Positions 1-64,000 of a DNA stretch of 64,000 nucleotides are shown here, in pieces; positions within the stretch are counted from its first letter, which is position 1; each line of letters begins with the position of its first letter. The notes under the pieces were generated by a model. That model saw nothing but the letters and a program-made list of their open reading frames with translations. It made no database searches and was not told where the DNA came from. Position numbers and translations under genes: made by a program. Origin of the DNA: Algoriphagus limi (GTDB lineage Bacteria; Bacteroidota; Bacteroidia; Cytophagales; Cyclobacteriaceae); contig NZ_JANWGH010000003.1 of the NCBI RefSeq assembly GCF_024919275.1, forward strand, positions 719,677-783,676. Direction: 5' to 3'.

Positions 1-1990
1 TTCCTGAGTAGATGATCTGCTCAATTTCTTGAAGCAATTCGTCCATACTCAGGTTGAGATTGTCGGCGATTTCATCCAGATCAATTTTTCGATCAATCTG
101 CTGAATGATGGAAATTTTGACTTTGGATCGAGAACCGGCAGTTTTTACAACTACTTCTGAGGCCGTTTCAATCTCATTTTCCTCCACATAATTTGCAATG
201 AGTTTGAGGAAAGGTGCACCAAATTTAGCGACTTTTCCCATTCCAACTCCATTGATTTGAGCTAGTTCTTCCCGTGTGGTAGGGTAGAGGGTAGCCATTT
301 CTTCCAAGGAAGGATCTTGGAAAATTACGTAAGGAGGTAGGCCTTTGGCTTTTGCTACTTTCTTACGTTCAGCTTTGAGCAATTCAAACAGTTTCTCGTC
401 GTAGGCTACTCCACCGGCAGACACATCCAATTCTGTTTGTTCGTTTTGAATCTCATGTTCATAGTCATGATCCTTGTAAAGATCCACTTCGAATGGATTT
501 TCAAGAAAGTCAAATCCTTTTGGAGTGATTTTTAATACGCCATAGTTTTCAATATCCTTTTCCAGGAAATTCATCACTAAGGCCTGACGGATGACTGAGG
601 TCCAAGTTTTGGATGTCTCGTCTTTACCTTTTCCGTAAACAGGAAGCTCATCGTGTTTGTAGCTCTCGATATAATCATTGGTTTCACCCTTGATGACATT
701 CACTAGGTGATCCAATCCAAAGCGTTCATGAGTTTGTTTTACAGCTTCAAGAACTGTTTGCAGAAGCTCCAACCCTTCGAAAGTTTCGCGCTCCCGCTTA
801 CAATTGTCGCAATAGCCGCAATCTTCTTCTAGAGTCTCTCCAAAATAATTGAGGATGAATTTTCTTCGACAAACCCCCGTTTCGGCATAGGCAGCCATTT
901 CCTGAAGAAGGATTTTGGCGTTTTCCCGCTCAGTTACGGCTTTGTCCTTGTTGAATTTGTCCAACTTGACGATGTCTTCATAGCGATAGAACATCAAGCA
1001 GTGGCCTTCCAAACCATCACGTCCCGCACGTCCTGTTTCTTGGTAATAACCCTCGAGCGACTTAGGGACATCATAGTGAATGACATAGCGTACATCGGGC
1101 TTGTCTATTCCCATCCCAAAGGCAATGGTGGCCACAATCACATCTACTTCTTCATTCAGGAAGTCATCCTGATTTTTCATTCGGACGGAGGATTCCAGTC
1201 CAGCATGATAGGGAGCAGCGTTGATTTGATTGACTCTAAGTAAATCTGCGATTTCTTCTACCTTCTTTCGGCTTAGGCAATAAATGATACCTGATTTGCC
1301 TTTATGAGATTTGATGAATTTAATCAGTTGCTTTTTGGTCTCATTTTTTACCTTGGCCCGAACCTCATAGAAAAGGTTGGTTCGGTTGAATGAAGACTTA
1401 AACAAATCAGCACTTTCCATCTGAAGATTGCGCTGAATGTCCTGCTGTACTTTTGGAGTTGCAGTAGCTGTGAGTGCAATGATGGGAAGTTCGGGTGCTA
1501 TTTGAGCGACAATGGATTTGATTTTTCGATATTCCGGACGGAAATCATGTCCCCATTCTGAAATACAATGTGCTTCATCAATGGCCACAAAGCTAATTTT
1601 TGCCGACTTTAGAAACTCGATGTTGTCTTCCTTGGTCAGGGATTCCGGAGCTACATAGAGCAGCTTGGTTCTTCCAGCCAACACTTCCGATTTCACTCGA
1701 TTAGATTCCGATTTAGTGAGAGTAGAGTTTAAGAAGTGAGCATTGACTCCAATTGCGTTGAGCTGGTCAACCTGGTTTTTCATCAAAGCAATCAAAGGGG
1801 AGATTACAATCGCCGTCCCTTCACTGACCACTGCAGGCAATTGATAACAAAGCGACTTTCCTGCACCAGTGGGCATGATCACGAAGGTATTTCGATCTTT
1901 GAGGAGATTGTCAACAATAGGTTCTTGATTGCCCCTGAATTGACTAAAACCAAAGATTTTCTTTAATTCCGATTTTACTTTCTCTTCCAC
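1..1990 (-). CDS. recQ: ATP-dependent DNA helicase RecQ (3' end cut by window edge)
   Basis: Superfamily 2 3'-5' DNA helicase of recombination repair. About 663 residues are visible. Motif I reads PTGAGKS, motif II DEAH, motif III TATAT, and the RecQ-type motif VI reads QETGRAGRDG. A zinc-binding cysteine cluster (CGYCDNC) follows the helicase core, then a winged-helix region and an HRDC domain (around residues 540-610). The coding frame runs off the left edge, so the C-terminus is missing from the window, not from the gene. The start is taken as GTG at 1990: an in-frame TAA lies five codons upstream and no ATG intervenes; an ATT two codons earlier is the only other possibility. It is divergent from kdsD with 88 nt between. 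The family call is very secure. Confidence 0.95.
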   Translation of the reverse strand, partial: MEEKVKSELKKIFGFSQFRGNQEPIVDNLLKDRNTFVIMPTGAGKSLCYQLPAVVSEGTAIVISPLIALMKNQVDQLNAIGVNAHFLNSTLTKSESNRVKSEVLAGRTKLLYVAPESLTKEDNIEFLKSAKISFVAIDEAHCISEWGHDFRPEYRKIKSIVAQIAPELPIIALTATATPKVQQDIQRNLQMESADLFKSSFNRTNLFYEVRAKVKNETKKQLIKFIKSHKGKSGIIYCLSRKKVEEIADLLRVNQINAAPYHAGLESSVRMKNQDDFLNEEVDVIVATIAFGMGIDKPDVRYVIHYDVPKSLEGYYQETGRAGRDGLEGHCLMFYRYEDIVKLDKFNKDKAVTERENAKILLQEMAAYAETGVCRRKFILNYFGETLEEDCGYCDNCKRERETFEGLELLQTVLEAVKQTHERFGLDHLVNVIKGETNDYIESYKHDELPVYGKGKDETSKTWTSVIRQALVMNFLEKDIENYGVLKITPKGFDFLENPFEVDLYKDHDYEHEIQNEQTELDVSAGGVAYDEKLFELLKAERKKVAKAKGLPPYVIFQDPSLEEMATLYPTTREELAQINGVGMGKVAKFGAPFLKLIANYVEENEIETASEVVVKTAGSRSKVKISIIQQIDRKIDLDEIADNLNLSMDELLQEIEQIIYSG

Positions 1991-2041
1991 TGTAATGGGT
2001 GATTAACAGGTGTTAAAATCTCAATAGATGGATTACTTTTA

Positions 2042-2049
2042 TACCTTTG
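2042..2049 (+). promoter_or_regulatory. Bacteroidota-type -7 promoter element for kdsD
   Basis: The octamer TACCTTTG matches the Bacteroidota sigma-A -7 consensus TAnnTTTG exactly and lies 30 nt before the TTG start of kdsD. I see no clear -33 element at the expected distance. Confidence 0.55.
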
Positions 2050-2078
2050 TACAATATTAATGAATAACGCAGGTAAAG

Positions 2079-3047
2079 TTGAATTTAACGAAAAATATTA
2101 GAAAAACTGCCACGCGGGTTTTGCAAAATGAAGCAAATGCAATTAAAAACCTGATTGAATTTTTAAACGGTGATTTTGAGGCTTGTGTAGAGTCAATTTT
2201 AACTTCAAAAGGTAGAGTAGTGATCACCGGCGTAGGAAAGAGCGCTATCATTGCCAATAAAATTGTGGCTACTTTAAATTCCACAGGAACTCCAGCACTA
2301 TTCATGCATGCAGCCGATGCTATCCATGGAGATTTAGGAATGGTGCAGCAGGAGGATGTGGTGATTTGTATTTCTAAAAGCGGAAATACTCCAGAAATCA
2401 AAGTTCTCGTTCCATTATTGAAAAAAAGAGGTTCTTTGCTAGTTGCCATGGTCAGCAATACCAATAGCTATCTAGCCGAGCAAGCTACCTACGTTCTCAA
2501 TGCCACTATAGACGAAGAGGCTTGCCCCTTAAATTTAGCACCGACAACAAGTACCACTGCCCATTTGGCATTAGGTGATGCCTTGGCAGTTTGTCTTTTG
2601 GAAGCGAAAGGATTTACTTCAGAAGATTTTGCAGAGTATCATCCGGGAGGATCTTTGGGTAAGCAATTGTATCTCAAAGTGGAAGATATCATCCGAAAAG
2701 ATGAAATTCCTTTGGTTCGGGATGACGCTGGAATTGCAGATGTAATCGTAGAGATTTCCAGCAAGCGATTGGGTGCAACTGGGGTAGTCAATTCGGATGG
2801 AAAATTAGTAGGAATCGTAACGGATGGAGACCTTCGAAGAATGCTCCAAAAAACTTTAGATATCCAATCTCTCGTAGCTAGAGATATCATGACTCAAAAT
2901 CCTAAAACCATCGCCAAGGATGAATATGCGATCCGTGCTTTGAATAGCATGAAGAGGCATAATATTACACAGCTGGTAGTCCTGGATGGCGAAAATATTG
3001 CTGGATTTATCCATATTCATGAACTTATGCGGGAAGGAATCGTCTAA
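2079..3047 (+). CDS. kdsD: Arabinose-5-phosphate isomerase (KdsD/KpsF family)
   Basis: Converts D-ribulose 5-phosphate to D-arabinose 5-phosphate, the first committed step toward KDO for lipopolysaccharide; cytoplasmic. The 322 residues match the usual family length. An N-terminal SIS sugar-isomerase domain (about residues 30-190) includes TGVGKSA, SKSGNTPE and the HPGGSLGK segment typical of KpsF/KdsD. Two CBS repeats follow (about 205-320; GIVTDGDLRR and a C-terminal copy). The start is TTG at 2079, because an in-frame TGA at 2061 leaves no ATG; an AGG lies a few bases upstream. manC begins 9 nt after the stop, so the two are probably co-transcribed, which fits a shared role in supplying envelope sugars. 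Confidence 0.93.
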   Translation: MNLTKNIRKTATRVLQNEANAIKNLIEFLNGDFEACVESILTSKGRVVITGVGKSAIIANKIVATLNSTGTPALFMHAADAIHGDLGMVQQEDVVICISKSGNTPEIKVLVPLLKKRGSLLVAMVSNTNSYLAEQATYVLNATIDEEACPLNLAPTTSTTAHLALGDALAVCLLEAKGFTSEDFAEYHPGGSLGKQLYLKVEDIIRKDEIPLVRDDAGIADVIVEISSKRLGATGVVNSDGKLVGIVTDGDLRRMLQKTLDIQSLVARDIMTQNPKTIAKDEYAIRALNSMKRHNITQLVVLDGENIAGFIHIHELMREGIV

Positions 3048-3056
3048 ATCGAATCA

Positions 3057-4130
3057 ATGCAGGAAAAACCTTTTATTGTCATTATGGCGGGCGGAATTGG
3101 ATCCCGCTTTTGGCCTTACAGTCGTAGAAAAAGGCCGAAACAGTTTTTAGATATTCTTGGTACAGGACGGACCTTGCTCCAAATGACCTACGATCGGTTT
3201 CGGGAAATAGCTGAGCCGGAACAGTTTTTTGTTATTACCTATCGAAAATATGTGCATTTGGTGAAGGAGCAGCTTCCTGAATTGGAAGATCATCAAATTC
3301 TTAGCGAACCCAACCATAAAAACACAGCTCCTTGCATTGCCTATGCCGGCTATAAAATTCATTCCATTCAGCCGGGAGCAACCATGATAATTACGCCTTC
3401 CGATCACTTGATTCAGCAGGAGGTGAAGTTTTTCAAAGCCATAGAAAATGCCGTTCAAGCAGCCCAGACAGAAGGGAGGTTAATTACAATTGGGATTAAA
3501 CCAAATCGACCTGAAACCGGATACGGCTACATTCAATATGTAGAAGGAAGTGGAAAAGAAGCATTAAAGGTGAAGACTTTTACAGAGAAGCCAAACCTGA
3601 AACTCGCGACAACATTCCTTGAAAGTGGGGACTTCGTCTGGAATTCAGGGATGTTTGTTTGGAAAAGTACCAGCTTGGTTCATGCTTTGGAAAATCATAT
3701 GCCTGACCTTGCGGAGGTTTTTCATGAGGGGATGGAGAATTTCGGAACCGATAAAGAAGCAGAGTTTATTTCCAAAGCCTACACCCAATTCAAAAACATT
3801 TCCGTGGACTATGGGCTCATGGAAAAATCCCCTGATGTCTATGTCATCTTAGGAGATTTTACCTGGTCAGATTTAGGGTCTTGGAGGAGTTTGCATGAAA
3901 TCCGGGAAAAGGACGAAGAAGGAAATGTGGTGGAAGGAAACGCTCTCCTTTTTGATACCAAAAACAGTTTCGTCAGGTCCGATTCAGAAAAACTACTTGT
4001 CGTGGAAGGGCTTGAAAATTACCTAGTCAGCGAATCGGAAAACGTTTTATTAATCTGTCCTTTAGACGGTGAAAAACGATTCAGACAATTCGTGACAGAT
4101 GCCCGTAAAAAAGGCGAGGATTTTATTTAA
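3057..4130 (+). CDS. manC: Mannose-1-phosphate guanylyltransferase
   Basis: Makes GDP-mannose from mannose 1-phosphate and GTP for polysaccharide and glycan synthesis. The N-terminus carries the nucleotidyltransferase signature GGIGSRFWP followed by a KRPKQF-type phosphate-binding segment. The FTEKP and WNSGMFVW motifs further in are typical of the family. At 357 residues it has only the transferase domain and lacks the C-terminal cupin phosphomannose isomerase found in bifunctional ManC/AlgA. It lies 9 nt behind kdsD. Its TAA directly abuts the reverse-strand stop codon of rlmB with no spacer and no visible terminator. GDP-mannose could feed the DUF2723 mannosyltransferase-like protein 3 kb away; that link is inference. 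Confidence 0.93.
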   Translation: MQEKPFIVIMAGGIGSRFWPYSRRKRPKQFLDILGTGRTLLQMTYDRFREIAEPEQFFVITYRKYVHLVKEQLPELEDHQILSEPNHKNTAPCIAYAGYKIHSIQPGATMIITPSDHLIQQEVKFFKAIENAVQAAQTEGRLITIGIKPNRPETGYGYIQYVEGSGKEALKVKTFTEKPNLKLATTFLESGDFVWNSGMFVWKSTSLVHALENHMPDLAEVFHEGMENFGTDKEAEFISKAYTQFKNISVDYGLMEKSPDVYVILGDFTWSDLGSWRSLHEIREKDEEGNVVEGNALLFDTKNSFVRSDSEKLLVVEGLENYLVSESENVLLICPLDGEKRFRQFVTDARKKGEDFI

Positions 4131-4907
4131 TCAGGCCTTTCGCTGTCGGATAGCCTCATAAATAGCTACTCCTGCAGAAACGGATACATTCAAACTGTCG
4201 ATATTTCCCGACATTGGAATTTTCACCTTGTCATCTGCGATTTGAAGGATTTCAGGTGAGATGCCGCTTTCCTCAGAACCTAAAATCAAAGCAGCCGGCG
4301 CAGAAAAGTCAGCTTCATACATTTCCTTTTCGGACTTTTCAGTAATTGCCACCAGAGAAAGTCCCATCTTTTGTAAATCCCGGCAAGCAAAAAACAGATT
4401 TTTGACTCTGGCAACGGGAATGAAATTAAGGGCACCGGCTGAGGTTTTTACCGCTTCAGCATTGATTTGAGCACTTCCTTTTTCAGGAATGACAATAGCA
4501 TCCACTCCGGCGCATTCTGCTGTACGGGCAATCGCACCAAAATTTCGTACATCGGTTACCTGATCCAATACAAGAAGCAAAGGAGATTTTCCTACCGCAT
4601 AGCAATTGTCAATGACATTGTCCAAGGAAGCGTAGGAAATCGAAGAAAGATGGGCAATTACCCCTTGGTGATTTTTTCGGGTAATTCGATTCAATTTTCC
4701 CTCCGGAACTCTCACAACGGGGATTCCTGCTTGTTTGCTTTCCTTGAGAAGTTCTTTGATCAAATCATTGTTGGCATCCTTTTGAACAAGGATTTTATCA
4801 ATTTCTCTAGCTGCGTGAATTGCTTCTAAAACTGCACGAGTACCAAAAATAAAGTCCTTGTCATGTTCGCCTTTTTCGATCAAAAAGCCATCTTTCCGCT
4901 TCTCCAT
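4131..4907 (-). CDS. rlmB: 23S rRNA (guanosine-2'-O-)-methyltransferase RlmB (TrmH/SpoU family)
   Basis: SPOUT-class RNA 2'-O-ribose methyltransferase. The 258 residues show an N-terminal substrate-binding domain (FIFGTRAVLEAI, about 19-30) and a SpoU knot domain with the three family motifs: DVRNFGAIARTAE, LILGSEESGI and IPMSGNIDSLNVSVS. RlmB in E. coli methylates G2251 of 23S rRNA; the exact target here is inferred from the family. Its first 28 nt overlap the 3' end of the upstream GWxTD gene, so the two are probably one transcript. It converges on manC with no gap. Confidence 0.92.
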   Translation of the reverse strand: MEKRKDGFLIEKGEHDKDFIFGTRAVLEAIHAAREIDKILVQKDANNDLIKELLKESKQAGIPVVRVPEGKLNRITRKNHQGVIAHLSSISYASLDNVIDNCYAVGKSPLLLVLDQVTDVRNFGAIARTAECAGVDAIVIPEKGSAQINAEAVKTSAGALNFIPVARVKNLFFACRDLQKMGLSLVAITEKSEKEMYEADFSAPAALILGSEESGISPEILQIADDKVKIPMSGNIDSLNVSVSAGVAIYEAIRQRKA

Positions 4908-6115
4908 TGGGATATGTTTTTGAACCAGACCGGCTGATAAGCGCGGGATCGGTTGAGAGTGTAATAGTGAGGAGTAAGAATATTCTTAACGCGCGCAAAG
5001 GTAAATCGAATTTTTGAACTTTCGCCCATTCCCTGATAGCTCCATACTTCTCGGTCTAGATAGAAATTGACTTCCTGAGGTGGTCCCATAACGATGTAAA
5101 CCATCCCTTTGTCGGTTTTCCAGCCTTCTTTGAAATCCGTAAATAAAATATTTGCGAATTCTACTTGTCGGAAGTATTCCCGGATCAAATCTTTCGCTAT
5201 TTCCGGATTACGGGTAAGTTTCAACCAATACTCATCCAATGCTCTCTTTTTATCCTGAGCCGAAAGTAAGGTTTCATGTTCTTTTCGAGTGGAAATGTAG
5301 GTTACCATTTGGACCATTTCGTCCCAATCTCTCACTTTTGGAAAAGCCTCATGTGTGGTCTTAATTAAGAGTCCGGTCAATTGGCTTGTATCCTGCTGAA
5401 AGAAATAATATCCCTGGGAATCCAGCGCTTTGGGAATATTTTCTAGAAAATCCCCTTGGTCAATTACCTCCAATTCTTTTGGAACGGGAGCTGGTTTGGT
5501 TTCCATGGGTGGATAGGGGACTTCAAAGTCCATAGGGTAAAAGAAAGAATGAATGCTTGGACCTTGGGTGGTTTTGAACAGTAAGGCTTCTTCAGCATTC
5601 AAATAGTTCTGGTCAAAAGGAACCTCATTTGCATAATAGGCTCCAAAAGTAGGATGATCTTCTACAAAAGGACTTTTCAAATCAATGTGGTAATAATATT
5701 CATCTCCCTGTCGAGTATCCAAGGCAGTAAATAAAACAATCGCTTGAGTTTGGTCAGCAGGTAGTATGATAGTTCTTTCGTAGACCCAGTGCCGGTCTGT
5801 ATCATATCTCAGATCCTCAGAAGCAAAGAGTTGCCTGTCTTCCGACTCAATGCTTTGTTCATAGCTATTCAATACTGCATATGAGAAACTGTAGGCATTC
5901 AAGTCAGGATTTTCCTCAATCTTTTCCGCTACAAACTGTACACGATATTGATTGTCATCTACCTTGATGGGGATAATTTTTAATCCCAAACGTGAATATC
6001 TGGAATAGCGTAAAGCCTGATTTAGATTGCTCAGATTTTGCTGGGCAAGCAAGGAAAAAGGTAAGCTGAGAACAAGGAGAAAAAATATCCGAATAAGGAG
6101 GTTTTTCTGCTTCAT
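4880..6115 (-). CDS. Exported GWxTD-domain protein
   Basis: About 411 residues beginning with a signal peptide (a run of Leu/Phe/Ile ending LLAQ). I chose ATG 6115 because it places this signal peptide at the N-terminus; an upstream in-frame ATG would add 15 residues before it. Near the C-terminus lies the motif GWKTD, then GMVYIVMGPP, which defines the GWxTD domain found in Bacteroidota and some other phyla. Its biochemical function is not established. The 3' end overlaps rlmB by 28 nt, an odd pairing of an envelope protein with rRNA methylation. It is divergent from the methyltransferase gene at 6177 with 61 nt between. Confidence 0.85.
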   Translation of the reverse strand: MKQKNLLIRIFFLLVLSLPFSLLAQQNLSNLNQALRYSRYSRLGLKIIPIKVDDNQYRVQFVAEKIEENPDLNAYSFSYAVLNSYEQSIESEDRQLFASEDLRYDTDRHWVYERTIILPADQTQAIVLFTALDTRQGDEYYYHIDLKSPFVEDHPTFGAYYANEVPFDQNYLNAEEALLFKTTQGPSIHSFFYPMDFEVPYPPMETKPAPVPKELEVIDQGDFLENIPKALDSQGYYFFQQDTSQLTGLLIKTTHEAFPKVRDWDEMVQMVTYISTRKEHETLLSAQDKKRALDEYWLKLTRNPEIAKDLIREYFRQVEFANILFTDFKEGWKTDKGMVYIVMGPPQEVNFYLDREVWSYQGMGESSKIRFTFARVKNILTPHYYTLNRSRAYQPVWFKNISQWRSGKMAF

Positions 6116-6148
6116 TGAGTTGGTTTCAGAGGTTTTAAAAATTAAACT

Positions 6149-6156
6149 TACTTTTG
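6149..6156 (+). promoter_or_regulatory. -7 promoter element for the methyltransferase gene
   Basis: TACTTTTG matches TAnnTTTG and sits 20 nt before the ATG at 6177, giving a very short leader. No exact -33 TTG is seen; a GGTTTC lies about 21 nt upstream. Confidence 0.5.
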
Positions 6157-6176
6157 CCAAAATAGTAAAATTTTAC

Positions 6177-6953
6177 ATGGCTACCTACACTACGGAAATT
6201 GCCTCAGATAAGTTGGTCAGTGACAATCCTATCCACCAACGATTGCTCAAAGCCTATATTGCTGCCAAACCTTGGATCAGTGGAAAATTGCTGGAAATAG
6301 GTTGTGGAGAAGGAAGGGGAGTGGATACTTTACTTCCATTGGCTGAGTCTTACATCGGGATAGATAAGATTGGAGAAGTAATCCAAGATTTAAAAAACAG
6401 GTTTCCTGGAGTGGATTTTCGTCAGGCTGTTATTCCGCCTTTCAAGGATTTTGCCGATGAAAGCTTTGATACGATTGTGAGCTTTCAGGTAATCGAGCAT
6501 ATTCAGGATGATAGACTTTTTTTGGAAGAAATTTATAGAATGCTCCGTCCCGGAGGAAAAGCCATTATTTCTACTCCAAACAATACCCATACCCTGTCTA
6601 GAAACCCTTGGCATGTTCGTGAATATGTGCCTCAGGAATTAATTGATCTATCTGCGGGGATTTTTGATAAAGTGGAGGCTAAAGGAATTGGTGGAAATGA
6701 AAAAGTGTGGGATTATCATGAAGCCAACCGTAAATCCGTGCAAAAGATTATGCGATTTGATGTGTTGGATTTGCAACATCGCTTACCGGCCTGGATTCTT
6801 CGAATGCCTTATGAAATTTTAAATCGGATGAATCGCAACAAACTTCATCAACAGCAAGGAGAATCGGTGGTTCAGATTAGCCATGAAGATTATCCTTTGG
6901 TCGATGATCCTTCAGAGGGTTTGGATTTGTTTTACATTCTTTGGAAGAAATAA
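6177..6953 (+). CDS. Class I SAM-dependent methyltransferase
   Basis: 258-residue methyltransferase of the Methyltransf_11/UbiE-like type. The SAM-binding motif I reads LEIGCGEGRG (around residue 39), followed by the acidic GIDKIG post-I strand, FDTIVSFQVIEHI (motif II) and LRPGGKAIISTPN (motif III). ATG 6177 is preferred to a longer in-frame extension that would overlap the divergent GWxTD gene and lacks the promoter context. The substrate cannot be told from sequence; similar proteins act in glycan, lipid or quinone pathways. It is followed by a strong terminator shared with the convergent DUF2723 gene. Confidence 0.85.
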   Translation: MATYTTEIASDKLVSDNPIHQRLLKAYIAAKPWISGKLLEIGCGEGRGVDTLLPLAESYIGIDKIGEVIQDLKNRFPGVDFRQAVIPPFKDFADESFDTIVSFQVIEHIQDDRLFLEEIYRMLRPGGKAIISTPNNTHTLSRNPWHVREYVPQELIDLSAGIFDKVEAKGIGGNEKVWDYHEANRKSVQKIMRFDVLDLQHRLPAWILRMPYEILNRMNRNKLHQQQGESVVQISHEDYPLVDDPSEGLDLFYILWKK

Positions 6954-6964
6954 AAATCAAATAA

Positions 6965-6997
6965 AAAAGGCTGGAAATTTTCACTTCCAGCCTTTTC
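6965..6997. terminator. Bidirectional rho-independent terminator
   Basis: A 12-bp stem (AAAAGGCTGGAA with its complement TTCCAGCCTTTT) around a short loop, flanked by A on the left and T on the right. It lies between two convergent genes and should stop both. Confidence 0.85.
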
Positions 6998-7002
6998 AGT
7001 TT

Positions 7003-9984
7003 TTATCGTCTCGGTAGTAAAGTTCCGGATTCCTCCGGTCCTAATAAGGATTCCATTCTTGTGCGAAGTTCCTCAGCTTTTTCCTCATAGCCCCGCTCTT
7101 CCAAAAGAGGAATAAAATAGCGGATCATTTCGATCGAAATCATCATATCCCGATCATAATCCCGGTTTTCGGCTAGATAAAACTCAATCATATCCAACGA
7201 TCGCTTGGATACTTTGTCTACGATGTCCAAAGCGGTTTCATCTTCGCCTACCTCGAAAAACAAAGGAACGGATTGGCCATTTGACAGGTCGTATGGAATC
7301 GCCTCATCCGGCATGACCTGGAGGTTCTTATTTAAGATTTCAGAGGCTTTATCCAACTCATCCCGGTCCAAAAGCGCCATGGCAATGCTATTTGCGGTAC
7401 TTCTATGGTTGGAAGCAAATCGTCGATATTCCTCATCCAAATAGGCATTTGGATCATCCATTCCCCGGAAAGCAAATTTCTCCATATAATTCACATAGGC
7501 CAACTCAGCATTTACCAATTCCTCGCGAATGAAGGAAGGTTTGCGGATCGGAAGAAGTCGATAAGTTAAGCCTTCCATGACTACATGATCCTCTAAGTTC
7601 AAACCAATGGTAGCCAATGAGGTATTATTGAAATAGATCGGTCGCTCCCAATTATTAGAAGCAATGAGATCGATCAACATCATGGTACCTTTGCTTACAT
7701 ATTGCCCTTTGATTTGAAGATTAATTTGTGGAGCAAAGAGCGGTTCGAATTCGTAAGGGATGATCCCTTTTTGGAATACTGAAGCACTATCCACCTCTAA
7801 GATTAAGTTTCTGGAAGGAACCATATTGATTTCGCTTTTTCCTCCAGTTTGCATCTTCAATAGATTAGAGCCAGAATTCAAAAGCTTCAAATATTCCCTA
7901 GCCGAAATCGCATCCAATCCATCTCTTTCCATCACGAATAAAACATCATTCGTTCCCTTCTGATAACGCTCAGGAGCCAAAGAGAATGGAAGCGGTGCAG
8001 ATTCATTGGCTGGTCGGGTCATTTGATCTACATACCAGTCGGTGTCAAAATAGCTAAGTACGATTACCCGAACATCGGTGCGGAAACCTTCCACTTCTTG
8101 TACGTACCAAAGAGGGAATGTGTCATTATCCCCTCCGGTGAAAAGGATTGCATTTTGAGCGCAGGATGCTAGGAAATTTCGGGCTGCGTCTACAGAGAAA
8201 TAACGTCCATGACGATTGTGGTCATTCCAGTTTTCGGATGCCATCAATCCTGCCACTGGTAATGTTAAAAGCGTGGCAATTACTCCAGCAGTAGTGAGGT
8301 TCTTGGTGAACTTTTGAAGCCCTTGAGCAATAGCCATTACACCCAAACCTGCCCAAATAGCAAAGGCATAGAAACTACCTACATAAATGTAATCCCGCTC
8401 TCGAGGTTCGACAGGAGGAGAGTTCAGGTACAGCACCAAAACCACACCCATCATTAAGAATAGCATCAGGTTTACATAGAATGACTTAGGATCGACCTTA
8501 GCTTGAAAGAATAGACCGATTATTCCCAGCAAAAGCGGAAGCATTAAATAATTGTTATGCCCCTTGTTTTCCTTGATGTAATCAGGGTACTTATCTGAGA
8601 GCGCATCTGTTAAGCCAATCCAAGGTGCATCGGTAAAATCACTTTCCCTTCCCGAGAAATTCCACATGAAATATCGCCAATACATATGTCCTAGCTGATG
8701 GCTGAACATAAAGTAAAGGTTGTCTCCGAAAGTAGGATCTTGTCCTTCTCGGAGTCCTAGTTTTTGACGGTAAATTCGCTTGTGATTTTCCTGAGTGGAA
8801 TAGATACGAGGAAGAATGGTAGTCTTTTCTTTTTCGTAAGTATTGACTAGTTGATAGTCTGCGATTTCGTATTTGTCTTTTCCTTTTCTATAAATCGGAT
8901 CACCCTCTTCCTGATCCACTAGTTTGGCAGTGAAATACTGTCCATGAAGCAAAGGACGATATCCATATTGTTCCCGCTTCAGGTAGGAAACAAAGCTGAT
9001 AATGTCTTTTGGGCCGTTTTCGTTGATGACAGGATCCTGATTTGCCCGAATTAAAATAAGCGTATAAGAGCTGTATCCAATCAAAATAAAAATGAGGGAA
9101 AGAAGAATGGTATTTAGTCCTGCCAACTCCTTTCTATAGGAGTATCGGTAAGCTGCATACAATGCTCCCAAGAAGGCAATGATGAAAAAGATAATCCCTG
9201 ATCCAAAAGGTAGTCCCAAACTATTGACAAAGAAAATTTCAGTGGAACCTGCCAAACTTGGCAGTCCCGGAATGATAATATTATTGATAATAACCAATGC
9301 AACTCCTCCTAAAAGGAAAGCTGCAACAGCTCCTTTGAGGTTTGGATTGGGGTATTTTTTGAAATAATAAATCAAAGCCAAGGCCGGAAGTGTCACCAAG
9401 TTAAGAAGGTGGACTCCAATCGATAGACCTACTAAATAGGCAATGAAAATCATCCATTTGTTGGCTTCTTTAGGGTCTTCTATGACATCCCATTTCAAAA
9501 ATGCCCAAATCACAATTGCAGTAAAGAAGGAGGACATGGCATATACTTCCGCTTCAACTGCCGAAAACCAAAAGCTATCGGAGAAAGTGTAGATTAATGA
9601 TCCTACAATTCCCGCTCCCAACAAACTGATGGTTTGAGCTTTGGTTTCTTGACCTGGGAGGATACCGAGAAGCTTTCTTCCAAAAAGGGTGATAGACCAA
9701 AACAAGAATAAGATGGTCAGACCTGAGAAAACCGCTGAACCCACATTCATCCAATAGGCTATTTCCAGTTCATTGCCAAAGGCCAAAAAACTGAGCATTC
9801 GGTAAACCAATAAAAAGAATGGAGCACCGGGAGGGTGAGGTACCTGTAATTTGTAGGAAACGGCTATAAATTCTCCTGGATCCCAAAAACTGGCTGTTTC
9901 TTCAACAGTAAGGATGTATACCAGAGTTGCTATCACAAACATCACCCAGCCGGTGATGTTATTGAGTTGCTTAAAATTAGGCAT
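7003..9984 (-). CDS. DUF2723 membrane protein (protein O-mannosyltransferase-like, GT-C fold)
   Basis: A 993-residue protein with about a dozen hydrophobic segments in its first 580 residues and a large soluble C-terminal part. The N-terminal loop after the first membrane segment contains FWDPGEF and PHPPGAP, the signature of DUF2723; the Asp/Glu pair resembles the catalytic acidic residues of GT-C glycosyltransferases that use lipid-linked sugars. The later segment GGDNDTFPLWY is also family-typical. The likely role is transfer of mannose or another sugar to exported proteins at the inner membrane, which is inference from the family. ATG 9984 is preferred over the TTG one codon earlier. Confidence 0.85.
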   Translation of the reverse strand: MPNFKQLNNITGWVMFVIATLVYILTVEETASFWDPGEFIAVSYKLQVPHPPGAPFFLLVYRMLSFLAFGNELEIAYWMNVGSAVFSGLTILFLFWSITLFGRKLLGILPGQETKAQTISLLGAGIVGSLIYTFSDSFWFSAVEAEVYAMSSFFTAIVIWAFLKWDVIEDPKEANKWMIFIAYLVGLSIGVHLLNLVTLPALALIYYFKKYPNPNLKGAVAAFLLGGVALVIINNIIIPGLPSLAGSTEIFFVNSLGLPFGSGIIFFIIAFLGALYAAYRYSYRKELAGLNTILLSLIFILIGYSSYTLILIRANQDPVINENGPKDIISFVSYLKREQYGYRPLLHGQYFTAKLVDQEEGDPIYRKGKDKYEIADYQLVNTYEKEKTTILPRIYSTQENHKRIYRQKLGLREGQDPTFGDNLYFMFSHQLGHMYWRYFMWNFSGRESDFTDAPWIGLTDALSDKYPDYIKENKGHNNYLMLPLLLGIIGLFFQAKVDPKSFYVNLMLFLMMGVVLVLYLNSPPVEPRERDYIYVGSFYAFAIWAGLGVMAIAQGLQKFTKNLTTAGVIATLLTLPVAGLMASENWNDHNRHGRYFSVDAARNFLASCAQNAILFTGGDNDTFPLWYVQEVEGFRTDVRVIVLSYFDTDWYVDQMTRPANESAPLPFSLAPERYQKGTNDVLFVMERDGLDAISAREYLKLLNSGSNLLKMQTGGKSEINMVPSRNLILEVDSASVFQKGIIPYEFEPLFAPQINLQIKGQYVSKGTMMLIDLIASNNWERPIYFNNTSLATIGLNLEDHVVMEGLTYRLLPIRKPSFIREELVNAELAYVNYMEKFAFRGMDDPNAYLDEEYRRFASNHRSTANSIAMALLDRDELDKASEILNKNLQVMPDEAIPYDLSNGQSVPLFFEVGEDETALDIVDKVSKRSLDMIEFYLAENRDYDRDMMISIEMIRYFIPLLEERGYEEKAEELRTRMESLLGPEESGTLLPRR

Positions 9985-10076
9985 CAATACGATAATTTTT
10001 GACGGACGAAAATAGGAAATTTATTCCCAAGTGATGGGTTTTTAGCACTTTTTAAAATTTGGAAAAATGCGTTCTT

Positions 10077-10090
10077 GTGATAAATATTAC
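10077..10090. promoter_or_regulatory. Putative Crp/Fnr-type operator before thioredoxin
   Basis: GTGATAAATATTAC is an imperfect GTGAT-N4-ATCAC palindrome with one mismatch in the right arm. Its centre is about 44 nt before the start site predicted from the TATATTTG element at 10114-10121, close to the class II activator position. It resembles the sites at 10474 and 12052. Confidence 0.4.
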
Positions 10091-10093
10091 TGA

Positions 10094-10121
10094 TTGAGCT
10101 AATAGACGCCCTCTATATTTG
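10094..10121 (+). promoter_or_regulatory. Promoter of the thioredoxin gene
   Basis: A -33 TTG (10094-10096) and a -7 TATATTTG (10114-10121) are separated by 17 nt, a good fit to the Bacteroidota sigma-A promoter. The predicted start is near 10127. Confidence 0.6.
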
Positions 10122-10145
10122 TTCCATCATTAAAATTTGCAGATT

Positions 10146-10466
10146 ATGAGCGCACAACCAAAAACCTTTCAGGAATTGATCAATGGGGAAACCCTAGTGC
10201 TGGTAGATTTCTTTGCTACTTGGTGTGGCCCTTGCAAAATGATGCAGCCGATTCTGGAAGATACGGCAAGACAAGTGGGGGATCGACTGAAAATAGTTAA
10301 AGTAGATGTCGATCGTAATCCGCTAGCCGCTTCAACTTTCCAAGTGCGGGGAGTGCCAACTTTGGTTCTTTTCCAAAAGGGGAAAATCCTTTGGAGAGAG
10401 TCAGGGGTTGTGCCTGCTCATCACCTTGTGAAAGTCATTGAATCTCATTTGGGGGTAAATGCTTGA
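10146..10466 (+). CDS. Thioredoxin
   Basis: A 106-residue cytoplasmic thioredoxin with the redox motif WCGPCK (Cys27, Cys30) and the cis-proline segment RGVPTLVLF. ATG 10146 is chosen over an upstream in-frame TTG because it gives the standard thioredoxin length. There is no signal peptide. It heads a cluster of sulfur genes (metallo-beta-lactamase/rhodanese, outer-membrane protein, YeeE-type transporters). A likely partner role is reducing persulfides or sulfane sulfur carried by the rhodanese domains; this is inference from context. A Crp/Fnr-like site lies upstream of its promoter. Confidence 0.92.
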   Translation: MSAQPKTFQELINGETLVLVDFFATWCGPCKMMQPILEDTARQVGDRLKIVKVDVDRNPLAASTFQVRGVPTLVLFQKGKILWRESGVVPAHHLVKVIESHLGVNA

Positions 10467-10473
10467 TCCCGAA

Positions 10474-10487
10474 GTGACAAAAGTCAT
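10474..10487. promoter_or_regulatory. Putative Crp/Fnr-type operator before the persulfide dioxygenase-like gene
   Basis: GTGACAAAAGTCAT, a GTGAY-N4-RTCAY palindrome that shares AAAGTCA with the site at 12052. Its centre is about 42 nt upstream of the start predicted from TAAATTTG at 10510, the class II activator spacing. That promoter has no -33 element, as expected if it needs an activator. Confidence 0.45.
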
Positions 10488-10509
10488 TTAAGACCCTAAA
10501 TTCCATGTC

Positions 10510-10517
10510 TAAATTTG
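10510..10517 (+). promoter_or_regulatory. -7 promoter element of the metallo-beta-lactamase/rhodanese gene
   Basis: TAAATTTG matches TAnnTTTG, 36 nt before the ATG at 10554. No -33 TTG is seen about 19 nt upstream. Confidence 0.5.
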
Positions 10518-10553
10518 AAACATTATTTGATAGAAACTAAATAAACATAACCT

Positions 10554-11975
10554 ATGAAGATCGAACAAATCTATACCGGATGTTTGGCTCAGGGAGCCTA
10601 CTACATCGAGTCTGATGGCGAGGCCGCAGTCATTGATCCTTTGCGAGAAGTTCAGCCATATATCGAAAAAGCTGAGCGTAGAGGTGATAAAATCAAATAT
10701 GTATTGGAGACTCACTTCCATGCAGACTTTGTATCCGGACATAAGGATTTGGCTGCTAAAACTGGAGCAAAAATCGTTTATGGTCCTACCGGTATGAAAA
10801 TGGGATTTGACGCCATTATCGCTGAAGATGGTCAAGTTTTCGAATTGGGTAAGGCAAAAATCAAAGTGATTCACACCCCAGGTCATACAATGGAGTCTGT
10901 GTGCTACTTGTTGATCAACGAGGAAGGGAAAGAAGAGGCTTTGTTTACTGGTGACACCCTGTTCATCGGTGACGTAGGTCGACCTGATCTGGCTCAAAAG
11001 GTTGTTAAAGACTTGACTCAGGAGAAACTGGCAGCTCATCTTTACGATTCTCTTCGAAACAAGATCATGCCTCTTCCAGATGATTTGATCGTATATCCAG
11101 CTCACGGAGCAGGTTCTGCTTGTGGTAAAAACATGAGTAAGGAAACTTCCGATACCCTAGGTAATCAGAAGAAAACCAACTATGCGCTTCAGGATATGAC
11201 CAAGGAAGAGTTTATCAAAGAAGTATTGACTGGTTTGACTCCTCCTCCTGCTTATTTCCCTCAAAACGTAATGATGAATATCCAAGGATATGACAGCATT
11301 GATGAGGTATTGGAAAGAGGTATTAGACCTTTGTCTCCAGCAGAATTTGAAGCTGCAGCCAATGAAACTGGAGCGATGATTTTGGATACAAGAGACGCTC
11401 AGGTATTCGCAAAAGGTTTTATCCCTAATTCAATCAACATCGGAATCGACGGAAGCTTTGCAGTATGGGTAGGAGCGATGATTCCAGACCTAAAGCAAGA
11501 GATCTTGATTGTAGCTGAAGAAGGCCGTGAGGAAGAAGTTGTGACTCGTTTGGCACGTGTGGGATATGACTATGCGATTGGGTACATCAAAGGTGGATTT
11601 AAAGCTTGGAAAGAAAGCGGACATGAAGTTGATTCCATCACTTCCATTACTGTTGATGAATTGGCGAAAATTCAAGAAGGAGATCCAGATATTCACATTC
11701 TTGACGTGAGAAAAAATTCTGAATTCTTATCAGAGCATGTAATTGGAGCTGAAAATGCACCGTTGGATTACATCAATGATTCCATGTTGAAAGTGAAAAA
11801 GGATGAGACTTACTACGTGCATTGTGCAGGTGGTTACAGATCCATGATCTTCAACTCTATTTTGAGAGCTAGAGGTTATGATAATCTCATCGACGTTGCT
11901 GGTGGATTCACAGCAATTAAAGAATCGGGCAAATTCAAAGTTTCTGATTACGTATGCCCGACCACCCTACTATAA
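10554..11975 (+). CDS. Metallo-beta-lactamase fold protein with two rhodanese domains (persulfide dioxygenase-like)
   Basis: 473 residues. The N-terminal domain (1 to about 235) has the MBL metal motif HFHAD (His54, His56, Asp58, with His63), then HTPGHT, FTGDTLFIGDVGRPDL and PAHGAGS, the pattern of ETHE1/persulfide dioxygenase-type enzymes that oxidise glutathione persulfide with one iron. Two rhodanese domains follow. The first (about 259-350) has no cysteine in its active-site loop (AEEGREEE) and is probably inactive; the second (about 360-465) has CAGGYR with Cys424. The likely role is detoxification or oxidation of sulfane sulfur and hydrogen sulfide. It follows thioredoxin and precedes transport genes, and a Crp/Fnr-like site lies upstream. 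The fold is secure; the substrate is inferred. Confidence 0.88.
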   Translation: MKIEQIYTGCLAQGAYYIESDGEAAVIDPLREVQPYIEKAERRGDKIKYVLETHFHADFVSGHKDLAAKTGAKIVYGPTGMKMGFDAIIAEDGQVFELGKAKIKVIHTPGHTMESVCYLLINEEGKEEALFTGDTLFIGDVGRPDLAQKVVKDLTQEKLAAHLYDSLRNKIMPLPDDLIVYPAHGAGSACGKNMSKETSDTLGNQKKTNYALQDMTKEEFIKEVLTGLTPPPAYFPQNVMMNIQGYDSIDEVLERGIRPLSPAEFEAAANETGAMILDTRDAQVFAKGFIPNSINIGIDGSFAVWVGAMIPDLKQEILIVAEEGREEEVVTRLARVGYDYAIGYIKGGFKAWKESGHEVDSITSITVDELAKIQEGDPDIHILDVRKNSEFLSEHVIGAENAPLDYINDSMLKVKKDETYYVHCAGGYRSMIFNSILRARGYDNLIDVAGGFTAIKESGKFKVSDYVCPTTLL

Positions 11976-12002
11976 TGAATCCTGTAGAAAAGTTGCTTTA
12001 AG

Positions 12003-12035
12003 AAAATGGCAGGCCGCAAGGCTTGCCATTTTTAG
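12003..12035 (+). terminator. Rho-independent terminator after the MBL/rhodanese gene
   Basis: A G/C-rich stem (GGCAGGCC/GGCTTGCC with one G-T pair) around a GCAA tetraloop, flanked by A and T runs. Confidence 0.8.
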
Positions 12036-12051
12036 TATAAACCCATCAGAT

Positions 12052-12065
12052 GTGATCAAAGTCAC
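12052..12065. promoter_or_regulatory. Putative Crp/Fnr-type operator before the outer-membrane protein gene
   Basis: GTGATCAAAGTCAC lies inside a perfect TGTGA-N6-TCACA palindrome (12051-12066), the classical CRP arrangement, 15 nt before the ATG at 12081. I find no clear TAnnTTTG element at class II spacing before this gene, so here the site may work differently from the two upstream copies, perhaps as a repressor site. Confidence 0.5.
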
Positions 12066-12080
12066 AATTCTAACATAAAA

Positions 12081-13484
12081 ATGAAACGCAATTTTGTTTT
12101 TCTTTTGGTGGTCTTGGGTTTGATGGTTGGAAATGCTCAGAATTTATTTGCGCAGCACGGCCATGAAACTGAAGAAGAGCCTACACAAGAACGTCTCTTT
12201 GGGAAAGTTCTGGAAAGTGGTTCTTTCGAGTTCCATCTTCGTTCTTTCTTTATGGCGACAGTGAATCAGGGAGACCTGATGGATTATAGTACCTGGGGAA
12301 CAGGTGCAGGGCTTGGATATTTCAGTCCTCGGTGGAAAGGATTTGGAGTTGGGTTCAGTGGATTTTTCGTTTTCAGACATTATGAAAATAATATCCAAGA
12401 GAAAGACCCGATAACCGGGGTTAGTAACAGATATGAAATTACTCTTTATGATGTTCATCACCCGGCAAATCATAAGGATATGGATCGATTAGAGGAGCTT
12501 TACCTTTCTTATCAAAAAGAGGATATATCTATTTGGGCAGGAAGGCATCATTTCGAAAGCCCTCTTTTGAATGCTTCTGATAATCGGATGCGTCCAAACC
12601 TTTTCAGTGGAATTTCCATTGATTATACCCCAAGTAATTTCCATTTCAATGGTGCTTGGTTTTCACATGTGATTTCACGTGGATCTTTGGAATGGCTTCC
12701 TGTAGAGGAATCATTTGGGTTTTACAGTACTGGAAGAAATCCTCTTGGGGAAGATGAGAGTTATAGGCGCCATGTTGAATCGAAGGGGATTGGGATTGTA
12801 GGGGTGGAATACTTGAAAGATGATCTTCACATCCAATCCTGGAATTACCTCGCGGAGGGTGTCTTTGGAATTTCTTTTCTTCAGGCTAATGGCACTGCCA
12901 AGTGGGGCGGAAAAGTAGATGGAGTATGGGGAGTTCAAGGGTTTGCTCAGACTGCGCTTGGGGATGGAGGGAATCCCGATCCAGCAAAAGCTTATATTCT
13001 TCCTGGGGAGAAATCCTATGGAATAGGCTTTCGAGCAGGGATCAAATGGCCTCATGCCTTATTGACTGCCAATTATTTGGGAGTTTCTAATCATGGTAGG
13101 TTTTTGTTCCCAAGAGAGTGGGGAAGAGAGCAGTTTTTCGTCAGCCTTCAGCGCGAGCGATTTGAAGGACTAGGTGGAGGAAGCTCATTTATGATCCAAT
13201 ATGACCACACCTTTATCCATGATAAATTAAAGGTCAGTTTTGGAGCTTCTCATACTGATACTGCGGATTTCGAAGATGTCAGATTAAATAAGTACGGTAT
13301 TCCAAACTATTACCACTTTAGTGGGTTGGTGGATTACCGCTTTGATGGGTTCTTTAAAGGATTAGATTTGCAATTGTTGGTAGTTGGGAAGAAACAATAT
13401 GCCAACCAAGTGACTCCGATAGAGTATGTGATCAATCGGGTGAATATGGTCAACACATCAATTATCTTGGATTATAGATTTTAA
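12081..13484 (+). CDS. Outer-membrane beta-barrel/porin-like protein of the sulfur module
   Basis: 467 residues with a clear signal peptide (MKRNFVFLLVVLGLMVG...FAQ), a short acidic His-containing mature N-terminus (HGHETEEE), and then alternating hydrophobic/aromatic strands to a C-terminal Phe (DYRF), typical of an outer-membrane barrel. I do not recognise a specific family; it looks porin-like. It sits 28 nt before two YeeE/YedE-type inner-membrane transporters, so it may be the outer-membrane entry for a sulfur compound such as thiosulfate. That role is inference from context. Confidence 0.7.
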   Translation: MKRNFVFLLVVLGLMVGNAQNLFAQHGHETEEEPTQERLFGKVLESGSFEFHLRSFFMATVNQGDLMDYSTWGTGAGLGYFSPRWKGFGVGFSGFFVFRHYENNIQEKDPITGVSNRYEITLYDVHHPANHKDMDRLEELYLSYQKEDISIWAGRHHFESPLLNASDNRMRPNLFSGISIDYTPSNFHFNGAWFSHVISRGSLEWLPVEESFGFYSTGRNPLGEDESYRRHVESKGIGIVGVEYLKDDLHIQSWNYLAEGVFGISFLQANGTAKWGGKVDGVWGVQGFAQTALGDGGNPDPAKAYILPGEKSYGIGFRAGIKWPHALLTANYLGVSNHGRFLFPREWGREQFFVSLQRERFEGLGGGSSFMIQYDHTFIHDKLKVSFGASHTDTADFEDVRLNKYGIPNYYHFSGLVDYRFDGFFKGLDLQLLVVGKKQYANQVTPIEYVINRVNMVNTSIILDYRF

Positions 13485-13512
13485 AAATAGAATAAACAAT
13501 AAGTAAAAACAG

Positions 13513-14094
13513 ATGAATCAATTTATGGAATGGATTACACAACCTTGGCCTTGGTATGTAGCAGGTCCGCTTATCGGATTGACAGTGCCAGCGCTATTGA
13601 TTTTGGGGAATAAAACCTTCGGGATTTCTTCCTCTTTGCGACATGTTTGTGCAATATGTGTGCCTTCAGGTATTCCTTTCTTTACCTATAACTGGAAGAA
13701 GGAAATTTGGAATCTTTTGTTTGTCCTAGGGATTTTAATCGGTGGTTTTGTGGCTACTAATTTCCTGGCAAACCCGGATTCTATCATTGTATCAGAGGCA
13801 ACTCAGGCAGATTTGAAAGCTTTGGGTGTAACAGATTTTGGCAACCTTCTTCCTGCTGATATTTTCTCTTGGGAAAATCTCTTTACTGCAAAAGGCTTGT
13901 TGTTCTTTGTAGTTGGAGGATTTTTGGTTGGTTTCGGTACTCGCTATGCTGGCGGTTGTACTTCTGGCCATGCAATTATGGGAATCAGTTCCCTTCAGTG
14001 GCAGTCCGTATTGGCAACTACATTCTTTATGATTGGTGGTTTCCTAATGACCCACGTTTTCCTTGAGCCATTAATGAAATTAGTAGGATTTTAA
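13513..14094 (+). CDS. YeeE/YedE-type transporter, N-terminal half
   Basis: A 193-residue inner-membrane protein with about four or five membrane segments. The motif [13 protein letters not shown] is the signature of the sulfur-transport family (YeeE/YedE, PF04143), in which conserved cysteines pass thiosulfate through the membrane in TsuA. Full-length members are about 350 residues with two such halves; here the halves are separate genes, and the second begins 12 nt downstream. An additional CAIC lies near residue 43. The two products probably assemble as a heterodimer. Confidence 0.82.
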
Positions 14095-14106
14095 AATTTA
14101 GAAGAA

Positions 14107-14598
14107 ATGAAAGTAGCAGAAAAAGAAAACCCTTCAAAGAACATATCCTACACCACCCTTGACAAAAAGCCATACGAAGAAAAAGGCTTAGAATTACTTA
14201 AATACCTCATTTTGGGGGTGTTGTTTGGGATTGTTTTTGTTAAAGCTGAGATTATTTCCTGGTTTAGAATTCAGGAGATGTTTAGACTACAATCTTTCCA
14301 TATGTATGGTGTGATTGGTTCAGCTGTGGTAGTGGGAATTATTTCCGTTCAAATTATCAAGCGATTCAATATCAAAACCATTCACGGAGAGCCAATCAAT
14401 ATTCCAAATAAGGAATTCCGAAAAGGTCAAATCATTGGTGGATTTATCTTTGGTTTGGGTTGGGCGTTGACTGGAGCTTGTCCAGGACCTTTGTTTGCTC
14501 AGATCGGTAGTGGTTATACTGTAATTTTGGTGACCTTGATTTCTGCCCTTGCAGGAACTTGGGTTTATGGTCGATTTGCAAATAAATTGCCGAATTAA
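14107..14598 (+). CDS. YeeE/YedE-type transporter, C-terminal half (DUF6691-like)
   Basis: 163 residues with about four membrane segments and the second family motif, GWALTGACPGP, containing the conserved Cys. The first 35 residues are charged and cytoplasmic. It is the partner of the preceding half-transporter and ends the sulfur module; a terminator follows within 20 nt. The substrate is inferred to be thiosulfate or another sulfane-sulfur compound from the family and from the adjacent rhodanese gene. Confidence 0.8.
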   Translation: MKVAEKENPSKNISYTTLDKKPYEEKGLELLKYLILGVLFGIVFVKAEIISWFRIQEMFRLQSFHMYGVIGSAVVVGIISVQIIKRFNIKTIHGEPINIPNKEFRKGQIIGGFIFGLGWALTGACPGPLFAQIGSGYTVILVTLISALAGTWVYGRFANKLPN

Positions 14599-14614
14599 CA
14601 CACAAATCTTGAGG

Positions 14615-14648
14615 AAAGCCGCTGTTTGAAAAATCAGCGGCTTTTTTT
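14615..14648 (+). terminator. Rho-independent terminator ending the sulfur module
   Basis: A 10-bp stem AAAGCCGCTG/CAGCGGCTTT followed by a T-tract. Confidence 0.9.
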
Positions 14649-14739
14649 GTTAGAGTCGGATAATCAACGAGATAGGTTTCCAAAAGGAGTTTATCAAAAT
14701 TTTTTTGGAAAAATTCGAATTGAAAAATGTCCAAAAGCC

Positions 14740-14770
14740 TTTTGCAAAATTCAGAATCGTCTTACTTTTG
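14740..14770 (+). promoter_or_regulatory. Promoter of tRNA-Ser
   Basis: A -33 TTTTG (14740-14744) and a -7 TACTTTTG (14763-14770) separated by 18 nt, a full consensus. The tRNA starts 33 nt downstream of the -7 element. Confidence 0.75.
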
Positions 14771-14803
14771 CAAACCGAAACGGAGAAAGTCCGGATCGGA
14801 AAT

Positions 14804-14888
14804 AGAGGAGTGGCAGAGTGGTCGATTGCGGCGGTCTTGAAAACCGTTGTACCGAGAGGTACCGGGGGTTCGAATCCCTCCTCCTCTG
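14804..14888 (+). tRNA. tRNA-Ser(UGA)
   Basis: An 85-nt class II tRNA. Acceptor strands AGAGGAG and CTCCTCT pair fully, the D arm begins GCAGAGTGG, and the anticodon loop CTTGAAA gives anticodon TGA. A long variable arm (TACCGAGAGGTA) is present, and the T loop is TTCGAAT. The discriminator base is G, as expected for serine. The 3' CCA is not encoded. Confidence 0.97.
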
Positions 14889-14892
14889 CAAA

Positions 14893-14929
14893 ACAAAAGA
14901 GCCTGATGAAAAACATCAGTCTCTTTTGT
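14893..14929. terminator. Terminator between tRNA-Ser and the YihY gene
   Basis: A two-part hairpin: ACAAAAGAG/CTCTTTTGT enclosing CTGATG/CATCAG. T-rich sequence on both strands suggests it stops tRNA-Ser and the convergent yihY operon. Confidence 0.75.
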
Positions 14930-14962
14930 TTATCTATCATTAATGTTTTTCAAGGTTTACGA

Positions 14963-15934
14963 TCATTCCTCATCGTAATCAATCTCCGTATACTTTTCTT
15001 CGGCGATTCGTTTTTTCTTTTCATCCATTAAGTCCAAAGTCACATTAATCTCAAAGGAGATCAATACAATCAGAGAGGTGATGTAAAGCCATAGCATCAA
15101 ACCGATAAGGGTACCGATAGATCCATATAGTTTGTTGTAGCTAGCAAAATTGGTTAAGTAGTAAGTAAACACATAAAAGGTAAGTGTAATCAACAGGCCG
15201 GCTACATTGGAACCCACAGAGAAAAAATGCCACTTATCGTGCACGGCAGGAGCATTTCTAAAAATGAAAGCTGAGGTGAAGTAAAATACCATCAGTAAAA
15301 CCAAGAATTTCAGGGCATTAAAGAGAAAAATCAAAAAACTGGAATTGAAAAGATGGGTGTTTTCAACGCGCTGAATAGCAATAGTTCCAAAGATCATAAT
15401 TGTACTGGCCGCACAAATAGTCAAAACCAGAATAAAAACAATGGATACAGCTATCAAACGGCTCTTGAAAAAACCTCTACTTTCTTTTGTCTGATAAACG
15501 GAATTGAAAGAACTCATCATGGAAACAACTCCTTGGGTGGATGCAAAAAGGGCGAAGAAGAAACCAAAAGACAAAAGGCTTTGCCGAGGTTTGGAAACAA
15601 TATCCATGATTGTTCCCTCCATTTCCAAATAAATTTCCATTGGAAGAATTTCCCGAACGAAATTCAAAATATTCTCCGTGGTGACTACTGGAAAGAAGTC
15701 CTGGATATAAGGAATCAGATTTAGCAAAAAGAGAAGAAGAGGAAATAAGGCAATAATAAAACTGAATGCCATCGACCCAGCTCGCTCGTTGATATCATCT
15801 TTCTGAAGTTGTTGGATGAAAAGCTTGGATGTGTCGTAGAGGTTTTTGTCTGGATTGCCAAAGTGGAATTTGCGCAATCGCAAAAGCTGCTCGTGAATTC
15901 TATCCTCTATTTTTCGAATATGCTTTTTGACCAC
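14963..15934 (-). CDS. YihY/BrkB-family inner-membrane protein
   Basis: 323 residues with six predicted membrane segments. Family-typical stretches include the GSMAFSF region after the first soluble part, FFALFASTQG, and GSIGTLIGLMLWLYITSLIVLI near the end. Formerly misnamed ribonuclease BN; the true function is unknown, with transport suggested. The start is GTG at 15934, 9 nt after the thioesterase stop, so it is the third gene of the mltG-thioesterase-yihY transcript. The N-terminal 40 and C-terminal 30 residues are charged and cytoplasmic. Confidence 0.85.
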   Translation of the reverse strand: MVKKHIRKIEDRIHEQLLRLRKFHFGNPDKNLYDTSKLFIQQLQKDDINERAGSMAFSFIIALFPLLLFLLNLIPYIQDFFPVVTTENILNFVREILPMEIYLEMEGTIMDIVSKPRQSLLSFGFFFALFASTQGVVSMMSSFNSVYQTKESRGFFKSRLIAVSIVFILVLTICAASTIMIFGTIAIQRVENTHLFNSSFLIFLFNALKFLVLLMVFYFTSAFIFRNAPAVHDKWHFFSVGSNVAGLLITLTFYVFTYYLTNFASYNKLYGSIGTLIGLMLWLYITSLIVLISFEINVTLDLMDEKKKRIAEEKYTEIDYDEE

Positions 15935-15943
15935 AGATTCTTA

Positions 15944-16351
15944 CTATTGAAAAAAAGGTTTCATTAAAGCTAACAAATTCTGAGGGGGTCTGGTAGGTTG
16001 GTGGTTTTCTTTTTTCAAAAATGCTAAAACTGTCCATCCTTCTGTGATTAATTCTCCGGACTCATTGAAGACTTCATATTCAAACCTGATCTTGACTCCA
16101 GGTAGGGTAGGGATTTTGGTTCGGATGGTTAGTAATTCATCATATTTCCCAGATTTCAAATACCGGTAATGACTTTCCAAGACCGGCATCATCACGCCTT
16201 CCTCTTCCATTTTTGCATAAGAAAATCCAATCTGTCGCATCGCTTCGACCCGCCCCACTTCGAAATACATGGCGTAATTGCCATAATAGACATAGCTCAT
16301 TTGGTCGGTTTCCGCATAGCGAACGCGAATTTGAGTGTCTGCTTGGTACAT
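15944..16351 (-). CDS. Acyl-CoA thioesterase, YbgC-like hotdog fold
   Basis: 135 residues with a single hotdog (4HBT) domain. The segment RVRYAETDQMSYVYYGNY matches the YbgC/4HBT pattern around the catalytic Asp (in ETD), with Tyr where many members have His. It hydrolyses acyl-CoA thioesters; the physiological substrate is unknown. Its ATG overlaps the stop codon of mltG (TAATG), so translation is probably coupled. Confidence 0.87.
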   Translation of the reverse strand: MYQADTQIRVRYAETDQMSYVYYGNYAMYFEVGRVEAMRQIGFSYAKMEEEGVMMPVLESHYRYLKSGKYDELLTIRTKIPTLPGVKIRFEYEVFNESGELITEGWTVLAFLKKENHQPTRPPQNLLALMKPFFQ

Positions 16352-17403
16352 TATTGGAAAATTTTAGCTCTATTCAATGCCGCTTGATAGCGTCTCGCAT
16401 TAGCATTGTGTTGTGCCAAATTGGTAGCAAAAACATGGTAACCTGAAAAATCCTCTTTGGCACAGAAGTATAAGTAATTGTGCTTTTCAGCATTCAATAC
16501 GGCCTCCAATGCCGTAATATCCGGTAAATTAATTGGTCCGGGAGGAAGTCCAGGATACATATAGGTATTGTAAGGGCTATCTGTCTCCTTATGGACATTC
16601 AACACTCGTTTAATGCTGAAATCACCTAAGGCGAATATTAAAGTTGGATCGGCCTGTAATGGCATGTTCAAACGAAGTCGATTTAAATAAACTCCCGCAA
16701 TCCGGTCACGCTCATCATTTTTTTGACTTTCGGCCTGCACAATGCTTGCTAGCGTGGTGACTTCTTTTTGATTCAATCCCAAAGCCTTTGCTTTTTCCTT
16801 TCGCTCATCTGTCCAAAAGGCTTGATATTCTCGATACATGCGGTCAAAAAGTGCGTCAGGGCTGGTATTCCACCAAACTTCATAGGTATTTGGAATAAAC
16901 ATTCCCATGATACTTTCTTCCTCAAAATCAAACTTGCGGATATATACAGAATCCTGAATCAGGGTTAAAAATTGCTCTGGTTCCATTTCCAGATTAGCAG
17001 TGATTTTCTCTGCCAAATCCTCTTTGGTACGGACATTATTGAAAGTGATCCGTACAGGTGTTTGATCTCCTGATCGAAGCAACCTTACTAATTCGAGGTT
17101 AGTCATTCCTGGTTGAATGCTGTACAAACCCGGTTTGACCAGTTCCTGATAGTCCAAAACCTTGGCGACAAAACCAAAACTGATAGGATCATTGACTATT
17201 TTTTCTTCGAAAAGCTTATTAGCGACGTATTTATAATTTGCATTGCTAGGAATCCGAAAAGCAATGGGATCTCGATTATCACTTTCTACCAATACATTCG
17301 GACTGAAAAAAACCTGATAGAAATAAAAGGTCATGGAAATCCCCAAAACCGAGAAAGTGATAATCAGGATTAGTAAAAGTTTTTTCTTCTTGTCAGTGAG
17401 CAT
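16351..17403 (-). CDS. mltG: Endolytic murein transglycosylase MltG
   Basis: A 350-residue inner-membrane enzyme that cuts nascent peptidoglycan strands. One N-terminal membrane segment (about residues 9-29) is followed by a LysM-like region (about 45-115) and the YceG catalytic domain with ASIVQAESQ, whose Glu is the catalytic residue, then LQADPT and YNTYMYPGLPPGPI. The length matches the family. It is the first gene of a minus-strand operon, overlapping the thioesterase by 1 nt. A role in setting glycan chain length is established for the family. Confidence 0.94.
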   Translation of the reverse strand: MLTDKKKKLLLILIITFSVLGISMTFYFYQVFFSPNVLVESDNRDPIAFRIPSNANYKYVANKLFEEKIVNDPISFGFVAKVLDYQELVKPGLYSIQPGMTNLELVRLLRSGDQTPVRITFNNVRTKEDLAEKITANLEMEPEQFLTLIQDSVYIRKFDFEEESIMGMFIPNTYEVWWNTSPDALFDRMYREYQAFWTDERKEKAKALGLNQKEVTTLASIVQAESQKNDERDRIAGVYLNRLRLNMPLQADPTLIFALGDFSIKRVLNVHKETDSPYNTYMYPGLPPGPINLPDITALEAVLNAEKHNYLYFCAKEDFSGYHVFATNLAQHNANARRYQAALNRAKIFQ

Positions 17404-17564
17404 GGCCGTAAAATTAGAAAAAGGAAATAAATAAAGCGGTGTTTTGAAAAAACTGAAATTAGAAAGGAATGGTTGCTACTGATTTTACTCAAATCACTAC
17501 TTTTAACCTTGGCTTTACCTTCAAAGATTCTGAGGAAGACTTTTATATATTATCTCATCATTTA

Positions 17565-17975
17565 ATGATTCCCGTTACCTGCGCATTAATTTTTCAAGAT
17601 CAAAAAGTTCTAGCAGTCAGACGCTCTCAATCTATGCCTTTGGGTGGTTTCTGGGAATTTCCAGGTGGGAAAATAGAAAAAGGGGAGAGTCCTGAATCCT
17701 GCATCATCAGAGAAATAAAAGAGGAATTGGGGATCGAAATTAAACTTGGCGAATTATTGCCGGCATCTGACCATGCCTATTCCACAGAGAAAGTGATTCG
17801 CTTGATTCCATTTTCAGCAATAATTCATTCAGGAGAAATCAAACTTCATGAGCATGATCAGCTATCTTGGCTAGGTGCAAACGAACTTTTTGAAGTAACT
17901 TGGGCACCTGCTGATATCCCCATTGTTTCCTATTTGAAGGAGCATTGGATATCCATTATCAATGGAATCAAATGA
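17565..17975 (+). CDS. NUDIX hydrolase (MutT-like)
   Basis: 136 residues from ATG 17565. The Nudix box is intact: GGKIEKGE, then REIKEELGIE, preceded by PLGGFWEFP, the arrangement of 8-oxo-dGTP pyrophosphatase MutT. An upstream in-frame ATG at 17469 would add 32 residues that look nothing like the family. A near-consensus -7 element (TACTTTTA, 17498-17505) lies between the two starts, which favours 17565. The likely role is removing oxidised nucleotides from the pool. The next gene starts 8 nt after the stop. Confidence 0.85.
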   Translation: MIPVTCALIFQDQKVLAVRRSQSMPLGGFWEFPGGKIEKGESPESCIIREIKEELGIEIKLGELLPASDHAYSTEKVIRLIPFSAIIHSGEIKLHEHDQLSWLGANELFEVTWAPADIPIVSYLKEHWISIINGIK

Positions 17976-17983
17976 ATTGAGAA

Positions 17984-18613
17984 ATGTCTGCCGAGTTTAT
18001 CAAATTATATGAGGAAAATCCCGATCCAAAAAGAATCAGGCATATAGCCGAGGTGTTGCGAAACGGTGGGGTGGTCATTTATCCAACCGATACGGTTTAT
18101 GGGATAGGATGTGATATTACCAATCAGCGGGCAGTAGAGCGAATCGCCAAGATTAAAGGCGTTAACCCTAAAAAGCATAATTTTTCATTTATCTGCGCAG
18201 ACCTGAGTGATATCGCTCAGTACACGCGCGTGATTGACAAGCCAGTCTTCAAAATGATGAAAAAGGCCTTTCCTGGACCCTTTACCTTCATTTTGGAAGC
18301 AAGTTCGCAGGTCCCGAAAATCATGCAAATGAACAAAAAAACGGTTGGAATTCGTGTGCCTGATCATAATGTGCCTCGGATGTTGGTGGAGGAACTAGGT
18401 CTGCCCATTTTGACTACTTCCATCCATGATGAGGATGATGTGATTGAGTATAGTACGGATCCTGAGTTGATTTTTGAGAAGTATCAAAACTTGGTGGATG
18501 TGGTCATTGATGGTGGTTATGGACAAAATGTTGCTTCCACTATTTTGGATTGTACCGGTCCGGAGGTTGAAGTTTTGAGACAGGGATTGGGAGATTTGGA
18601 AGATATTATTTGA
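17984..18613 (+). CDS. YciO/Sua5/YrdC-family RNA-binding protein
   Basis: 209 residues covering a single YrdC domain: PTDTVYGIGCD near the N-terminus, then a KKHNFSFIC segment, PGPFTFIL and TVGIRVPDH. The family includes TsaC/Sua5, which makes threonylcarbamoyl-AMP for tRNA t6A. The HNFSFICADLS and FTFIL segments look closer to E. coli YciO, a paralogue whose role is not settled, than to TsaC. It could be the t6A enzyme or a YciO-type protein. It probably shares a transcript with the NUDIX gene, 8 nt upstream, and the WbqC gene, 12 nt downstream. Confidence 0.85.
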   Translation: MSAEFIKLYEENPDPKRIRHIAEVLRNGGVVIYPTDTVYGIGCDITNQRAVERIAKIKGVNPKKHNFSFICADLSDIAQYTRVIDKPVFKMMKKAFPGPFTFILEASSQVPKIMQMNKKTVGIRVPDHNVPRMLVEELGLPILTTSIHDEDDVIEYSTDPELIFEKYQNLVDVVIDGGYGQNVASTILDCTGPEVEVLRQGLGDLEDII

Positions 18614-18625
18614 TGTTGGTACCGG

Positions 18626-19249
18626 ATGAAATCGATCGTATCTGACCTATTTTATTTCCCCAATCTCGAATATTTCTGCTCCCTAATTGGAGTTGATACG
18701 CTTTATTTAAATCCGCGGGAGCATTATAAAAGAAAGTCTTATTTCAATCGAACTCAGATTCGATTGGCAAATAAGGTGGAGACGCTTTCTGTTCCCATTG
18801 TGGGTAGGCGGCCGAATATCCCATTAGGAAAGATAGAGATTGATTATAATCAGAAATGGCAAAAAGTTCACCTCCGTGGAATCCAAAGTGCCTATGGGAA
18901 AACTCCATTTTTTGAATATTTCTTTCCCTACATCGAAGATATATTTGAGCGAAAACCACAATTTCTTTGGGATTTAAATAAGCAAGCTCTGACAATCTGT
19001 CTCAAGTTGTTACAGCTTCCTGTCAAATTGGAAACTGTGTCTGAAGAGTCAATATTTTCTAATCTGGAGGACCAAAGAGGGCTAATTACACCCTCAGGGC
19101 ATTTTTCGGAACGGGGGATATATCAAGCAGTACCTTATACCCAGAATTTTGGCTTAGACTTTGAGCCCAACCTCTCAGTTCTGGATTTGTTATTTGCTGA
19201 AGGCCCGAGTGCAAAACGCATATTGATAGAGTCTTTAAAAAAACATTGA
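18626..19249 (+). CDS. WbqC family protein
   Basis: 207 residues resembling the WbqC-like family: the pattern PNLEYFCSL near the N-terminus, YKRKSYFNRTQI in the first third, and YIEDIF with a conserved C-terminal half. Family members occur in O-antigen loci and elsewhere, and their enzymatic role is not established. There is no signal peptide or membrane segment. It lies 12 nt behind the YciO-like gene. Confidence 0.75.
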   Translation: MKSIVSDLFYFPNLEYFCSLIGVDTLYLNPREHYKRKSYFNRTQIRLANKVETLSVPIVGRRPNIPLGKIEIDYNQKWQKVHLRGIQSAYGKTPFFEYFFPYIEDIFERKPQFLWDLNKQALTICLKLLQLPVKLETVSEESIFSNLEDQRGLITPSGHFSERGIYQAVPYTQNFGLDFEPNLSVLDLLFAEGPSAKRILIESLKKH

Positions 19250-19330
19250 ACATTCGTTAAAATGATTGTGTTTTTAAAACAAATTCGGTAACATACGTAC
19301 AGTATTTATAATTATTCAGAAAGGAATTAA

Positions 19331-21868
19331 ATGGAAGCAAAATTTTCGAACAGAGTCAAAGAGGTGATCTCTCTCAGTCGTGAAGAAGCGCTTCGCTTGG
19401 GTCACGACTATATTGGCACAGAGCACCTCCTGCTGGGGATGATTCGTGAAGGTGAAGGGGTAGCTGTTTCCATTCTTAAGAAACTGGGAGTTCCATTGGA
19501 TGAACTTCGAGCTTCGATTGAGCGGGCAGTTCGTGGTACTGCCAACCACAATGTGAAAAATATGGCTAATATTCCGCTGACTCGTCAGTCGGAAAAAGTA
19601 TTGAAAATCACTTATTTGGAAGCAAAAATTTTCAAAAGCCAATTAATCGGCACTGAGCACTTATTGCTTTCCATCTTGAGAGATGAGGAAAATATCGCTA
19701 CTCAGATACTTAATAAGTTCGATATCAATTACGATACAATTAAAGATATGCTTGAAATGCAGTCTGATCCGGGTGTGGCTCCTCGCTCTAGGGCAGAAGC
19801 TGATGATGCGGATGATGAAGGTTCCAAGCTTTTTGGACCTTCAGGTGGAGGTTCCAGTTCTTCGAAGTCAGGAAGTGAGAAATCACGAACTCCTGTATTG
19901 GATAATTTTGGTCGGGATTTGACCAAAATGGCCGAGGAAGACAAGTTGGATCCAATTATCGGACGTGAGAAAGAAATCGAACGAGTAGCGCAGATCCTTT
20001 CTCGAAGAAAGAAAAACAATCCAATTCTCATCGGTGAACCTGGTGTTGGTAAAACTGCCATCGCTGAGGGTTTGGCACTTCGTATCGTTCAGAAGAAAGT
20101 ATCGCGAGTACTCTTCAATAAGCGGGTTGTTACTTTGGATTTGGCTTCTTTGGTTGCAGGAACAAAATACCGTGGACAATTCGAAGAGCGAATGAAGGCG
20201 GTCATGAATGAATTGGAAAAATCACCAAATGTGATCCTTTTCATTGATGAGCTGCATACCATTGTAGGTGCCGGAGGAGCTTCAGGGTCTTTGGATGCAT
20301 CCAATATGTTTAAGCCAGCTTTGGCTCGAGGAGAAATCCAATGTATCGGTGCGACCACTTTAGATGAATACCGTCAGTACATCGAGAAAGATGGAGCTTT
20401 GGCTCGTCGTTTCCAAATGGTAATGGTTGACGCAACTACTCCTGAGGAAACAATCCAAATCCTTAACAACATCAAGGATAAATACGAGGATCATCATAAT
20501 GTAAATTATACAGATGAAGCAATCGAGGCTTGTGTAAAGCTTTCGGACCGATATATTTCCGATCGATTCTTGCCAGACAAGGCGATTGATATTCTTGACG
20601 AAGCTGGTGCACGCGTGCATATCAACAACATTCATGTTCCAGAAGAAATTTTGAAACTGGAAGCTGAAGTTGAGGAGATCAAAGCAGAGAAAAATCGAGT
20701 AGTTAAATCTCAGAAATACGAAGAAGCGGCTCAGCTTCGGGATAAGGAGAAGAAATTGCTTGAGCAATTGGATTTAGCAAAAGCTCGATGGGAAGAAGAG
20801 TCCAAGACTAAGCGATTTACAGTTGACGAGGATAATGTCGCTGAGGTAATCGCGATGATGACTGGAATACCTGCTAAGCGTATCGCTCAAAATGAAGGCA
20901 ATAAATTGCTCAATATGGGTGAGGAGCTCAAGGGTAAAGTTATTGGTCAGGATGAGGCTATCAAGAAATTGACTAAAGCTATTCAGCGTACCCGAGTGGG
21001 TTTGAAAGATCCTAAAAAGCCAATCGGTTCCTTTATTTTCTTGGGACCTACTGGTGTCGGAAAGACTGAATTAGCAAAAACCTTGGCCACCTATCTCTTT
21101 GACAAGGAAGATTCCTTGATTCGAATTGACATGTCAGAGTACATGGAGAAATTCTCCGTTTCCCGATTGGTGGGAGCGCCTCCAGGATATGTTGGCTATG
21201 AAGAAGGTGGTCAATTGACCGAAAAGGTGAGAAGAAAGCCTTATTCCGTGGTCTTGCTTGATGAGATTGAAAAGGCTCATCCGGATGTATTCAATATTCT
21301 GTTGCAAGTATTGGATGATGGAATTCTTACCGATGGATTAGGTCGTCGAGTTGATTTTCGAAATACCATCATCATCATGACTTCCAATATTGGGGTTCGT
21401 GATTTGAAGGATTTTGGTGCAGGGATTGGTTTTGCTAACAAAGCAAAACAGGATAACATGGATGAAATCATGAAGTCTACGATTCAGTCTGCATTGAAAA
21501 AGGCATTCAGTCCAGAATTCTTGAATCGTTTGGATGATGTGGTTGTATTCAATTCTTTGTCAAAAGAAGATATCTTCAAGATCATCGATATTTCATTGGC
21601 GAAGTTATTCCACAGAATCACTGATTTGGGATACAAGATCGAGTTGACCGAGAAGGCAAAAGAATTCTTGTCCGAAAAAGGATATGATCAGCAATATGGA
21701 GCTCGTCCGCTAAACCGTGCAATACAGAAGTATCTGGAAGATGCGGTTGCCGAAGAAATCCTGAAGGGGGATCTGTCCGAAGGTGATATAATCACAGCAG
21801 ATTACGATGGAAAATCTCCGGAATTGACCATCACAGTGAAAAAGAAGAAACAAAAGGCGGAAGAATAA
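19331..21868 (+). CDS. clpC: ClpC AAA+ unfoldase (ClpP partner)
   Basis: An 845-residue Hsp100 protein. Two N-terminal Clp-N repeats (about 1-145) are followed by a Ser-rich linker and the D1 AAA+ module with Walker A GEPGVGKT (about 236-243) and Walker B ILFIDE. A UVR-type coiled-coil middle region (about 440-490) precedes D2 with GPTGVGKT (about 572) and a C-terminal ClpB-D2-small domain. An IGF tripeptide near residue 700 fits the loop that docks onto ClpP, so it should feed the ClpP protease. A ribosome binding site (AGAAAGGA) lies 5 nt before the ATG, unusual for this genome, where most genes lack one. Confidence 0.95.
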   Translation: MEAKFSNRVKEVISLSREEALRLGHDYIGTEHLLLGMIREGEGVAVSILKKLGVPLDELRASIERAVRGTANHNVKNMANIPLTRQSEKVLKITYLEAKIFKSQLIGTEHLLLSILRDEENIATQILNKFDINYDTIKDMLEMQSDPGVAPRSRAEADDADDEGSKLFGPSGGGSSSSKSGSEKSRTPVLDNFGRDLTKMAEEDKLDPIIGREKEIERVAQILSRRKKNNPILIGEPGVGKTAIAEGLALRIVQKKVSRVLFNKRVVTLDLASLVAGTKYRGQFEERMKAVMNELEKSPNVILFIDELHTIVGAGGASGSLDASNMFKPALARGEIQCIGATTLDEYRQYIEKDGALARRFQMVMVDATTPEETIQILNNIKDKYEDHHNVNYTDEAIEACVKLSDRYISDRFLPDKAIDILDEAGARVHINNIHVPEEILKLEAEVEEIKAEKNRVVKSQKYEEAAQLRDKEKKLLEQLDLAKARWEEESKTKRFTVDEDNVAEVIAMMTGIPAKRIAQNEGNKLLNMGEELKGKVIGQDEAIKKLTKAIQRTRVGLKDPKKPIGSFIFLGPTGVGKTELAKTLATYLFDKEDSLIRIDMSEYMEKFSVSRLVGAPPGYVGYEEGGQLTEKVRRKPYSVVLLDEIEKAHPDVFNILLQVLDDGILTDGLGRRVDFRNTIIIMTSNIGVRDLKDFGAGIGFANKAKQDNMDEIMKSTIQSALKKAFSPEFLNRLDDVVVFNSLSKEDIFKIIDISLAKLFHRITDLGYKIELTEKAKEFLSEKGYDQQYGARPLNRAIQKYLEDAVAEEILKGDLSEGDIITADYDGKSPELTITVKKKKQKAEE

Positions 21869-21888
21869 TCTGTTCTGCCACAAAATAT

Positions 21889-21917
21889 AAATCCCAAGGC
21901 TCAGCCTTGGGATTTTT
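21889..21917. terminator. Rho-independent terminator after clpC
   Basis: A 10-bp stem ATCCCAAGGC/GCCTTGGGAT around a TCA loop, followed by six T. Confidence 0.92.
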
Positions 21918-21936
21918 TGCTTTTGCCTGATTGTAT

Positions 21937-22224
21937 TTAAAGGGAGAATATGAAAAACACTAATGCTACTCCCAATACTAAGGTCATGACCTTGGCTTTT
22001 TCCATGTCTTCCTTTTTTACTTTTCGTTTTCGGAGAACCATTACAGAAAGTCCCAATCCAAACATTTGAAGCAATAATGAGATTCCGTTCAATGGTCCCA
22101 TTGGTGCCTGAACTAGTTGGAATTGACTGTTGAATATCGACAGGGTTCCGAGTAGGATCCCGGTAATTCCGAAAAGAAAAGATCGTTGTAAAAGTACGCC
22201 TTCAGGCAAATCGGTCCATTTCAT
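21937..22224 (-). CDS. Small membrane protein of unknown function
   Basis: 95 residues with three hydrophobic segments (about 15-32, 44-62 and 78-95) and a positively charged loop (RKRKVKK) between the second and third. I do not recognise the family. It lies 54 nt downstream of the stop-to-start gap after the PolX-like gene on the same strand and may belong to its transcript. It ends just beyond the clpC terminator. Confidence 0.6.
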   Translation of the reverse strand: MKWTDLPEGVLLQRSFLFGITGILLGTLSIFNSQFQLVQAPMGPLNGISLLLQMFGLGLSVMVLRKRKVKKEDMEKAKVMTLVLGVALVFFIFSL

Positions 22225-22278
22225 AAGGTAAAATTGGGGTTTGGCGAAGATAGGAATTCCTTTCGATTCAGGAGGATC

Positions 22279-23988
22279 CTATTTTTTAATCATTTTCTTT
22301 TTTCGATCGGCAAAATATTTCTCAATTTCTTCACAGGACAGTGCATTGAGGGTCATTTCTCTGGTTAGCCCACCTTTTCTTCCCACTAAAACACCATATT
22401 TCATATCTCCATATCCGGCTACTTCATGAGCATCCGGATTGATGGATAGCATGACTCCTTGATCCATCGCATAGCGGACCCATCTCCAGTCCAAATCAAG
22501 ACGCCAAGGATTGGCATTGATCTCAATTACGACTTGATGTTTGGCGCAAGCATCAATAATAGTCTTGTGGTCGATAGGATAGCCTTCTCTTCTAAGCAGA
22601 AGCCTTCCGGTTGGATGGCCCAGGATAGTGGTGTATGGATTTTCAATCGCAGTTAGTAATCTTCGAGTCGCCCGCTTGATATCCATGTTTAGAATGGAAT
22701 GGACTGAAGAAACCACAAAATCGAATGTCTGTAAAATATCTTCAGGATAATCCAGATTGCCATCCCCTAAAATATCGGATTCGATTCCTTTGAATATTTT
22801 AAATGGTGCGAGCTCTTTGTTGAGTTGATCAATTTCTTCTTGTTGTTTGATCACTTTTTCGATTTCCAAGCCACCTGCATAACTGGCAGTTCGGGAATGA
22901 TCAGAAATTCCTAAGTATTCATAGCCCATCTCCTTACATTGTTCAGCCATCTGACGAAGGCTGTTTTTCCCATCACTATAGGTGGAGTGATTGTGGAGTA
23001 TTCCTTTAAGGTCTTTTTCTTCCAGTAGGGTTGGGATCTTATGCTCTTTTGCTAATTCCACTTCTCCATATCCTTCCCGCATTTCTACTGGAATGTATTG
23101 AAGATGATGCTTCGAGAAGAATTCTTTATCGTTTTGAAATCCATTTACCCGAAGTGCATCTGCCACGGTATTTTTAGAATCGATTTTACTTTGAAGATGC
23201 TGAGGACTTGCAGAGAGTGCGTAGGACTTTATTGGGAATTCCTCAGGACTAGTTAAATAAATTGTGAATTGAAGATCCAAGTCCTTGATTTTTCCTCTCA
23301 AAGAAAAAGGTCCTGAAATGGATTTATCTATTTCAAAGTCCTTGATTTTTGAAAGCTTGTGCTGGATCTTCGGGATATCTTTAGTGCCAATTAGCCATTC
23401 CGCTTGGGAAATGATTTCCATTTTCCGGGCAAATTCACCGACAGGAACAATGATAGAACTGGAAAATTCATCTTTCAATTTTTCAGTCAGTTCATTTATG
23501 GAATCCTCGATGTCAGCATAAAGCCATTTTCCGGCGTTGGAGGCTTTAAATTCCAGGTTTTGGATGATGGTTTCTTGTGTTTTCTCACCAAAGCCCTTGA
23601 TTTTGGCGACTTTCCCGCTTTGGCAAGCCTCCATCAATTCATGAGTAGAAGTAATGCCTAATTCCTCCCAAAGTGTTTTTACTTTCTTTGGACCCAAGCC
23701 TTTGATTTGGAGAACTTCTAGAATTCCCTGTGGGGTTTTTTCAATCAAATTATCCAATAGGGGAAAGGACTCTGTGGATTTTAAGGATTGAATTGCTTCA
23801 AAAATACTCTTTCCAACTCCAGGGATTTTACCCAACTCTTCATCGCTAAGCTCCATGATATCAGCGTCACCTCGCTCCAAGGAGTTGAGCGCTGATTGAT
23901 AACTTCTGATTTTAAAGGAATTTTCATCATGTAGCTCCATCAATTGGATGCAGAGCTTTAGTTTTTTGAGAATAGTTTTATGGTCCAA
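22279..23988 (-). CDS. polX: PolX-like protein with PHP domain; polymerase site apparently degenerate
   Basis: 569 residues in the PolX layout: an N-terminal helix-hairpin-helix domain (KIPGVGKSI at 54-62, IKGLGPKKV at 95-103, IKGFGEKT at 130-137), a polymerase-beta-like palm (about 155-320) and a C-terminal PHP domain. PHP metal ligands look intact: HNHS (His332, His334), DH (363-364), Glu403, His430, His458 and DAH (519-521). In the palm, the segment equivalent to GSxRR...DxD reads GEFARK...QAE (184-197), so both adjacent catalytic Asp appear replaced by Gln and Glu. It may therefore be a DNA-binding 3'-5' exonuclease or phosphatase rather than a polymerase; this is inference. Confidence 0.85.
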   Translation of the reverse strand: MDHKTILKKLKLCIQLMELHDENSFKIRSYQSALNSLERGDADIMELSDEELGKIPGVGKSIFEAIQSLKSTESFPLLDNLIEKTPQGILEVLQIKGLGPKKVKTLWEELGITSTHELMEACQSGKVAKIKGFGEKTQETIIQNLEFKASNAGKWLYADIEDSINELTEKLKDEFSSSIIVPVGEFARKMEIISQAEWLIGTKDIPKIQHKLSKIKDFEIDKSISGPFSLRGKIKDLDLQFTIYLTSPEEFPIKSYALSASPQHLQSKIDSKNTVADALRVNGFQNDKEFFSKHHLQYIPVEMREGYGEVELAKEHKIPTLLEEKDLKGILHNHSTYSDGKNSLRQMAEQCKEMGYEYLGISDHSRTASYAGGLEIEKVIKQQEEIDQLNKELAPFKIFKGIESDILGDGNLDYPEDILQTFDFVVSSVHSILNMDIKRATRRLLTAIENPYTTILGHPTGRLLLRREGYPIDHKTIIDACAKHQVVIEINANPWRLDLDWRWVRYAMDQGVMLSINPDAHEVAGYGDMKYGVLVGRKGGLTREMTLNALSCEEIEKYFADRKKKMIKK

Positions 23989-24027
23989 AACAAGGAAGGT
24001 TTAATTACGTCTACATAGACAAATGTC

Positions 24028-24035
24028 CAAAAATA
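24028..24035 (-). promoter_or_regulatory. -7 promoter element for the PolX-like gene
   Basis: On the minus strand TATTTTTG matches TAnnTTTG, 40 nt before the ATG at 23988. No clear -33 element is seen. Confidence 0.4.
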
Positions 24036-24190
24036 TTGTTTCAAATTAAAGTTGAACCGGGTATCTTCAAGAAGATGGCATAGTCTCTTAAAGGATTTTA
24101 ATTTCAACTGAGTGAAAAGGATAAATGGAATTAGAATCCTTTATTTTATGCTTCAGCATTGTATCCAAAACTAGAAAACCAAAATAGGCT

Positions 24191-24589
24191 ATGAATTATT
24201 GGATGGTAAAAAGCGAACCAAATTCTTACTCCTGGGATGATTTCGAAAAGGCCAAGGAAGATATTTGGGATGGAGTCAGAAATTATCAAGCCCGGAATTA
24301 TTTAAATGAAATGCAGGTAGGGGATCAAGTCCTTTTTTACCACAGCGGAAAAGAAAAAGCTGTGGTAGGAATTGCTGAGGTTTCCTCAGCTCCGCTACCT
24401 GATCCCAAAGATGAAGCTTGGACCGCAGTAATGCTGAAAGTTGGTCGACCTTTAGCTCATCCAGTTACCTTATCTCAGATCAAGGCCGAGGATAGGCTTT
24501 CCGAATTACCTATGTTAAAACAATCCCGGCTTTCTGTGCTTCCTGTAAATAAGGATGAGTTTGAATTGATAGTGAAAATGTCTCTATGA
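24191..24589 (+). CDS. EVE domain protein
   Basis: 132 residues forming a single EVE (PUA-like) domain. The start MNYWMVKSEPNSYSWDDF, the segment WDGVRNYQARN and the FYHSGKEKAVVGIAEV strand are typical of the thymocyte nuclear protein 1/YcaQ-like EVE group, which binds modified cytosine in DNA or RNA in characterised relatives. The modified base recognised here, if any, is unknown. The stop codon overlaps the start of the next gene (ATGA), indicating coupled translation with an exported protein, which is an unusual pairing. Confidence 0.88.
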   Translation: MNYWMVKSEPNSYSWDDFEKAKEDIWDGVRNYQARNYLNEMQVGDQVLFYHSGKEKAVVGIAEVSSAPLPDPKDEAWTAVMLKVGRPLAHPVTLSQIKAEDRLSELPMLKQSRLSVLPVNKDEFELIVKMSL

Positions 24590-26208
24590 GAAAAGCGATT
24601 GTTATTTGCTTATTGGTACTTTTTGGCATACCTGCATTTTCGCAGGTAGAATTCGAATCCCGTTTTGAAATCGAGTCGGATTATTTTGATCCCCATTTTG
24701 AAATGGTTCGATACGGAGAAGATATTGTAGCCTTTCGAACGCTTGCGAAGCGGGCTTTTTCTGTAGATCGGATTTTTCAATATATCGTTCTTGATCAAGA
24801 TCTGAATACAGAAAAAGGATTGATAGAATTGCCCGTTCAACCGGGTTATGATTTGATAGGATATGATCTCGATGGAGATTTTTTGTATGCGCTATTTCAG
24901 CGAGGAAGTGGTATAGGAGGAGAAAAATATGTTCTCAAAATTGATTTGGTTGGCTTGGATGCATTTGAATTCTCAGTTGAGAATTTACTTGATTTGGAGC
25001 TTGCAGAATTTTTGGTTCAGAATGATCGTGTGATTTTTATGGGCTCTGCCAATATGCGCCCCGTAGTACAGGTTTATGGTTTGGCTGATAAAACAATTCA
25101 CACTGTTCAGGGGGTCTATGGAAATGATACTCAGATCCTTCAAATCCGAAAAATGCCCGAAATCGAGGCTTTTGAAGTGGTATTAAGTCGAAAAGGCCAA
25201 TACCGTGATAGGGAAGTGATTCTTAATACCTATGATTTGCTTGGTAATTTGCTGCGTGAGATTCGAATTGATCAGTTTGGGGAAGAGGATCAAGAAATTA
25301 TTGAAGCCTTGGTGGTTCAGGAAGACTTTTACCGTAGATCCATGATTGGTTCCTATGGCTTGGCTAGGAGGGATTCTTATTTGGGAATGTACCGAACAGA
25401 GATCAATGAATTTGGAGAGTATGATACACGATTGTATACGCTCGAGGACTTCCCTAATTTTTTTAATTACCTAGATGAAAAAGGAAAAGCAAAAAAGGAT
25501 GCGGAAGTACTCAAACAAGTAGATCGGGATAAAGTACCTAGTATCCGAAATGTCTATTCTATCCGTGAAGTTCGCCAGGAACCAGATGGCATGTATGTCT
25601 TTTTCGACCATTACAATATTATTAATTCCAGAGGAGTCAACAGAGGTTGGCCTTTTTCTCCAACAGGGATGTATCGCTATGATCAATGGAGTCGAATGAG
25701 CTCTTCACAAGATTATTGGGATCCAATTTCTGTTAGACGCTTTAATCAGGGGCCACTTCAGATAAATACCGAGTTCAGTTACATCTCTGCTCATTTTGTC
25801 AAGTTGGGGGAAGATGGACGGGTAGTTTGGGATAATTCGGCGACATATGATGATCTATTGACAGAATTTCCCGAACCCTTTGGGGAAATAGCGATAGTCG
25901 GGGATGAGTTTTACCATGGCTATGTTAGAAATGATAAAATTCGACTTGCCTATATCAAGAATGGAGAAAAGAAATTCGATAACCTCGACTTTGAGCTAAA
26001 GTTGATCAATGAAAGTGAACGAATTGCAGATACAGATATGCCAAGTCTGAGATTGGTGTATTGGTATGATCGGTATTTCCTTCTCACAGGAAATCAGCGA
26101 ATTCGTTATCAAAAGGAAAATGGGCAAGCAGCGACTCGGGAGGTGTTTTTCTTCACAAAAGTGATGGTTTCAGGAGACCTCTATCAACCTGAGGAAACCG
26201 AAGACTAG
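24586..26208 (+). CDS. Exported protein of unknown function
   Basis: 540 residues with an N-terminal signal peptide (KAIVICLLVLFGIPAFSQ), so probably periplasmic or outer-membrane associated. The mature part is rich in Asp, Tyr, Arg and beta-strand-like segments with no membrane helix; the repeated alternation of short strands suggests a propeller-like or other all-beta fold, which is a guess. I recognise no family motif. Its ATG overlaps the EVE gene stop by 4 nt. Confidence 0.75.
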   Translation: MRKAIVICLLVLFGIPAFSQVEFESRFEIESDYFDPHFEMVRYGEDIVAFRTLAKRAFSVDRIFQYIVLDQDLNTEKGLIELPVQPGYDLIGYDLDGDFLYALFQRGSGIGGEKYVLKIDLVGLDAFEFSVENLLDLELAEFLVQNDRVIFMGSANMRPVVQVYGLADKTIHTVQGVYGNDTQILQIRKMPEIEAFEVVLSRKGQYRDREVILNTYDLLGNLLREIRIDQFGEEDQEIIEALVVQEDFYRRSMIGSYGLARRDSYLGMYRTEINEFGEYDTRLYTLEDFPNFFNYLDEKGKAKKDAEVLKQVDRDKVPSIRNVYSIREVRQEPDGMYVFFDHYNIINSRGVNRGWPFSPTGMYRYDQWSRMSSSQDYWDPISVRRFNQGPLQINTEFSYISAHFVKLGEDGRVVWDNSATYDDLLTEFPEPFGEIAIVGDEFYHGYVRNDKIRLAYIKNGEKKFDNLDFELKLINESERIADTDMPSLRLVYWYDRYFLLTGNQRIRYQKENGQAATREVFFFTKVMVSGDLYQPEETED

Positions 26209-26242
26209 AATTTCTTTTTATATTTACCCGCAAATCCAACCC

Positions 26243-26791
26243 ATGCAAAAACGGCTTGTTTTAAATCAGCAGCAAATCCAAATCATCCTGAAAAGGTTTT
26301 GTCATCAGCTGATCGAAAATCACGATAATTTTGAGAATACAGTTCTGCTAGGCTTGCAGCCAAGAGGAATTATTTTGCTTGACCGAATCGTTGAAGAGTT
26401 GGAAAATATATCCGGTAAAAAAGTCCCAGCAGGGTATTTGGATGCGACATTTCACCGGGATGATTTTCGTCGTCGGGATTTCCCTCTCAAAGCGAATGAG
26501 ACAAAGATTGATTTTTTGGTAGAAGGAAAAAAAGTAATTCTTGTCGATGATGTCCTGTATAAAGGTAGATCTGTGCGGGCAGCAATGGATGCGATGATCG
26601 CATTTGGAAGACCCCAAAAGGTCGAGTTGATGGTTCTAGTAGACCGAAAACTCACAAGGGATTATCCTATTATGCCGGACTATTTCGGAATTCGAGTAAA
26701 TACAATTGACACTCAATATGTGGTCGTCGAATGGGCTTCCCAAGGGCAGCCTGAAGATGCAGTTTGGATTACAGAAAAAGAACAAAAATAA
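26243..26791 (+). CDS. pyrR: PyrR-type uracil phosphoribosyltransferase/pyrimidine regulator
   Basis: A 182-residue type I phosphoribosyltransferase. The PRPP-binding motif VILVDDVLYKGR (about residues 98-109) and the DFRRRDFPL flexible-loop region match PyrR. In Bacillus PyrR binds pyr mRNA and attenuates transcription; in Bacteroidota the regulatory role is less clear and it may act only as a UPRTase. I see no attenuator in the 34-nt leader, where a near-consensus -7 element TATATTTA lies at 26219-26226. pyrB starts 2 nt after its stop. Confidence 0.92.
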   Translation: MQKRLVLNQQQIQIILKRFCHQLIENHDNFENTVLLGLQPRGIILLDRIVEELENISGKKVPAGYLDATFHRDDFRRRDFPLKANETKIDFLVEGKKVILVDDVLYKGRSVRAAMDAMIAFGRPQKVELMVLVDRKLTRDYPIMPDYFGIRVNTIDTQYVVVEWASQGQPEDAVWITEKEQK

Positions 26792-26793
26792 CC

Positions 26794-27720
26794 ATGTCGC
26801 AACTCAGCAGCCGCCACCTCCTCGGAATCAAAGATCTGACCCCAGCGGATATTCAGTTGATATTGGAAACCGCAGAAAATTTCAAAGAGGTCATCAATCG
26901 TCCGATTAAAAAGGTGCCTTCCCTTCGCGACATTACCATTGCCAATATATTTTTCGAAAACTCAACCCGAACTAGGCTTTCGTTTGAGCTAGCGGAGAAG
27001 CGACTTTCTGCCGATGTGGTGAATTTCTCTTCGAGCAATAGTTCGGTGAAGAAAGGAGAAACTCTAGTAGATACAGTCAATAATATCCTATCGATGAAAG
27101 TCGATATGGTCGTGATGAGACATAGCAGTCCTGGAGCTCCACATTTCTTGGCAAGAAATGTAAAAGCCAATATCGTCAATGCTGGAGATGGAACGCATGA
27201 ACATCCTACCCAAGCCTTGCTCGATGCCTTTTCCATGCGAGAAAAATTGGGAGATCTTCAAGGAAAGAAAATTGCCATCATTGGAGATATTCTTCACTCT
27301 AGGGTGGCTTTATCCAATATATTTTGCCTTCAAAAGCTAGGGGCCGAAGTCATGGTTTGCGGACCAATTACTTTGCTTCCTAAGCATATCCAAAGCTTGG
27401 GAGTAAAGGTGGAGTTGGATGTAAGAAAGGCACTTGCTTGGTGTGACGTGGCAAATGTCCTTCGAATTCAGCTTGAAAGACAACAAATCAAATATTTCCC
27501 AAGTCTGCGAGAGTATTCATTGTATTACGGGGTCAATAAAAAAATGCTAGAGGAGCTGGATAGGGAAATCGTAGTGATGCATCCTGGCCCGATAAATCGT
27601 GGGGTGGAATTAGCCTCAGATGTTGCCGATTCGGACCACGCCATCATTCTTCAGCAAGTAGAGAATGGGGTCGCAGTCCGAATGGCTGTATTGTATTTGT
27701 TGGCAGCGGTGAAAGCCTAA
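26794..27720 (+). CDS. pyrB: Aspartate carbamoyltransferase catalytic chain
   Basis: 308 residues, the normal catalytic-chain length. It joins carbamoyl phosphate and aspartate in pyrimidine synthesis. Carbamoyl-phosphate loop ENSTRTRLSFE, PTQALLDAF and HPGPINRGVE are all present. ATG 26794 is chosen because a longer frame would run into pyrR; the gap to the pyrR stop is only 2 nt, so the two are one transcript. No pyrI regulatory-chain gene is adjacent. Confidence 0.95.
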   Translation: MSQLSSRHLLGIKDLTPADIQLILETAENFKEVINRPIKKVPSLRDITIANIFFENSTRTRLSFELAEKRLSADVVNFSSSNSSVKKGETLVDTVNNILSMKVDMVVMRHSSPGAPHFLARNVKANIVNAGDGTHEHPTQALLDAFSMREKLGDLQGKKIAIIGDILHSRVALSNIFCLQKLGAEVMVCGPITLLPKHIQSLGVKVELDVRKALAWCDVANVLRIQLERQQIKYFPSLREYSLYYGVNKKMLEELDREIVVMHPGPINRGVELASDVADSDHAIILQQVENGVAVRMAVLYLLAAVKA

Positions 27721-27723
27721 TAT

Positions 27724-28332
27724 TTAGTTTTTCCGCCAACGGCCTCCTCCTACATAAAATCCAAGAGTGAATCCAAAGTATTGGTTGATTGCTTCACCGA
27801 TGACAGTTCCGCTGGTATTTTGAAGGTCTGAGTTTGGAATAAAATTATATTCTGCTCCCATTCTGAATTTTCCCAATTCAATTCCAGCTCTAACCATAGG
27901 CGCCCATTTGAAGTTTGCCTCCAAATCTCCAACATCCACATTATCGATATTGGAAGCATCTATTTCAACTGAACTCAAACCATAATATCCATAACCTACA
28001 CCGATATATGGTGCGAAGTTGCTTCCTCCATTATTGAAGTAATAATCGAAGGTTCCAGTGATGGATACATTCCCTGAAACTTCTCCCTCGTAATCTTTGG
28101 TGATATCATAATAGGTAACATCCTTTGCCAATCCGGCTACACCAAAACGGATACCTACATTCATATTGTCTCCAACATTGATTTTTGGTTCGATATTTAC
28201 TAAAGCTCCAATTCCTCCATCTTTTGGGATAGCTGGCCCTAATTCTAGACCCATCCGGAATTTTCCTGCTTGCTGTGCATAAGATGCTGCTCCTATACCA
28301 AGCAAAATGATTAGTGTGAGAAGTTTTTTCAT
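27724..28332 (-). CDS. Outer-membrane beta-barrel protein (small, OmpA-like barrel size)
   Basis: 202 residues with a signal peptide (MKKLLTLIILLGIGAASYAQ), followed by amphipathic strands rich in Gly, Tyr and Phe, such as PYIGVGYGYYGL and FGFTLGFYVGGG, as in the 8-strand beta-barrel families common in Bacteroidota (outer membrane protein beta-barrel, PF13505-like). The specific role is unknown. It ends 3 nt from the convergent pyrB stop with no terminator visible between them. Confidence 0.78.
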   Translation of the reverse strand: MKKLLTLIILLGIGAASYAQQAGKFRMGLELGPAIPKDGGIGALVNIEPKINVGDNMNVGIRFGVAGLAKDVTYYDITKDYEGEVSGNVSITGTFDYYFNNGGSNFAPYIGVGYGYYGLSSVEIDASNIDNVDVGDLEANFKWAPMVRAGIELGKFRMGAEYNFIPNSDLQNTSGTVIGEAINQYFGFTLGFYVGGGRWRKN

Positions 28333-28428
28333 CGTTTGTTTGATTTTTTCGATAGGCTGTCAAAAAAGGTTCCAAAAGGTCCAAACTTCCCTTAAAGAAT
28401 TCTAGTTTTAATCCAAAATTCAATTTTT

Positions 28429-29145
28429 ATGCTGCTTGTTCAGAATTTGATCAAACGATATGGGAAGCAAAATGCTGTCAATGATATTTCTTTTGAGCTT
28501 CAAGGGGGCGAGGTAGTAGGGCTTCTTGGACCTAATGGGGCTGGGAAAAGTACCACCATGAAATGCATTGTGGGATTGCTTCGAAAAACATCGGGTGAAA
28601 TAACTATTGGGGGATATGACCATCTTTCCGTCGAGGCCAAGCGGCTTTTTAGCTACATCCCAGAGACTCCCTATGTCTATGATTTGCTCACTGTGGAGGA
28701 ACATCTACAATTCATAGCTCAGGCTTATGGAATTCGGGACTGGAAGGAAAAGGGTAATGAATTGCTGGAGACCTATGATTTAACGGATAAGGCAAAAAAG
28801 TTAGGAAAAGATCTTTCCAAGGGAATGAGGCAGAAAGTTTCAATATGTTGTGCCTTGCTTCCTGACCCTCAGGTTTTGTTTTTTGATGAACCGATGATTG
28901 GCTTGGATCCGAAAGCTATCCGAAACACTAAACGTATTTTCAGAGAACTTAAAGAAGCTGGGAAAACCATTTTGGTCAGTACGCATTTGATTGACTCGGT
29001 AGAGACTATTGCGGATCGAATTATGATTTTGAAGGAAGGGAACATCATTGGGAATGACAGTCTTGAAAATCTCAAAAAGCAATTTGAACAGAAAGAAGGT
29101 GGAAGCTTGGAGGATATATTTTTAGAATTGACCAAAGATGAATGA
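28429..29145 (+). CDS. ABC transporter ATP-binding protein
   Basis: A 238-residue ABC-2-type exporter ATPase: Walker A GPNGAGKS, Q-loop region YIPETPYVYD, signature LSKGMRQK, Walker B VLFFDEP and a switch His in STHLID. It lies upstream of and overlaps by 8 nt the gene for its membrane partner. A near-consensus -7 element, TAGTTTTA (28403-28410), precedes the ATG. The substrate is unknown. Confidence 0.93.
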   Translation: MLLVQNLIKRYGKQNAVNDISFELQGGEVVGLLGPNGAGKSTTMKCIVGLLRKTSGEITIGGYDHLSVEAKRLFSYIPETPYVYDLLTVEEHLQFIAQAYGIRDWKEKGNELLETYDLTDKAKKLGKDLSKGMRQKVSICCALLPDPQVLFFDEPMIGLDPKAIRNTKRIFRELKEAGKTILVSTHLIDSVETIADRIMILKEGNIIGNDSLENLKKQFEQKEGGSLEDIFLELTKDE

Positions 29146-30778
29146 GGTAAAACTGCTTTTTAGAAAAGACCTCTGGGTTCTGAAAAACAATATTTTGTTG
29201 ATCCTGAGGAATCCTGCCAGACTGATTCCTTATGCGGGTCTGATCGGCTATTTTTTCTTTATCTACACCATGCGGATGAAGGATAGAGCTAAAAAGCTTG
29301 ACAATTCAATTCCCGAAATGGATGTAAATGGATTGCCTGAAGTAGACTTTGCAACTCAGAATATCGTAGGTGGAATTACTGTGCTTGCTTTGGGATTTTT
29401 ACTTTATCAGCTATTCCGTGCGACAAAACGCAACGTCAGCTTTTTTACTATGGCTGATGTGAATTTATTGTTTACCGGTCCTGTCAAACCTCAAAATATT
29501 TTACTCTATTATATGGGGAGGTCTATTTTGCCTTCCTTGGGCGGTAGTATAATTTTCCTGATCTATGGGGGAAGTCAAATGGCAGGCTCTTTTGAGCTTT
29601 CATTGGGAAATATTTTGTTCATTTTATTGGGCTTTGCCTTGTTCTTTTTTATTCTATCGCCTATTCGTTTTTTGATTTATACCCTTCATACCAAGTATGA
29701 TATTTTAGAAAAAATCAAGACCCTAATCACTGTTTTGGCAGTGCTTTTGGCGATAATGATTTTGATTCCGGGATTAACGGCAGAGAAGTTTTGGCAGGGG
29801 ATGTTTTCCTGGGTTGCTTCTCCTTGGTTTGATTTATTTCCCTTTGTCGGTTGGAGTAGGGGAATGATGGGCTATCTCGTCCATCAAAATCTGATTCTGG
29901 CCTTCGCTTTTTTGGGGCTATATATTTTGAGCTATTACCTCATCGTGCGGTTGGTTATCCAATTTGCCGGATACTACTACGAGGATGTGTTGGAGGCCAC
30001 CAAGTCCAATGAAGTGCAACGGGACAAGGTGAAAGGAAAGCGGGAAAATTCGGAAGCTACCTATAGTCTCAACACTAAGAAACAACTTGCTTTACCGGAT
30101 TTTGGAGTAGGGGCAAAGGCTTTTTACTGGCGAAATTATGTACACGCCAGCAGGCAAGATTTTCACCCACTTTTTGGAGTATATAGTTTGATAATAGCTG
30201 GATTGGGGATTGTATTTGCGATTTTGTCCAATTTCGATTGGTTTTCGCACAAAGTCCTGAATGGATATGTTCTTGTGATTTTGGGCTTTTATTTTTTGGC
30301 TGGAATTGGTCGAGCATCGGTAGGTGATTTAAAAAAGCCATATTTCTTTTTGATTCCTGCAACTTGGACATCTAAATTCTGGAACGTAATCAAACTGGAT
30401 ATTGTCCAGATTTTGCTCTTTGCGGTGGTGATGATTGTACCATCTGTTTTGATTGCAGGACTTCATATCCTTGTTATTCCCGTATTTATTCTTGGGATTT
30501 TAGTGTCTTACATGATAGGGCTTTGCATCAATTTGATTCCACAGATTTCACTAGAAGAAAGCTGGGATCGAAAGCTCATCAAACCTGCCATGATGATCGG
30601 AATCTTTCTTTTTGGAATTATCCCGGCATTGGTGTTGGGGATTTTGGTTTTTGTGTTTACCAGGCAGTTTGTTTGGATGCTTCTGACGGTTACGATTGGG
30701 ATGAGTTTTGTGGCAGGGATTTTAATTCATGTTGCCTTGGATGTTTTATCCCGGTTGGAGTTTAAGGAGGAAAATTGA
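29138..30778 (+). CDS. ABC transporter permease (large, multi-spanning)
   Basis: 546 residues with about twelve hydrophobic segments, no signal peptide, and a charged central loop (about residues 285-310, KGKRENSEATYS). It overlaps the ATPase gene by 8 nt, so the two form an exporter. It is larger than typical single-domain ABC-2 permeases and may represent two fused halves; both halves have membrane clusters (about 25-285 and 345-545). No substrate can be inferred. Confidence 0.82.
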   Translation: MNEVKLLFRKDLWVLKNNILLILRNPARLIPYAGLIGYFFFIYTMRMKDRAKKLDNSIPEMDVNGLPEVDFATQNIVGGITVLALGFLLYQLFRATKRNVSFFTMADVNLLFTGPVKPQNILLYYMGRSILPSLGGSIIFLIYGGSQMAGSFELSLGNILFILLGFALFFFILSPIRFLIYTLHTKYDILEKIKTLITVLAVLLAIMILIPGLTAEKFWQGMFSWVASPWFDLFPFVGWSRGMMGYLVHQNLILAFAFLGLYILSYYLIVRLVIQFAGYYYEDVLEATKSNEVQRDKVKGKRENSEATYSLNTKKQLALPDFGVGAKAFYWRNYVHASRQDFHPLFGVYSLIIAGLGIVFAILSNFDWFSHKVLNGYVLVILGFYFLAGIGRASVGDLKKPYFFLIPATWTSKFWNVIKLDIVQILLFAVVMIVPSVLIAGLHILVIPVFILGILVSYMIGLCINLIPQISLEESWDRKLIKPAMMIGIFLFGIIPALVLGILVFVFTRQFVWMLLTVTIGMSFVAGILIHVALDVLSRLEFKEEN

Positions 30779-30838
30779 TCCAATTCACGAAGCTGGGTAA
30801 TCTTTTGGCTTCCATTCGGCTGAGGCCAAAAAATCTTT

Positions 30839-30846
30839 TAATTTTG
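30839..30846 (+). promoter_or_regulatory. -7 promoter element for cystathionine beta-synthase
   Basis: TAATTTTG matches TAnnTTTG, 25 nt before the ATG at 30872. No clear -33 match. Confidence 0.45.
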
Positions 30847-30871
30847 CCCCGACCCAAATAAAACTACTACC

Positions 30872-32239
30872 ATGATTTATAACTCCATCATAGAAACCAT
30901 CGGGAATACTCCGATGATCCGCCTCAACAAATTAGCCAAAGGAATCAAAGGGGATGTTCTCGTAAAAGTGGAATACTTTAACCCTGGAAATTCCATGAAA
31001 GATCGTATGGCTATCAAAATGGTGGAGGATGCTGAGAAGGCTGGTATTTTGAAGCCTGGAGGAACTATTATTGAAGGAACTTCTGGGAACACCGGGATGG
31101 GTTTGGCTTTGGCTGCTGTGGCAAAGGGCTACAAGTGTATTTTCACCATGGCTGATAAGCAGTCCAAGGAAAAGATTGATATTCTAAAAGCTGTTGGCGC
31201 AGAAGTGATCGTTTGTCCGACAAACGTTGCCCCTGAAGATCCGAGATCTTATTATTCTGTAGCAAGAAAGCTGAATGCTGATATTCCAAACTCTTTTTAC
31301 CCAAATCAATACGACAATTTGTCCAATACAGCGGCTCATTATGAGACGACAGGGCCTGAAATCTGGAATGATACAGAAGGGAAAATTACCCATTATGCAG
31401 CTGGAGTTGGAACAGGAGGCTCCATGTGCGGAACAGCAAAGTATTTAAAAGAACAAAATCCGAATATCGTTACTGTTGGGATCGATACCTATGGTTCCGT
31501 TTTCAAGAAATATAAAGAGACTGGAATCTTTGATGAAAAGGAGGTTTATCCTTACCTGACTGAAGGGATTGGAGAAGATATCCTTCCGAAAAACGTCAAT
31601 TTTGATGTTATCGATCATTTTGTAAAGGTGACTGATAAGGATGCCGCGGTCATGACTCGTAGATTGGCTCGAGAAGAAGGGCTTTTTGTGGGTTGGTCTT
31701 GTGGTTCAGCAGTTCATGGAGCATTGGAATGGGCTAAAGAAAATCTCAAAGAGGGAGATGTGATGGTAATTATTCTTCCTGACCATGGTACTCGCTATTT
31801 GGGAAAAGTCTACAATGATGACTGGATGCGAAACCATGGTTTCTTGGAAGATAAGAGCTATGCTACTGCCAAAGATATCATTGCGAAGAGACCTCTTGAT
31901 TATTCCTTGATTTCTGTCAAACCATCTGATTCAGTAAAGGATGCCATTGCCTTGATGAATAAGACCAGTGTCTCTCAAATCCCTGTTTTGGATAGAGATG
32001 AAGTAGTGGGAAGCGTTACCGACACAAAACTACTTTCCAAAATCATTGAGAATCCAGTTTTGAAAGATGCGCATGTATCTGATGTAATGGAAAGCTCTAT
32101 GACCTTTGTGGCAGGTGATAGTACCTTAGATGTGCTTTCATCCATGATAGAAAAAGAAAAAGCAGTTTTGGTCAGAGATGATCTAGGGAAAATTCATATC
32201 ATTACAAAACATGATATTTTAGAAGCCTTTACCAATTAA
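30872..32239 (+). CDS. PLP-dependent cystathionine beta-synthase/cysteine synthase with CBS domains
   Basis: 455 residues. The fold-type II PLP domain (1 to about 325) has the Schiff-base lysine in PGNSMKDR, the phosphate-binding GTSGNTG and a GVGTGGSMCG loop. A pair of CBS modules (about 335-455) follows, as in eukaryotic CBS but without a heme-binding N-terminus. It condenses serine (or O-acetylserine) with homocysteine or sulfide; which one is favoured cannot be told from sequence. The next gene starts 5 nt later. Confidence 0.9.
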   Translation: MIYNSIIETIGNTPMIRLNKLAKGIKGDVLVKVEYFNPGNSMKDRMAIKMVEDAEKAGILKPGGTIIEGTSGNTGMGLALAAVAKGYKCIFTMADKQSKEKIDILKAVGAEVIVCPTNVAPEDPRSYYSVARKLNADIPNSFYPNQYDNLSNTAAHYETTGPEIWNDTEGKITHYAAGVGTGGSMCGTAKYLKEQNPNIVTVGIDTYGSVFKKYKETGIFDEKEVYPYLTEGIGEDILPKNVNFDVIDHFVKVTDKDAAVMTRRLAREEGLFVGWSCGSAVHGALEWAKENLKEGDVMVIILPDHGTRYLGKVYNDDWMRNHGFLEDKSYATAKDIIAKRPLDYSLISVKPSDSVKDAIALMNKTSVSQIPVLDRDEVVGSVTDTKLLSKIIENPVLKDAHVSDVMESSMTFVAGDSTLDVLSSMIEKEKAVLVRDDLGKIHIITKHDILEAFTN

Positions 32240-32244
32240 CATCC

Positions 32245-32916
32245 ATGGTCAATCCCCGAAAAATGGAGCAAATGCTCCATGATCCAATCAATTTTAGCAT
32301 TGACAAAGCATTGACAAGGGGCTGGGAAATTTTCAAAACAAACCCTGCCCTCTTCATTGCATTTTTCTTGATTATGATCGCTGTCGCTGCTGGAGCTACC
32401 TATTTTCTAGGAGACTTTGCAAGTTTTGTGACCATTTTTATCTCTCCAGCCTTGGCTGCAGGGTTTTATCTAGCTGCGAATCGGGTCAGTAGGGAGGAGC
32501 CGCTTGAGTTCCATCATTTCTTTGATGGATTTAAGTTTTGGTTTCCCGTAGTGGTGGTTTCTTTGGTGTCTGGGATCTTGACTGTCTTTGGAGTAATTGC
32601 ACTTATTATCCCTGGGATTTATTTGGGTGTGGCCTATTCCTTTTCTATGCTGTTTGTCATTTTTGCCGGTACGGAGTTTTGGACATCCATGGAATTTAGC
32701 CGGAAGTTAATCACGCGAATCTGGTGGCGCTTTTTTGCCTTCCTTATTTTACTCCTTGTGATTAATATCGTAGGGGTTTTATGTTTGGGAGTAGGCTTTT
32801 TGATTAGTGGGCCAGTATCCTATTTAGCAGTTTATGCCGCATTTGAGGATTTGACGGGTCCATATTTGGAGGAAGAGGAGCATAAAATCAATCTTCCTCA
32901 TGAGCCAGAACCATAG
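32245..32916 (+). CDS. Multi-spanning membrane protein of unknown function
   Basis: 223 residues with about five or six hydrophobic segments and an N-terminal amphipathic stretch (NFSIDKALTRGWEIFKTNP) of the type seen in DUF975/glycerophosphoryl diester-like membrane families. It starts 5 nt after the cystathionine beta-synthase gene and probably shares its transcript. ATG 32245 is taken, but in-frame ATGs at 32263 and 32272 are alternatives, and a 7-bp hairpin (32263-32280) covers both. The 3' end overlaps the convergent plsC gene by 29 nt. Confidence 0.72.
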   Translation: MVNPRKMEQMLHDPINFSIDKALTRGWEIFKTNPALFIAFFLIMIAVAAGATYFLGDFASFVTIFISPALAAGFYLAANRVSREEPLEFHHFFDGFKFWFPVVVVSLVSGILTVFGVIALIIPGIYLGVAYSFSMLFVIFAGTEFWTSMEFSRKLITRIWWRFFAFLILLLVINIVGVLCLGVGFLISGPVSYLAVYAAFEDLTGPYLEEEEHKINLPHEPEP

Positions 32917-33622
32917 CCTCCAATCGATTTCTGCATTGATCGGTGAATTCTAACACAGCACTGTCTGAGGCTATTGGCGGGTGGATGGCTTGTGAAAAAT
33001 AAATACGAACTTTTCCTGGCCTTAATAGTAAGGAGCCTCTTCTCATAATTCGATCTGCTCCGATTACCGCCATTGGCAAAATTGGAATTTTTGTTTCAAT
33101 AGCTAATCTAAATGCTCCTTTGTGAAATGGGAGTAAAGTTTCTGAAGTATCGTTTCGTGTACCTTCCGGAGCCACGACTACTGATTTTCCTTTAGATAAA
33201 GTGGTGATCAATTTCCCTAGACTTTCTTTTCGAGACTCAGAAGAAGTACGGTCAACCCAAATGGCAAATTTTCCCACGACCCAACCGAAAAAAGGGATTT
33301 TTGACAATTCTTTTTTTCCCAATGCCCGGAGTTCTTGAGGAATCGCCATAGGGATTACAGGTGCATCAATAAATGAACGATGATTGAAAATATAGATGTA
33401 GGGTTGCTTTCGATCAATGAATTCCAAGCCTTGAATTTCATATCGGATTCCTGTCAAAAAGGACCAAGTTCCAGCCCAAGCCCGGATAATGAAGAAGGAT
33501 ATGCGATCTCCTTTTTCTGTTATCATCATGGGAATCACGATGAAAAGACCAAGTACAAGCATCAAGGAAATAAATAGCAAGGCCGAGTAGATGGTATAAA
33601 TTGCCTGAAAGAACTTAATCAT
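32888..33622 (-). CDS. plsC: 1-acyl-sn-glycerol-3-phosphate acyltransferase
   Basis: A 244-residue PlsC-family membrane-associated enzyme that makes phosphatidic acid. The catalytic HX4D motif reads NHRSFID, followed by the substrate-binding PEGTRN and the LPMAVIG strand. Two N-terminal hydrophobic segments (about 1-30 and 40-58) anchor it. The ATG is at 33622. The last 29 nt overlap the convergent preceding gene. Confidence 0.9.
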   Translation of the reverse strand: MIKFFQAIYTIYSALLFISLMLVLGLFIVIPMMITEKGDRISFFIIRAWAGTWSFLTGIRYEIQGLEFIDRKQPYIYIFNHRSFIDAPVIPMAIPQELRALGKKELSKIPFFGWVVGKFAIWVDRTSSESRKESLGKLITTLSKGKSVVVAPEGTRNDTSETLLPFHKGAFRLAIETKIPILPMAVIGADRIMRRGSLLLRPGKVRIYFSQAIHPPIASDSAVLEFTDQCRNRLEAMVLAHEED

Positions 33623-33679
33623 TCGGAATTTTGGTTAAATTTGGGTTCGAAAATAATCCTTTAACTCTTTGCTTGCATA

Positions 33680-33710
33680 GGCCCCGAAGCGTTTCGGGGT
33701 CTGTTTTTTT
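33680..33710 (+). terminator. Orphan rho-independent terminator
   Basis: A stem of CCCCGAA and TTCGGGG around a short loop, ending in a run of seven T on the plus strand. No plus-strand gene ends here: the nearest upstream genes read on the minus strand or lie 760 nt away. A TAAATTTG element at 33636-33643 is positioned to start a roughly 60-nt RNA ending at this hairpin. Confidence 0.7.
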
Positions 33711-33814
33711 CAAGTCTACTCTGAATTCAGAAAAAAACCAATGTCTTTGGTGTTCTATTCTTGAATTTCCCCATTCATTTTTTGAGATACTTTCCACAAA
33801 TAAAAGAAAATCAG

Positions 33815-33822
33815 TACCTTTG
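33815..33822 (+). promoter_or_regulatory. -7 promoter element of rpsA
   Basis: TACCTTTG matches TAnnTTTG exactly. It predicts a leader of about 108 nt before the rpsA ATG, longer than most leaders in the window. Confidence 0.55.
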
Positions 33823-33936
33823 CAGTCCGTTCGGGTGAATGGGGTGTTTTAATAGGTTCTAAAGCACTGATTGTCAAACAAAAAACCGCAGCTTCAAGAC
33901 CCGGTTGCTGTTGGATTTTCAGGGTCAATAATTATT
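33823..33936 (+). promoter_or_regulatory. rpsA 5' leader, possible autoregulatory RNA
   Basis: The leader holds a GACCC (33898-33902) that can pair with GGGTC (33922-33926) close to the start codon, plus an in-frame open stretch from TTG 33871. Structured leaders bound by S1 regulate rpsA in other bacteria; whether this one does is inference. Confidence 0.3.
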
Positions 33937-35691
33937 ATGTCTAACAATTCAGATTTTAACTGGGAAAACTTCGAAACCAAAGGGTTTGGAGAAGGCTATT
34001 CCAAAGAGCAGCGTGAACAAATGGCTGCTATGTACGAAGGTACATTGAATGAGATCACTGAGAAAGAAGTGATCAAAGGAACCGTAGTAGGTGTGAACGA
34101 CAAGGACGTGATCATCAACATTGGATTCAAATCTGACGGTTTGGTGCCTTTGAACGAATTCCGTGATATGGAAGCAATCAAGCCTGGTGACGAGGTGGAA
34201 GTATTCATCGAAGAGCAGGAGAATGCTTTGGGTCAGTTGATCCTTTCCCGCAAAAAAGCCAAAATCGTTAAGGCTTGGCAGGACATCGAAAGTGCATTTG
34301 AAAATGACAGCGTAATCGAAGGTCTTGTGAAGAGAAGAACTAAAGGTGGTTTGATCGTAGATATCTACGGTGTTGAAGCCTTCTTGCCAGGTTCTCAAAT
34401 TGACGTGAAGCCTATCAGAGATTTCGATATCTATGTAGGTAAGAAAATGGAAGTGAAAGTGGTTAAAATCAACCACGCTAACGATAACGTAGTCGTTTCT
34501 CACAAAGTCTTGATCGAGAAAGATCTTGAGAAGCAAAAAGCAGAAATCCTAAACAACCTAGAAAAAGGTCAGGTATTGGAAGGTGTGATCAAGAACATGA
34601 CCAACTTCGGTGTATTCATCGACTTGGGTGGTGTAGATGGTTTGCTTCACATTACCGATATCTCTTGGGGACGAATCAATCATCCGGAAGAAGTATTGCA
34701 GCTTGATCAGAAAGTACAAGTTGTTGTTCTTGACTTCGATGATGACAAGAAGCGAATTTCTTTGGGTATGAAGCAATTGACTGCTCATCCTTGGGATTCT
34801 CTTGCTGCTAACCTAGAGGTTGGGTCTAGAGTAAAAGGTAAGATCGTTAATGTAGCTGACTACGGAGCATTCTTGGAATTGGCTCCTGGAGTAGAAGGCT
34901 TGATTCACGTATCTGAAATGAGTTGGTCTCAGCACTTGAGAAACCCTGCAGACTTCGTGAAAGTAGGAGACGAAATCGAAGCTGTAGTATTGACTTTGGA
35001 CAAGGAAGAAAGAAAAATGTCTTTGGGCATCAAGCAATTGACCGAAGATCCTTGGACTAAGGAAGATATGGCTACCAAGTATGCTGTAGGCACTAAGCAC
35101 AAAGGAGTGGTAAGAAACTTGACCAACTTCGGTTTGTTCTTGGAATTGGAAGAAGGAATCGACGGATTGGTTCACGTATCTGACCTTTCTTGGACTAAGA
35201 AGATCAAGCATCCATCTGAATTCGTTAAAGTTGGAGATGAGCTAGAAGTAGCTGTATTGGAACTTGACGTAGAAAACAGAAGATTGGCTTTGGGTCACAA
35301 GCAGTTGGAAGAGAATCCTTGGGATACTTTTGAAACTGTATTCCCTGTAGGTTCTGTTCACAAGTGTACTGTAGTATCCAAAAACGATAAAGGTGCTGTT
35401 CTTGAGCTTCCTTACGGATTGGAAGGTTTTGCTACTTCCAAAAACTTGGAGAAAGAAGACGGATCTCAAGTTGAGGTAGGAGAGTCTTTGGACTTTAAAG
35501 TGATGGAATTCTCTAAGGATGACAAGCGTATCGTTTTGTCCCACACTGCAACATTCAAAGAGGATGTGAAGCCAGTTGCTAAGAAGGCTACTAAGAAGAA
35601 AGAAACAACTCAGGAGCCAGTTGAAAAATCTACCTTGGGTGATTTGGATGCTTTAGCAGAATTGAAAGAGAAAATGGAAGGAAAGAAGTAA
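33937..35691 (+). CDS. rpsA: 30S ribosomal protein S1
   Basis: 584 residues with six S1 RNA-binding repeats, each marked by motifs such as VxGVVxxxxxxGVFIDLG or GLIHVSE/GLVHVSD (clear copies near residues 220, 305 and 390). It brings mRNA to the ribosome, especially relevant in a genome with few Shine-Dalgarno sites. A Lys-rich tail follows the last repeat. ATG 33937 is preferred to a TTG-started extension of 22 residues (33871) because MSNNSDFNWENF is a family-like N-terminus. A terminator follows within 30 nt. Confidence 0.94.
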   Translation: MSNNSDFNWENFETKGFGEGYSKEQREQMAAMYEGTLNEITEKEVIKGTVVGVNDKDVIINIGFKSDGLVPLNEFRDMEAIKPGDEVEVFIEEQENALGQLILSRKKAKIVKAWQDIESAFENDSVIEGLVKRRTKGGLIVDIYGVEAFLPGSQIDVKPIRDFDIYVGKKMEVKVVKINHANDNVVVSHKVLIEKDLEKQKAEILNNLEKGQVLEGVIKNMTNFGVFIDLGGVDGLLHITDISWGRINHPEEVLQLDQKVQVVVLDFDDDKKRISLGMKQLTAHPWDSLAANLEVGSRVKGKIVNVADYGAFLELAPGVEGLIHVSEMSWSQHLRNPADFVKVGDEIEAVVLTLDKEERKMSLGIKQLTEDPWTKEDMATKYAVGTKHKGVVRNLTNFGLFLELEEGIDGLVHVSDLSWTKKIKHPSEFVKVGDELEVAVLELDVENRRLALGHKQLEENPWDTFETVFPVGSVHKCTVVSKNDKGAVLELPYGLEGFATSKNLEKEDGSQVEVGESLDFKVMEFSKDDKRIVLSHTATFKEDVKPVAKKATKKKETTQEPVEKSTLGDLDALAELKEKMEGKK

Positions 35692-35716
35692 TTCTTCCCG
35701 CTCTATTTATAAATAA

Positions 35717-35745
35717 AACGCCGGCTGAAAAGTCGGCGTTTTTTG
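35717..35745 (+). terminator. Rho-independent terminator after rpsA
   Basis: An AACGCCG/CGGCGTT stem with a T-tract. Confidence 0.9.
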
Positions 35746-35775
35746 TTTGCTTGTAAGTGTTGGATCCAGAAAGTA

Positions 35776-35804
35776 AAAAAGCATCCCGATGTTCAGGATG
35801 CTTT
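35776..35804 (-). terminator. Terminator after tRNA-Cys (minus strand)
   Basis: Read on the minus strand, AAAGCATCC and GGATGCTTT flank a short loop and end in a T run, 10 nt beyond the tRNA 3' end. Confidence 0.8.
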
Positions 35805-35813
35805 CGATTTTTG

Positions 35814-35884
35814 AGGTCGCGAGCGGATTCGAACCGCTGTACAAGGTTTTGCAGACCTCTGCCTAGCCACTCGGCCACGCGACC
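35814..35884 (-). tRNA. tRNA-Cys(GCA)
   Basis: 71 nt. The acceptor stem pairs GGTCGCG with CGCGACC, the anticodon loop CTGCAAA gives GCA, the T loop is TTCGAAT, and the discriminator is T as expected for cysteine. The 3' CCA is not encoded. Confidence 0.97.
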
Positions 35885-35952
35885 TTTTAATTTTTCAACT
35901 CAAGTACCCGAAAAAATAATTTGAATACATCTTCCGGTCCTGAATCGGTTGG

Positions 35953-35984
35953 CAAAGGTAGGCATTATCCGATTTTGAGCAAAA
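35953..35984 (-). promoter_or_regulatory. Promoter of tRNA-Cys
   Basis: On the minus strand a -33 TTTTG (35984-35980) and a -7 TACCTTTG (35960-35953) are separated by 19 nt. The predicted start is about 62 nt before the mature tRNA. Confidence 0.75.
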
Positions 35985-36219
35985 GGTACATCTAGATTTT
36001 TTTCAAAGTCTGAAAAACCAAAATTTCTAAAGCATAGCAGGAAGATTCCAGTCAAAAAATCTAGGTTTTTAGCGCCATTCTTTTTCAGGATTGAAACAAT
36101 ATTATTTATAATAATTCTAAATAAATAAAGGTGTTGGTTTTTAATTGTAACCTATTGTAAATCAATGGACTATAATTGTAAATGGAAATTCACTTCCTAA
36201 AACATCTTAAAAAATTCCA
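35985..36219. other. Long gene-free AT-rich region upstream of actA
   Basis: No open reading frame or RNA gene is seen. It contains an 11-bp inverted repeat (35992-36002 and 36054-36064) and three ATTGTAA repeats (36144, 36154, 36175) in the part nearest the actA promoter, described separately. Confidence 0.6.
36144..36181 (+). repeat. Three ATTGTAA repeats in helical register upstream of actA
   Basis: Copies start at 36144, 36154 and 36175, so spacing is 10 and 21 bp, one and two helix turns. They lie about 75-115 nt before the predicted actA start and could bind a regulator of the respiratory operon. Confidence 0.4.
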
Positions 36220-36252
36220 TATTTGAAAAATAAACCCTTGATACTACCTTTG
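36220..36252 (+). promoter_or_regulatory. Promoter of the act-cox operon
   Basis: A -33 TATTTG (36220-36225) and a -7 TACCTTTG (36245-36252) are separated by 19 nt, the best plus-strand mRNA promoter in the window. The leader is about 40 nt. Confidence 0.7.
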
Positions 36253-36296
36253 CAGGGGTTAAAGAGGACCGAATAAACTATTTAATTAGCAATAAT

Positions 36297-37559
36297 ATGT
36301 TATCCAAACGCTCGTTAGTAGGAGTTCCATTGAAATTCCACACGCTGGCATTGCTGTTTTTCTTGTTCTTGGGTGGGCAGGCTTTTGCTGCTGATCCGGC
36401 GGTAAGTGACAGTGAGGAAGCCATTGCGGCGGGAAAGACAGTTTTCAACGCAAACTGTAAACAGTGTCATAAACTAGATCAGAAAGCAGTAGGTCCTGCA
36501 CTTCGCGGAATTACTGACAGAAGATCTCCGGATTGGGCAAAGAGCTTCATCAAAAACTCACAGGCTGTTATCGCTTCTGGTGATGACTACGCTAACGCAT
36601 TGTATGCGGAGTACAACAACTTGATGATGCCTTCTCATGAATTTTTGTCTGACGCTGATTTGGACAATCTCTTGTCCTACATCGAATACGGTGACAAGGT
36701 AGATCCAGCTGCAGCAGCTGCAGCTACTGCTGGTGCCGCAGGAGGTGAAAGTGCAGGTGGAGGAATTCCGACTGAGTACCTAACCATCATCGTGGTTGTC
36801 CTTGTTATTGTTCTTTTGTTGATTTTGATTGTCTTGGGATTGATTATTTCTATCCTTACGAAATATGTCAACAAGCAGGATTTAGACGATGAAGACAAGG
36901 AATTCATTTCCCAAAAATTTCAATTAGGAAAAGTTCTTAAAAGTGATGCTTTTGTAATCATTGTAACCGCTTTGGTGGTGGCCTTGGTTGCAAAAACAGC
37001 GATTGATGGCTTATACTCTGTGGGTGTTCAGCAAGGATATGCGCCTACGCAGCCAATTGCTTATTCACACGCACTTCATGCAGGAACATTGGAAATCGAA
37101 TGTCAGTATTGCCATACTGGAGTAGAAATCGGTAAATCAGCTAACATTCCTTCTGCTAACATCTGTATGAACTGCCACATGCATGTGCAAAACGTACAGG
37201 GCCAAGAGGGCGTTTCTCCTGAAATTCAAAAAATTTATAACGCGATTGATAACAACCAGCCAATTGAGTGGGTTCGCGTTCACAACCTTCCTGACCTAGC
37301 TTATTTCAACCACTCTCAGCACGTGAAAGTCGGTGGTATCGAGTGCCAGACTTGCCACGGACCTATTGAAGAGATGGAAGTGGTTTATCAATATTCTTCC
37401 CTGACAATGGGATGGTGTATTGATTGTCACCGTCAGACAGAAATTGCTGCTGGTGGAAATGAGTATTATGACAAATTGGTACAACTTCATTCTGACTCTA
37501 AAGATGCCTTGAAAGTGAAGGATATCGGCGGTCTTGAGTGTGCAAAGTGTCATTACTAA
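36297..37559 (+). CDS. actA: Alternative Complex III subunit ActA, hexaheme fusion
   Basis: 420 residues with a signal-like N-terminus. A monoheme cytochrome c domain (about 36-135; CKQCH at Cys54-His58) is joined by an Ala/Gly-rich linker (136-158) to two membrane segments (about 161-190 and 217-236). A pentaheme domain follows with CQYCH, CMNCH, CQTCH, CIDCH and, at the C-terminus, CAKCH. That is six c-type heme motifs; pentaheme ActA is the form usually described. It is the electron-exit cytochrome subunit of the quinol:cytochrome c oxidoreductase. First gene of the act-cox operon, with a strong promoter upstream and actB 33 nt downstream. Confidence 0.9.
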   Translation: MLSKRSLVGVPLKFHTLALLFFLFLGGQAFAADPAVSDSEEAIAAGKTVFNANCKQCHKLDQKAVGPALRGITDRRSPDWAKSFIKNSQAVIASGDDYANALYAEYNNLMMPSHEFLSDADLDNLLSYIEYGDKVDPAAAAAATAGAAGGESAGGGIPTEYLTIIVVVLVIVLLLILIVLGLIISILTKYVNKQDLDDEDKEFISQKFQLGKVLKSDAFVIIVTALVVALVAKTAIDGLYSVGVQQGYAPTQPIAYSHALHAGTLEIECQYCHTGVEIGKSANIPSANICMNCHMHVQNVQGQEGVSPEIQKIYNAIDNNQPIEWVRVHNLPDLAYFNHSQHVKVGGIECQTCHGPIEEMEVVYQYSSLTMGWCIDCHRQTEIAAGGNEYYDKLVQLHSDSKDALKVKDIGGLECAKCHY

Positions 37560-37592
37560 AATCATTCTGAAATTCTATTCCTAGATCATAAA

Positions 37593-40500
37593 ATGAAGGA
37601 AACTAAAAAAACATACTGGAAAGGGCTTGAGCAACTCAGCAACGATCCAGAGTTTGTTAAAAATGCAGACAGGGAATTTCCAGAACTTCCCTCAACGCTT
37701 TCCGAGGATGGAAATGCTTCTCGAAGAGACTTTCTTAAACTAATGGGCTTTAGCTTGGCAGCAGCTTCTTTGGCTGCTTGTGAAGCTCCTGTTAGAAAAG
37801 CAATTCCTTATGTCAACAAGCCTGTTGATATCAATCCTTCCATTCCAAACTATTACGCATCAACCTTTGCTTCTGGTGGTGACTATGCTTCCATCGTTGT
37901 AAAAACACGGGAAGGTAGACCAATTAAAATCGATGGAAATGAGCTTTCTCCTATTAATAAAGGAAAAGTAAATGCCATCGTAGAAGCTTCTGTTCTTTCA
38001 CTATATGATAAAGAGCGATTGACTGGACCTTATTTGGCAGGTCAAAAGACCGATTGGTCTAGCTTGGATGCAGAAGTGAAATCAAAGCTTGCTAGCGCAG
38101 GTTCTGTGAAAGTTGTTGCAAATACCATGCTTTCTCCAACTACCGAGAAAGCTTTGCAGCAGTTCTCTGATGCTTTTGGAGCAGAAGTGATCATGTACGA
38201 TCCGCTTTCAAATTATGGTATTGCGAAAGCATCTGAAACCTACTATGGTCAGGCAGTAGTTCCTTCTTACTTTTTCGATAAGGCCAAAACCATCGTATCC
38301 TTTGGCGCAGACTTCCTAGGATCTTGGATTTCTCCAATTGAATTTGCTGGTCAATATGCAAAGACTCGTAAAATCAGCAAGGAAAATCCTGTGATGTCTC
38401 GTCACTTCCAGTTTGAGTCTAATTTGTCTTTGACTGGTGCTAACGCTGACTATCGAACTCCAATCAAAGCTTCTCAAAGTGGATTGGCTGTATTGGCACT
38501 ATATAATATGATTGCTTCCAAAGCTGGTGCATCAACCGTTTCTGCTCCTGCAGTTGAGGTTGCTCACTTGGAAAAAGCAGCAAATGAACTTTGGGCTAAT
38601 AGAGGAGCATCTTTAGTAGTTTCTGGTTCTAACGATCCAAACGTTCAAACTGTAGTTCATGCAATTAACGAATTGCTTGGAAATAATGGTTCTACAGTAG
38701 ATTTTGGTTCACCTGTGAATTTCCGAAAAGGAAATGATGCTGTAATGAATCAATTCATAACCGACTTGAATGCTGGTAGAATCGGAGCAGTTGTATTCTA
38801 TAACTGTAACCCAGTTTATGATCATCCAAGAGGTGCTGAAATCGCTGAAGGAATCGGTAAAGCTCGATTCAGTGTAGCGACTAACATGACCATGGATGAG
38901 ACGGCTTCTCTGGTACAGGCTGTTGCTCCAGATCACCATTACTTAGAGTCTTGGAATGACTTCGAACCGAAGCCAGGACATTTCTCTCTTTCTCAGCCAA
39001 CCATTTCTCCGTTGTTTGACACTCGCCAAGCTCAAGATTCATTCTTGACATGGGCTGGTGACACTGTTTCTTACTATGATTTCTTGCAACAAAGCTGGGA
39101 ATCTGGTTTGTTTACTCAACTTGAGACTGGCGGTGAGTTCCAAGAGTTCTGGGATCAATCTCTTTACAATGGTGTATTGGCAATTGAAAGAGAAAGCGCT
39201 GCGGTTTCTCCTGTAGGAGATGTAGCTGCTGCAGCTTCTGCTGTTGCCAGAACTTACAGTGCTGATAATTCAGGTGCTGAATTGGTTGTTTATACCAAGG
39301 TAGCTATCGGTAATGGTACATTTGCTAATAATCCATGGCTACAAGAAACTCCAGATCCAATTTCCAAAGCTACTTGGGACAACTATTTGACTGTTTCTCA
39401 GAAATGGGCGACAGAAAATGGTGTTTCCATGGTAGAGGAAAATACCAGAAAGGCAACGATCAATGTAAATGGTAAGCAATTGACTGTGCCTGTTTTGATT
39501 CAGCCTGGACAAGCTGAAGGCACATTCGGTTTGGCATTAGGTTACGGTAGAACCAAAGCAGGTCGAGTAGGAAACGGAATAGGGGTGAATGCTTATGAGC
39601 TTCTAGACGCTTCTGCTGGCTTTGTTAATTTTGATATTACATCAGGTGTAACTGTTGAAGTTACTGCTGATACTTATAAAATTGCTAGAACACAGACCCA
39701 TCAGACTTTCATGGGTCGTGAAAACGTAATTCAGGAAGCTACTTTGGCTGAGTACAAGCAAGATGCTTCAGCTGGCAGATACAAGCCTGAAATCTACAAA
39801 GAGGGTGAATTTGTTAAGCCTTCGAAAATTTCCCTTTGGAAAGGTCATCAATATTCTCAGCACCACTGGGGATTGGCGATTGACATGAACTCCTGTATCG
39901 GATGTTCTGCTTGTTCTGTAGCTTGTCAGGTTGAAAACAACGTGGCAGTTGTAGGTAAGCAGGAAGTCTTGAATCGTCGTGAAATGGCTTGGATCCGTAT
40001 CGATAGATATTATTCTTCTGATGCGGCAGCTGATGATTTGGATGGATTGGAAAAAGCTTCAGAAAATCCTGAGGTTACCTTCCAGCCAATGATGTGTCAG
40101 CAGTGTAACAACGCACCATGTGAGACAGTTTGTCCGGTTGCTGCTACGACCCATTCTTCTGAAGGTCTAAATCAAATGACTTACAACCGTTGTATCGGTA
40201 CTCGTTACTGTGCTAACAACTGTCCTTACAAAGTTCGTCGATTCAACTGGTTCAAGTACCATGACAACTCTCAGTTTGCTGGAGTTAACGTTGCTCAAAA
40301 CGATGATTTGGGTAAAATGGTATTGAATCCAGACGTTACCGTTCGAGCTCGAGGTGTAATGGAGAAATGCTCCATGTGTGTTCAGCGAATTCAAGCTGGA
40401 AAATTGGAAGCTAAGCGTGAAAAGCGTAAGGTGAAAGATGGAGATATCAATGTAGCCTGTGCGGTTGCTTGTCCTACTGACGCCTTAGTATTTGGTGATA

Positions 40501-40673
40501 TGAACGATCCAGAAAGCCGAATTTCTAAGCTTTTGAAGATCGAGGAAAACACTACTTCTGCTTTGAAAGAAGTGAATGAAGAGCGTGCATACCACGTGTT
40601 GGAGGAAATCAACGTGAGTCCAAACGTGTGGTATTTCACCAAAATCAGAAATAAAGACAAAAACGAAGCGTAA
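37593..40673 (+). CDS. actB: Alternative Complex III iron-sulfur subunit ActB
   Basis: A 1026-residue periplasmic subunit. The N-terminus has a twin-arginine motif (SRRDFLK, residues 43-49) and a lipobox ending at Cys63, so it is probably Tat-exported and lipidated. Residues 100-700 form a molybdopterin-oxidoreductase-like domain that in ACIII lacks the cofactor. The C-terminal ferredoxin-like part binds four clusters through [11 protein letters not shown] (about 767), [13 protein letters not shown] (about 836), [11 protein letters not shown] (about 867) and CSMC with CAVAC (about 927 and 956). It wires electrons within the complex. Confidence 0.93.
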
Positions 40674-40690
40674 TCATAATTTTACAAACT

Positions 40691-42055
40691 ATGCAGGTTA
40701 CTTCATCCGTACGTCAGCCATTAGTCACCGGCGGTAAAACCTATCACGATGTCACGCACGATGTTTCGCGTCAAGTGGAGGGCAAACCATCCTTGGCTTG
40801 GTTTCTGGCCTTTTTGACTGCCGCTGGCGTGTTGGCACTTGGAGCCATCGCCTTGGTTGCTACCCTTTGGGAAGGAATCGGGATGTGGGGTCTAAACAAA
40901 ACCATCGGTTGGGCTTGGGACATCACCAACTTCGTGTGGTGGGTCGGTATTGGTCACGCCGGAACACTGATTTCAGCGGTATTGTTGCTTTTCCGCCAAA
41001 AGTGGAGAACATCCATTAACCGAGCTGCAGAAGCGATGACCATTTTTGCGGTTATCTGTGCAGCGATGTTCCCAGTGATTCACATGGGACGTCCTTGGAT
41101 CGGTGCTTACTGGGCACTTCCACTACCAAATACTTTCGGATCTCTTTGGGTAAACTTCAACTCGCCTCTTTTGTGGGACGTGTTTGCGATTTCTACCTAT
41201 TTCTCTGTTTCCTTGGTATTCTGGTATATCGGATTGATCCCTGATTTCGCAACTATCCGAGATCGAGCTACTGGTTTAAGAAAGACTATCTATGGTGCGC
41301 TTTCGTTTGGTTGGGATGGTGCAGCTAAAACTTGGATGAGATATGAGTCCGTATCCTTGATTTTGGCTGGTCTTGCTACTCCTTTGGTACTTTCAGTTCA
41401 CACCATCGTATCCTTTGACTTTGCAACTTCAGTAATTCCAGGATGGCATACCACGATCTTCCCTCCATACTTTGTGGCAGGTGCGATCTTCTCTGGTTTT
41501 GCCATGGTATTGACCTTGATGATCATTACTCGTAAGGTCTTCAAATTGGAAGATTACATTACTATGGGCCATATCGAATTGATGAATATTGTAATCATCA
41601 TCACTGGTTCCATTGTAGGTATTGCTTATATCACTGAATTTTTCATCGCATGGTATTCCGGCGTTGAAGCAGAACAATACGCATTCATTAACCGTGCTAC
41701 TGGACCTTACTGGTGGGCATACTGGTCTATGATGACTTGTAATGTGATTTCTCCACAGTTGTTCTGGATCAAGAAAATCAGAACTTCCATTGTTGCAACT
41801 TTCATCCTTTCTTTGGTTGTAAACATCGGAATGTGGTTTGAACGATTTGTAATTATCGTTACCTCTCTACACAGAGACTTCTTGCCATCTTCTTGGGCAA
41901 TGTTCTACCCAACTTGGGCAGATGTCGGAGTATATCTGTTCACGTTTGGTCTATTCTTCACCTTGTTCTTCTTGTTCGCTAAGTTTTTCCCTGTGATCAA
42001 CATGGCAGAGGTGAAGTCAGTGTTGAAATCTTCATCTGAAAAAGCTGCTAATTAA
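40691..42055 (+). CDS. actC: Alternative Complex III quinol-binding membrane subunit ActC (NrfD family)
   Basis: A 454-residue NrfD/PsrC-type protein with about ten membrane segments, starting with a soluble N-terminal 35 residues. It contains the [14 protein letters not shown] segment and a conserved GRPW turn typical of ActC. It is expected to oxidise menaquinol at the periplasmic side. It lies 17 nt after actB, and actD starts 1 nt after its stop. Confidence 0.92.
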
Positions 42056-42056
42056 T

Positions 42057-42590
42057 ATGGAAAGAGATACTCATTTTGTCTTAGGCGTATATGAGGACGA
42101 AGATGTCCTAATGAATGCCGTCAAGGAGGTAAGATCTAGTGGAGTTAAAATTCACGAAGTATATTCTCCATATCCTGTTCATGGATTAGAGCATGCTTTA
42201 GGATATAAGCGAAGCAGACTTCCAATTGCAGCTTTCTTGTTTGGAATGCTGGGTACTTCATTGGCATTGACCATGCAGTTCTACATGATGAAGTTTGACT
42301 GGCCGATGATTATCGGAGGTAAAGATTTCGCAGCTTTCCCGGATTTCATTCCGGTTTCTTTTGAAATGACTGTATTGCTTGCTGCTTTCGGCATGGTAGG
42401 TGTATTTATGGTTAGCTCAAATTTGAAGCCTTGGGCGCAACCTCGAATTTTCGATGTCCGAATCACAGATGACAAACATGTGATGGCAATTGATTTGGCT
42501 GTGAATTCCGGTATGGGAGAGGAGAAAATCAAAGAAATCCTTGCATCCTCCGGTGCTACAGAAGTGAACAATAAAAGTTTTGACGAGTAA
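42057..42590 (+). CDS. actD: Alternative Complex III subunit ActD (DUF3341)
   Basis: 177 residues: an N-terminal cytoplasmic domain with the DUF3341 pattern VYSPYPVHGLE, two membrane segments (about 57-80 and 103-122) and a C-terminal cytoplasmic domain. It is a structural subunit of ACIII. It starts 1 nt after actC, so translation is almost certainly coupled. Confidence 0.9.
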   Translation: MERDTHFVLGVYEDEDVLMNAVKEVRSSGVKIHEVYSPYPVHGLEHALGYKRSRLPIAAFLFGMLGTSLALTMQFYMMKFDWPMIIGGKDFAAFPDFIPVSFEMTVLLAAFGMVGVFMVSSNLKPWAQPRIFDVRITDDKHVMAIDLAVNSGMGEEKIKEILASSGATEVNNKSFDE

Positions 42591-42601
42591 TTCCCGATAG
42601 T

Positions 42602-43228
42602 ATGAAAATGATGAATAAACTTGGGATTTTGGGAATAGCATTAGCTGGGACAATCTTCGTAGGCTGTAGAGCTGGAGAGGATAATCCTGGTTTGGAATAT
42701 GCCCCTCAAATGTACCATTCTGTTCCTTACGAGCCCTTGTCTCAAATTAAAGATGAATCACAAGGTTCTTGGCTTTCCAATCGGGAGGACGAAAAGGGTG
42801 AGTTCTTTAACAGTAATGTGAACAATCCATATCAGATGAATATGCGTGAACCTGTTGAAGGAACTGTGCCTAGAAACAAGCATGGTATGCTTCCATATCG
42901 ATTGAAAGCTTTCGAATTGGAGCAGGCTGCTTTGGTAGAGAATCCTTTGACTGTCGACGATGCGATCATCAAAGAAGGGGAGACTCTTTACACACAATAT
43001 TGCTCAGCTTGCCACGGAAAAGGTGGTGAGGGAGATGGTAAAGTAGGTGAGATTATCGGTGGTGTTGCCAACCTAAAAGGTGGTGCTTACATCAATCTTC
43101 CAGAAGGACATATCTTCCATGTCATTACTAAGGGTAAAGGAAGAATGGGAGCTCATGGTTCTCAAATCACTCCTGAAAATCGTTGGAAGATCGTTTCCTA
43201 TGTTAAACAAGTAATTCAGAAGCAATAA
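42602..43228 (+). CDS. actE: Alternative Complex III monoheme cytochrome c lipoprotein ActE
   Basis: 208 residues with a lipobox (IFVGC, Cys near residue 22) and one heme motif CSACH, followed by GKGGEGDGKVGE, in a class I cytochrome c fold with a C-terminal Met ligand region (KGKGRMGAHG). It is anchored at the periplasmic face by lipid, and in ACIII it sits near ActA and passes electrons toward the oxidase. It begins 11 nt after actD; actF starts 2 nt after its stop. Confidence 0.92.
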   Translation: MKMMNKLGILGIALAGTIFVGCRAGEDNPGLEYAPQMYHSVPYEPLSQIKDESQGSWLSNREDEKGEFFNSNVNNPYQMNMREPVEGTVPRNKHGMLPYRLKAFELEQAALVENPLTVDDAIIKEGETLYTQYCSACHGKGGEGDGKVGEIIGGVANLKGGAYINLPEGHIFHVITKGKGRMGAHGSQITPENRWKIVSYVKQVIQKQ

Positions 43229-43230
43229 TC

Positions 43231-44526
43231 ATGGCTCACGAAGTTCAGAATTTTAACCTAGATCAGAAATTTGATTTCAATGCTGGAATCAAAAAGTCTA
43301 TCATGACCGTCCTCCTAATTGGAACAGCGCTGCTAGTGGTAGGTGTTGTATTGGCTATGATGGGTGGAGGACATGCTGAAGAAGGAGCCGAGGCTGGTGG
43401 GCATGCTTTCCACTGGTATCAGAGATTATTCGCAAACGTTTGGATCAATAACGTCTACTTCACAGGTATTGCGATTGTAGGTGTTTTCTTCTTCGCTATT
43501 CAATATGCTGCTCAAGCAGGTTGGTCTGCTCCAATTACCAGAGTAATGCTTGCTTTTGGTAACTGGCTACCGATTGCAGCTATCCTAATGATTGCTAGCT
43601 TCTTTGTAATGGGACATGATTTGTTCCACTGGTGGCATGCAGAGCTTTTTGATAAAGCCTCATCTGAATACGACGCAATTATTGATGGTAAAGGAGCTTT
43701 CTTTTACTGGCCAATGGAAAAGGGTACTTTTCCAGTATTCTACATTGCAAGAATGATTATCTTCTTCGGTTTCTGGGTATTCTTCTTTACTAAGTTTAAG
43801 AAAATTGCAGCTGCGGAAGATCAATTAGGAGGAACCTCTCACTGGTTCAAAATGAGAAGCTGGTCTGCATACTTCTTGGTATTCTTTGCAGTTTCTTCAT
43901 CTGTATCTGCTTGGGATTGGGTTATGTCAATCGATACACACTGGTTCTCCACCCTATTTGGATGGTATGTATTCTCTTCTTGGTTTGTAGCAGGTCTTTC
44001 TGCTATTACCTTGTTAGTGATCTTTTTGAAAGGGAAAGGATACCTTGAAATGGTCAATGAAAACCACGTTCATGATCTAGGTAAATTCGTTTTTGGATTC
44101 TCCATTTTCTGGACTTACCTATGGTTCTCACAATTTCTTTTGATCTACTACGCCAATATTCCTGAAGAATCAGTTTACTTCATCGAAAGATTATCTAGTG
44201 ACGTGTATGGAGGGTTCATTTTTGTAAATATTGCGATGAACTTTGTCCTGCCTTTCCTAGTTCTAATGACTAGAGATGCCAAGCGACATGGAATTTTCCT
44301 TAAGTTAGTATGTACATTGTTGATTGTAGGGCACTGGGTAGACTTCTTCTTGATGGTTCAGCCAGGTACTTTGGGTCACAATGGAGGTATTGGATTTATG
44401 GAAATTGGAATGTTCTTGGTTTATGGTTCAGCGGTGGCGTTGGTTGTGCTTGGAGGTCTGGCCAAAGGGAATCTGATCCCGAAAAATCACCCAATGCTTG
44501 AAGAAAGCTATCATCATCACATTTAA
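43231..44526 (+). CDS. actF: Alternative Complex III membrane subunit ActF (NrfD family)
   Basis: 431 residues with about ten membrane segments, homologous to ActC but without a proven quinol site. Typical features include HWYQRLFANVWINNVYF and the GHDLFHWWHAELF segment. A His-containing loop (GGHAEEGAEAGGHAFHW) follows the first membrane segment. It completes the ACIII operon actA-F and is followed after 23 nt by coxB. Confidence 0.9.
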   Translation: MAHEVQNFNLDQKFDFNAGIKKSIMTVLLIGTALLVVGVVLAMMGGGHAEEGAEAGGHAFHWYQRLFANVWINNVYFTGIAIVGVFFFAIQYAAQAGWSAPITRVMLAFGNWLPIAAILMIASFFVMGHDLFHWWHAELFDKASSEYDAIIDGKGAFFYWPMEKGTFPVFYIARMIIFFGFWVFFFTKFKKIAAAEDQLGGTSHWFKMRSWSAYFLVFFAVSSSVSAWDWVMSIDTHWFSTLFGWYVFSSWFVAGLSAITLLVIFLKGKGYLEMVNENHVHDLGKFVFGFSIFWTYLWFSQFLLIYYANIPEESVYFIERLSSDVYGGFIFVNIAMNFVLPFLVLMTRDAKRHGIFLKLVCTLLIVGHWVDFFLMVQPGTLGHNGGIGFMEIGMFLVYGSAVALVVLGGLAKGNLIPKNHPMLEESYHHHI

Positions 44527-44549
44527 TACAAACTCGAAATAGTTAAAAC

Positions 44550-45587
44550 ATGTACGGATTTCTAATTGCAGTTGGGGTTGTTCTCCTCCTTTCCATTGTT
44601 TGGATGGTTTACCGTATCCAAACCTTGGTATCTGTAGTCAAAGGCTCTGACAAGAAAATTGCTACCGGAAGTAATAAGGTGAATGCCTTCTTATTTCTAG
44701 TATTCTTGGTGGCGATTGGTGGTTTGATGTTTTGGTATTCCATCAAAGAATTCCATAACTATCAGCTTCCTATTGCTTCCGAACACGGAGTAGTTACAGA
44801 TAATTTGTTCTGGGTTACGATGGCCGTGACAGGTATCGTATTCATTATCACTCATATTTTGCTTTTCATCTTCCCTTACAAGTATCAGTACAAAGAAGAT
44901 CGCAAAGCGACTTTTTATCCAGAAAATAACAAATTGGAGGTTATTTGGACAGCCGTACCTGCAGTAGTACTTGCTATCCTAGTTATCACAGGATGGATGG
45001 CTTGGTCTGATATTACTGCTCCAGCTCCAGAGAAGGCACATGTGGTTGAAATTATGGGATACCAATTCGCTTGGGATATCCGATATCCTGGCCAGGACAA
45101 TGTGTTGGGAGACTATGACTACAGACTTACTTCAGCTATCAACCCAATGGGGATTGACTTTACAGATCAAAATTCTGTAGATGATTTTCCTTCTCCAGTT
45201 GTAGTAATTCCTAAAGGAGAGCCCGTATTATTTAAAATTCGAGCTAGAGATGTATTGCACTCTGTTTTTGCTCCTCACATGAGATTGAAAATGGATGCTG
45301 TACCTGGAATGCCTACTCGTTTTTGGTTTGTACCTACCAAGACTACTGCCGAAATGAGAGCTGAGCTAAATGATCCGGAATTCGTATATGAAATTGCTTG
45401 TACTGAGATCTGTGGCCGAGGTCACAACTCCATGAGAAGAGTGATTGAGGTTGTAGAGCCTGAGGAATATCAAAAATGGCTTACTGAGCAAAAGACCTTC
45501 CTTCAAATGAATCCTGCCTTGGCTGAGGGGTTAGAAGTAGAGGTGAAAGAAGTGGCAGAAATTCAAAAAAGAAAAAACACAAAATAA
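44550..45587 (+). CDS. coxB: Cytochrome c oxidase subunit II
   Basis: 345 residues with two or three N-terminal membrane segments and a periplasmic cupredoxin domain. All CuA ligands are visible: His in HSVFAPH, and CTEICGRGHNSM (Cys, Glu, Cys, His, Met). It has no fused heme c domain, so it receives electrons from a separate cytochrome, probably ActE or ActA directly. coxA begins 6 nt later. Confidence 0.95.
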   Translation: MYGFLIAVGVVLLLSIVWMVYRIQTLVSVVKGSDKKIATGSNKVNAFLFLVFLVAIGGLMFWYSIKEFHNYQLPIASEHGVVTDNLFWVTMAVTGIVFIITHILLFIFPYKYQYKEDRKATFYPENNKLEVIWTAVPAVVLAILVITGWMAWSDITAPAPEKAHVVEIMGYQFAWDIRYPGQDNVLGDYDYRLTSAINPMGIDFTDQNSVDDFPSPVVVIPKGEPVLFKIRARDVLHSVFAPHMRLKMDAVPGMPTRFWFVPTKTTAEMRAELNDPEFVYEIACTEICGRGHNSMRRVIEVVEPEEYQKWLTEQKTFLQMNPALAEGLEVEVKEVAEIQKRKNTK

Positions 45588-45593
45588 ATAATT

Positions 45594-47480
45594 ATGGCTA
45601 CAGCATCTGTTGCAACACATGATACAGCGCACGATCATCACGATCATGAGCATCATGATAATTTTGTGACCAAATATATCTTCACTACCGATCACAAAAT
45701 GATCGGAAAGCAATTCTTAATTACAGGTATATTTTGGGCTTTGATTGGTGGACTTTTGTCTATCCTATTCCGTCTTCAATTAGGTTTCCCTGATATGAAT
45801 TTGGAATGGTTGCGTCCATTGTTAGGAGGTTGGATTACTGAGACTGGTCAATTGGATCAGACTTTCTATCTAGCTCTAGTTACTATGCACGGTACCATCA
45901 TGGTATTCTTTGTATTGACAGCTGGTTTGAGTGGTACTTTCTCCAACTTCTTGATTCCACTTCAAATCGGTGCCCGTGATATGGCTTCCGGCTTTATGAA
46001 CATGCTTTCTTACTGGTTCTTCTTTATTTCCAGTGTAATCATGTTTATTTCCCTTTTCATCAAAACCGGTCCAGCTGGCGGTGGTTGGGTTGTTTATCCA
46101 CCTCTTTCCGCATTGGAGCAAGCTATCCCTGGATCAGGTCTTGGAATGACCTTGTGGTTGATCGCGATGACCTTCTTTATCGCTTCTTCTTTACTGGGTG
46201 GTATTAACTACATTACAACAGTAATTAACCTTCGAACAAAAGGGATGTCCTTCTCAAGACTTCCATTGACTATTTGGGCGTTTTTCCTAACTGCAGTCAT
46301 TGGTTTGTTGTCATTCCCTGTGTTGTTTGCTGCAGCTTTGTTGTTGGTATTCGATAGAAGCTTTGGTACATCCTTCTACCTATCCGATATCTACATCGGA
46401 GGTGAGGCTTTACCAAATACCGGAGGTAGCCCAGTCTTGTATCAGCATTTGTTCTGGTTCCTTGGTCACCCTGAAGTATACATTGTATTGTTGCCTGCAT
46501 TGGGAATTACCTCCGAAGTAATTGCAACAAACTCCAGAAAGCCAATCTTTGGATATAAAGCGATGATTATTTCCATGTTGGGAATTACAATCCTTTCATT
46601 CATCGTTTGGGCTCACCACATGTTCGTGTCTGGAATGAATCCTTTCTTAGGATCCATCTTTATGTTCTTGACATTGATTATTGCGATTCCTTCAGCAGTT
46701 AAGGTGTTTAACTACTTGACTACTCTTTGGAGAGGAAACTTGATTTTCACTCCAGCGATGTTGTTCTCTATTGGCTTGGTTTCTTTCTTTATTTCTGGAG
46801 GTCTTACCGGTATTTTCTTAGGAAACTCTGCTATTGATATTCAGCTTCACGATACCTACTTCGTTGTTGCACACTTCCACTTGGTAATGGGCTCTGCTTC
46901 CTTCTTTGGAATGGTAGCAGGTATTTACCACTGGTTCCCTAAAATGTTTGGCAGAATGATGGACGCACGTTTGGGATACGTTCACTTCTGGTTAACCTTC
47001 GTTGGGGTTTATATGGTATTCTTCCCAATGCACTACATCGGTATCGCTGGTTTCCCTAGAAGATATTACTCTTGGACAGGATTTGAGTTCTCTAACATGT
47101 ATACTGATTTGAACATGTTTGTTTCTGTTGCGGCTATCATCACTTTTGCTGCTCAGTTTATCTTCTTGTTCAACTTCTTCTATTCTATGTACAGAGGAAG
47201 AAAAGCATCTCAAAATCCTTGGAGATCCAATACCTTGGAGTGGACTACTCCAATTCACCCTGGTCACGGAAACTGGCCTGGAGAAATCCCAACTGTTTAC
47301 CGTTGGCCTTATGACTACTCCAAGCCTGGTGCTAAGGAAGATTTCATTCCTCAAACCGTACCTCTTTCTGCTACTCCAGAATCCAATCTTCCTCATGAGC
47401 AGGAGCTTGTGAAATTGGAGTTGGAAATCATGAAAGAAGAATCCGAGGCTTTGGTTGCTAATGAAGCAAAAGAATCATAA
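45594..47480 (+). CDS. coxA: Cytochrome c oxidase subunit I (aa3, A1 type)
   Basis: 628 residues with twelve membrane segments. CuB and cross-link motif GHPEVYI holds the A1-type glutamate. K-channel Lys lies in IPSAVKVF, D-channel entry Asp in IGARDMA, and heme ligands in HGTIMVFF and HFHLVMG. The N-terminus is exceptionally His/Asp-rich (HDTAHDHHDHEHHD), perhaps a metal-binding tail. It reduces oxygen to water and pumps protons. The ctaA start lies inside its 3' end, overlapping by 20 nt. Confidence 0.96.
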   Translation: MATASVATHDTAHDHHDHEHHDNFVTKYIFTTDHKMIGKQFLITGIFWALIGGLLSILFRLQLGFPDMNLEWLRPLLGGWITETGQLDQTFYLALVTMHGTIMVFFVLTAGLSGTFSNFLIPLQIGARDMASGFMNMLSYWFFFISSVIMFISLFIKTGPAGGGWVVYPPLSALEQAIPGSGLGMTLWLIAMTFFIASSLLGGINYITTVINLRTKGMSFSRLPLTIWAFFLTAVIGLLSFPVLFAAALLLVFDRSFGTSFYLSDIYIGGEALPNTGGSPVLYQHLFWFLGHPEVYIVLLPALGITSEVIATNSRKPIFGYKAMIISMLGITILSFIVWAHHMFVSGMNPFLGSIFMFLTLIIAIPSAVKVFNYLTTLWRGNLIFTPAMLFSIGLVSFFISGGLTGIFLGNSAIDIQLHDTYFVVAHFHLVMGSASFFGMVAGIYHWFPKMFGRMMDARLGYVHFWLTFVGVYMVFFPMHYIGIAGFPRRYYSWTGFEFSNMYTDLNMFVSVAAIITFAAQFIFLFNFFYSMYRGRKASQNPWRSNTLEWTTPIHPGHGNWPGEIPTVYRWPYDYSKPGAKEDFIPQTVPLSATPESNLPHEQELVKLELEIMKEESEALVANEAKES

Positions 47481-48543
47481 AGAGATTAACAGCTTCCGCC
47501 GAATCAGTTTGATGACGGTGGTAGCTGTTTATTTTCTCATCTTGGTCGGAGGGATTGTCAGAAGTACCGGTTCTGGTATGGGATGTCCCGATTGGCCTAA
47601 ATGTTTTGGGAGCGTGATTCCACCAACTAGTGTGGATCAGCTCCCTAAAAATTATCAGGAGATTTACCTTGAAAAAAGGTTGGCTAAAAACGAAAGGTTT
47701 GTAGCTACACTTGAAAAATTGGGTTTTGAAAAAGCTGCCTATCGGATAGCAACTGATAAATCCATTTTGGTTGAGCAAGAGTTTAATGCCACCAAAACTT
47801 GGATTGAATATGTGAACCGATTGATAGGAGTGGTCATTGGCTTATTTATCATTCTCACAGTTTGGAGATCTTTCAAACTATGGGATCGGGATAAATGGAT
47901 TCCAATCCTATCTGTTCTTTCACTGATCTTAGTTCTCTTTCAAGGTTGGATAGGCTCTCTGGTAGTGTCTACAAATTTGTTGGAGTGGATGATTACGCTA
48001 CACATGATCTTGGCCTTGCTTCTTGTTGCTCTACTGCTTTATATCAATCATAGAGCGCTTCATCTGGACAAGGAAGGGATTGCAATAAATCAGGTTCCCT
48101 TAAAGCTTAAGGTGCTTTTAGTTGCAGGAACTATTCTGATGCTTTTGCAAGTAGTCTTGGGAACGCAAGTCCGAGAGCATATTGATCAAATTGCTTTCCA
48201 ATTGGGAGGACTGATGCGTGATACTTGGGTAGAAAGTGCAGGAACGACCTTTATTATTCATAGGTCATTTTCGCTACTTCTCCTAGCAGTTCATGTGCTG
48301 TATTTCTTTTGGGTGTTTAAATATACTCATCGGAAATCTTCTGCTAATCTATGGTCGCAAGTGCTAGTCCTTTTAATTCTATTTGAAATAGCTACAGGAA
48401 TTGGAATGGCCTACTTTGCTATACCGGCGTTTCTACAACCCGTTCATTTATTAATTGGGTCTTTGATTATTGGAGTTCAGTTCATATTGATCCTCCAGCT
48501 TAAAACCCAAAAAGGTTTGACAATAATTTCAACTCCATCATGA
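47461..48543 (+). CDS. ctaA: Heme A synthase (CtaA/COX15)
   Basis: A 360-residue, eight-helix enzyme that oxidises the C8 methyl of heme O to heme A for the oxidase. The GMGCPDWPKCFG segment carries the conserved periplasmic Cys pair, and heme-ligand histidines lie in LHMILALLL, in NHRALH and in HLLIG. Conserved EYVNR follows the first loop. ATG 47461 overlaps coxA by 20 nt; its stop overlaps ctaB by 4 nt (ATGA). This tight linkage couples heme A supply to oxidase synthesis. Confidence 0.93.
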   Translation: MKQKNHKEINSFRRISLMTVVAVYFLILVGGIVRSTGSGMGCPDWPKCFGSVIPPTSVDQLPKNYQEIYLEKRLAKNERFVATLEKLGFEKAAYRIATDKSILVEQEFNATKTWIEYVNRLIGVVIGLFIILTVWRSFKLWDRDKWIPILSVLSLILVLFQGWIGSLVVSTNLLEWMITLHMILALLLVALLLYINHRALHLDKEGIAINQVPLKLKVLLVAGTILMLLQVVLGTQVREHIDQIAFQLGGLMRDTWVESAGTTFIIHRSFSLLLLAVHVLYFFWVFKYTHRKSSANLWSQVLVLLILFEIATGIGMAYFAIPAFLQPVHLLIGSLIIGVQFILILQLKTQKGLTIISTPS

Positions 48544-49445
48544 GGACAGTTGGTGTAACTGACCATAATATTTCACAGGGATTGATGATCCGAATTAAGG
48601 CATATGCTGAACTTGTTAAAGTTCGCTTGTCTGGTTTGGTTACATTCTCAGCCGTATTTGGCTATATCCTTGGGGATTCTAATCCAAGTTTTGGTTGGGC
48701 TGGTTTCTTGGGATTAGCATTAGGAGGTTTTCTTATTTCAGGAGCCTCAGGTGCTGCTAATGAAATCATGGAGCGGGATTTGGATAAGCTCATGAAGCGT
48801 ACCCAAAATCGTCCCCTACCTCTTCAAATTATCAGTGTTAAAGAAGCTACCTGGTTTACCATTTTGGTAGCCATTATTGGTATTACATTACTTTGGATAT
48901 TCACCAATCCACTGACGACTTGGTTGGGAATATTGAGTATGATCCTCTATGTATTTGCCTATACTCCTTTAAAAAGAGTTGGGCCTATTGCTGTATTTGT
49001 TGGAGCTATTCCAGGAGCAATGCCTCCTCTGCTTGGCTGGACAGCTGCTACAGGAGCGATCAGCTATGAGGCTCTTATCATTTTTGGAATCCAATTCATT
49101 TGGCAATTTCCTCACTTTTGGGCTATTGCTTGGGTAAGTGACGAAGACTATAAGCGGGCTGGCTTCAAGCTATTACCTAGTGGGGGAGGCAAGGATTTGA
49201 ATACTGCTATTCAAATTATGATTTATACCCTGTTCTTATTACCGCTTGGATTACTTCCAACATACTTTGGTTTGACAGGTTTAAACTCCGGTATCGTTGC
49301 AACAATTTGTGGAGTTCTTTTTCTAGCTCAGACATTCACTTTGATGCGTGACTGTTCAAGAAAATCGGCTTTGAAGATTATGTTTGGTTCTTTTCTCTAT
49401 TTACCAATTGTGCAAATAGCTTACCTATTAGACAAACTACCATAA
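48540..49445 (+). CDS. ctaB: Protoheme IX farnesyltransferase (heme O synthase)
   Basis: A 301-residue UbiA-superfamily prenyltransferase with about nine membrane segments. The prenyl-diphosphate site reads NEIMERDLDKLMKRT, and the second acidic region is DEDYKRAG. It adds farnesyl to heme B to make heme O, the substrate of CtaA. The ATG overlaps the ctaA stop by 4 nt; an internal ATG about 16 codons in (MIRIKAYAEL) is an alternative start. Confidence 0.93.
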   Translation: MRTVGVTDHNISQGLMIRIKAYAELVKVRLSGLVTFSAVFGYILGDSNPSFGWAGFLGLALGGFLISGASGAANEIMERDLDKLMKRTQNRPLPLQIISVKEATWFTILVAIIGITLLWIFTNPLTTWLGILSMILYVFAYTPLKRVGPIAVFVGAIPGAMPPLLGWTAATGAISYEALIIFGIQFIWQFPHFWAIAWVSDEDYKRAGFKLLPSGGGKDLNTAIQIMIYTLFLLPLGLLPTYFGLTGLNSGIVATICGVLFLAQTFTLMRDCSRKSALKIMFGSFLYLPIVQIAYLLDKLP

Positions 49446-49446
49446 C

Positions 49447-50028
49447 ATGGAAAAGGAACTGAAATATGTGGATTTGGTTGAACAACCAATCTCCATGCAC
49501 CCCAAGAAATTTGCCTTATGGCTATTCATGGTTACTGTAGTAATGATTTTTGCCGCATTGACCAGTGCCTATATCGTACGACAAGCTGAAGGAAATTGGC
49601 TGGAGTATGACTTGCCTGAAATATTCTGGGTTACATCTGGGATTGTCCTTTTGAGCTCAGTCTTTTTGCACTGGGCATATATTTCTGCAAAGAAGGATAA
49701 TTTGCTGCAGTTGAGGATTGGAATGAGTATAGCTGTGCTGCTTGGAATTGCATTTTTGGTAGGGCAGTGGTATAGCTGGGTTGCATTGGTAGACCGTCAG
49801 GTTTTCTTTGTAGGCAATCCTTCAGGGTCATTCCTGTATGTTTTCACCGGATTGCACGGGCTTCACTTAATAAGCGGTGTGATATTTCTGATTATTGTAT
49901 TAATTTCGTCCTTCAGATATAAAGTTCATTCCCAATCTATGGATACAATGGAAATGGCCACGACTTATTGGCATTTTCTTGGAGGATTGTGGATCTATCT
50001 CTTTATGTTTTTGCTTTTGAATCATTAA
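49447..50028 (+). CDS. Heme-copper oxidase subunit III-like protein, first copy
   Basis: 193 residues with about five membrane segments. GLHGLHLISGV and the C-terminal TYWHFLGGLWIYLFMFL match subunit III. It starts 1 nt after ctaB. A second, longer subunit III gene follows 25 nt downstream. The two are probably both oxidase subunits, as in several Bacteroidota cox operons; which one is bound at a given time is unknown. Confidence 0.9.
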   Translation: MEKELKYVDLVEQPISMHPKKFALWLFMVTVVMIFAALTSAYIVRQAEGNWLEYDLPEIFWVTSGIVLLSSVFLHWAYISAKKDNLLQLRIGMSIAVLLGIAFLVGQWYSWVALVDRQVFFVGNPSGSFLYVFTGLHGLHLISGVIFLIIVLISSFRYKVHSQSMDTMEMATTYWHFLGGLWIYLFMFLLLNH

Positions 50029-50053
50029 TTTACCTGGTACAAATAAATAACAT

Positions 50054-50830
50054 ATGTCTGCGCATTCTACTGCAATAGGAGTTAGCTCGAAAAGGGGCAC
50101 TTGGGGAGGGGGTAACGAACCTCTCAAGGCTAGTTATGGAAAACTGATGATGTGGTTTTTCCTATTATCGGATATTTTCACATTCGCCGCTTTTCTGATT
50201 AGTTACCTTTCGATTCGACTGGGCTATCCAGCCTACAATGGTCCTGCTGATTCATTCGTGGGATCAAACGAATACTGGCCTGTTCCTGAATTGGTTTTCG
50301 AAGCGGTACCTTTCCTTCATGGTTTCCATGCTCCCTTGGTATTCGTAGGAATTATGACCTTTATCCTGATCTCTAGTTCCGTGACCATGGTATTGGCAGT
50401 TGAAGCTGGACATCGAAATGATAGAAATGATGTAGTAAAATGGATGCTTTGGACCATGGTAGGTGGAATCACTTTCCTTAGCTGTCAGGCTTGGGAGTGG
50501 AATCACTTCATTCATGGAACAGACGCAGGTTCTATTATGACTTATGTCAACTCTCTCAGCCGAGAAGTAACGGAAACAGTTTTTGGGGCTAACCTAGTGG
50601 TTAACGAATATGGACCGCCAGCATTTGCTCAGCTATTCTTCTTCATTACTGGTTTCCACGGTTTCCACGTAACTATCGGAGTGGTCCTATTATTCTTAGC
50701 ATTCTATCAGGCTGCAGTAGGAGTATACGATCGAAGAGGTCATTATGAAATGATTGAAAAAATCGGTCTGTACTGGCACTTCGTTGACTTGGTATGGGTC
50801 TTCGTGTTTACCTTGTTCTATCTGATCTAA
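50054..50830 (+). CDS. coxC: Cytochrome c oxidase subunit III, second copy
   Basis: 258 residues with about seven hydrophobic segments. A soluble Gly-rich N-terminus precedes KLMMWFFLLSDIFTF. A mid-protein insertion (about 130-190) contains an AWEWNHFIHG segment, and the C-terminal pattern GFHGFHVTIG, then YWHFVDLVWVFVFTLFY is classic subunit III. It stabilises subunit I and proton uptake. The cox IV-like gene begins 20 nt after it. Confidence 0.92.
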   Translation: MSAHSTAIGVSSKRGTWGGGNEPLKASYGKLMMWFFLLSDIFTFAAFLISYLSIRLGYPAYNGPADSFVGSNEYWPVPELVFEAVPFLHGFHAPLVFVGIMTFILISSSVTMVLAVEAGHRNDRNDVVKWMLWTMVGGITFLSCQAWEWNHFIHGTDAGSIMTYVNSLSREVTETVFGANLVVNEYGPPAFAQLFFFITGFHGFHVTIGVVLLFLAFYQAAVGVYDRRGHYEMIEKIGLYWHFVDLVWVFVFTLFYLI

Positions 50831-50850
50831 CGCATTAAAGAAATAAAGAA

Positions 50851-51180
50851 ATGGAAATCCAAGATTCTAAATCTACTCTTCAGGTTATTCCTCGGAATAA
50901 CGAAAAAATAAAGAAAATCTGGAAGACTGCTGGAATTCTTTTGGCTATCACTGTAGCTGAATTCGTCATGGCATTTACCATGGATAGAGGAATTCTGCTT
51001 TACGCCTTGTTCATAATTTTGACTATTTGGAAAGCAAAATACATTATGATGGAATTCATGCACCTAGGAGATGAAGTGAAACCTTTGTTTTATTCCATCA
51101 TTGTTCCTTTGATTTTCTTGGTGTGGTTGCTGATTGCACTGGCAAAAGAAGGTTCAGACATCTTTATGATGCGCTGGTAG
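50851..51180 (+). CDS. Cytochrome c oxidase subunit IV-like protein
   Basis: 109 residues: a 36-residue charged N-terminus followed by three membrane segments, the layout of bacterial oxidase subunit IV. The AKYIMMEFMHLGDE segment is typical. It closes the oxidase structural genes and is followed by a strong terminator, so the respiratory transcript probably ends here. Confidence 0.85.
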   Translation: MEIQDSKSTLQVIPRNNEKIKKIWKTAGILLAITVAEFVMAFTMDRGILLYALFIILTIWKAKYIMMEFMHLGDEVKPLFYSIIVPLIFLVWLLIALAKEGSDIFMMRW

Positions 51181-51202
51181 AAATAAATCAAAAAAGTGAT
51201 AA

Positions 51203-51242
51203 AAAAAGTAGGTTGAGGTGTGACACTTCAACCTACTTTTTT
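51203..51242 (+). terminator. Strong terminator after the oxidase genes
   Basis: A 14-bp stem AAAAGTAGGTTGA/TCAACCTACTTTT with a T-tract. It separates the act-cox transcript from the SCO gene 15 nt downstream, which therefore needs readthrough or its own promoter. Confidence 0.9.
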
Positions 51243-51256
51243 GTTGTAAGGACATC

Positions 51257-51925
51257 ATGAAAGGATTGAGAATTTTACAAGGATTAGTACTGGTGTGTAT
51301 CTTGTTGATACCTGTTCTAATCATTCTATTTCTAAAAAATTTTGGGGAAAATAAATACGATTTACCCGTATTTTATGAAAATGGAGTGAGCAACCCATTT
51401 ATGGAATGCCCTCCAAATGATAGCACTCAACATTACATTCCGGAATTCACCTTTACGAACCAAAGTGGTGAAGCTATAGGTAGAAAAGAGATGGAAGGGA
51501 AAATCACCATCGTTGATTTTTTCTTTACTTCTTGTCCTAGTATTTGTCCAATCATGTCCAAAGAAATGGAGCGGGTGAATGACATGTTCCGTGACGAACC
51601 TATGGTTCAAATCATGTCAATCAGTATTGACCCTACCTATGATACTCCTGAGGTTTTAATGGAATATGCGGAACGGCACAATGCTATTCCCGGAAAATGG
51701 CATTTTTTGACAGGGCCACCGGAAGAAACCTACGAATTGGCCAAATGTGGATTTGTTCTTCCTACAGTTGATGGCATGGGAAATCCAGATGATTTTATAC
51801 ATAGTGATAAGTTTGTCCTGATTGATGAGTTGGGTAGAATCCGTGGTTATTACAGCGGAACAAACAGAGAGGACGTAGATTTGTTAATGTTAGAAACAAA
51901 AGTGTTACTTCATGGAAAAAAGTAA
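51257..51925 (+). CDS. SCO1/SenC-family copper chaperone
   Basis: 222 residues with one N-terminal membrane anchor (about 7-25) and a periplasmic thioredoxin-like domain. The copper ligands are visible: TSCPSIC (CxxxC) and His in DDFIHSDKF. It delivers copper to CuA of subunit II. The DUF420 gene overlaps its 3' end by 14 nt. Confidence 0.93.
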   Translation: MKGLRILQGLVLVCILLIPVLIILFLKNFGENKYDLPVFYENGVSNPFMECPPNDSTQHYIPEFTFTNQSGEAIGRKEMEGKITIVDFFFTSCPSICPIMSKEMERVNDMFRDEPMVQIMSISIDPTYDTPEVLMEYAERHNAIPGKWHFLTGPPEETYELAKCGFVLPTVDGMGNPDDFIHSDKFVLIDELGRIRGYYSGTNREDVDLLMLETKVLLHGKK

Positions 51926-52463
51926 TTCCATTCTAAAGGATGAGTCCAAGGTTAAGAATTGGATCGTATTCGTTTCGGTATTAGTCCCGATTTTAGTTGC
52001 TGTTCTACTATTTATGCCTCAAAAAGTAAATGTTGGGGCTGAGTGGGTTTATTTCCTTCCTCATCTCAATGCGGTCATCAATTCGGCAGCTAGTATTGCC
52101 TTGATCTTAGGCTTGGTGTTTGTCAAGCGTAAAATGTACAATTACCATGGTGCAACCATGAGCGTAGCTTTTGTGCTTGGAGCTATTTTCCTAGTCTCCT
52201 ATGTTGTGTACCATGGCGCTGCAGAAAGTACTCCTTTCGGAGGAGAGGGTTGGATTCGACCGGTATATTATTTTCTATTGATTACCCATATTGTTTTTGC
52301 AGCGGTGGCACTATTTCCAATTCTTTTCGCTTATTACTATGGATACACTGATCAGCGTGCAAAGCATAGAAAAGTAGTTAAATTTGCTTATCCGATTTGG
52401 TTGTATGTATCTGTAACCGGTGTAATCGTTTATTTGATGATTTCACCATATTACATTCATTAA
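51912..52463 (+). CDS. DUF420 membrane protein
   Basis: 183 residues with about five membrane segments and several conserved His (such as HLNAVIN, YVVYHGAAES, ITHIVFA), the pattern of DUF420. The family is regularly found beside SCO and oxidase genes and is thought to help oxidase assembly or heme/copper handling, but its function is not established. It overlaps the SCO gene by 14 nt. Confidence 0.88.
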   Translation: MEKSNSILKDESKVKNWIVFVSVLVPILVAVLLFMPQKVNVGAEWVYFLPHLNAVINSAASIALILGLVFVKRKMYNYHGATMSVAFVLGAIFLVSYVVYHGAAESTPFGGEGWIRPVYYFLLITHIVFAAVALFPILFAYYYGYTDQRAKHRKVVKFAYPIWLYVSVTGVIVYLMISPYYIH

Positions 52464-52491
52464 GAAAATCCATTTGGGTAACTCAAAAAGT

Positions 52492-52737
52492 ATGAAGTTA
52501 AAATTAGGCTTATTCATTATTTTCTTTTTTGGCTATCAGGTAGCCACTTGGGCTCAATGTGCAATGTGCCGAGCCTCTGTGGAAAATAATGTCAGCAATG
52601 GCGATGCCACTATCGGCGCAGGTTTGAATACCGGAATCCTTTATTTATTTGCCATGCCTTATCTAATTGCCTTAGTAATTGGCTTATTGTGGTATCGAGC
52701 TGCCAAAAAAAGAAAGTCTAAAATTGCAATCCGATAA
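52492..52737 (+). CDS. Small exported CxxC membrane protein beside SCO
   Basis: 81 residues: an N-terminal signal-like hydrophobic segment ending in TWAQ, the motif QCAMCRAS right after it, a short polar part, and a C-terminal membrane segment (about 53-70) with a basic tail. ATG 52492 is chosen over an upstream TTG because it gives a proper signal. I do not know the family; placement after SCO and DUF420 suggests a role in oxidase copper handling or assembly, with the Cys pair facing the periplasm. This is inference. Confidence 0.75.
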   Translation: MKLKLGLFIIFFFGYQVATWAQCAMCRASVENNVSNGDATIGAGLNTGILYLFAMPYLIALVIGLLWYRAAKKRKSKIAIR

Positions 52738-52745
52738 TTCTCTCA

Positions 52746-52780
52746 AGAGCAAAGTTTGAATCAAGACTTTGCTTTTTTTA
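52746..52780 (+). terminator. Rho-independent terminator
   Basis: A stem AGCAAAGT/ACTTTGCT with a T-tract, ending 13 nt before the start codon of the following kinase gene. Confidence 0.85.
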
Positions 52781-52792
52781 TTTTTAGAGTAA

Positions 52793-55700
52793 ATGAGCTC
52801 AAATATCAAAAGGCTGATCATTCTGATCAGTGCCCTTTCCTTGCTTATCGTTTTGATTGCGAATTTCTTTTTCTTTCAAAAGAGCGAGGAAGAGGGATTT
52901 TATCAGGCAGTACAGGAGGAAATAATTCAGATCGATCGGGAATTTGATGAAGACTTTGTTCAAATTCTCATGGATGTTCGTCCTGATGAGCAATTGAGTT
53001 TTGAGCAAGTCGCTACACCGGATAAAAATCACCCGTTTTTTATTTTAAACGAACAAGGTCAACTCCTTTATTGGACGGATTTTTCCCTAAGCTTTGATGT
53101 TGATCAGGTTGATGTAAACAAAGAATATCAGGTATTGAAAGATCCCTATGGGACTTTCCTTTTGAAAACAAGAAAATTTACCCGAAATGGGGATTCTTAT
53201 TTTGTAGTTCATGCCTTCCGATTATACTGGCCCGGTTCCATTTCCAATGATTATTTGCTGACAGGGGCAAATCGCCGTTTGTTTGGAAATGATCAAATCC
53301 GGATTTCTGAGCCTTCGGAAAATACCGCTTTCTTGGTCACCAACTCCGCAGGAATTCCTCTATTTGGATTGGATTTTGAATATGGATATCAACCTGCCGG
53401 AAGAATTGCTAATCCTGCCATTTTAATTTTCTTCATTTCTGTTTTCCTTTTGTACTTCATTTTGAGTTCAGATTTTGTTCTCAGAAAATGGCGAAGAGGT
53501 AGACGATGGCAAGCGATCGGCTATGGGGCTTTGGTCTTTTTTGCTTTCCGTTTGGTGATGCTTCTCTTGAGTTTTCCCGGATCTTATTTTAATCAAGAAC
53601 TTTTCGACCCAACCAATTATGCCTCGTCCTGGCTTAATCCAAGTTTGGGAGACTTACTGATCAATACCTTGTTCGGCGTCTTGGTTGGCGGAATGCTTGC
53701 CTACCAATTTTCAACCCCGGTAGTTCAGAAAAAAATCAAGGTATTGGATACCAATCGAGATCACCAGGTTTTCTTTGGGATTTTTATGTTGATTTCATCT
53801 CTTGGTTTTTTTATTGTCTGGTACCTTCCTCAAGATCTAATTGAAAATTCCCAATGGTCCATGGATATTTCAGCTATTCCGACTTTTGGATGGTTTGAAG
53901 GAATTAGCTTTTTGATTGTCTTCCTTTGGGCTGGGGTCTATGTGTTGTTTAATCTGACCTTGGTCAGTCTTCTTTTTGAGCTTCGTTCTGATCGACGCTT
54001 TTTTCTAAAATATTTATTAATAATCGGAGCTCCTGTAGCCCTGATTCTTTTCCTTTTTTCGACATGGCTAGGTTTATCCTGGTTAGTTCATTTGGCATTC
54101 ATTTATGCTATTATCCGACTAAAGCTTTATGATCATGTTTTCCGTTTAGGATTGAACACCTTTTTGACTTTCTTCTTTGCCAGCTTGATATGTGCCATCA
54201 TCGCCGGACTGTCTACTTTTCAAACCGAGCGGGAACAATTGAACCAATCCAAAACCCGTTTCGCCAATCAGAATTTGATTGAGAGTGATGTGATGACAGA
54301 ATTTTTCCTCGGTGAAGTTTTCGGCAGGGTACAAGCTGACCTTTTTATTCAAAACAGATTATCTGACCCCTTACTTTCCAAAGAACCGATTGAAACCAAA
54401 ATCAGAAGAATTTATCTCGATAATTATTTTGATCAGTTTGAGGTAAATATTCGGGTTTTTTCAGCCAATGGACAGGATTTGATAAATACCCAGGATTCTA
54501 GAAGTTTTAATGAACTCCGAGACCAGTATATTAAGTCTGATTATTTGACCAGTCAGCGTGGCCTTTATTTCATTAGAGGAAATCAAGCGGATCAGGGAAA
54601 TCAGTTTGTTGCCTTTATTCCGGTGATTCGTGATGGGAGTACCTTAGGGACTGTATACCTTGAGCTGAAGCAACTTCGGGTACAGCCGGGATCAGTTTAT
54701 CCTCGCTTACTTTTGGATCGGGAGTTTAGTGATCGGCTTGATCCAGTCAGTTATGACTATGCTGTTTTTAGGGATGGAGAGCTCGTAAGAAATGTTGGGA
54801 ATTTCAATTATTTAGGGTCAAGTCTTTTAAACCGGCTTGATGAGAGCAAACTCTTTCGATCTGGAATTCATGCAGACGGATATCACCACCTGGGAATACA
54901 AAATGAAGATGAATTGGTAGTAATTTCTTCTCCCAATAGGCCTTTCTCGTATTTTCTGGGTAATATTTCTCTCTACTTTGTAGTCTTTATTATTCTGACA
55001 TTTTCGGCCATTCTCTTCAATGCTTTGTTGAAAGGGTATAAAAAGTGGGAGTTTAATTATTCTACAAAACTTCAGCTTTATCTCAATTTCGCTTTCTTCT
55101 TTCCGATTATCATTATTTCCATTATCACCATAGGTTTATTGGCGAATAGCTATCGGGAAGATCTGGACCGCCAATATTTTCAGAAGGCATATTTGATTCG
55201 TGGGAATTTGATCAATTTCCTGGGAAATAGAACCCCATCAGAAGTCAATTCAGAATCCTTGGATGAAGAGGTCGTAAACTTGGCAAATACAGTAGCGGCA
55301 GATCTTCATTTGTATGATTCTGCAGGGAATTTAATGGCTACAAACCGGCCGAATATTTTTGATAAAAAAATCCTTTCTACTCGGATTAATCCTTTGGCTA
55401 TCTCGGCAATTGAGGAAAAGAATCAGGCTCAGTTTTTAGCGGAAGAACAAGTCGGGAGGCTTTCCTATAAGTCGGTTTATTTGGCGATCCCAGACCCAAT
55501 AGGATCTGGTATTTCAGGGATTTTATCGGTTCCTTTCTTTGAATCTGAGTCTGAGTTGAATGCCCTCATTGCCGATGTATTGAGCAATATTTTCAATGCA
55601 TTTGTGGTGATTTTTATACTCTTTTTGATCGTTTCTTATTTTGTTTCCAAGAATCTTACTTTTCCTTTTCGCCTACTTACCCAAAAGCTGAAAACCACCA

Positions 55701-56497
55701 ATTTGGAGAATAATGAGCCCATGCAATGGGAGGCAAAGGATGAGATTGGTTTGCTGGTAAATGAATACAATAACATGCTTTCCAAGCTGGAAGCAAGTAA
55801 AAATGTATTGGCCTCTACTGAAAAAGAATCTGCTTGGAGGGAAATGGCAAAGCAGGTTGCTCATGAGATTAAAAATCCGCTTACTCCAATGAAGCTAACC
55901 TTGCAGCATCTGCTTCGACTGGAACAGGAAGGAAGATTGGATAATAATACCAAACTTCGAGAATCATTCGAGACATTGATTCATCAAGTAGATGCTTTAA
56001 GCGGGATTGCATCTTCCTTTAGCACCTTTGCAAAAATGCCGCTTCCGAAAAATGAACGGATGAATTTCAAAGCGGTACTTCTGAAGGTGATCAAATTGTT
56101 TATGAATGATGAGCGGGTGGAGATGACCTTTAAGGACGACTCCTACTCCGATGAAATTCCCATTAAAGGGGATGACAAACTGTTTGGTCGCGTAATTTCA
56201 AATTTGATTATTAATGGCATTCAGGCGGTGGAATCCGGTAAAGTTCCCAAAATCAATGTGTGGCTTTGGATGACAGATCAAGATGTCTTTTTAGAAATTA
56301 CGGATAATGGAAAGGGAATTCCACCTGAATTGAGGGATAAAATTTTCATTCCAAACTTCAGTACCAAATCTACTGGATCGGGTTTGGGATTGGCTATTGC
56401 TAGAAGTGGAGTAGAGACTGCAGGAGGTAAAATTTGGTTTGAAACCGAAATGGGAGTGGGGACGACTTTTTATCTAACCTTTCCACTGACGGAATAA
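52793..56497 (+). CDS. Large multi-spanning sensor histidine kinase with HAMP
   Basis: 1234 residues. Membrane segments: one at the N-terminus (about 7-25), a cluster of about eight between 210 and 470, two between 715 and 775, and one (about 940-960) that leads into a HAMP linker. The HisKA motif AHEIKNPL has the phospho-acceptor His1024, and the HATPase has N-box NLIINGIQA (about 1138), DNGKGIP and GSGLGLAIA. Two extracytoplasmic sensor regions fill the gaps. The overall architecture resembles NtrY-like kinases in its kinase end. No response regulator is adjacent. A terminator ends 13 nt upstream, so how it is transcribed is unclear. Confidence 0.9.
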   Translation: MSSNIKRLIILISALSLLIVLIANFFFFQKSEEEGFYQAVQEEIIQIDREFDEDFVQILMDVRPDEQLSFEQVATPDKNHPFFILNEQGQLLYWTDFSLSFDVDQVDVNKEYQVLKDPYGTFLLKTRKFTRNGDSYFVVHAFRLYWPGSISNDYLLTGANRRLFGNDQIRISEPSENTAFLVTNSAGIPLFGLDFEYGYQPAGRIANPAILIFFISVFLLYFILSSDFVLRKWRRGRRWQAIGYGALVFFAFRLVMLLLSFPGSYFNQELFDPTNYASSWLNPSLGDLLINTLFGVLVGGMLAYQFSTPVVQKKIKVLDTNRDHQVFFGIFMLISSLGFFIVWYLPQDLIENSQWSMDISAIPTFGWFEGISFLIVFLWAGVYVLFNLTLVSLLFELRSDRRFFLKYLLIIGAPVALILFLFSTWLGLSWLVHLAFIYAIIRLKLYDHVFRLGLNTFLTFFFASLICAIIAGLSTFQTEREQLNQSKTRFANQNLIESDVMTEFFLGEVFGRVQADLFIQNRLSDPLLSKEPIETKIRRIYLDNYFDQFEVNIRVFSANGQDLINTQDSRSFNELRDQYIKSDYLTSQRGLYFIRGNQADQGNQFVAFIPVIRDGSTLGTVYLELKQLRVQPGSVYPRLLLDREFSDRLDPVSYDYAVFRDGELVRNVGNFNYLGSSLLNRLDESKLFRSGIHADGYHHLGIQNEDELVVISSPNRPFSYFLGNISLYFVVFIILTFSAILFNALLKGYKKWEFNYSTKLQLYLNFAFFFPIIIISIITIGLLANSYREDLDRQYFQKAYLIRGNLINFLGNRTPSEVNSESLDEEVVNLANTVAADLHLYDSAGNLMATNRPNIFDKKILSTRINPLAISAIEEKNQAQFLAEEQVGRLSYKSVYLAIPDPIGSGISGILSVPFFESESELNALIADVLSNIFNAFVVIFILFLIVSYFVSKNLTFPFRLLTQKLKTTNLENNEPMQWEAKDEIGLLVNEYNNMLSKLEASKNVLASTEKESAWREMAKQVAHEIKNPLTPMKLTLQHLLRLEQEGRLDNNTKLRESFETLIHQVDALSGIASSFSTFAKMPLPKNERMNFKAVLLKVIKLFMNDERVEMTFKDDSYSDEIPIKGDDKLFGRVISNLIINGIQAVESGKVPKINVWLWMTDQDVFLEITDNGKGIPPELRDKIFIPNFSTKSTGSGLGLAIARSGVETAGGKIWFETEMGVGTTFYLTFPLTE

Positions 56498-56534
56498 GGA
56501 GCTTTTGCTACCTTGAAGGAGAGGCTAAAAAGCT

Positions 56535-59500
56535 ATGAGAACCTGGGTAATCATCTTGTCGCTACTATTTGGCTCAATTTTTCAATTGAGTGCCCAGGAA
56601 AAGTGCCGACAATTTTCTGTAGAATCCCTTCGCGCTGGAGTGGTTTTAGACTCACTTTCTATAATCGAGGAAAGTATTCGATTGCCCTCGGCTTTTGAAA
56701 AAGCTTTTTCTTTTGATCTCAGCAAAAATCAGCTTCAAGTAAGTATACCTGAAGATTATCAGGGAGATAGTTTGCTGGTATGTTTCCGAACTTTTTCTGT
56801 TCGATTTGATCAGCCTGTTTCGAGACGAACACTGCTGGTTGATTATGATTCTACCGCTCGATTTTATGATAATACAGCCCTTAGGCAAGAGGCTTTTGAT
56901 TTTCGGGAAGAGCTTTTTCCGAGCACCAATTTGTATAAATCTGGAAGTTTGACACGAGGTATTTCAGTTGGAAATACTCAGAACGTTTTTGTCAATTCAG
57001 CCCTAAATCTACAATTGGAGGGAGAAATTGCTGAGGATCTTCGCATTCGGGCAAGTATAACCGATCAAAACGTCCCATTCCAGCCGGAAGGAAATACTCA
57101 GCAATTACAGGATTTCGACAATGTTCTAATTGAATTGTATAATGATGATTTCAATTTGGCGGCAGGGGATGTGGTTTTGCAGCAGCGACGATCGGAATTT
57201 CTTCGATACTATAAAAACGTTCAAGGACTGCAGCTCACTACCAACTATAAAAAAGGAAATTGGGAGGCAAGTACGCAGGGATTTGCTTCAGTGGCAAAAG
57301 GGAAATTTGCATCAATTCTTGTTCCTGCCATAGAAGGTGTATTGGGGCCTTATCGATTGACTGGGCCTAATAATGAGCGATTCATTATCGTAATGGCAAA
57401 TTCTGAACGAGTCTTTGTGGATGGAAAACAACTTCAGCGGGGATTCAATGCTGATTATGTGATTGATTATAACCAAGCCGAAATCACCTTTACTCCTTCG
57501 GTACTGATTACCCAATATTCCCGGATTCGTGTGGATTTTGAATATGCAGAGCGGAATTTTTCCCGTTCGATTTTAGGGGCAAATCATTATCAGACTAATG
57601 GGAAGGCAGATTTTTACCTGAATTATTATCAGGAAAAAGATAATCGAAACAGGCCCTTGTTTCGGGAATTTTCTCAGGAGGAATTAAGCCTATTGGCAAG
57701 AGTGGGCGATCAAGTGGAGGAGGCTGTAATTCCTCGGATCGATAGCGTGGCTTTTGACCCGAATAAGGTTTTGTACGAAAGTGTGGTGGAATTGGATGGG
57801 GCAGGAAATGCTTTGGAATATTACCGCTACAGTACCAATCCTGAGTTGGCTCATTTCGAATTGGCCTTCTCTCTTGTCGGGAATGGAAAAGGAGACTATC
57901 GACGTGTAAATCAATTAGCAAATGGGACTGTCTTTGAGTATGTACCTCGGATAAATGGACTGCCGCAAGGTGATTATTCCATCTTGACCCAACTGCCAGC
58001 CCCAGATAGTAGGAGAATGTTGACAGCGGGAGGAAGCATAAAATTGAGCGAAAAGGAAAAAGTATACTCCGAACTGGCCTGGTCTGCAAGGGATAAAAAC
58101 TTGTTTTCGGAATTGGATGATTCGGATAATCAGGGTTTGGGATGGAAAATTGGTCTCAATTCTGAAGATCGAAAATTGAAATTCATTCCCGAATATACTT
58201 TGCAAAGTCAGGTTGAGTTCGAGTACAATTCCAGGAATTTTTCATTTATTGATCGATTTAGATATATCGAGTTTGATCGGGACTGGGGAATTGATCCTTC
58301 CTTGGTAGCTCAGACTTCTGCAGCTGAGAGATTCCTTAAAGCCAATTTGGCTTTCGAGAAAAATGCTCAAAATAGATTTGATTATCAGCTTTATTTAAGG
58401 AATAGAGAGGGTGTGCTAAATGGGCATCAGCATACTGCAAATTGGAATGTAGAACTGGCTCAAAGGTGGAGGTTAAGGAATGAGTTTTTCTTATTGGAAA
58501 GCAATCAGGATTCTGTACGCTCTGACTGGGTTCGATATCTCGGTGAGCTTTCTTACCAATCAAAGATTTTTGTCCCTGGCTATCGTTTTTCCTTAGATCG
58601 GAATTCGGTACGAGCAATAGAGACGGACTCTGTTTTACGGACTGCGATGAATTTTCAGGAGCATCTACTTTTCATTCAAAACCAAGATAGCCTTAGACTG
58701 AAATTTCGGGCAGATGCAGCTTGGAGAGCAGATAAAGCCCCTTTTGAGGGTGATCTTTTGACGGATACCAAAGCCTTTACTGGAAATGTGAGGCTTCAAA
58801 AACAATGGTCCAAGCATAGCCTTCAATCGACATTTACTTATCGGAATCTTCGCTATGTGCTTCGAGATTTACCGGAGGAATTGACAGTGATGGGGAAGGT
58901 GGATTATTTTGGGAGCATAGGAAAAAATCTAATTCGGAATGAATTGAGTTATGCTTTAGGAAATGGAAGGGAGCTTCAGCGGGAGTATGTCTTTCTGCCC
59001 GCTCCAAATGGTGATGGTACCCATACCTGGCGGGATGATAATGAAGACGGGATACAGCAGTTGAATGAATTTTATCTAGCAATAAATCCAGAGGAAAAAC
59101 TTTACATCAAGGTTTTTGTACCTACTGACACCTATGTTCAGGCCTACACCACGATTTTGAATTACCGTATTCAAGCGGGCTTTCCGAGAGAATGGCAAGA
59201 GTCAGGAGGCTTTAGAGGATTCATCTCAAAGTTTTCCAATACCTCCAGTTTAAGCGTTGAGAGAAAAGTCAGTTCCAATGAATTTTTGGATCGGATCAAT
59301 CCATTCATTGGTTCTTTGGATAGGGAGGATATTCTTTCACTTCGCCAGGTCATTAGGTCAAGCTTTTTCTTCAATCGAGCTTCGGCAAAATACGGTTTGG
59401 ATCTTTCCTTTTTTGATTCCCAATCAAAGCAACTTTTATCAGGAGGTTTTGAAGATCAGATCAATCGGGATTGGCGACTCAATTCACGCTATAATGTGGG

Positions 59501-59993
59501 AGGAGATTTGACCATTCGCGTGATGGGAAATAAAGGAGAAAAGCAATCCAGTTCAGATTTTTTAGATAATCGTAACTATACAGTGGATCAATTTGGGATA
59601 GGCCCGGAGTTGGCTTGGCAACCTAATCCCTCCTTCCGGTTTACGGCGAATTATAATTACACGCAGAAAAAGAATCTTGAAAACCTGGAATTGAATGAAC
59701 GGGCTTTTCTTCATCAATCGGGTATGGATATTCGCTTTTCTAAAGCTATAAAAACCACCGTGACTGGATCCTTAAAATGGATTGAGATTGACTACAATGG
59801 AGTCGTAAACTCACCGGTTGGATATGAAATGTTGCAGGCTTTAACTCCCGGAACCAACGTGACTTGGTCCATCAATTGGCTTCAGAAAATAGGAAATGGG
59901 CTACAGTTAAACTTAGTCTATGAAGGAAGAAACTCTCAGGGCTTGGATCAAGTCGTCCATGTGGGGAGAATGCAGGTTTCTGCACTGTTTTGA
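56535..59993 (+). CDS. Large outer-membrane protein, distantly SprA-like (inferred)
   Basis: 1152 residues with a signal peptide (WVIILSLLFGSIFQLSAQ). Around residues 135-210 is GSLTRGISVGNTQNVFV, an amphipathic strand LNLQLEGEI, TDQNVPFQPEGNTQQLQ and LAAGDVVLQQ, which resembles the repeated strand pattern of the gliding/type 9 secretion translocon SprA. The rest is rich in aromatic alternating strands and ends in Phe, as a barrel should. SprA itself is about twice as long; I place this as a shorter relative or an unrelated large barrel. It starts 38 nt after the kinase gene and may share its transcript. Confidence 0.7.
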   Translation: MRTWVIILSLLFGSIFQLSAQEKCRQFSVESLRAGVVLDSLSIIEESIRLPSAFEKAFSFDLSKNQLQVSIPEDYQGDSLLVCFRTFSVRFDQPVSRRTLLVDYDSTARFYDNTALRQEAFDFREELFPSTNLYKSGSLTRGISVGNTQNVFVNSALNLQLEGEIAEDLRIRASITDQNVPFQPEGNTQQLQDFDNVLIELYNDDFNLAAGDVVLQQRRSEFLRYYKNVQGLQLTTNYKKGNWEASTQGFASVAKGKFASILVPAIEGVLGPYRLTGPNNERFIIVMANSERVFVDGKQLQRGFNADYVIDYNQAEITFTPSVLITQYSRIRVDFEYAERNFSRSILGANHYQTNGKADFYLNYYQEKDNRNRPLFREFSQEELSLLARVGDQVEEAVIPRIDSVAFDPNKVLYESVVELDGAGNALEYYRYSTNPELAHFELAFSLVGNGKGDYRRVNQLANGTVFEYVPRINGLPQGDYSILTQLPAPDSRRMLTAGGSIKLSEKEKVYSELAWSARDKNLFSELDDSDNQGLGWKIGLNSEDRKLKFIPEYTLQSQVEFEYNSRNFSFIDRFRYIEFDRDWGIDPSLVAQTSAAERFLKANLAFEKNAQNRFDYQLYLRNREGVLNGHQHTANWNVELAQRWRLRNEFFLLESNQDSVRSDWVRYLGELSYQSKIFVPGYRFSLDRNSVRAIETDSVLRTAMNFQEHLLFIQNQDSLRLKFRADAAWRADKAPFEGDLLTDTKAFTGNVRLQKQWSKHSLQSTFTYRNLRYVLRDLPEELTVMGKVDYFGSIGKNLIRNELSYALGNGRELQREYVFLPAPNGDGTHTWRDDNEDGIQQLNEFYLAINPEEKLYIKVFVPTDTYVQAYTTILNYRIQAGFPREWQESGGFRGFISKFSNTSSLSVERKVSSNEFLDRINPFIGSLDREDILSLRQVIRSSFFFNRASAKYGLDLSFFDSQSKQLLSGGFEDQINRDWRLNSRYNVGGDLTIRVMGNKGEKQSSSDFLDNRNYTVDQFGIGPELAWQPNPSFRFTANYNYTQKKNLENLELNERAFLHQSGMDIRFSKAIKTTVTGSLKWIEIDYNGVVNSPVGYEMLQALTPGTNVTWSINWLQKIGNGLQLNLVYEGRNSQGLDQVVHVGRMQVSALF

Positions 59994-60004
59994 TAAAAAA
60001 AATA

Positions 60005-60012
60005 TAACTTTG
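60005..60012 (+). promoter_or_regulatory. -7 promoter element for the SDR-ispG pair
   Basis: TAACTTTG matches TAnnTTTG, 48 nt before the ATG at 60060. No exact -33 element at standard spacing. Confidence 0.45.
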
Positions 60013-60059
60013 TTTCTTATAGATAGTTGTCATACTAACTATTAAATCACGAACAAAAT

Positions 60060-60764
60060 ATGCGAAAAAGCATCTTGGTTACAGGTGGAACAAAAGGAAT
60101 CGGTCGGGCAATTTGTCTTCGTTTTGCCCAAGAAGGTTTTGATATTGCCACCTGTTCTCGAAATGAGTCCGATTTATCTGATTTAAAGGAGGAGTTAGAG
60201 AAAAATTTTCCTGAAGTTCGAGTGCTTGCTGAGGTTGCTGATTTATCAAAAAAGGAAGAAGTTCTTGCTTTTGCTGAGAAGGTAAAAAACTTTGCAACAA
60301 TCGATGTGCTGGTAAATAATACAGGCGTATTTCTTCCAGGTGCTATTCATGATGAACCTGAAGGGAACTTCGAATTGATGATGCACACCAATCTTTTTTC
60401 TGCCTATTACCTTGTTCGTGCAATTCTTCCTGAAATGATTAAGCGAAAATCCGGTCATGTGTTTAGCATGGGTTCTATTGCAGGTACTACAGCCTATCCT
60501 AATGGAGGAAGTTATGCTATCTCGAAATGGGCTATGCTAGGTATGACTAAATGCCTTCGGGAGGAAATGAAACCTTTTGGAATTAAGGTTACATCCATCT
60601 TGCCCGGAGCTACTTACACAGCAAGCTGGGAAGGTGTGGATTTACCCTTAGAGCGATTTATGAAAGCTGAGGATGTAGCAGATTCAGTGTGGGCAGCCTA
60701 CAACCTTTCCCCGTCCTCAGTTGTTGAAGAAATTACGATAAGACCCCAACTCGGAGATATTTGA
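60060..60764 (+). CDS. Short-chain dehydrogenase/reductase
   Basis: 234 residues, classical SDR. Cofactor motif TGGTKGIG, NNTG in place of the usual NNAG, catalytic Ser in MGSIAGT and YAISK (Tyr and Lys). NADP or NAD preference is not clear. It reduces or oxidises an unknown substrate. It precedes ispG by 4 nt, so it is co-transcribed with isoprenoid synthesis. Confidence 0.9.
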   Translation: MRKSILVTGGTKGIGRAICLRFAQEGFDIATCSRNESDLSDLKEELEKNFPEVRVLAEVADLSKKEEVLAFAEKVKNFATIDVLVNNTGVFLPGAIHDEPEGNFELMMHTNLFSAYYLVRAILPEMIKRKSGHVFSMGSIAGTTAYPNGGSYAISKWAMLGMTKCLREEMKPFGIKVTSILPGATYTASWEGVDLPLERFMKAEDVADSVWAAYNLSPSSVVEEITIRPQLGDI

Positions 60765-60768
60765 TATC

Positions 60769-62751
60769 ATGGAGCCATTTATTCAATCCTCAGAAATTCA
60801 ATATTGCGACAGCTTGACGAAATATAGCCGTCGAAAAACTATTCCTGTCCGTGTCGGTGATGTCCTAATCGGAGGAGATAATCCTATCGTGGTACAATCC
60901 ATGACTACAGTTGATACCATGGACACTCAAGGTTCGGTAGAGCAATGTATCCGAATGATAGACAGCGGATGCCAACTAATTCGTATTACTGCGCCGAGTA
61001 TTAAAGAAGCTGAGAATCTTCGAAATATCCGAAATGAGCTCCGTAAAAGAGGTTACCAAACTCCTTTGGTAGCAGATATTCACTTTACTCCAAATGCTGC
61101 AGAAATTGCAGCCCGGATCGTTGAAAAGGTTCGTATCAATCCCGGTAACTACGCTGACAAAAAGAAATTTGAGGTAATAGAATATACAGACGCGAGTTAT
61201 CAAGAGGAATTGGAGCGAATTCGTGAGCGCTTCCTTCCTTTGGTGAAAATCTGTAAAGAGCATGGAACAGCCATGCGGATCGGTACCAATCATGGTTCAC
61301 TTTCAGACCGAATCATGAGCCGTTATGGAGATACACCACTTGGTATGGTGGAATCGGCCTTGGAATTTTTAAGAATCTGCGAGGAAGAGAATTACCATGA
61401 TATCGTGATCTCTATGAAATCTTCCAACACGCAGGTCATGGTGCAAGCTTATCGATTGCTTGTGCAGAAGTTAAATGAGGGTGGCTTCAAGCCTTATCCT
61501 TTGCACCTTGGAGTAACAGAAGCGGGGGAGGCTGAAGATGGACGAATCAAATCAGCAGTTGGAATTGGTACTTTATTGGAAGATGGTCTTGGAGATACGG
61601 TTCGTGTTTCTTTGACAGAAGATCCGGAGTTTGAAGCACCAGTTGCCAAAGCTTTGATTGATCGATATACGAATCGAAAAAATCATTCCCAGATTCAAGC
61701 TATCAACGAATATCCTATCAATCCTTTCGAACATACGAAGCGGGAAAGCAAGGAGATCTATAATTTTGGAGGACAAAATGTTCCTCGTGTGATCACGGAT
61801 ATTTCTCGTGTAGAGAATATTTCCGAAAAGGAAATGAAAGCTGTTGGTCATTTTTATCTTCCTGAATTAGACAAATGGAAGATGAATGATTTAGGCTGCG
61901 ATTTTGTCTATTCAGGAGATAACCCCATTCCTTTCATGCTTCCTAATGGAATGCGGGAAATCCAGAATTTTGAGGTTTGGAAAAACACTCAGGATCAGAC
62001 CAATAAGTATCCCTTGTTTTCATTGCAGGAGTTCCAATCGTCAGATGCCTTCCATGCTGAGTTGAATTTCTTGGAAGTTTTGGACACAGAAATTGAATCA
62101 GCGTCTGATTTGGTTGAAAACAGAAAAGATGTAGTCCTGATTCTGAAGACTTCCAATGCACATGGAATGCCAGCCATAAGAAGGGCTTTTGTCCATTTGA
62201 TTCAGAAAAACAATTCTATCCCAGTCGTAGTCAAGGTAAGTTATCCAGATCAAACAGCAGATCAGACAATGCTTTATGCAGCTACAGATGTGGGTGGCTT
62301 GCTGGTAGATGGTTTGGGAGATGGAATTTTAATTTCCCTTGAAAAAGAAGGAGAGCATACCCGTGAGGAGGTTTTGGAGCAGATCAAATTGCACAATAAT
62401 GTCTCTTTCGGAGTGTTGCAGGCAGCGAGAACCCGCATGTCCAAAACGGAATACATATCCTGCCCATCTTGCGGAAGGACTCTGTTTGATTTGCAGGAAA
62501 CTACTGCGATGATTCGAAAGCGAACTGATCATCTGAAAGGTGTCAAAATTGGAATCATGGGCTGTATTGTAAATGGTCCAGGTGAAATGGCTGACGCTGA
62601 TTATGGATATGTGGGATCCGGAAAAGGAAAAATCACCCTCTACAAAGGGAAAGAAGTGATTAAGCGATCTGTACCTTCTGAGAACGCAGTGGATGAATTG
62701 ATTGAAATTATCCGTGCCGATGGAATGTGGACTGAGCCAGAAACTATTTAA
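60769..62751 (+). CDS. ispG: 4-hydroxy-3-methylbut-2-en-1-yl diphosphate synthase IspG, large form
   Basis: 660 residues. It makes HMBPP in the non-mevalonate isoprenoid pathway. The N-terminal TIM-barrel starts with the VRVGDVLIGGDNPI region, and the C-terminal [4Fe-4S] domain has CPSCGRTLFDL (about 565) and GCIVNGPGEMADA (about 601). The form found in many proteobacteria is about 370-400 residues; here an insert of roughly 250 residues (about 300-550) separates the halves, as in plant and some Bacteroidota/Chlamydiae enzymes. It follows the SDR gene by 4 nt. Confidence 0.94.
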   Translation: MEPFIQSSEIQYCDSLTKYSRRKTIPVRVGDVLIGGDNPIVVQSMTTVDTMDTQGSVEQCIRMIDSGCQLIRITAPSIKEAENLRNIRNELRKRGYQTPLVADIHFTPNAAEIAARIVEKVRINPGNYADKKKFEVIEYTDASYQEELERIRERFLPLVKICKEHGTAMRIGTNHGSLSDRIMSRYGDTPLGMVESALEFLRICEEENYHDIVISMKSSNTQVMVQAYRLLVQKLNEGGFKPYPLHLGVTEAGEAEDGRIKSAVGIGTLLEDGLGDTVRVSLTEDPEFEAPVAKALIDRYTNRKNHSQIQAINEYPINPFEHTKRESKEIYNFGGQNVPRVITDISRVENISEKEMKAVGHFYLPELDKWKMNDLGCDFVYSGDNPIPFMLPNGMREIQNFEVWKNTQDQTNKYPLFSLQEFQSSDAFHAELNFLEVLDTEIESASDLVENRKDVVLILKTSNAHGMPAIRRAFVHLIQKNNSIPVVVKVSYPDQTADQTMLYAATDVGGLLVDGLGDGILISLEKEGEHTREEVLEQIKLHNNVSFGVLQAARTRMSKTEYISCPSCGRTLFDLQETTAMIRKRTDHLKGVKIGIMGCIVNGPGEMADADYGYVGSGKGKITLYKGKEVIKRSVPSENAVDELIEIIRADGMWTEPETI

Positions 62752-62817
62752 GGTAGATTTTCTAGAAAAATAAACTTATCCACCCGCTTAGCTGTTGGCC
62801 AATTAAAGTGAGAAAAA

Positions 62818-63012
62818 ATGGCAGAGAAAAATAAAGTCAAGGAGTTTTTCAAATTGGGAGAAGTAGGGAACTATTTTATCCGAGTATTCCAAAAGCCCGA
62901 CCCCAATAAAAAAACAAACTTCAATCTTAGAATGATGCATGGAATCAATAAAATTTCCATCATCCTGTTTCTGTTCGCTATCATTGTTTGGACAATCAAG
63001 CGCTTGATGTAA
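62818..63012 (+). CDS. One-helix membrane protein (DUF6728-like)
   Basis: 64 residues: a charged N-terminus containing VGNYFIRVFQKPDPNKKTNFNLRMMHGINKIS, then one C-terminal membrane segment (about 47-60). Such short proteins are common and conserved in Bacteroidota, but their function is unknown. A terminator follows within 20 nt, supporting a real gene. Confidence 0.7.
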   Translation: MAEKNKVKEFFKLGEVGNYFIRVFQKPDPNKKTNFNLRMMHGINKISIILFLFAIIVWTIKRLM

Positions 63013-63031
63013 GTTGAACATGAAAAATATC

Positions 63032-63065
63032 AAAAGGCTATCGCTAAAAACGGTAGCCTTTTTTG
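63032..63065 (+). terminator. Rho-independent terminator after the small membrane protein
   Basis: A stem AAAAGGCTA/TAGCCTTTT with a T-tract. Confidence 0.9.
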
Positions 63066-63111
63066 TTGAAAAGAAGTATTTTGAAGATTCAACTTAACGA
63101 TTCACCCAATC

Positions 63112-63861
63112 ATGAGAACCTTACTAGGAAGTTTATTTCTGTTGCTTTTCACCTTTTCCTCTTGGGCGCAGCAGCAGCCCTTAAAGAACTCCAATTATTA
63201 CGAACTCCGAATTTACACGGCCCACCCGGGCAAATTGCAAGATTTAGTCAGCCGGTTTGAAAATCATACAAGGTTTCTTTTTGAGAAAGCAGGGATGGAA
63301 AACATCGCCTATTTTCTGCCGAATGATCCCGATGAAAACAAGTTATACTACATCCTAGGCTATCCTGATGTGGAATCTCGGGATCAAATGTGGCAGAAGT
63401 TTTTGAATGATCCAGATTGGAAAAAAGTATATGAAGAATCCAGAAAAAATGGTCCTTTGGTTCAATCCATTCAGGAAACATTTATGGTTCCGGCCCCGGG
63501 ATTAAATGAAAAGTCTATTTCAGGTAATTCTGGAATTTTTCAGCTTCGAATCTATACCTGCTTCGATAATAAACTACCTAATCTCGAAAAGCGGTTTAAA
63601 GATCATACCCAAGATTTGTTTGCAAAGCAAGGCCTGATAAATTACCCTTATTTCGAAACAGTCGAAAAGGACGGAAGCCAACCCAAACTGGTTTATCTCC
63701 TAGGGCATCAGGATTTGGAAAGCTTTGAGCAGGCATTTTCCAATTTCATCAAAGATCCAGACTGGATCAAAGCAAGAGATGAGTCAGAAAAGAATGGAAA
63801 AATTGTAGAGAAGGTGGATGCTGTGTTTTTGAAGACCTTGCCTTTCTCGTCAATAAAATAA
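63112..63861 (+). CDS. Exported protein with two NIPSNAP-like domains
   Basis: 249 residues with a signal peptide (LLGSLFLLLFTFSSWAQ). Two tandem ferredoxin-like repeats: YYELRIYTAHPGKLQDL (about 28-44) and FQLRIYTCFDNKLPNL (about 141-156), each followed by an F..H segment (ENHTRFLF; KDHTQDLF) and a DPDW..V/A segment, the NIPSNAP layout. Function unknown in bacteria. The protein is probably periplasmic. It precedes a 14-bp inverted repeat and the right edge. Confidence 0.8.
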   Translation: MRTLLGSLFLLLFTFSSWAQQQPLKNSNYYELRIYTAHPGKLQDLVSRFENHTRFLFEKAGMENIAYFLPNDPDENKLYYILGYPDVESRDQMWQKFLNDPDWKKVYEESRKNGPLVQSIQETFMVPAPGLNEKSISGNSGIFQLRIYTCFDNKLPNLEKRFKDHTQDLFAKQGLINYPYFETVEKDGSQPKLVYLLGHQDLESFEQAFSNFIKDPDWIKARDESEKNGKIVEKVDAVFLKTLPFSSIK

Positions 63862-63879
63862 CTTATTAAAAATCATAAA

Positions 63880-63922
63880 CGGTAAATAGTAAGGAGTATT
63901 CAATATTGCTTACTATTTACCG
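63880..63922. repeat. 14-bp perfect inverted repeat between convergent genes
   Basis: CGGTAAATAGTAAG (63880-63893) and CTTACTATTTACCG (63909-63922) around a 15-nt loop. No T-tract follows on either side in the plus direction, so it is not a typical terminator. It may be a dispersed palindromic repeat. Confidence 0.65.
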
Positions 63923-63935
63923 CTTACAAATCATC

Positions 63936-64000
63936 CTACCGCTCTACCTCTTTCAAATTCTCGATTTTCTTGTTTCTCAAGAATCCATTGATGTCTTCGA
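63936..64000 (-). CDS. 3' end of a minus-strand gene (partial)
   Basis: Reading the minus strand from the window edge gives an open frame EDINGFLRNKKIENLKEVER followed by a TAG stop at 63938-63936. The composition looks coding, and the gene would converge on the NIPSNAP gene. The rest lies outside the window and the family cannot be told. Confidence 0.45.
   Translation of the reverse strand, partial: EDINGFLRNKKIENLKEVER

Follow-up and report, generated by a model that had tools for sequence, protein, structure and literature searches.

Known systems

At class II activator promoters the activator site is centred near -41.5. CRP of Escherichia coli has TGTGA-N6-TCACA as its consensus, contacts G5 of the site through a helix arginine and holds the ribose of cAMP with a glutamate; the CRP residues considered here for comparison are R180, E181 and R185 of the recognition helix, and E72. 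At promoters of the type TAnnTTTG, transcription starts approximately 4-6 nt beyond TTTG.

In PMC9918477 and PMC7315123, SqrR/BigR, CstR/CsoR and FisR are described as persulfide or sulfane-sulfur regulators of sulfide- and persulfide-oxidizing genes, and as possessing conserved cysteines. A Crp-like protein of A. baumannii, 50% identical to E. coli Crp, was found to be persulfidated, according to PMC7315123. Among the matches listed by a literature search, in which several of the term sets were strict, there was no Crp/Fnr sulfur regulon in Bacteroidota.

We consider it likely that three promoters in the window, by which we mean the whole 64-kb stretch of DNA analysed, possess class II Crp/Fnr operators, served by a regulator (CrpS) whose cysteines respond to reactive sulfur.

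Genes and promoters of the window

All of the window features described in this section lie on the + strand. The gene trxA (10146-10466) specifies a thioredoxin of 106 aa (PF00085; TIGR01068 above its cut-off). Downstream lies a gene (10554-11975) for a 473-aa protein with a metallo-beta-lactamase (MBL) fold (PF00753) and two rhodanese domains (two PF00581 stretches), which is persulfide dioxygenase/sulfurtransferase-like; against the equivalog for Blh, a bifunctional sulfur transferase/dioxygenase, it scores 66.5, below the cut-off of 625. Between this gene and the OMP-YeeE unit is an intrinsic-terminator-like hairpin (12002-12033; -22.6 kcal/mol, z -5.97), and many of the relatives listed have hairpins that resemble it by eye. 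The unit begins with an ORF for an outer-membrane-type protein (OMP) of 467 aa (12081-13484), which has an uncertain start codon (annotated ATG 12081) and no match in Pfam or NCBIfam. It continues with two YeeE/YedE-type half transporters of 193 aa (13513-14094; PF04143) and 163 aa (14107-14598; PF04143 and PF20398, DUF6691), which score 36.7 and 37.1 against the equivalog of the thiosulfate transporter TsuA, where the cut-off is 400.

An earlier note on this DNA placed palindromes before trxA (10077), the MBL/double-rhodanese gene (10474) and the OMP gene (12052), and all three are present in the sequence as Crp/Fnr-type 16-mers. Site 1, TGTGATAAATATTACT (10076-10091, centre 10083.5), and site 2, AGTGACAAAAGTCATT (10473-10488, centre 10480.5), each differ from GTGAY-N4-RTCAC at one position; site 3, TGTGATCAAAGTCACA (12051-12066), has no mismatches, in agreement with its description in that note as a perfect TGTGA-N6-TCACA. 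The trxA promoter has the -7 element TATATTTG (10114-10121), in which TTTG ends 30 nt past site 1, and the MBL promoter has TAAATTTG (10510-10517), in which TTTG ends 29 nt past site 2. The distance from the centre of the site to the last letter of TTTG is 37.5 nt for site 1 and 36.5 nt for site 2. As the predicted start lies some 4-6 nt beyond, both sites are centred near -42; the class II distance claimed for them in the note is thus borne out by computation. A -7-like element which the note did not mention, CAATTTTG (12089-12096; end of TTTG 30 nt past site 3), follows site 3 at this spacing and lies inside the annotated OMP ORF. With a site near -41.5 and a fixed spacing to the downstream element, these have, as far as sequence can tell, the make-up of class II CRP-type promoters, in which the CrpS site would replace a -33 box and lie ahead of the Bacteroidota -7 element, some 41.5-43.5 nt before the expected start.

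The OMP promoter needs a qualification. In 17/19 same-genus loci the first in-frame ATG of the OMP gene is found 10-25 nt ahead of the end of TTTG, while in 2/19 it comes after; the site 3 promoter as drawn would thus start within the OMP ORF, and a class II reading therefore requires, in most of the genus, a later translation start than the annotated one. Locus L013, considered as an example of an OMP start after the -7 element, was dropped because the OMP gene was not found there. Site 3 stops 15 nt short of the annotated ATG; should this ATG be correct, the position would suit a repressor, and several known sulfane-sulfur regulators are repressors, as stated in PMC9918477. CrpS might, by analogy with the SqrR or CstR systems, block the promoter until sulfur releases it. 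The constant spacing from site to -7 element is, however, the arrangement of a class II activator, and we regard repression as improbable.

Chance expectation and conservation

Palindromes of this kind could arise by chance, and taken alone they would be consistent with that. GTGAY-N4-RTCAC with at most one mismatch occurs seven times in the 64-kb window where 4.24 are expected, a number reached by 13 of 100 shuffles, and perfect TGTGA-N6-TCACA is present at three places in the genome compared to two for the reversed pattern. Bare palindromes, being within chance in both window and genome, were accordingly rejected as evidence. The picture is different for a composite element, defined as the palindrome followed by TTTG at the distance of a class II activator. 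The window contains three composites, precisely sites 1-3, against 0.02 expected, and none of the 100 shuffles matched this; the whole genome contains ten against one in the control, and 59 genomes of the genus, this one included, contain 194 in sum against 13. The palindromes proposed as markers in the note hold up, therefore, when paired with TTTG (3 against 0.02) but not at this density on their own (7 against 4.2).

The sites and their spacing are, by sequence comparison, conserved within the genus and around homologous loci across Bacteroidota. In the genus, the trxA site is present at 29/29 of the loci evaluated, all 29 with the TTTG spacing. The MBL site is found at 27/30 loci and missing from three; where it is present the TTTG spacing is kept in 19/27 and absent in 8/27, TTT being retained in 26/27. 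Where an OMP gene could be identified, its site is always present (19/19 loci), with the TTTG spacing in 18/19. Absence of the sites upstream of orthologous clusters had been set beforehand as the finding that would defeat the proposal, and the opposite is seen. Further afield, 63 distant named loci yielded 71 occurrences of TTTG at offset 26 compared with a mean of 1.49 per offset. Of the 102 composites at 80 named loci, 77 are located upstream of a query-matched gene (29 TauE, 14 MBL-rhodanese, 8 CrpS, 7 rhodanese, 6 YeeE, and others) and 25 elsewhere. The conservation refutes a chance origin, which the composite counts in window, genome and genus also contradict, and we give it practically no credence. 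If the class II reading is right, the succession of site, 26-27 nt and TTTG provides a rule for finding regulon members in Bacteroidota genomes.

The predicted regulon

Eight of the ten genomic composites are upstream of sulfur or redox genes, and the other two fall within unrelated ORFs. The operators of the window would thus be part of a wider regulon, comprising trxA, two MBL/rhodanese genes of the persulfide-oxidizing type and the OMP-YeeE-YeeE genes (thiosulfate/sulfur uptake type). Further putative members are a TsdA-like dihaem cytochrome, a sulfide:quinone reductase (SQR), a TauE/SafE exporter, a rhodanese and a 1-Cys peroxiredoxin. The cytochrome has both a SoxA/TsdA domain (PF21342) and a second c-type haem domain (PF00034), which places it, by its domains, among TsdA/SoxA cytochromes; its score against the SoxA equivalog is 31.6 (cut-off 110).

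A Crp/Fnr sulfur regulon is well supported by these sequence data. The note had proposed that one Crp/Fnr regulator governs a thioredoxin, persulfide oxidation and sulfur import, and this is favoured by the conservation, by the additional composites before sulfur/redox genes, and by a crp/fnr gene with a matching recognition helix, which adjoins the SQR gene and, in some relatives, lies within this cluster. Its three promoters stand, but the predicted regulon is much wider than these.

The candidate regulator CrpS

The most likely regulator of the sites, judged from its sequence and position, is CrpS, a Crp/Fnr protein of 218 aa (G000:C1:652882-653535) encoded divergently from the SQR gene, with sites in between. 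PF00027 and PF13545 are above cut-off, the top fold matches are CRP/FNR structures, and the structure model (pLDDT 91.2) has the CRP/FNR fold. These domains and this fold separate CrpS from SqrR/BigR, CstR/CsoR and FisR, which have ArsR, CsoR and sigma-54 activator folds. It resembles them in its conserved cysteines and its predicted control of sulfide and persulfide oxidation genes, and is unlike them in being class II activator-like. The reactive-sulfur regulators covered by the available parts of PMC7315123 and PMC9918477 belong to those other families, to which Crp/Fnr would add one.

With class II promoters of E. coli CRP the system shares TGTGA-N6-TCACA, a centre near -41.5, the CRP fold and a recognition helix of the form R-E-x-x-x-R; R183 and R188 are present in 128/128 family members. 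Residue 184 tends to be E where the half-site is GTGA and V where it is GTAA. On the tree it has changed twice independently, both times in the expected direction (sign test p 0.5), while the half-site letter changed six times, and in three of five independent pairs it did so while residue 184 stayed the same; 3/26 of the E184 rows, including the locus of this genome, vote for an A half-site. A phylogeny-free Fisher test of this association (p ~2e-10), which left out 76/128 loci where the half-site vote was tied or a composite was lacking, was rejected as a probability since the tree gives only two residue changes.

The sites match the CRP consensus and CrpS matches the CRP model at 59.2 bits, so that one might suppose a strict cAMP-activated CRP, with carbon and energy control as its role and sulfur incidental; cAMP signalling in this organism is conceivable because its genome has eight class III cyclase domains. 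The NCBIfam CRP equivalog cut-off, however, is 266 bits, far above CrpS. The HMMER alignment of CrpS and CRP sets ELGLFEEGQERSA opposite ALSLTCCSA, with the C-x5-CC motif of CrpS falling in the cAMP-phosphate-binding stretch and Ala79 at the position of the ribose glutamate; the cAMP-contacting residues of the phosphate-binding cassette are thus replaced in this alignment. The location of 8/10 composites ahead of sulfur/redox genes also speaks against this view. The Bacteroidota -7 element and the sulfur regulon are further differences from the class II promoters of E. coli CRP. We deem a cAMP-activated CRP very unlikely; from its sequence, CrpS probably does not sense cAMP.

Within the family Cys78 is conserved in 128/128, Cys84 in 125/128 and Cys85 in 120/128 members. 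CrpS itself has cysteines at 78, 84 and 85 only, and 29/30 of the members examined have only these three, clustered at one helix. The three might hold a metal centre, CrpS being a redox, O2, NO or iron-sulfur sensor with an indirect response of the sulfur genes; cysteine-ligated FNR structures are among its fold matches, and thioredoxin and peroxiredoxin are among the predicted targets. Against this, the third cysteine is lost in 8/128, the predicted targets are chiefly sulfide, persulfide and thiosulfate genes, and the N-terminal cysteine set of FNR was not found in CrpS or the family members aligned. The FNR score, 25.6 bits against a cut-off of 228, places CrpS outside that [4Fe-4S] family. 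We consider a metal centre unlikely.

The best PDB sequence match to the CrpS profile, 3dv8 from the Firmicute Eubacterium rectale (titled 'putative transcriptional regulator'), has C-x5-C at the aligned position but not the final cysteine of C-x5-CC. The A. baumannii Crp-like protein is likewise a Crp/Fnr protein with a cysteine, persulfidated in that organism; unlike CrpS, it is a close relative of CRP with its cysteine opposite the ligand pocket, and no sulfur regulon is described for it in the available portion of PMC7315123.

In the reading that we prefer, reactive (sulfane) sulfur, or a redox consequence of it, would modify the cysteines of CrpS, which would then bind the palindromes and activate transcription from the predicted start sites; we infer that reactive sulfur is the ligand. 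In many Bacteroidota, one such regulator is probably the activator of genes that deal with sulfide, persulfide and thiosulfate. We suggest more tentatively, the balance tipping slightly against it, that across the phylum a cyclic-nucleotide pocket of Crp/Fnr has become a sulfane-sulfur sensor, in which C-x5-CC takes up sulfur from persulfide or polysulfide and switches on a class II regulon that handles sulfide, persulfide, thiosulfate and sulfite. A Crp/Fnr regulator of sulfur genes whose operator is clear, whose promoter geometry is fixed and whose regulon is defined would give this large phylum a sulfur switch amenable to direct testing, and would be an example of a cAMP-type pocket turned to thiol chemistry.

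Neighbourhood of crpS and other Crp/Fnr proteins

In this genome crpS adjoins the SQR, TauE and rhodanese genes, and is preceded by a perfect site without TTTG at the usual spacing. A divergent SQR neighbour is found at only 2/26 of the family loci parsed. A core sulfur gene is close to CrpS at 52/80 named loci, compared with 0/20 for the paralogues, and absent from 28/80. Among 18 more distant family loci, CrpS lies inside a full sulfur cluster in two (L071 and L083), while 11 have none of the listed core genes.

Some or all of the sites might be bound by a different protein of Crp/Fnr type. An FNR-like protein (L004) is encoded beside a rhodanese gene, the genome specifies further cNMP-fold proteins, and at 4/20 paralogue loci a CrpS-like paralogue adjoins a peroxiredoxin gene. 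Only three genes, however, exceed the HTH_Crp_2 cut-off: CrpS, the FNR-like protein and a 63-aa fragment. The helix of the FNR-like protein, TESVIR, is without the arginine used by CRP at G5, and that protein is disfavoured as the regulator on this account; the sequences listed for L230-L232 also lack a CRP-type helix, and in some relatives it is CrpS that lies inside the cluster. Binding by another protein thus seems to us a slight prospect, and CrpS the better candidate. The 20 paralogous loci contain eight class II composites, and some of the paralogues have a cysteine at 78.

Predicted promoter geometry in the window

The plus strand of the window (G000:C3:719677-783676) carries trxA, a metallo-beta-lactamase (MBL)/double-rhodanese gene, an outer-membrane-type protein (OMP) ORF and two YeeE/YedE half transporters. 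The earlier note had placed Crp/Fnr-type palindromes before the first three, at 10077, 10474 and 12052 (sites 1, 2 and 3), and a sequence scan agrees. Bare palindromes are no proof here, because their counts lie near chance or control: with at most one mismatch there are seven in the window versus 4.24 expected (seven or more in 13 of 100 shuffles), and the perfect TGTGA-N6-TCACA occurs at three places in the genome, the reversed pattern at two. The composite GTGAY-N4-RTYAY-N(26,27)-TTTG is found three times in the window, exclusively at sites 1-3, where 0.02 are expected; none of 100 shuffles reached three. The distinguishing feature is the spacing to TTTG rather than the palindrome itself.

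TAnnTTTG is the -7 element of Bacteroidota, and in Flavobacterium johnsoniae a -33 motif was not found, as described in PMC7366714. Given the fixed TTTG spacing and the identity of the -7 element, the palindrome would take the place of the -33 box, which matches the layout of class II CRP promoters.

An MBL search gave a match in 57 of 58 genomes, and the best 30 of the 57 loci were compared. All three sites recur upstream of orthologues in the genus, as expected of the regulatory sites that had been claimed: at trxA in 29/29 evaluable loci (one of the 30 was not evaluable), at MBL in 27/30, and at OMP in all 19 loci with a tblastn OMP match, the other 11 having none. TTTG follows 29-30 nt from the site in 29/29 (trxA), 19/27 (MBL) and 18/19 (OMP) same-genus loci; at the MBL promoter TTT is present at this distance in 26 of the 27 loci with a site.

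Site 3 and the start of the OMP ORF

A conserved -7-like element lies within the OMP ORF as begun at ATG 12081 (window 12081-12135). The first in-frame ATG is located -10 to -25 from the TTTG end in 17 of 19 loci, including our own, and at +3 and +5 past it in two relatives (L022 and L024), where the frame is closed further upstream. A TTTG promoter in the 17 loci would thus initiate transcription within the ORF. Either OMP translation begins downstream of the annotated start, or the OMP TTTG is a coding coincidence and site 3 acts in another way; the constant site-to-TTTG distance, set against the variable ATG position, favours a promoter element. In locus L106, with YeeE1 directly downstream, the same element is found 57 nt ahead of the YeeE1 ATG. 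Because a strong terminator-like hairpin separates OMP from MBL, a separate promoter is probably required for OMP-YeeE-YeeE.

The predicted regulon in the genome and genus

Ten composites occur in the whole genome (control, one), eight of which precede sulfur or redox genes: trxA, the MBL gene and the OMP ORF in the window, and elsewhere the intergenic region between a sulfide:quinone reductase (SQR) gene and crpS, a 111-aa rhodanese, a 1-Cys peroxiredoxin, a TsdA-like dihaem cytochrome and a second MBL/rhodanese paralogue. The other two fall within unrelated ORFs. At the SQR/crpS composite TTTG stands 163 nt ahead of the start codon of crpS, a longer gap than at the other targets. The SQR gene has a separate palindrome, followed at the normal distance by TACCTTTT (by eye), where a relative (L129) has TTTG. 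A GTAAC half-site variant lies between divergent USP and TauE/SafE genes (TauE by Pfam; L087 7047-7122, contig C1), a single palindrome that has a TTTG to either side, each at class II distance, so it could drive both genes.

A stricter composite was found 194 times in 59 genus genomes, including our own, versus 13 for the control, with at least one in 54 of the 59. Out of the 194, one place per genome was checked in 29 other genus genomes; a regulon gene lay downstream in 22 (TsdA 8, MBL paralogue 5, CrpS 3, YeeE 2, OMP 2, peroxiredoxin 2) and not in the other seven.

The candidate regulator CrpS

Three genes in the genome score above the HTH_Crp_2 cut-off, encoding an FNR-like protein, CrpS (218 aa; G000:C1:652882-653535) and a 63-aa fragment. 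An FNR-like regulator with N-terminal cysteines is encoded immediately upstream of a rhodanese gene (L004, G000:C1:1127527). The closest named CrpS proteins are those of Algoriphagus kandeliae (97%) and A. marincola (90%), and a match at E <= 1e-20, paralogues counted in, is present in 106/118 family genomes. The gene is divergent from that for SQR (top match a type III SQR model, 243.5 versus a cut-off of 525), and downstream are USP, TauE/SafE, a fatty-acid-hydroxylase-type protein and a rhodanese. The surroundings of crpS differ between loci, and SQR is the divergent gene in just 2/26 parsed family loci. Among 18 more distant family loci, seven have a core gene within the fetched stretch and two the whole sulfur set: L071 (SQR, CrpS, trxA, MBL, OMP, YeeE, YeeE) and L083 (TsdA, OMP, YeeE, YeeE, CrpS, MBL, trxA).

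For named genomes we compared the best 80 of 582 CrpS relatives, presumably all Bacteroidota by their record names. A core sulfur gene (TauE, either MBL type, YeeE, SQR or TsdA) lies in the flanks (up to 7 kb) in 52 of these 80 loci versus 0/20 paralogous Crp/Fnr loci; the comparison mixes distance with kind, since the 80 were picked by similarity to CrpS and the 20 are weaker second hits. A peroxiredoxin gene adjoins the paralogue in four of the 20.

Composite counts, conservation in the genus and the crpS neighbourhood support the regulon that the earlier note had proposed, and point to a sulfur-handling regulon in Bacteroidota, of the Crp/Fnr class II type, that is wider than its three promoters. 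The Crp/Fnr family and the class II promoter type are already known.

Recognition helix and half-site

R183 and R188 of CrpS, which we take to correspond to CRP R180 and R185 (CRP numbering), are invariant in 128/128 sequences; at position 184, 90 of them carry E and 38 carry V. Where the half-site vote of a distant locus was decided, E is paired with GTGA by 18 to 1 (seven ties) and V is paired with GTAA by 25 to 1 (three ties). E181 of CRP reads the corresponding base pair, and this pairing is the change expected if residue 184 does likewise. On a tree of 52 decided rows residue 184 changed only twice, each time together with the corresponding change in the site. Changes of the site letter number six, and the residue was constant in three of five independent pairs. 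Both half-site forms occur mixed in Algoriphagus. The data are consistent with CrpS reading the predicted sites via residue 184, but not conclusive.

The proposed sensing domain

Cys78, Cys84 and Cys85 (C-x5-CC) are present in 128, 125 and 120 of the 128 sequences; several paralogues also have Cys at 78. In the CrpS model (pLDDT 91.2) residues 79-87 form a helix following strand 66-72, and in the HMMER alignment the cysteine stretch is matched to ELGLFEEGQERSA of CRP, which is its cAMP-phosphate cassette. CrpS scores 59 bits against the CRP equivalog, for which the cut-off is 266, and 25.6 against FNR, for which it is 228. The reactive-sulfur regulators named in PMC7315123 and PMC9918477 come from the CsoR, ArsR and sigma-54 families, whereas CrpS is of the Crp/Fnr family. 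On the strength of the conserved cysteines at the cassette, the sub-cut-off scores and this comparison, we propose that CrpS may sense sulfur through its pocket cysteines. The ligand may instead be an iron-sulfur, redox or other signal, and eight cyclase domains are encoded in the genome. Searches of an open-access library gave no description of the pocket cysteines or of the regulon.

Geometry across the phylum and in paralogues

In 63 distant named loci the spacing between the palindrome GTRAY-N4-RTYAC and TTTG shows a single peak, with 71 cases at offset 26 and five at offset 27; the remaining offsets have 1.49 cases each on average. The 80 named loci (best 80 of 582) hold 102 composites, 77 preceding a query-matched gene and 25 without one; nine of the latter have a SulP-type sulfate permease downstream (by eye), and one such start tested by Pfam matched Sulfate_transp. 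One small ORF gave a match to the YgaP-like membrane domain. These permease composites lie near crpS in several genera (L133-L136, L147, L150, L154, L179, L193).

The 20 paralogue loci contain eight composites, five of them ahead of YgaP-like ORFs (by eye), which suggests that this predicted geometry is shared by related Crp/Fnr paralogues and hints at a second, related regulon with a YgaP-like target. The class II composites of same-family paralogues ahead of the YgaP-like small membrane protein (by eye) are in L219-L222 and L225.

The 63-aa Crp-type helix-turn-helix ORF (L006 1495-1686; G000:C1:1732409) has no sensor domain and lies ~1.3 kb upstream of the peroxiredoxin promoter site. Four loci (L207, L209, L210 and L211) have a complete CrpS paralogue close to a peroxiredoxin gene that shares 87-89% identity with our own in L006, and the fragment may therefore be a remnant of such a paralogue.
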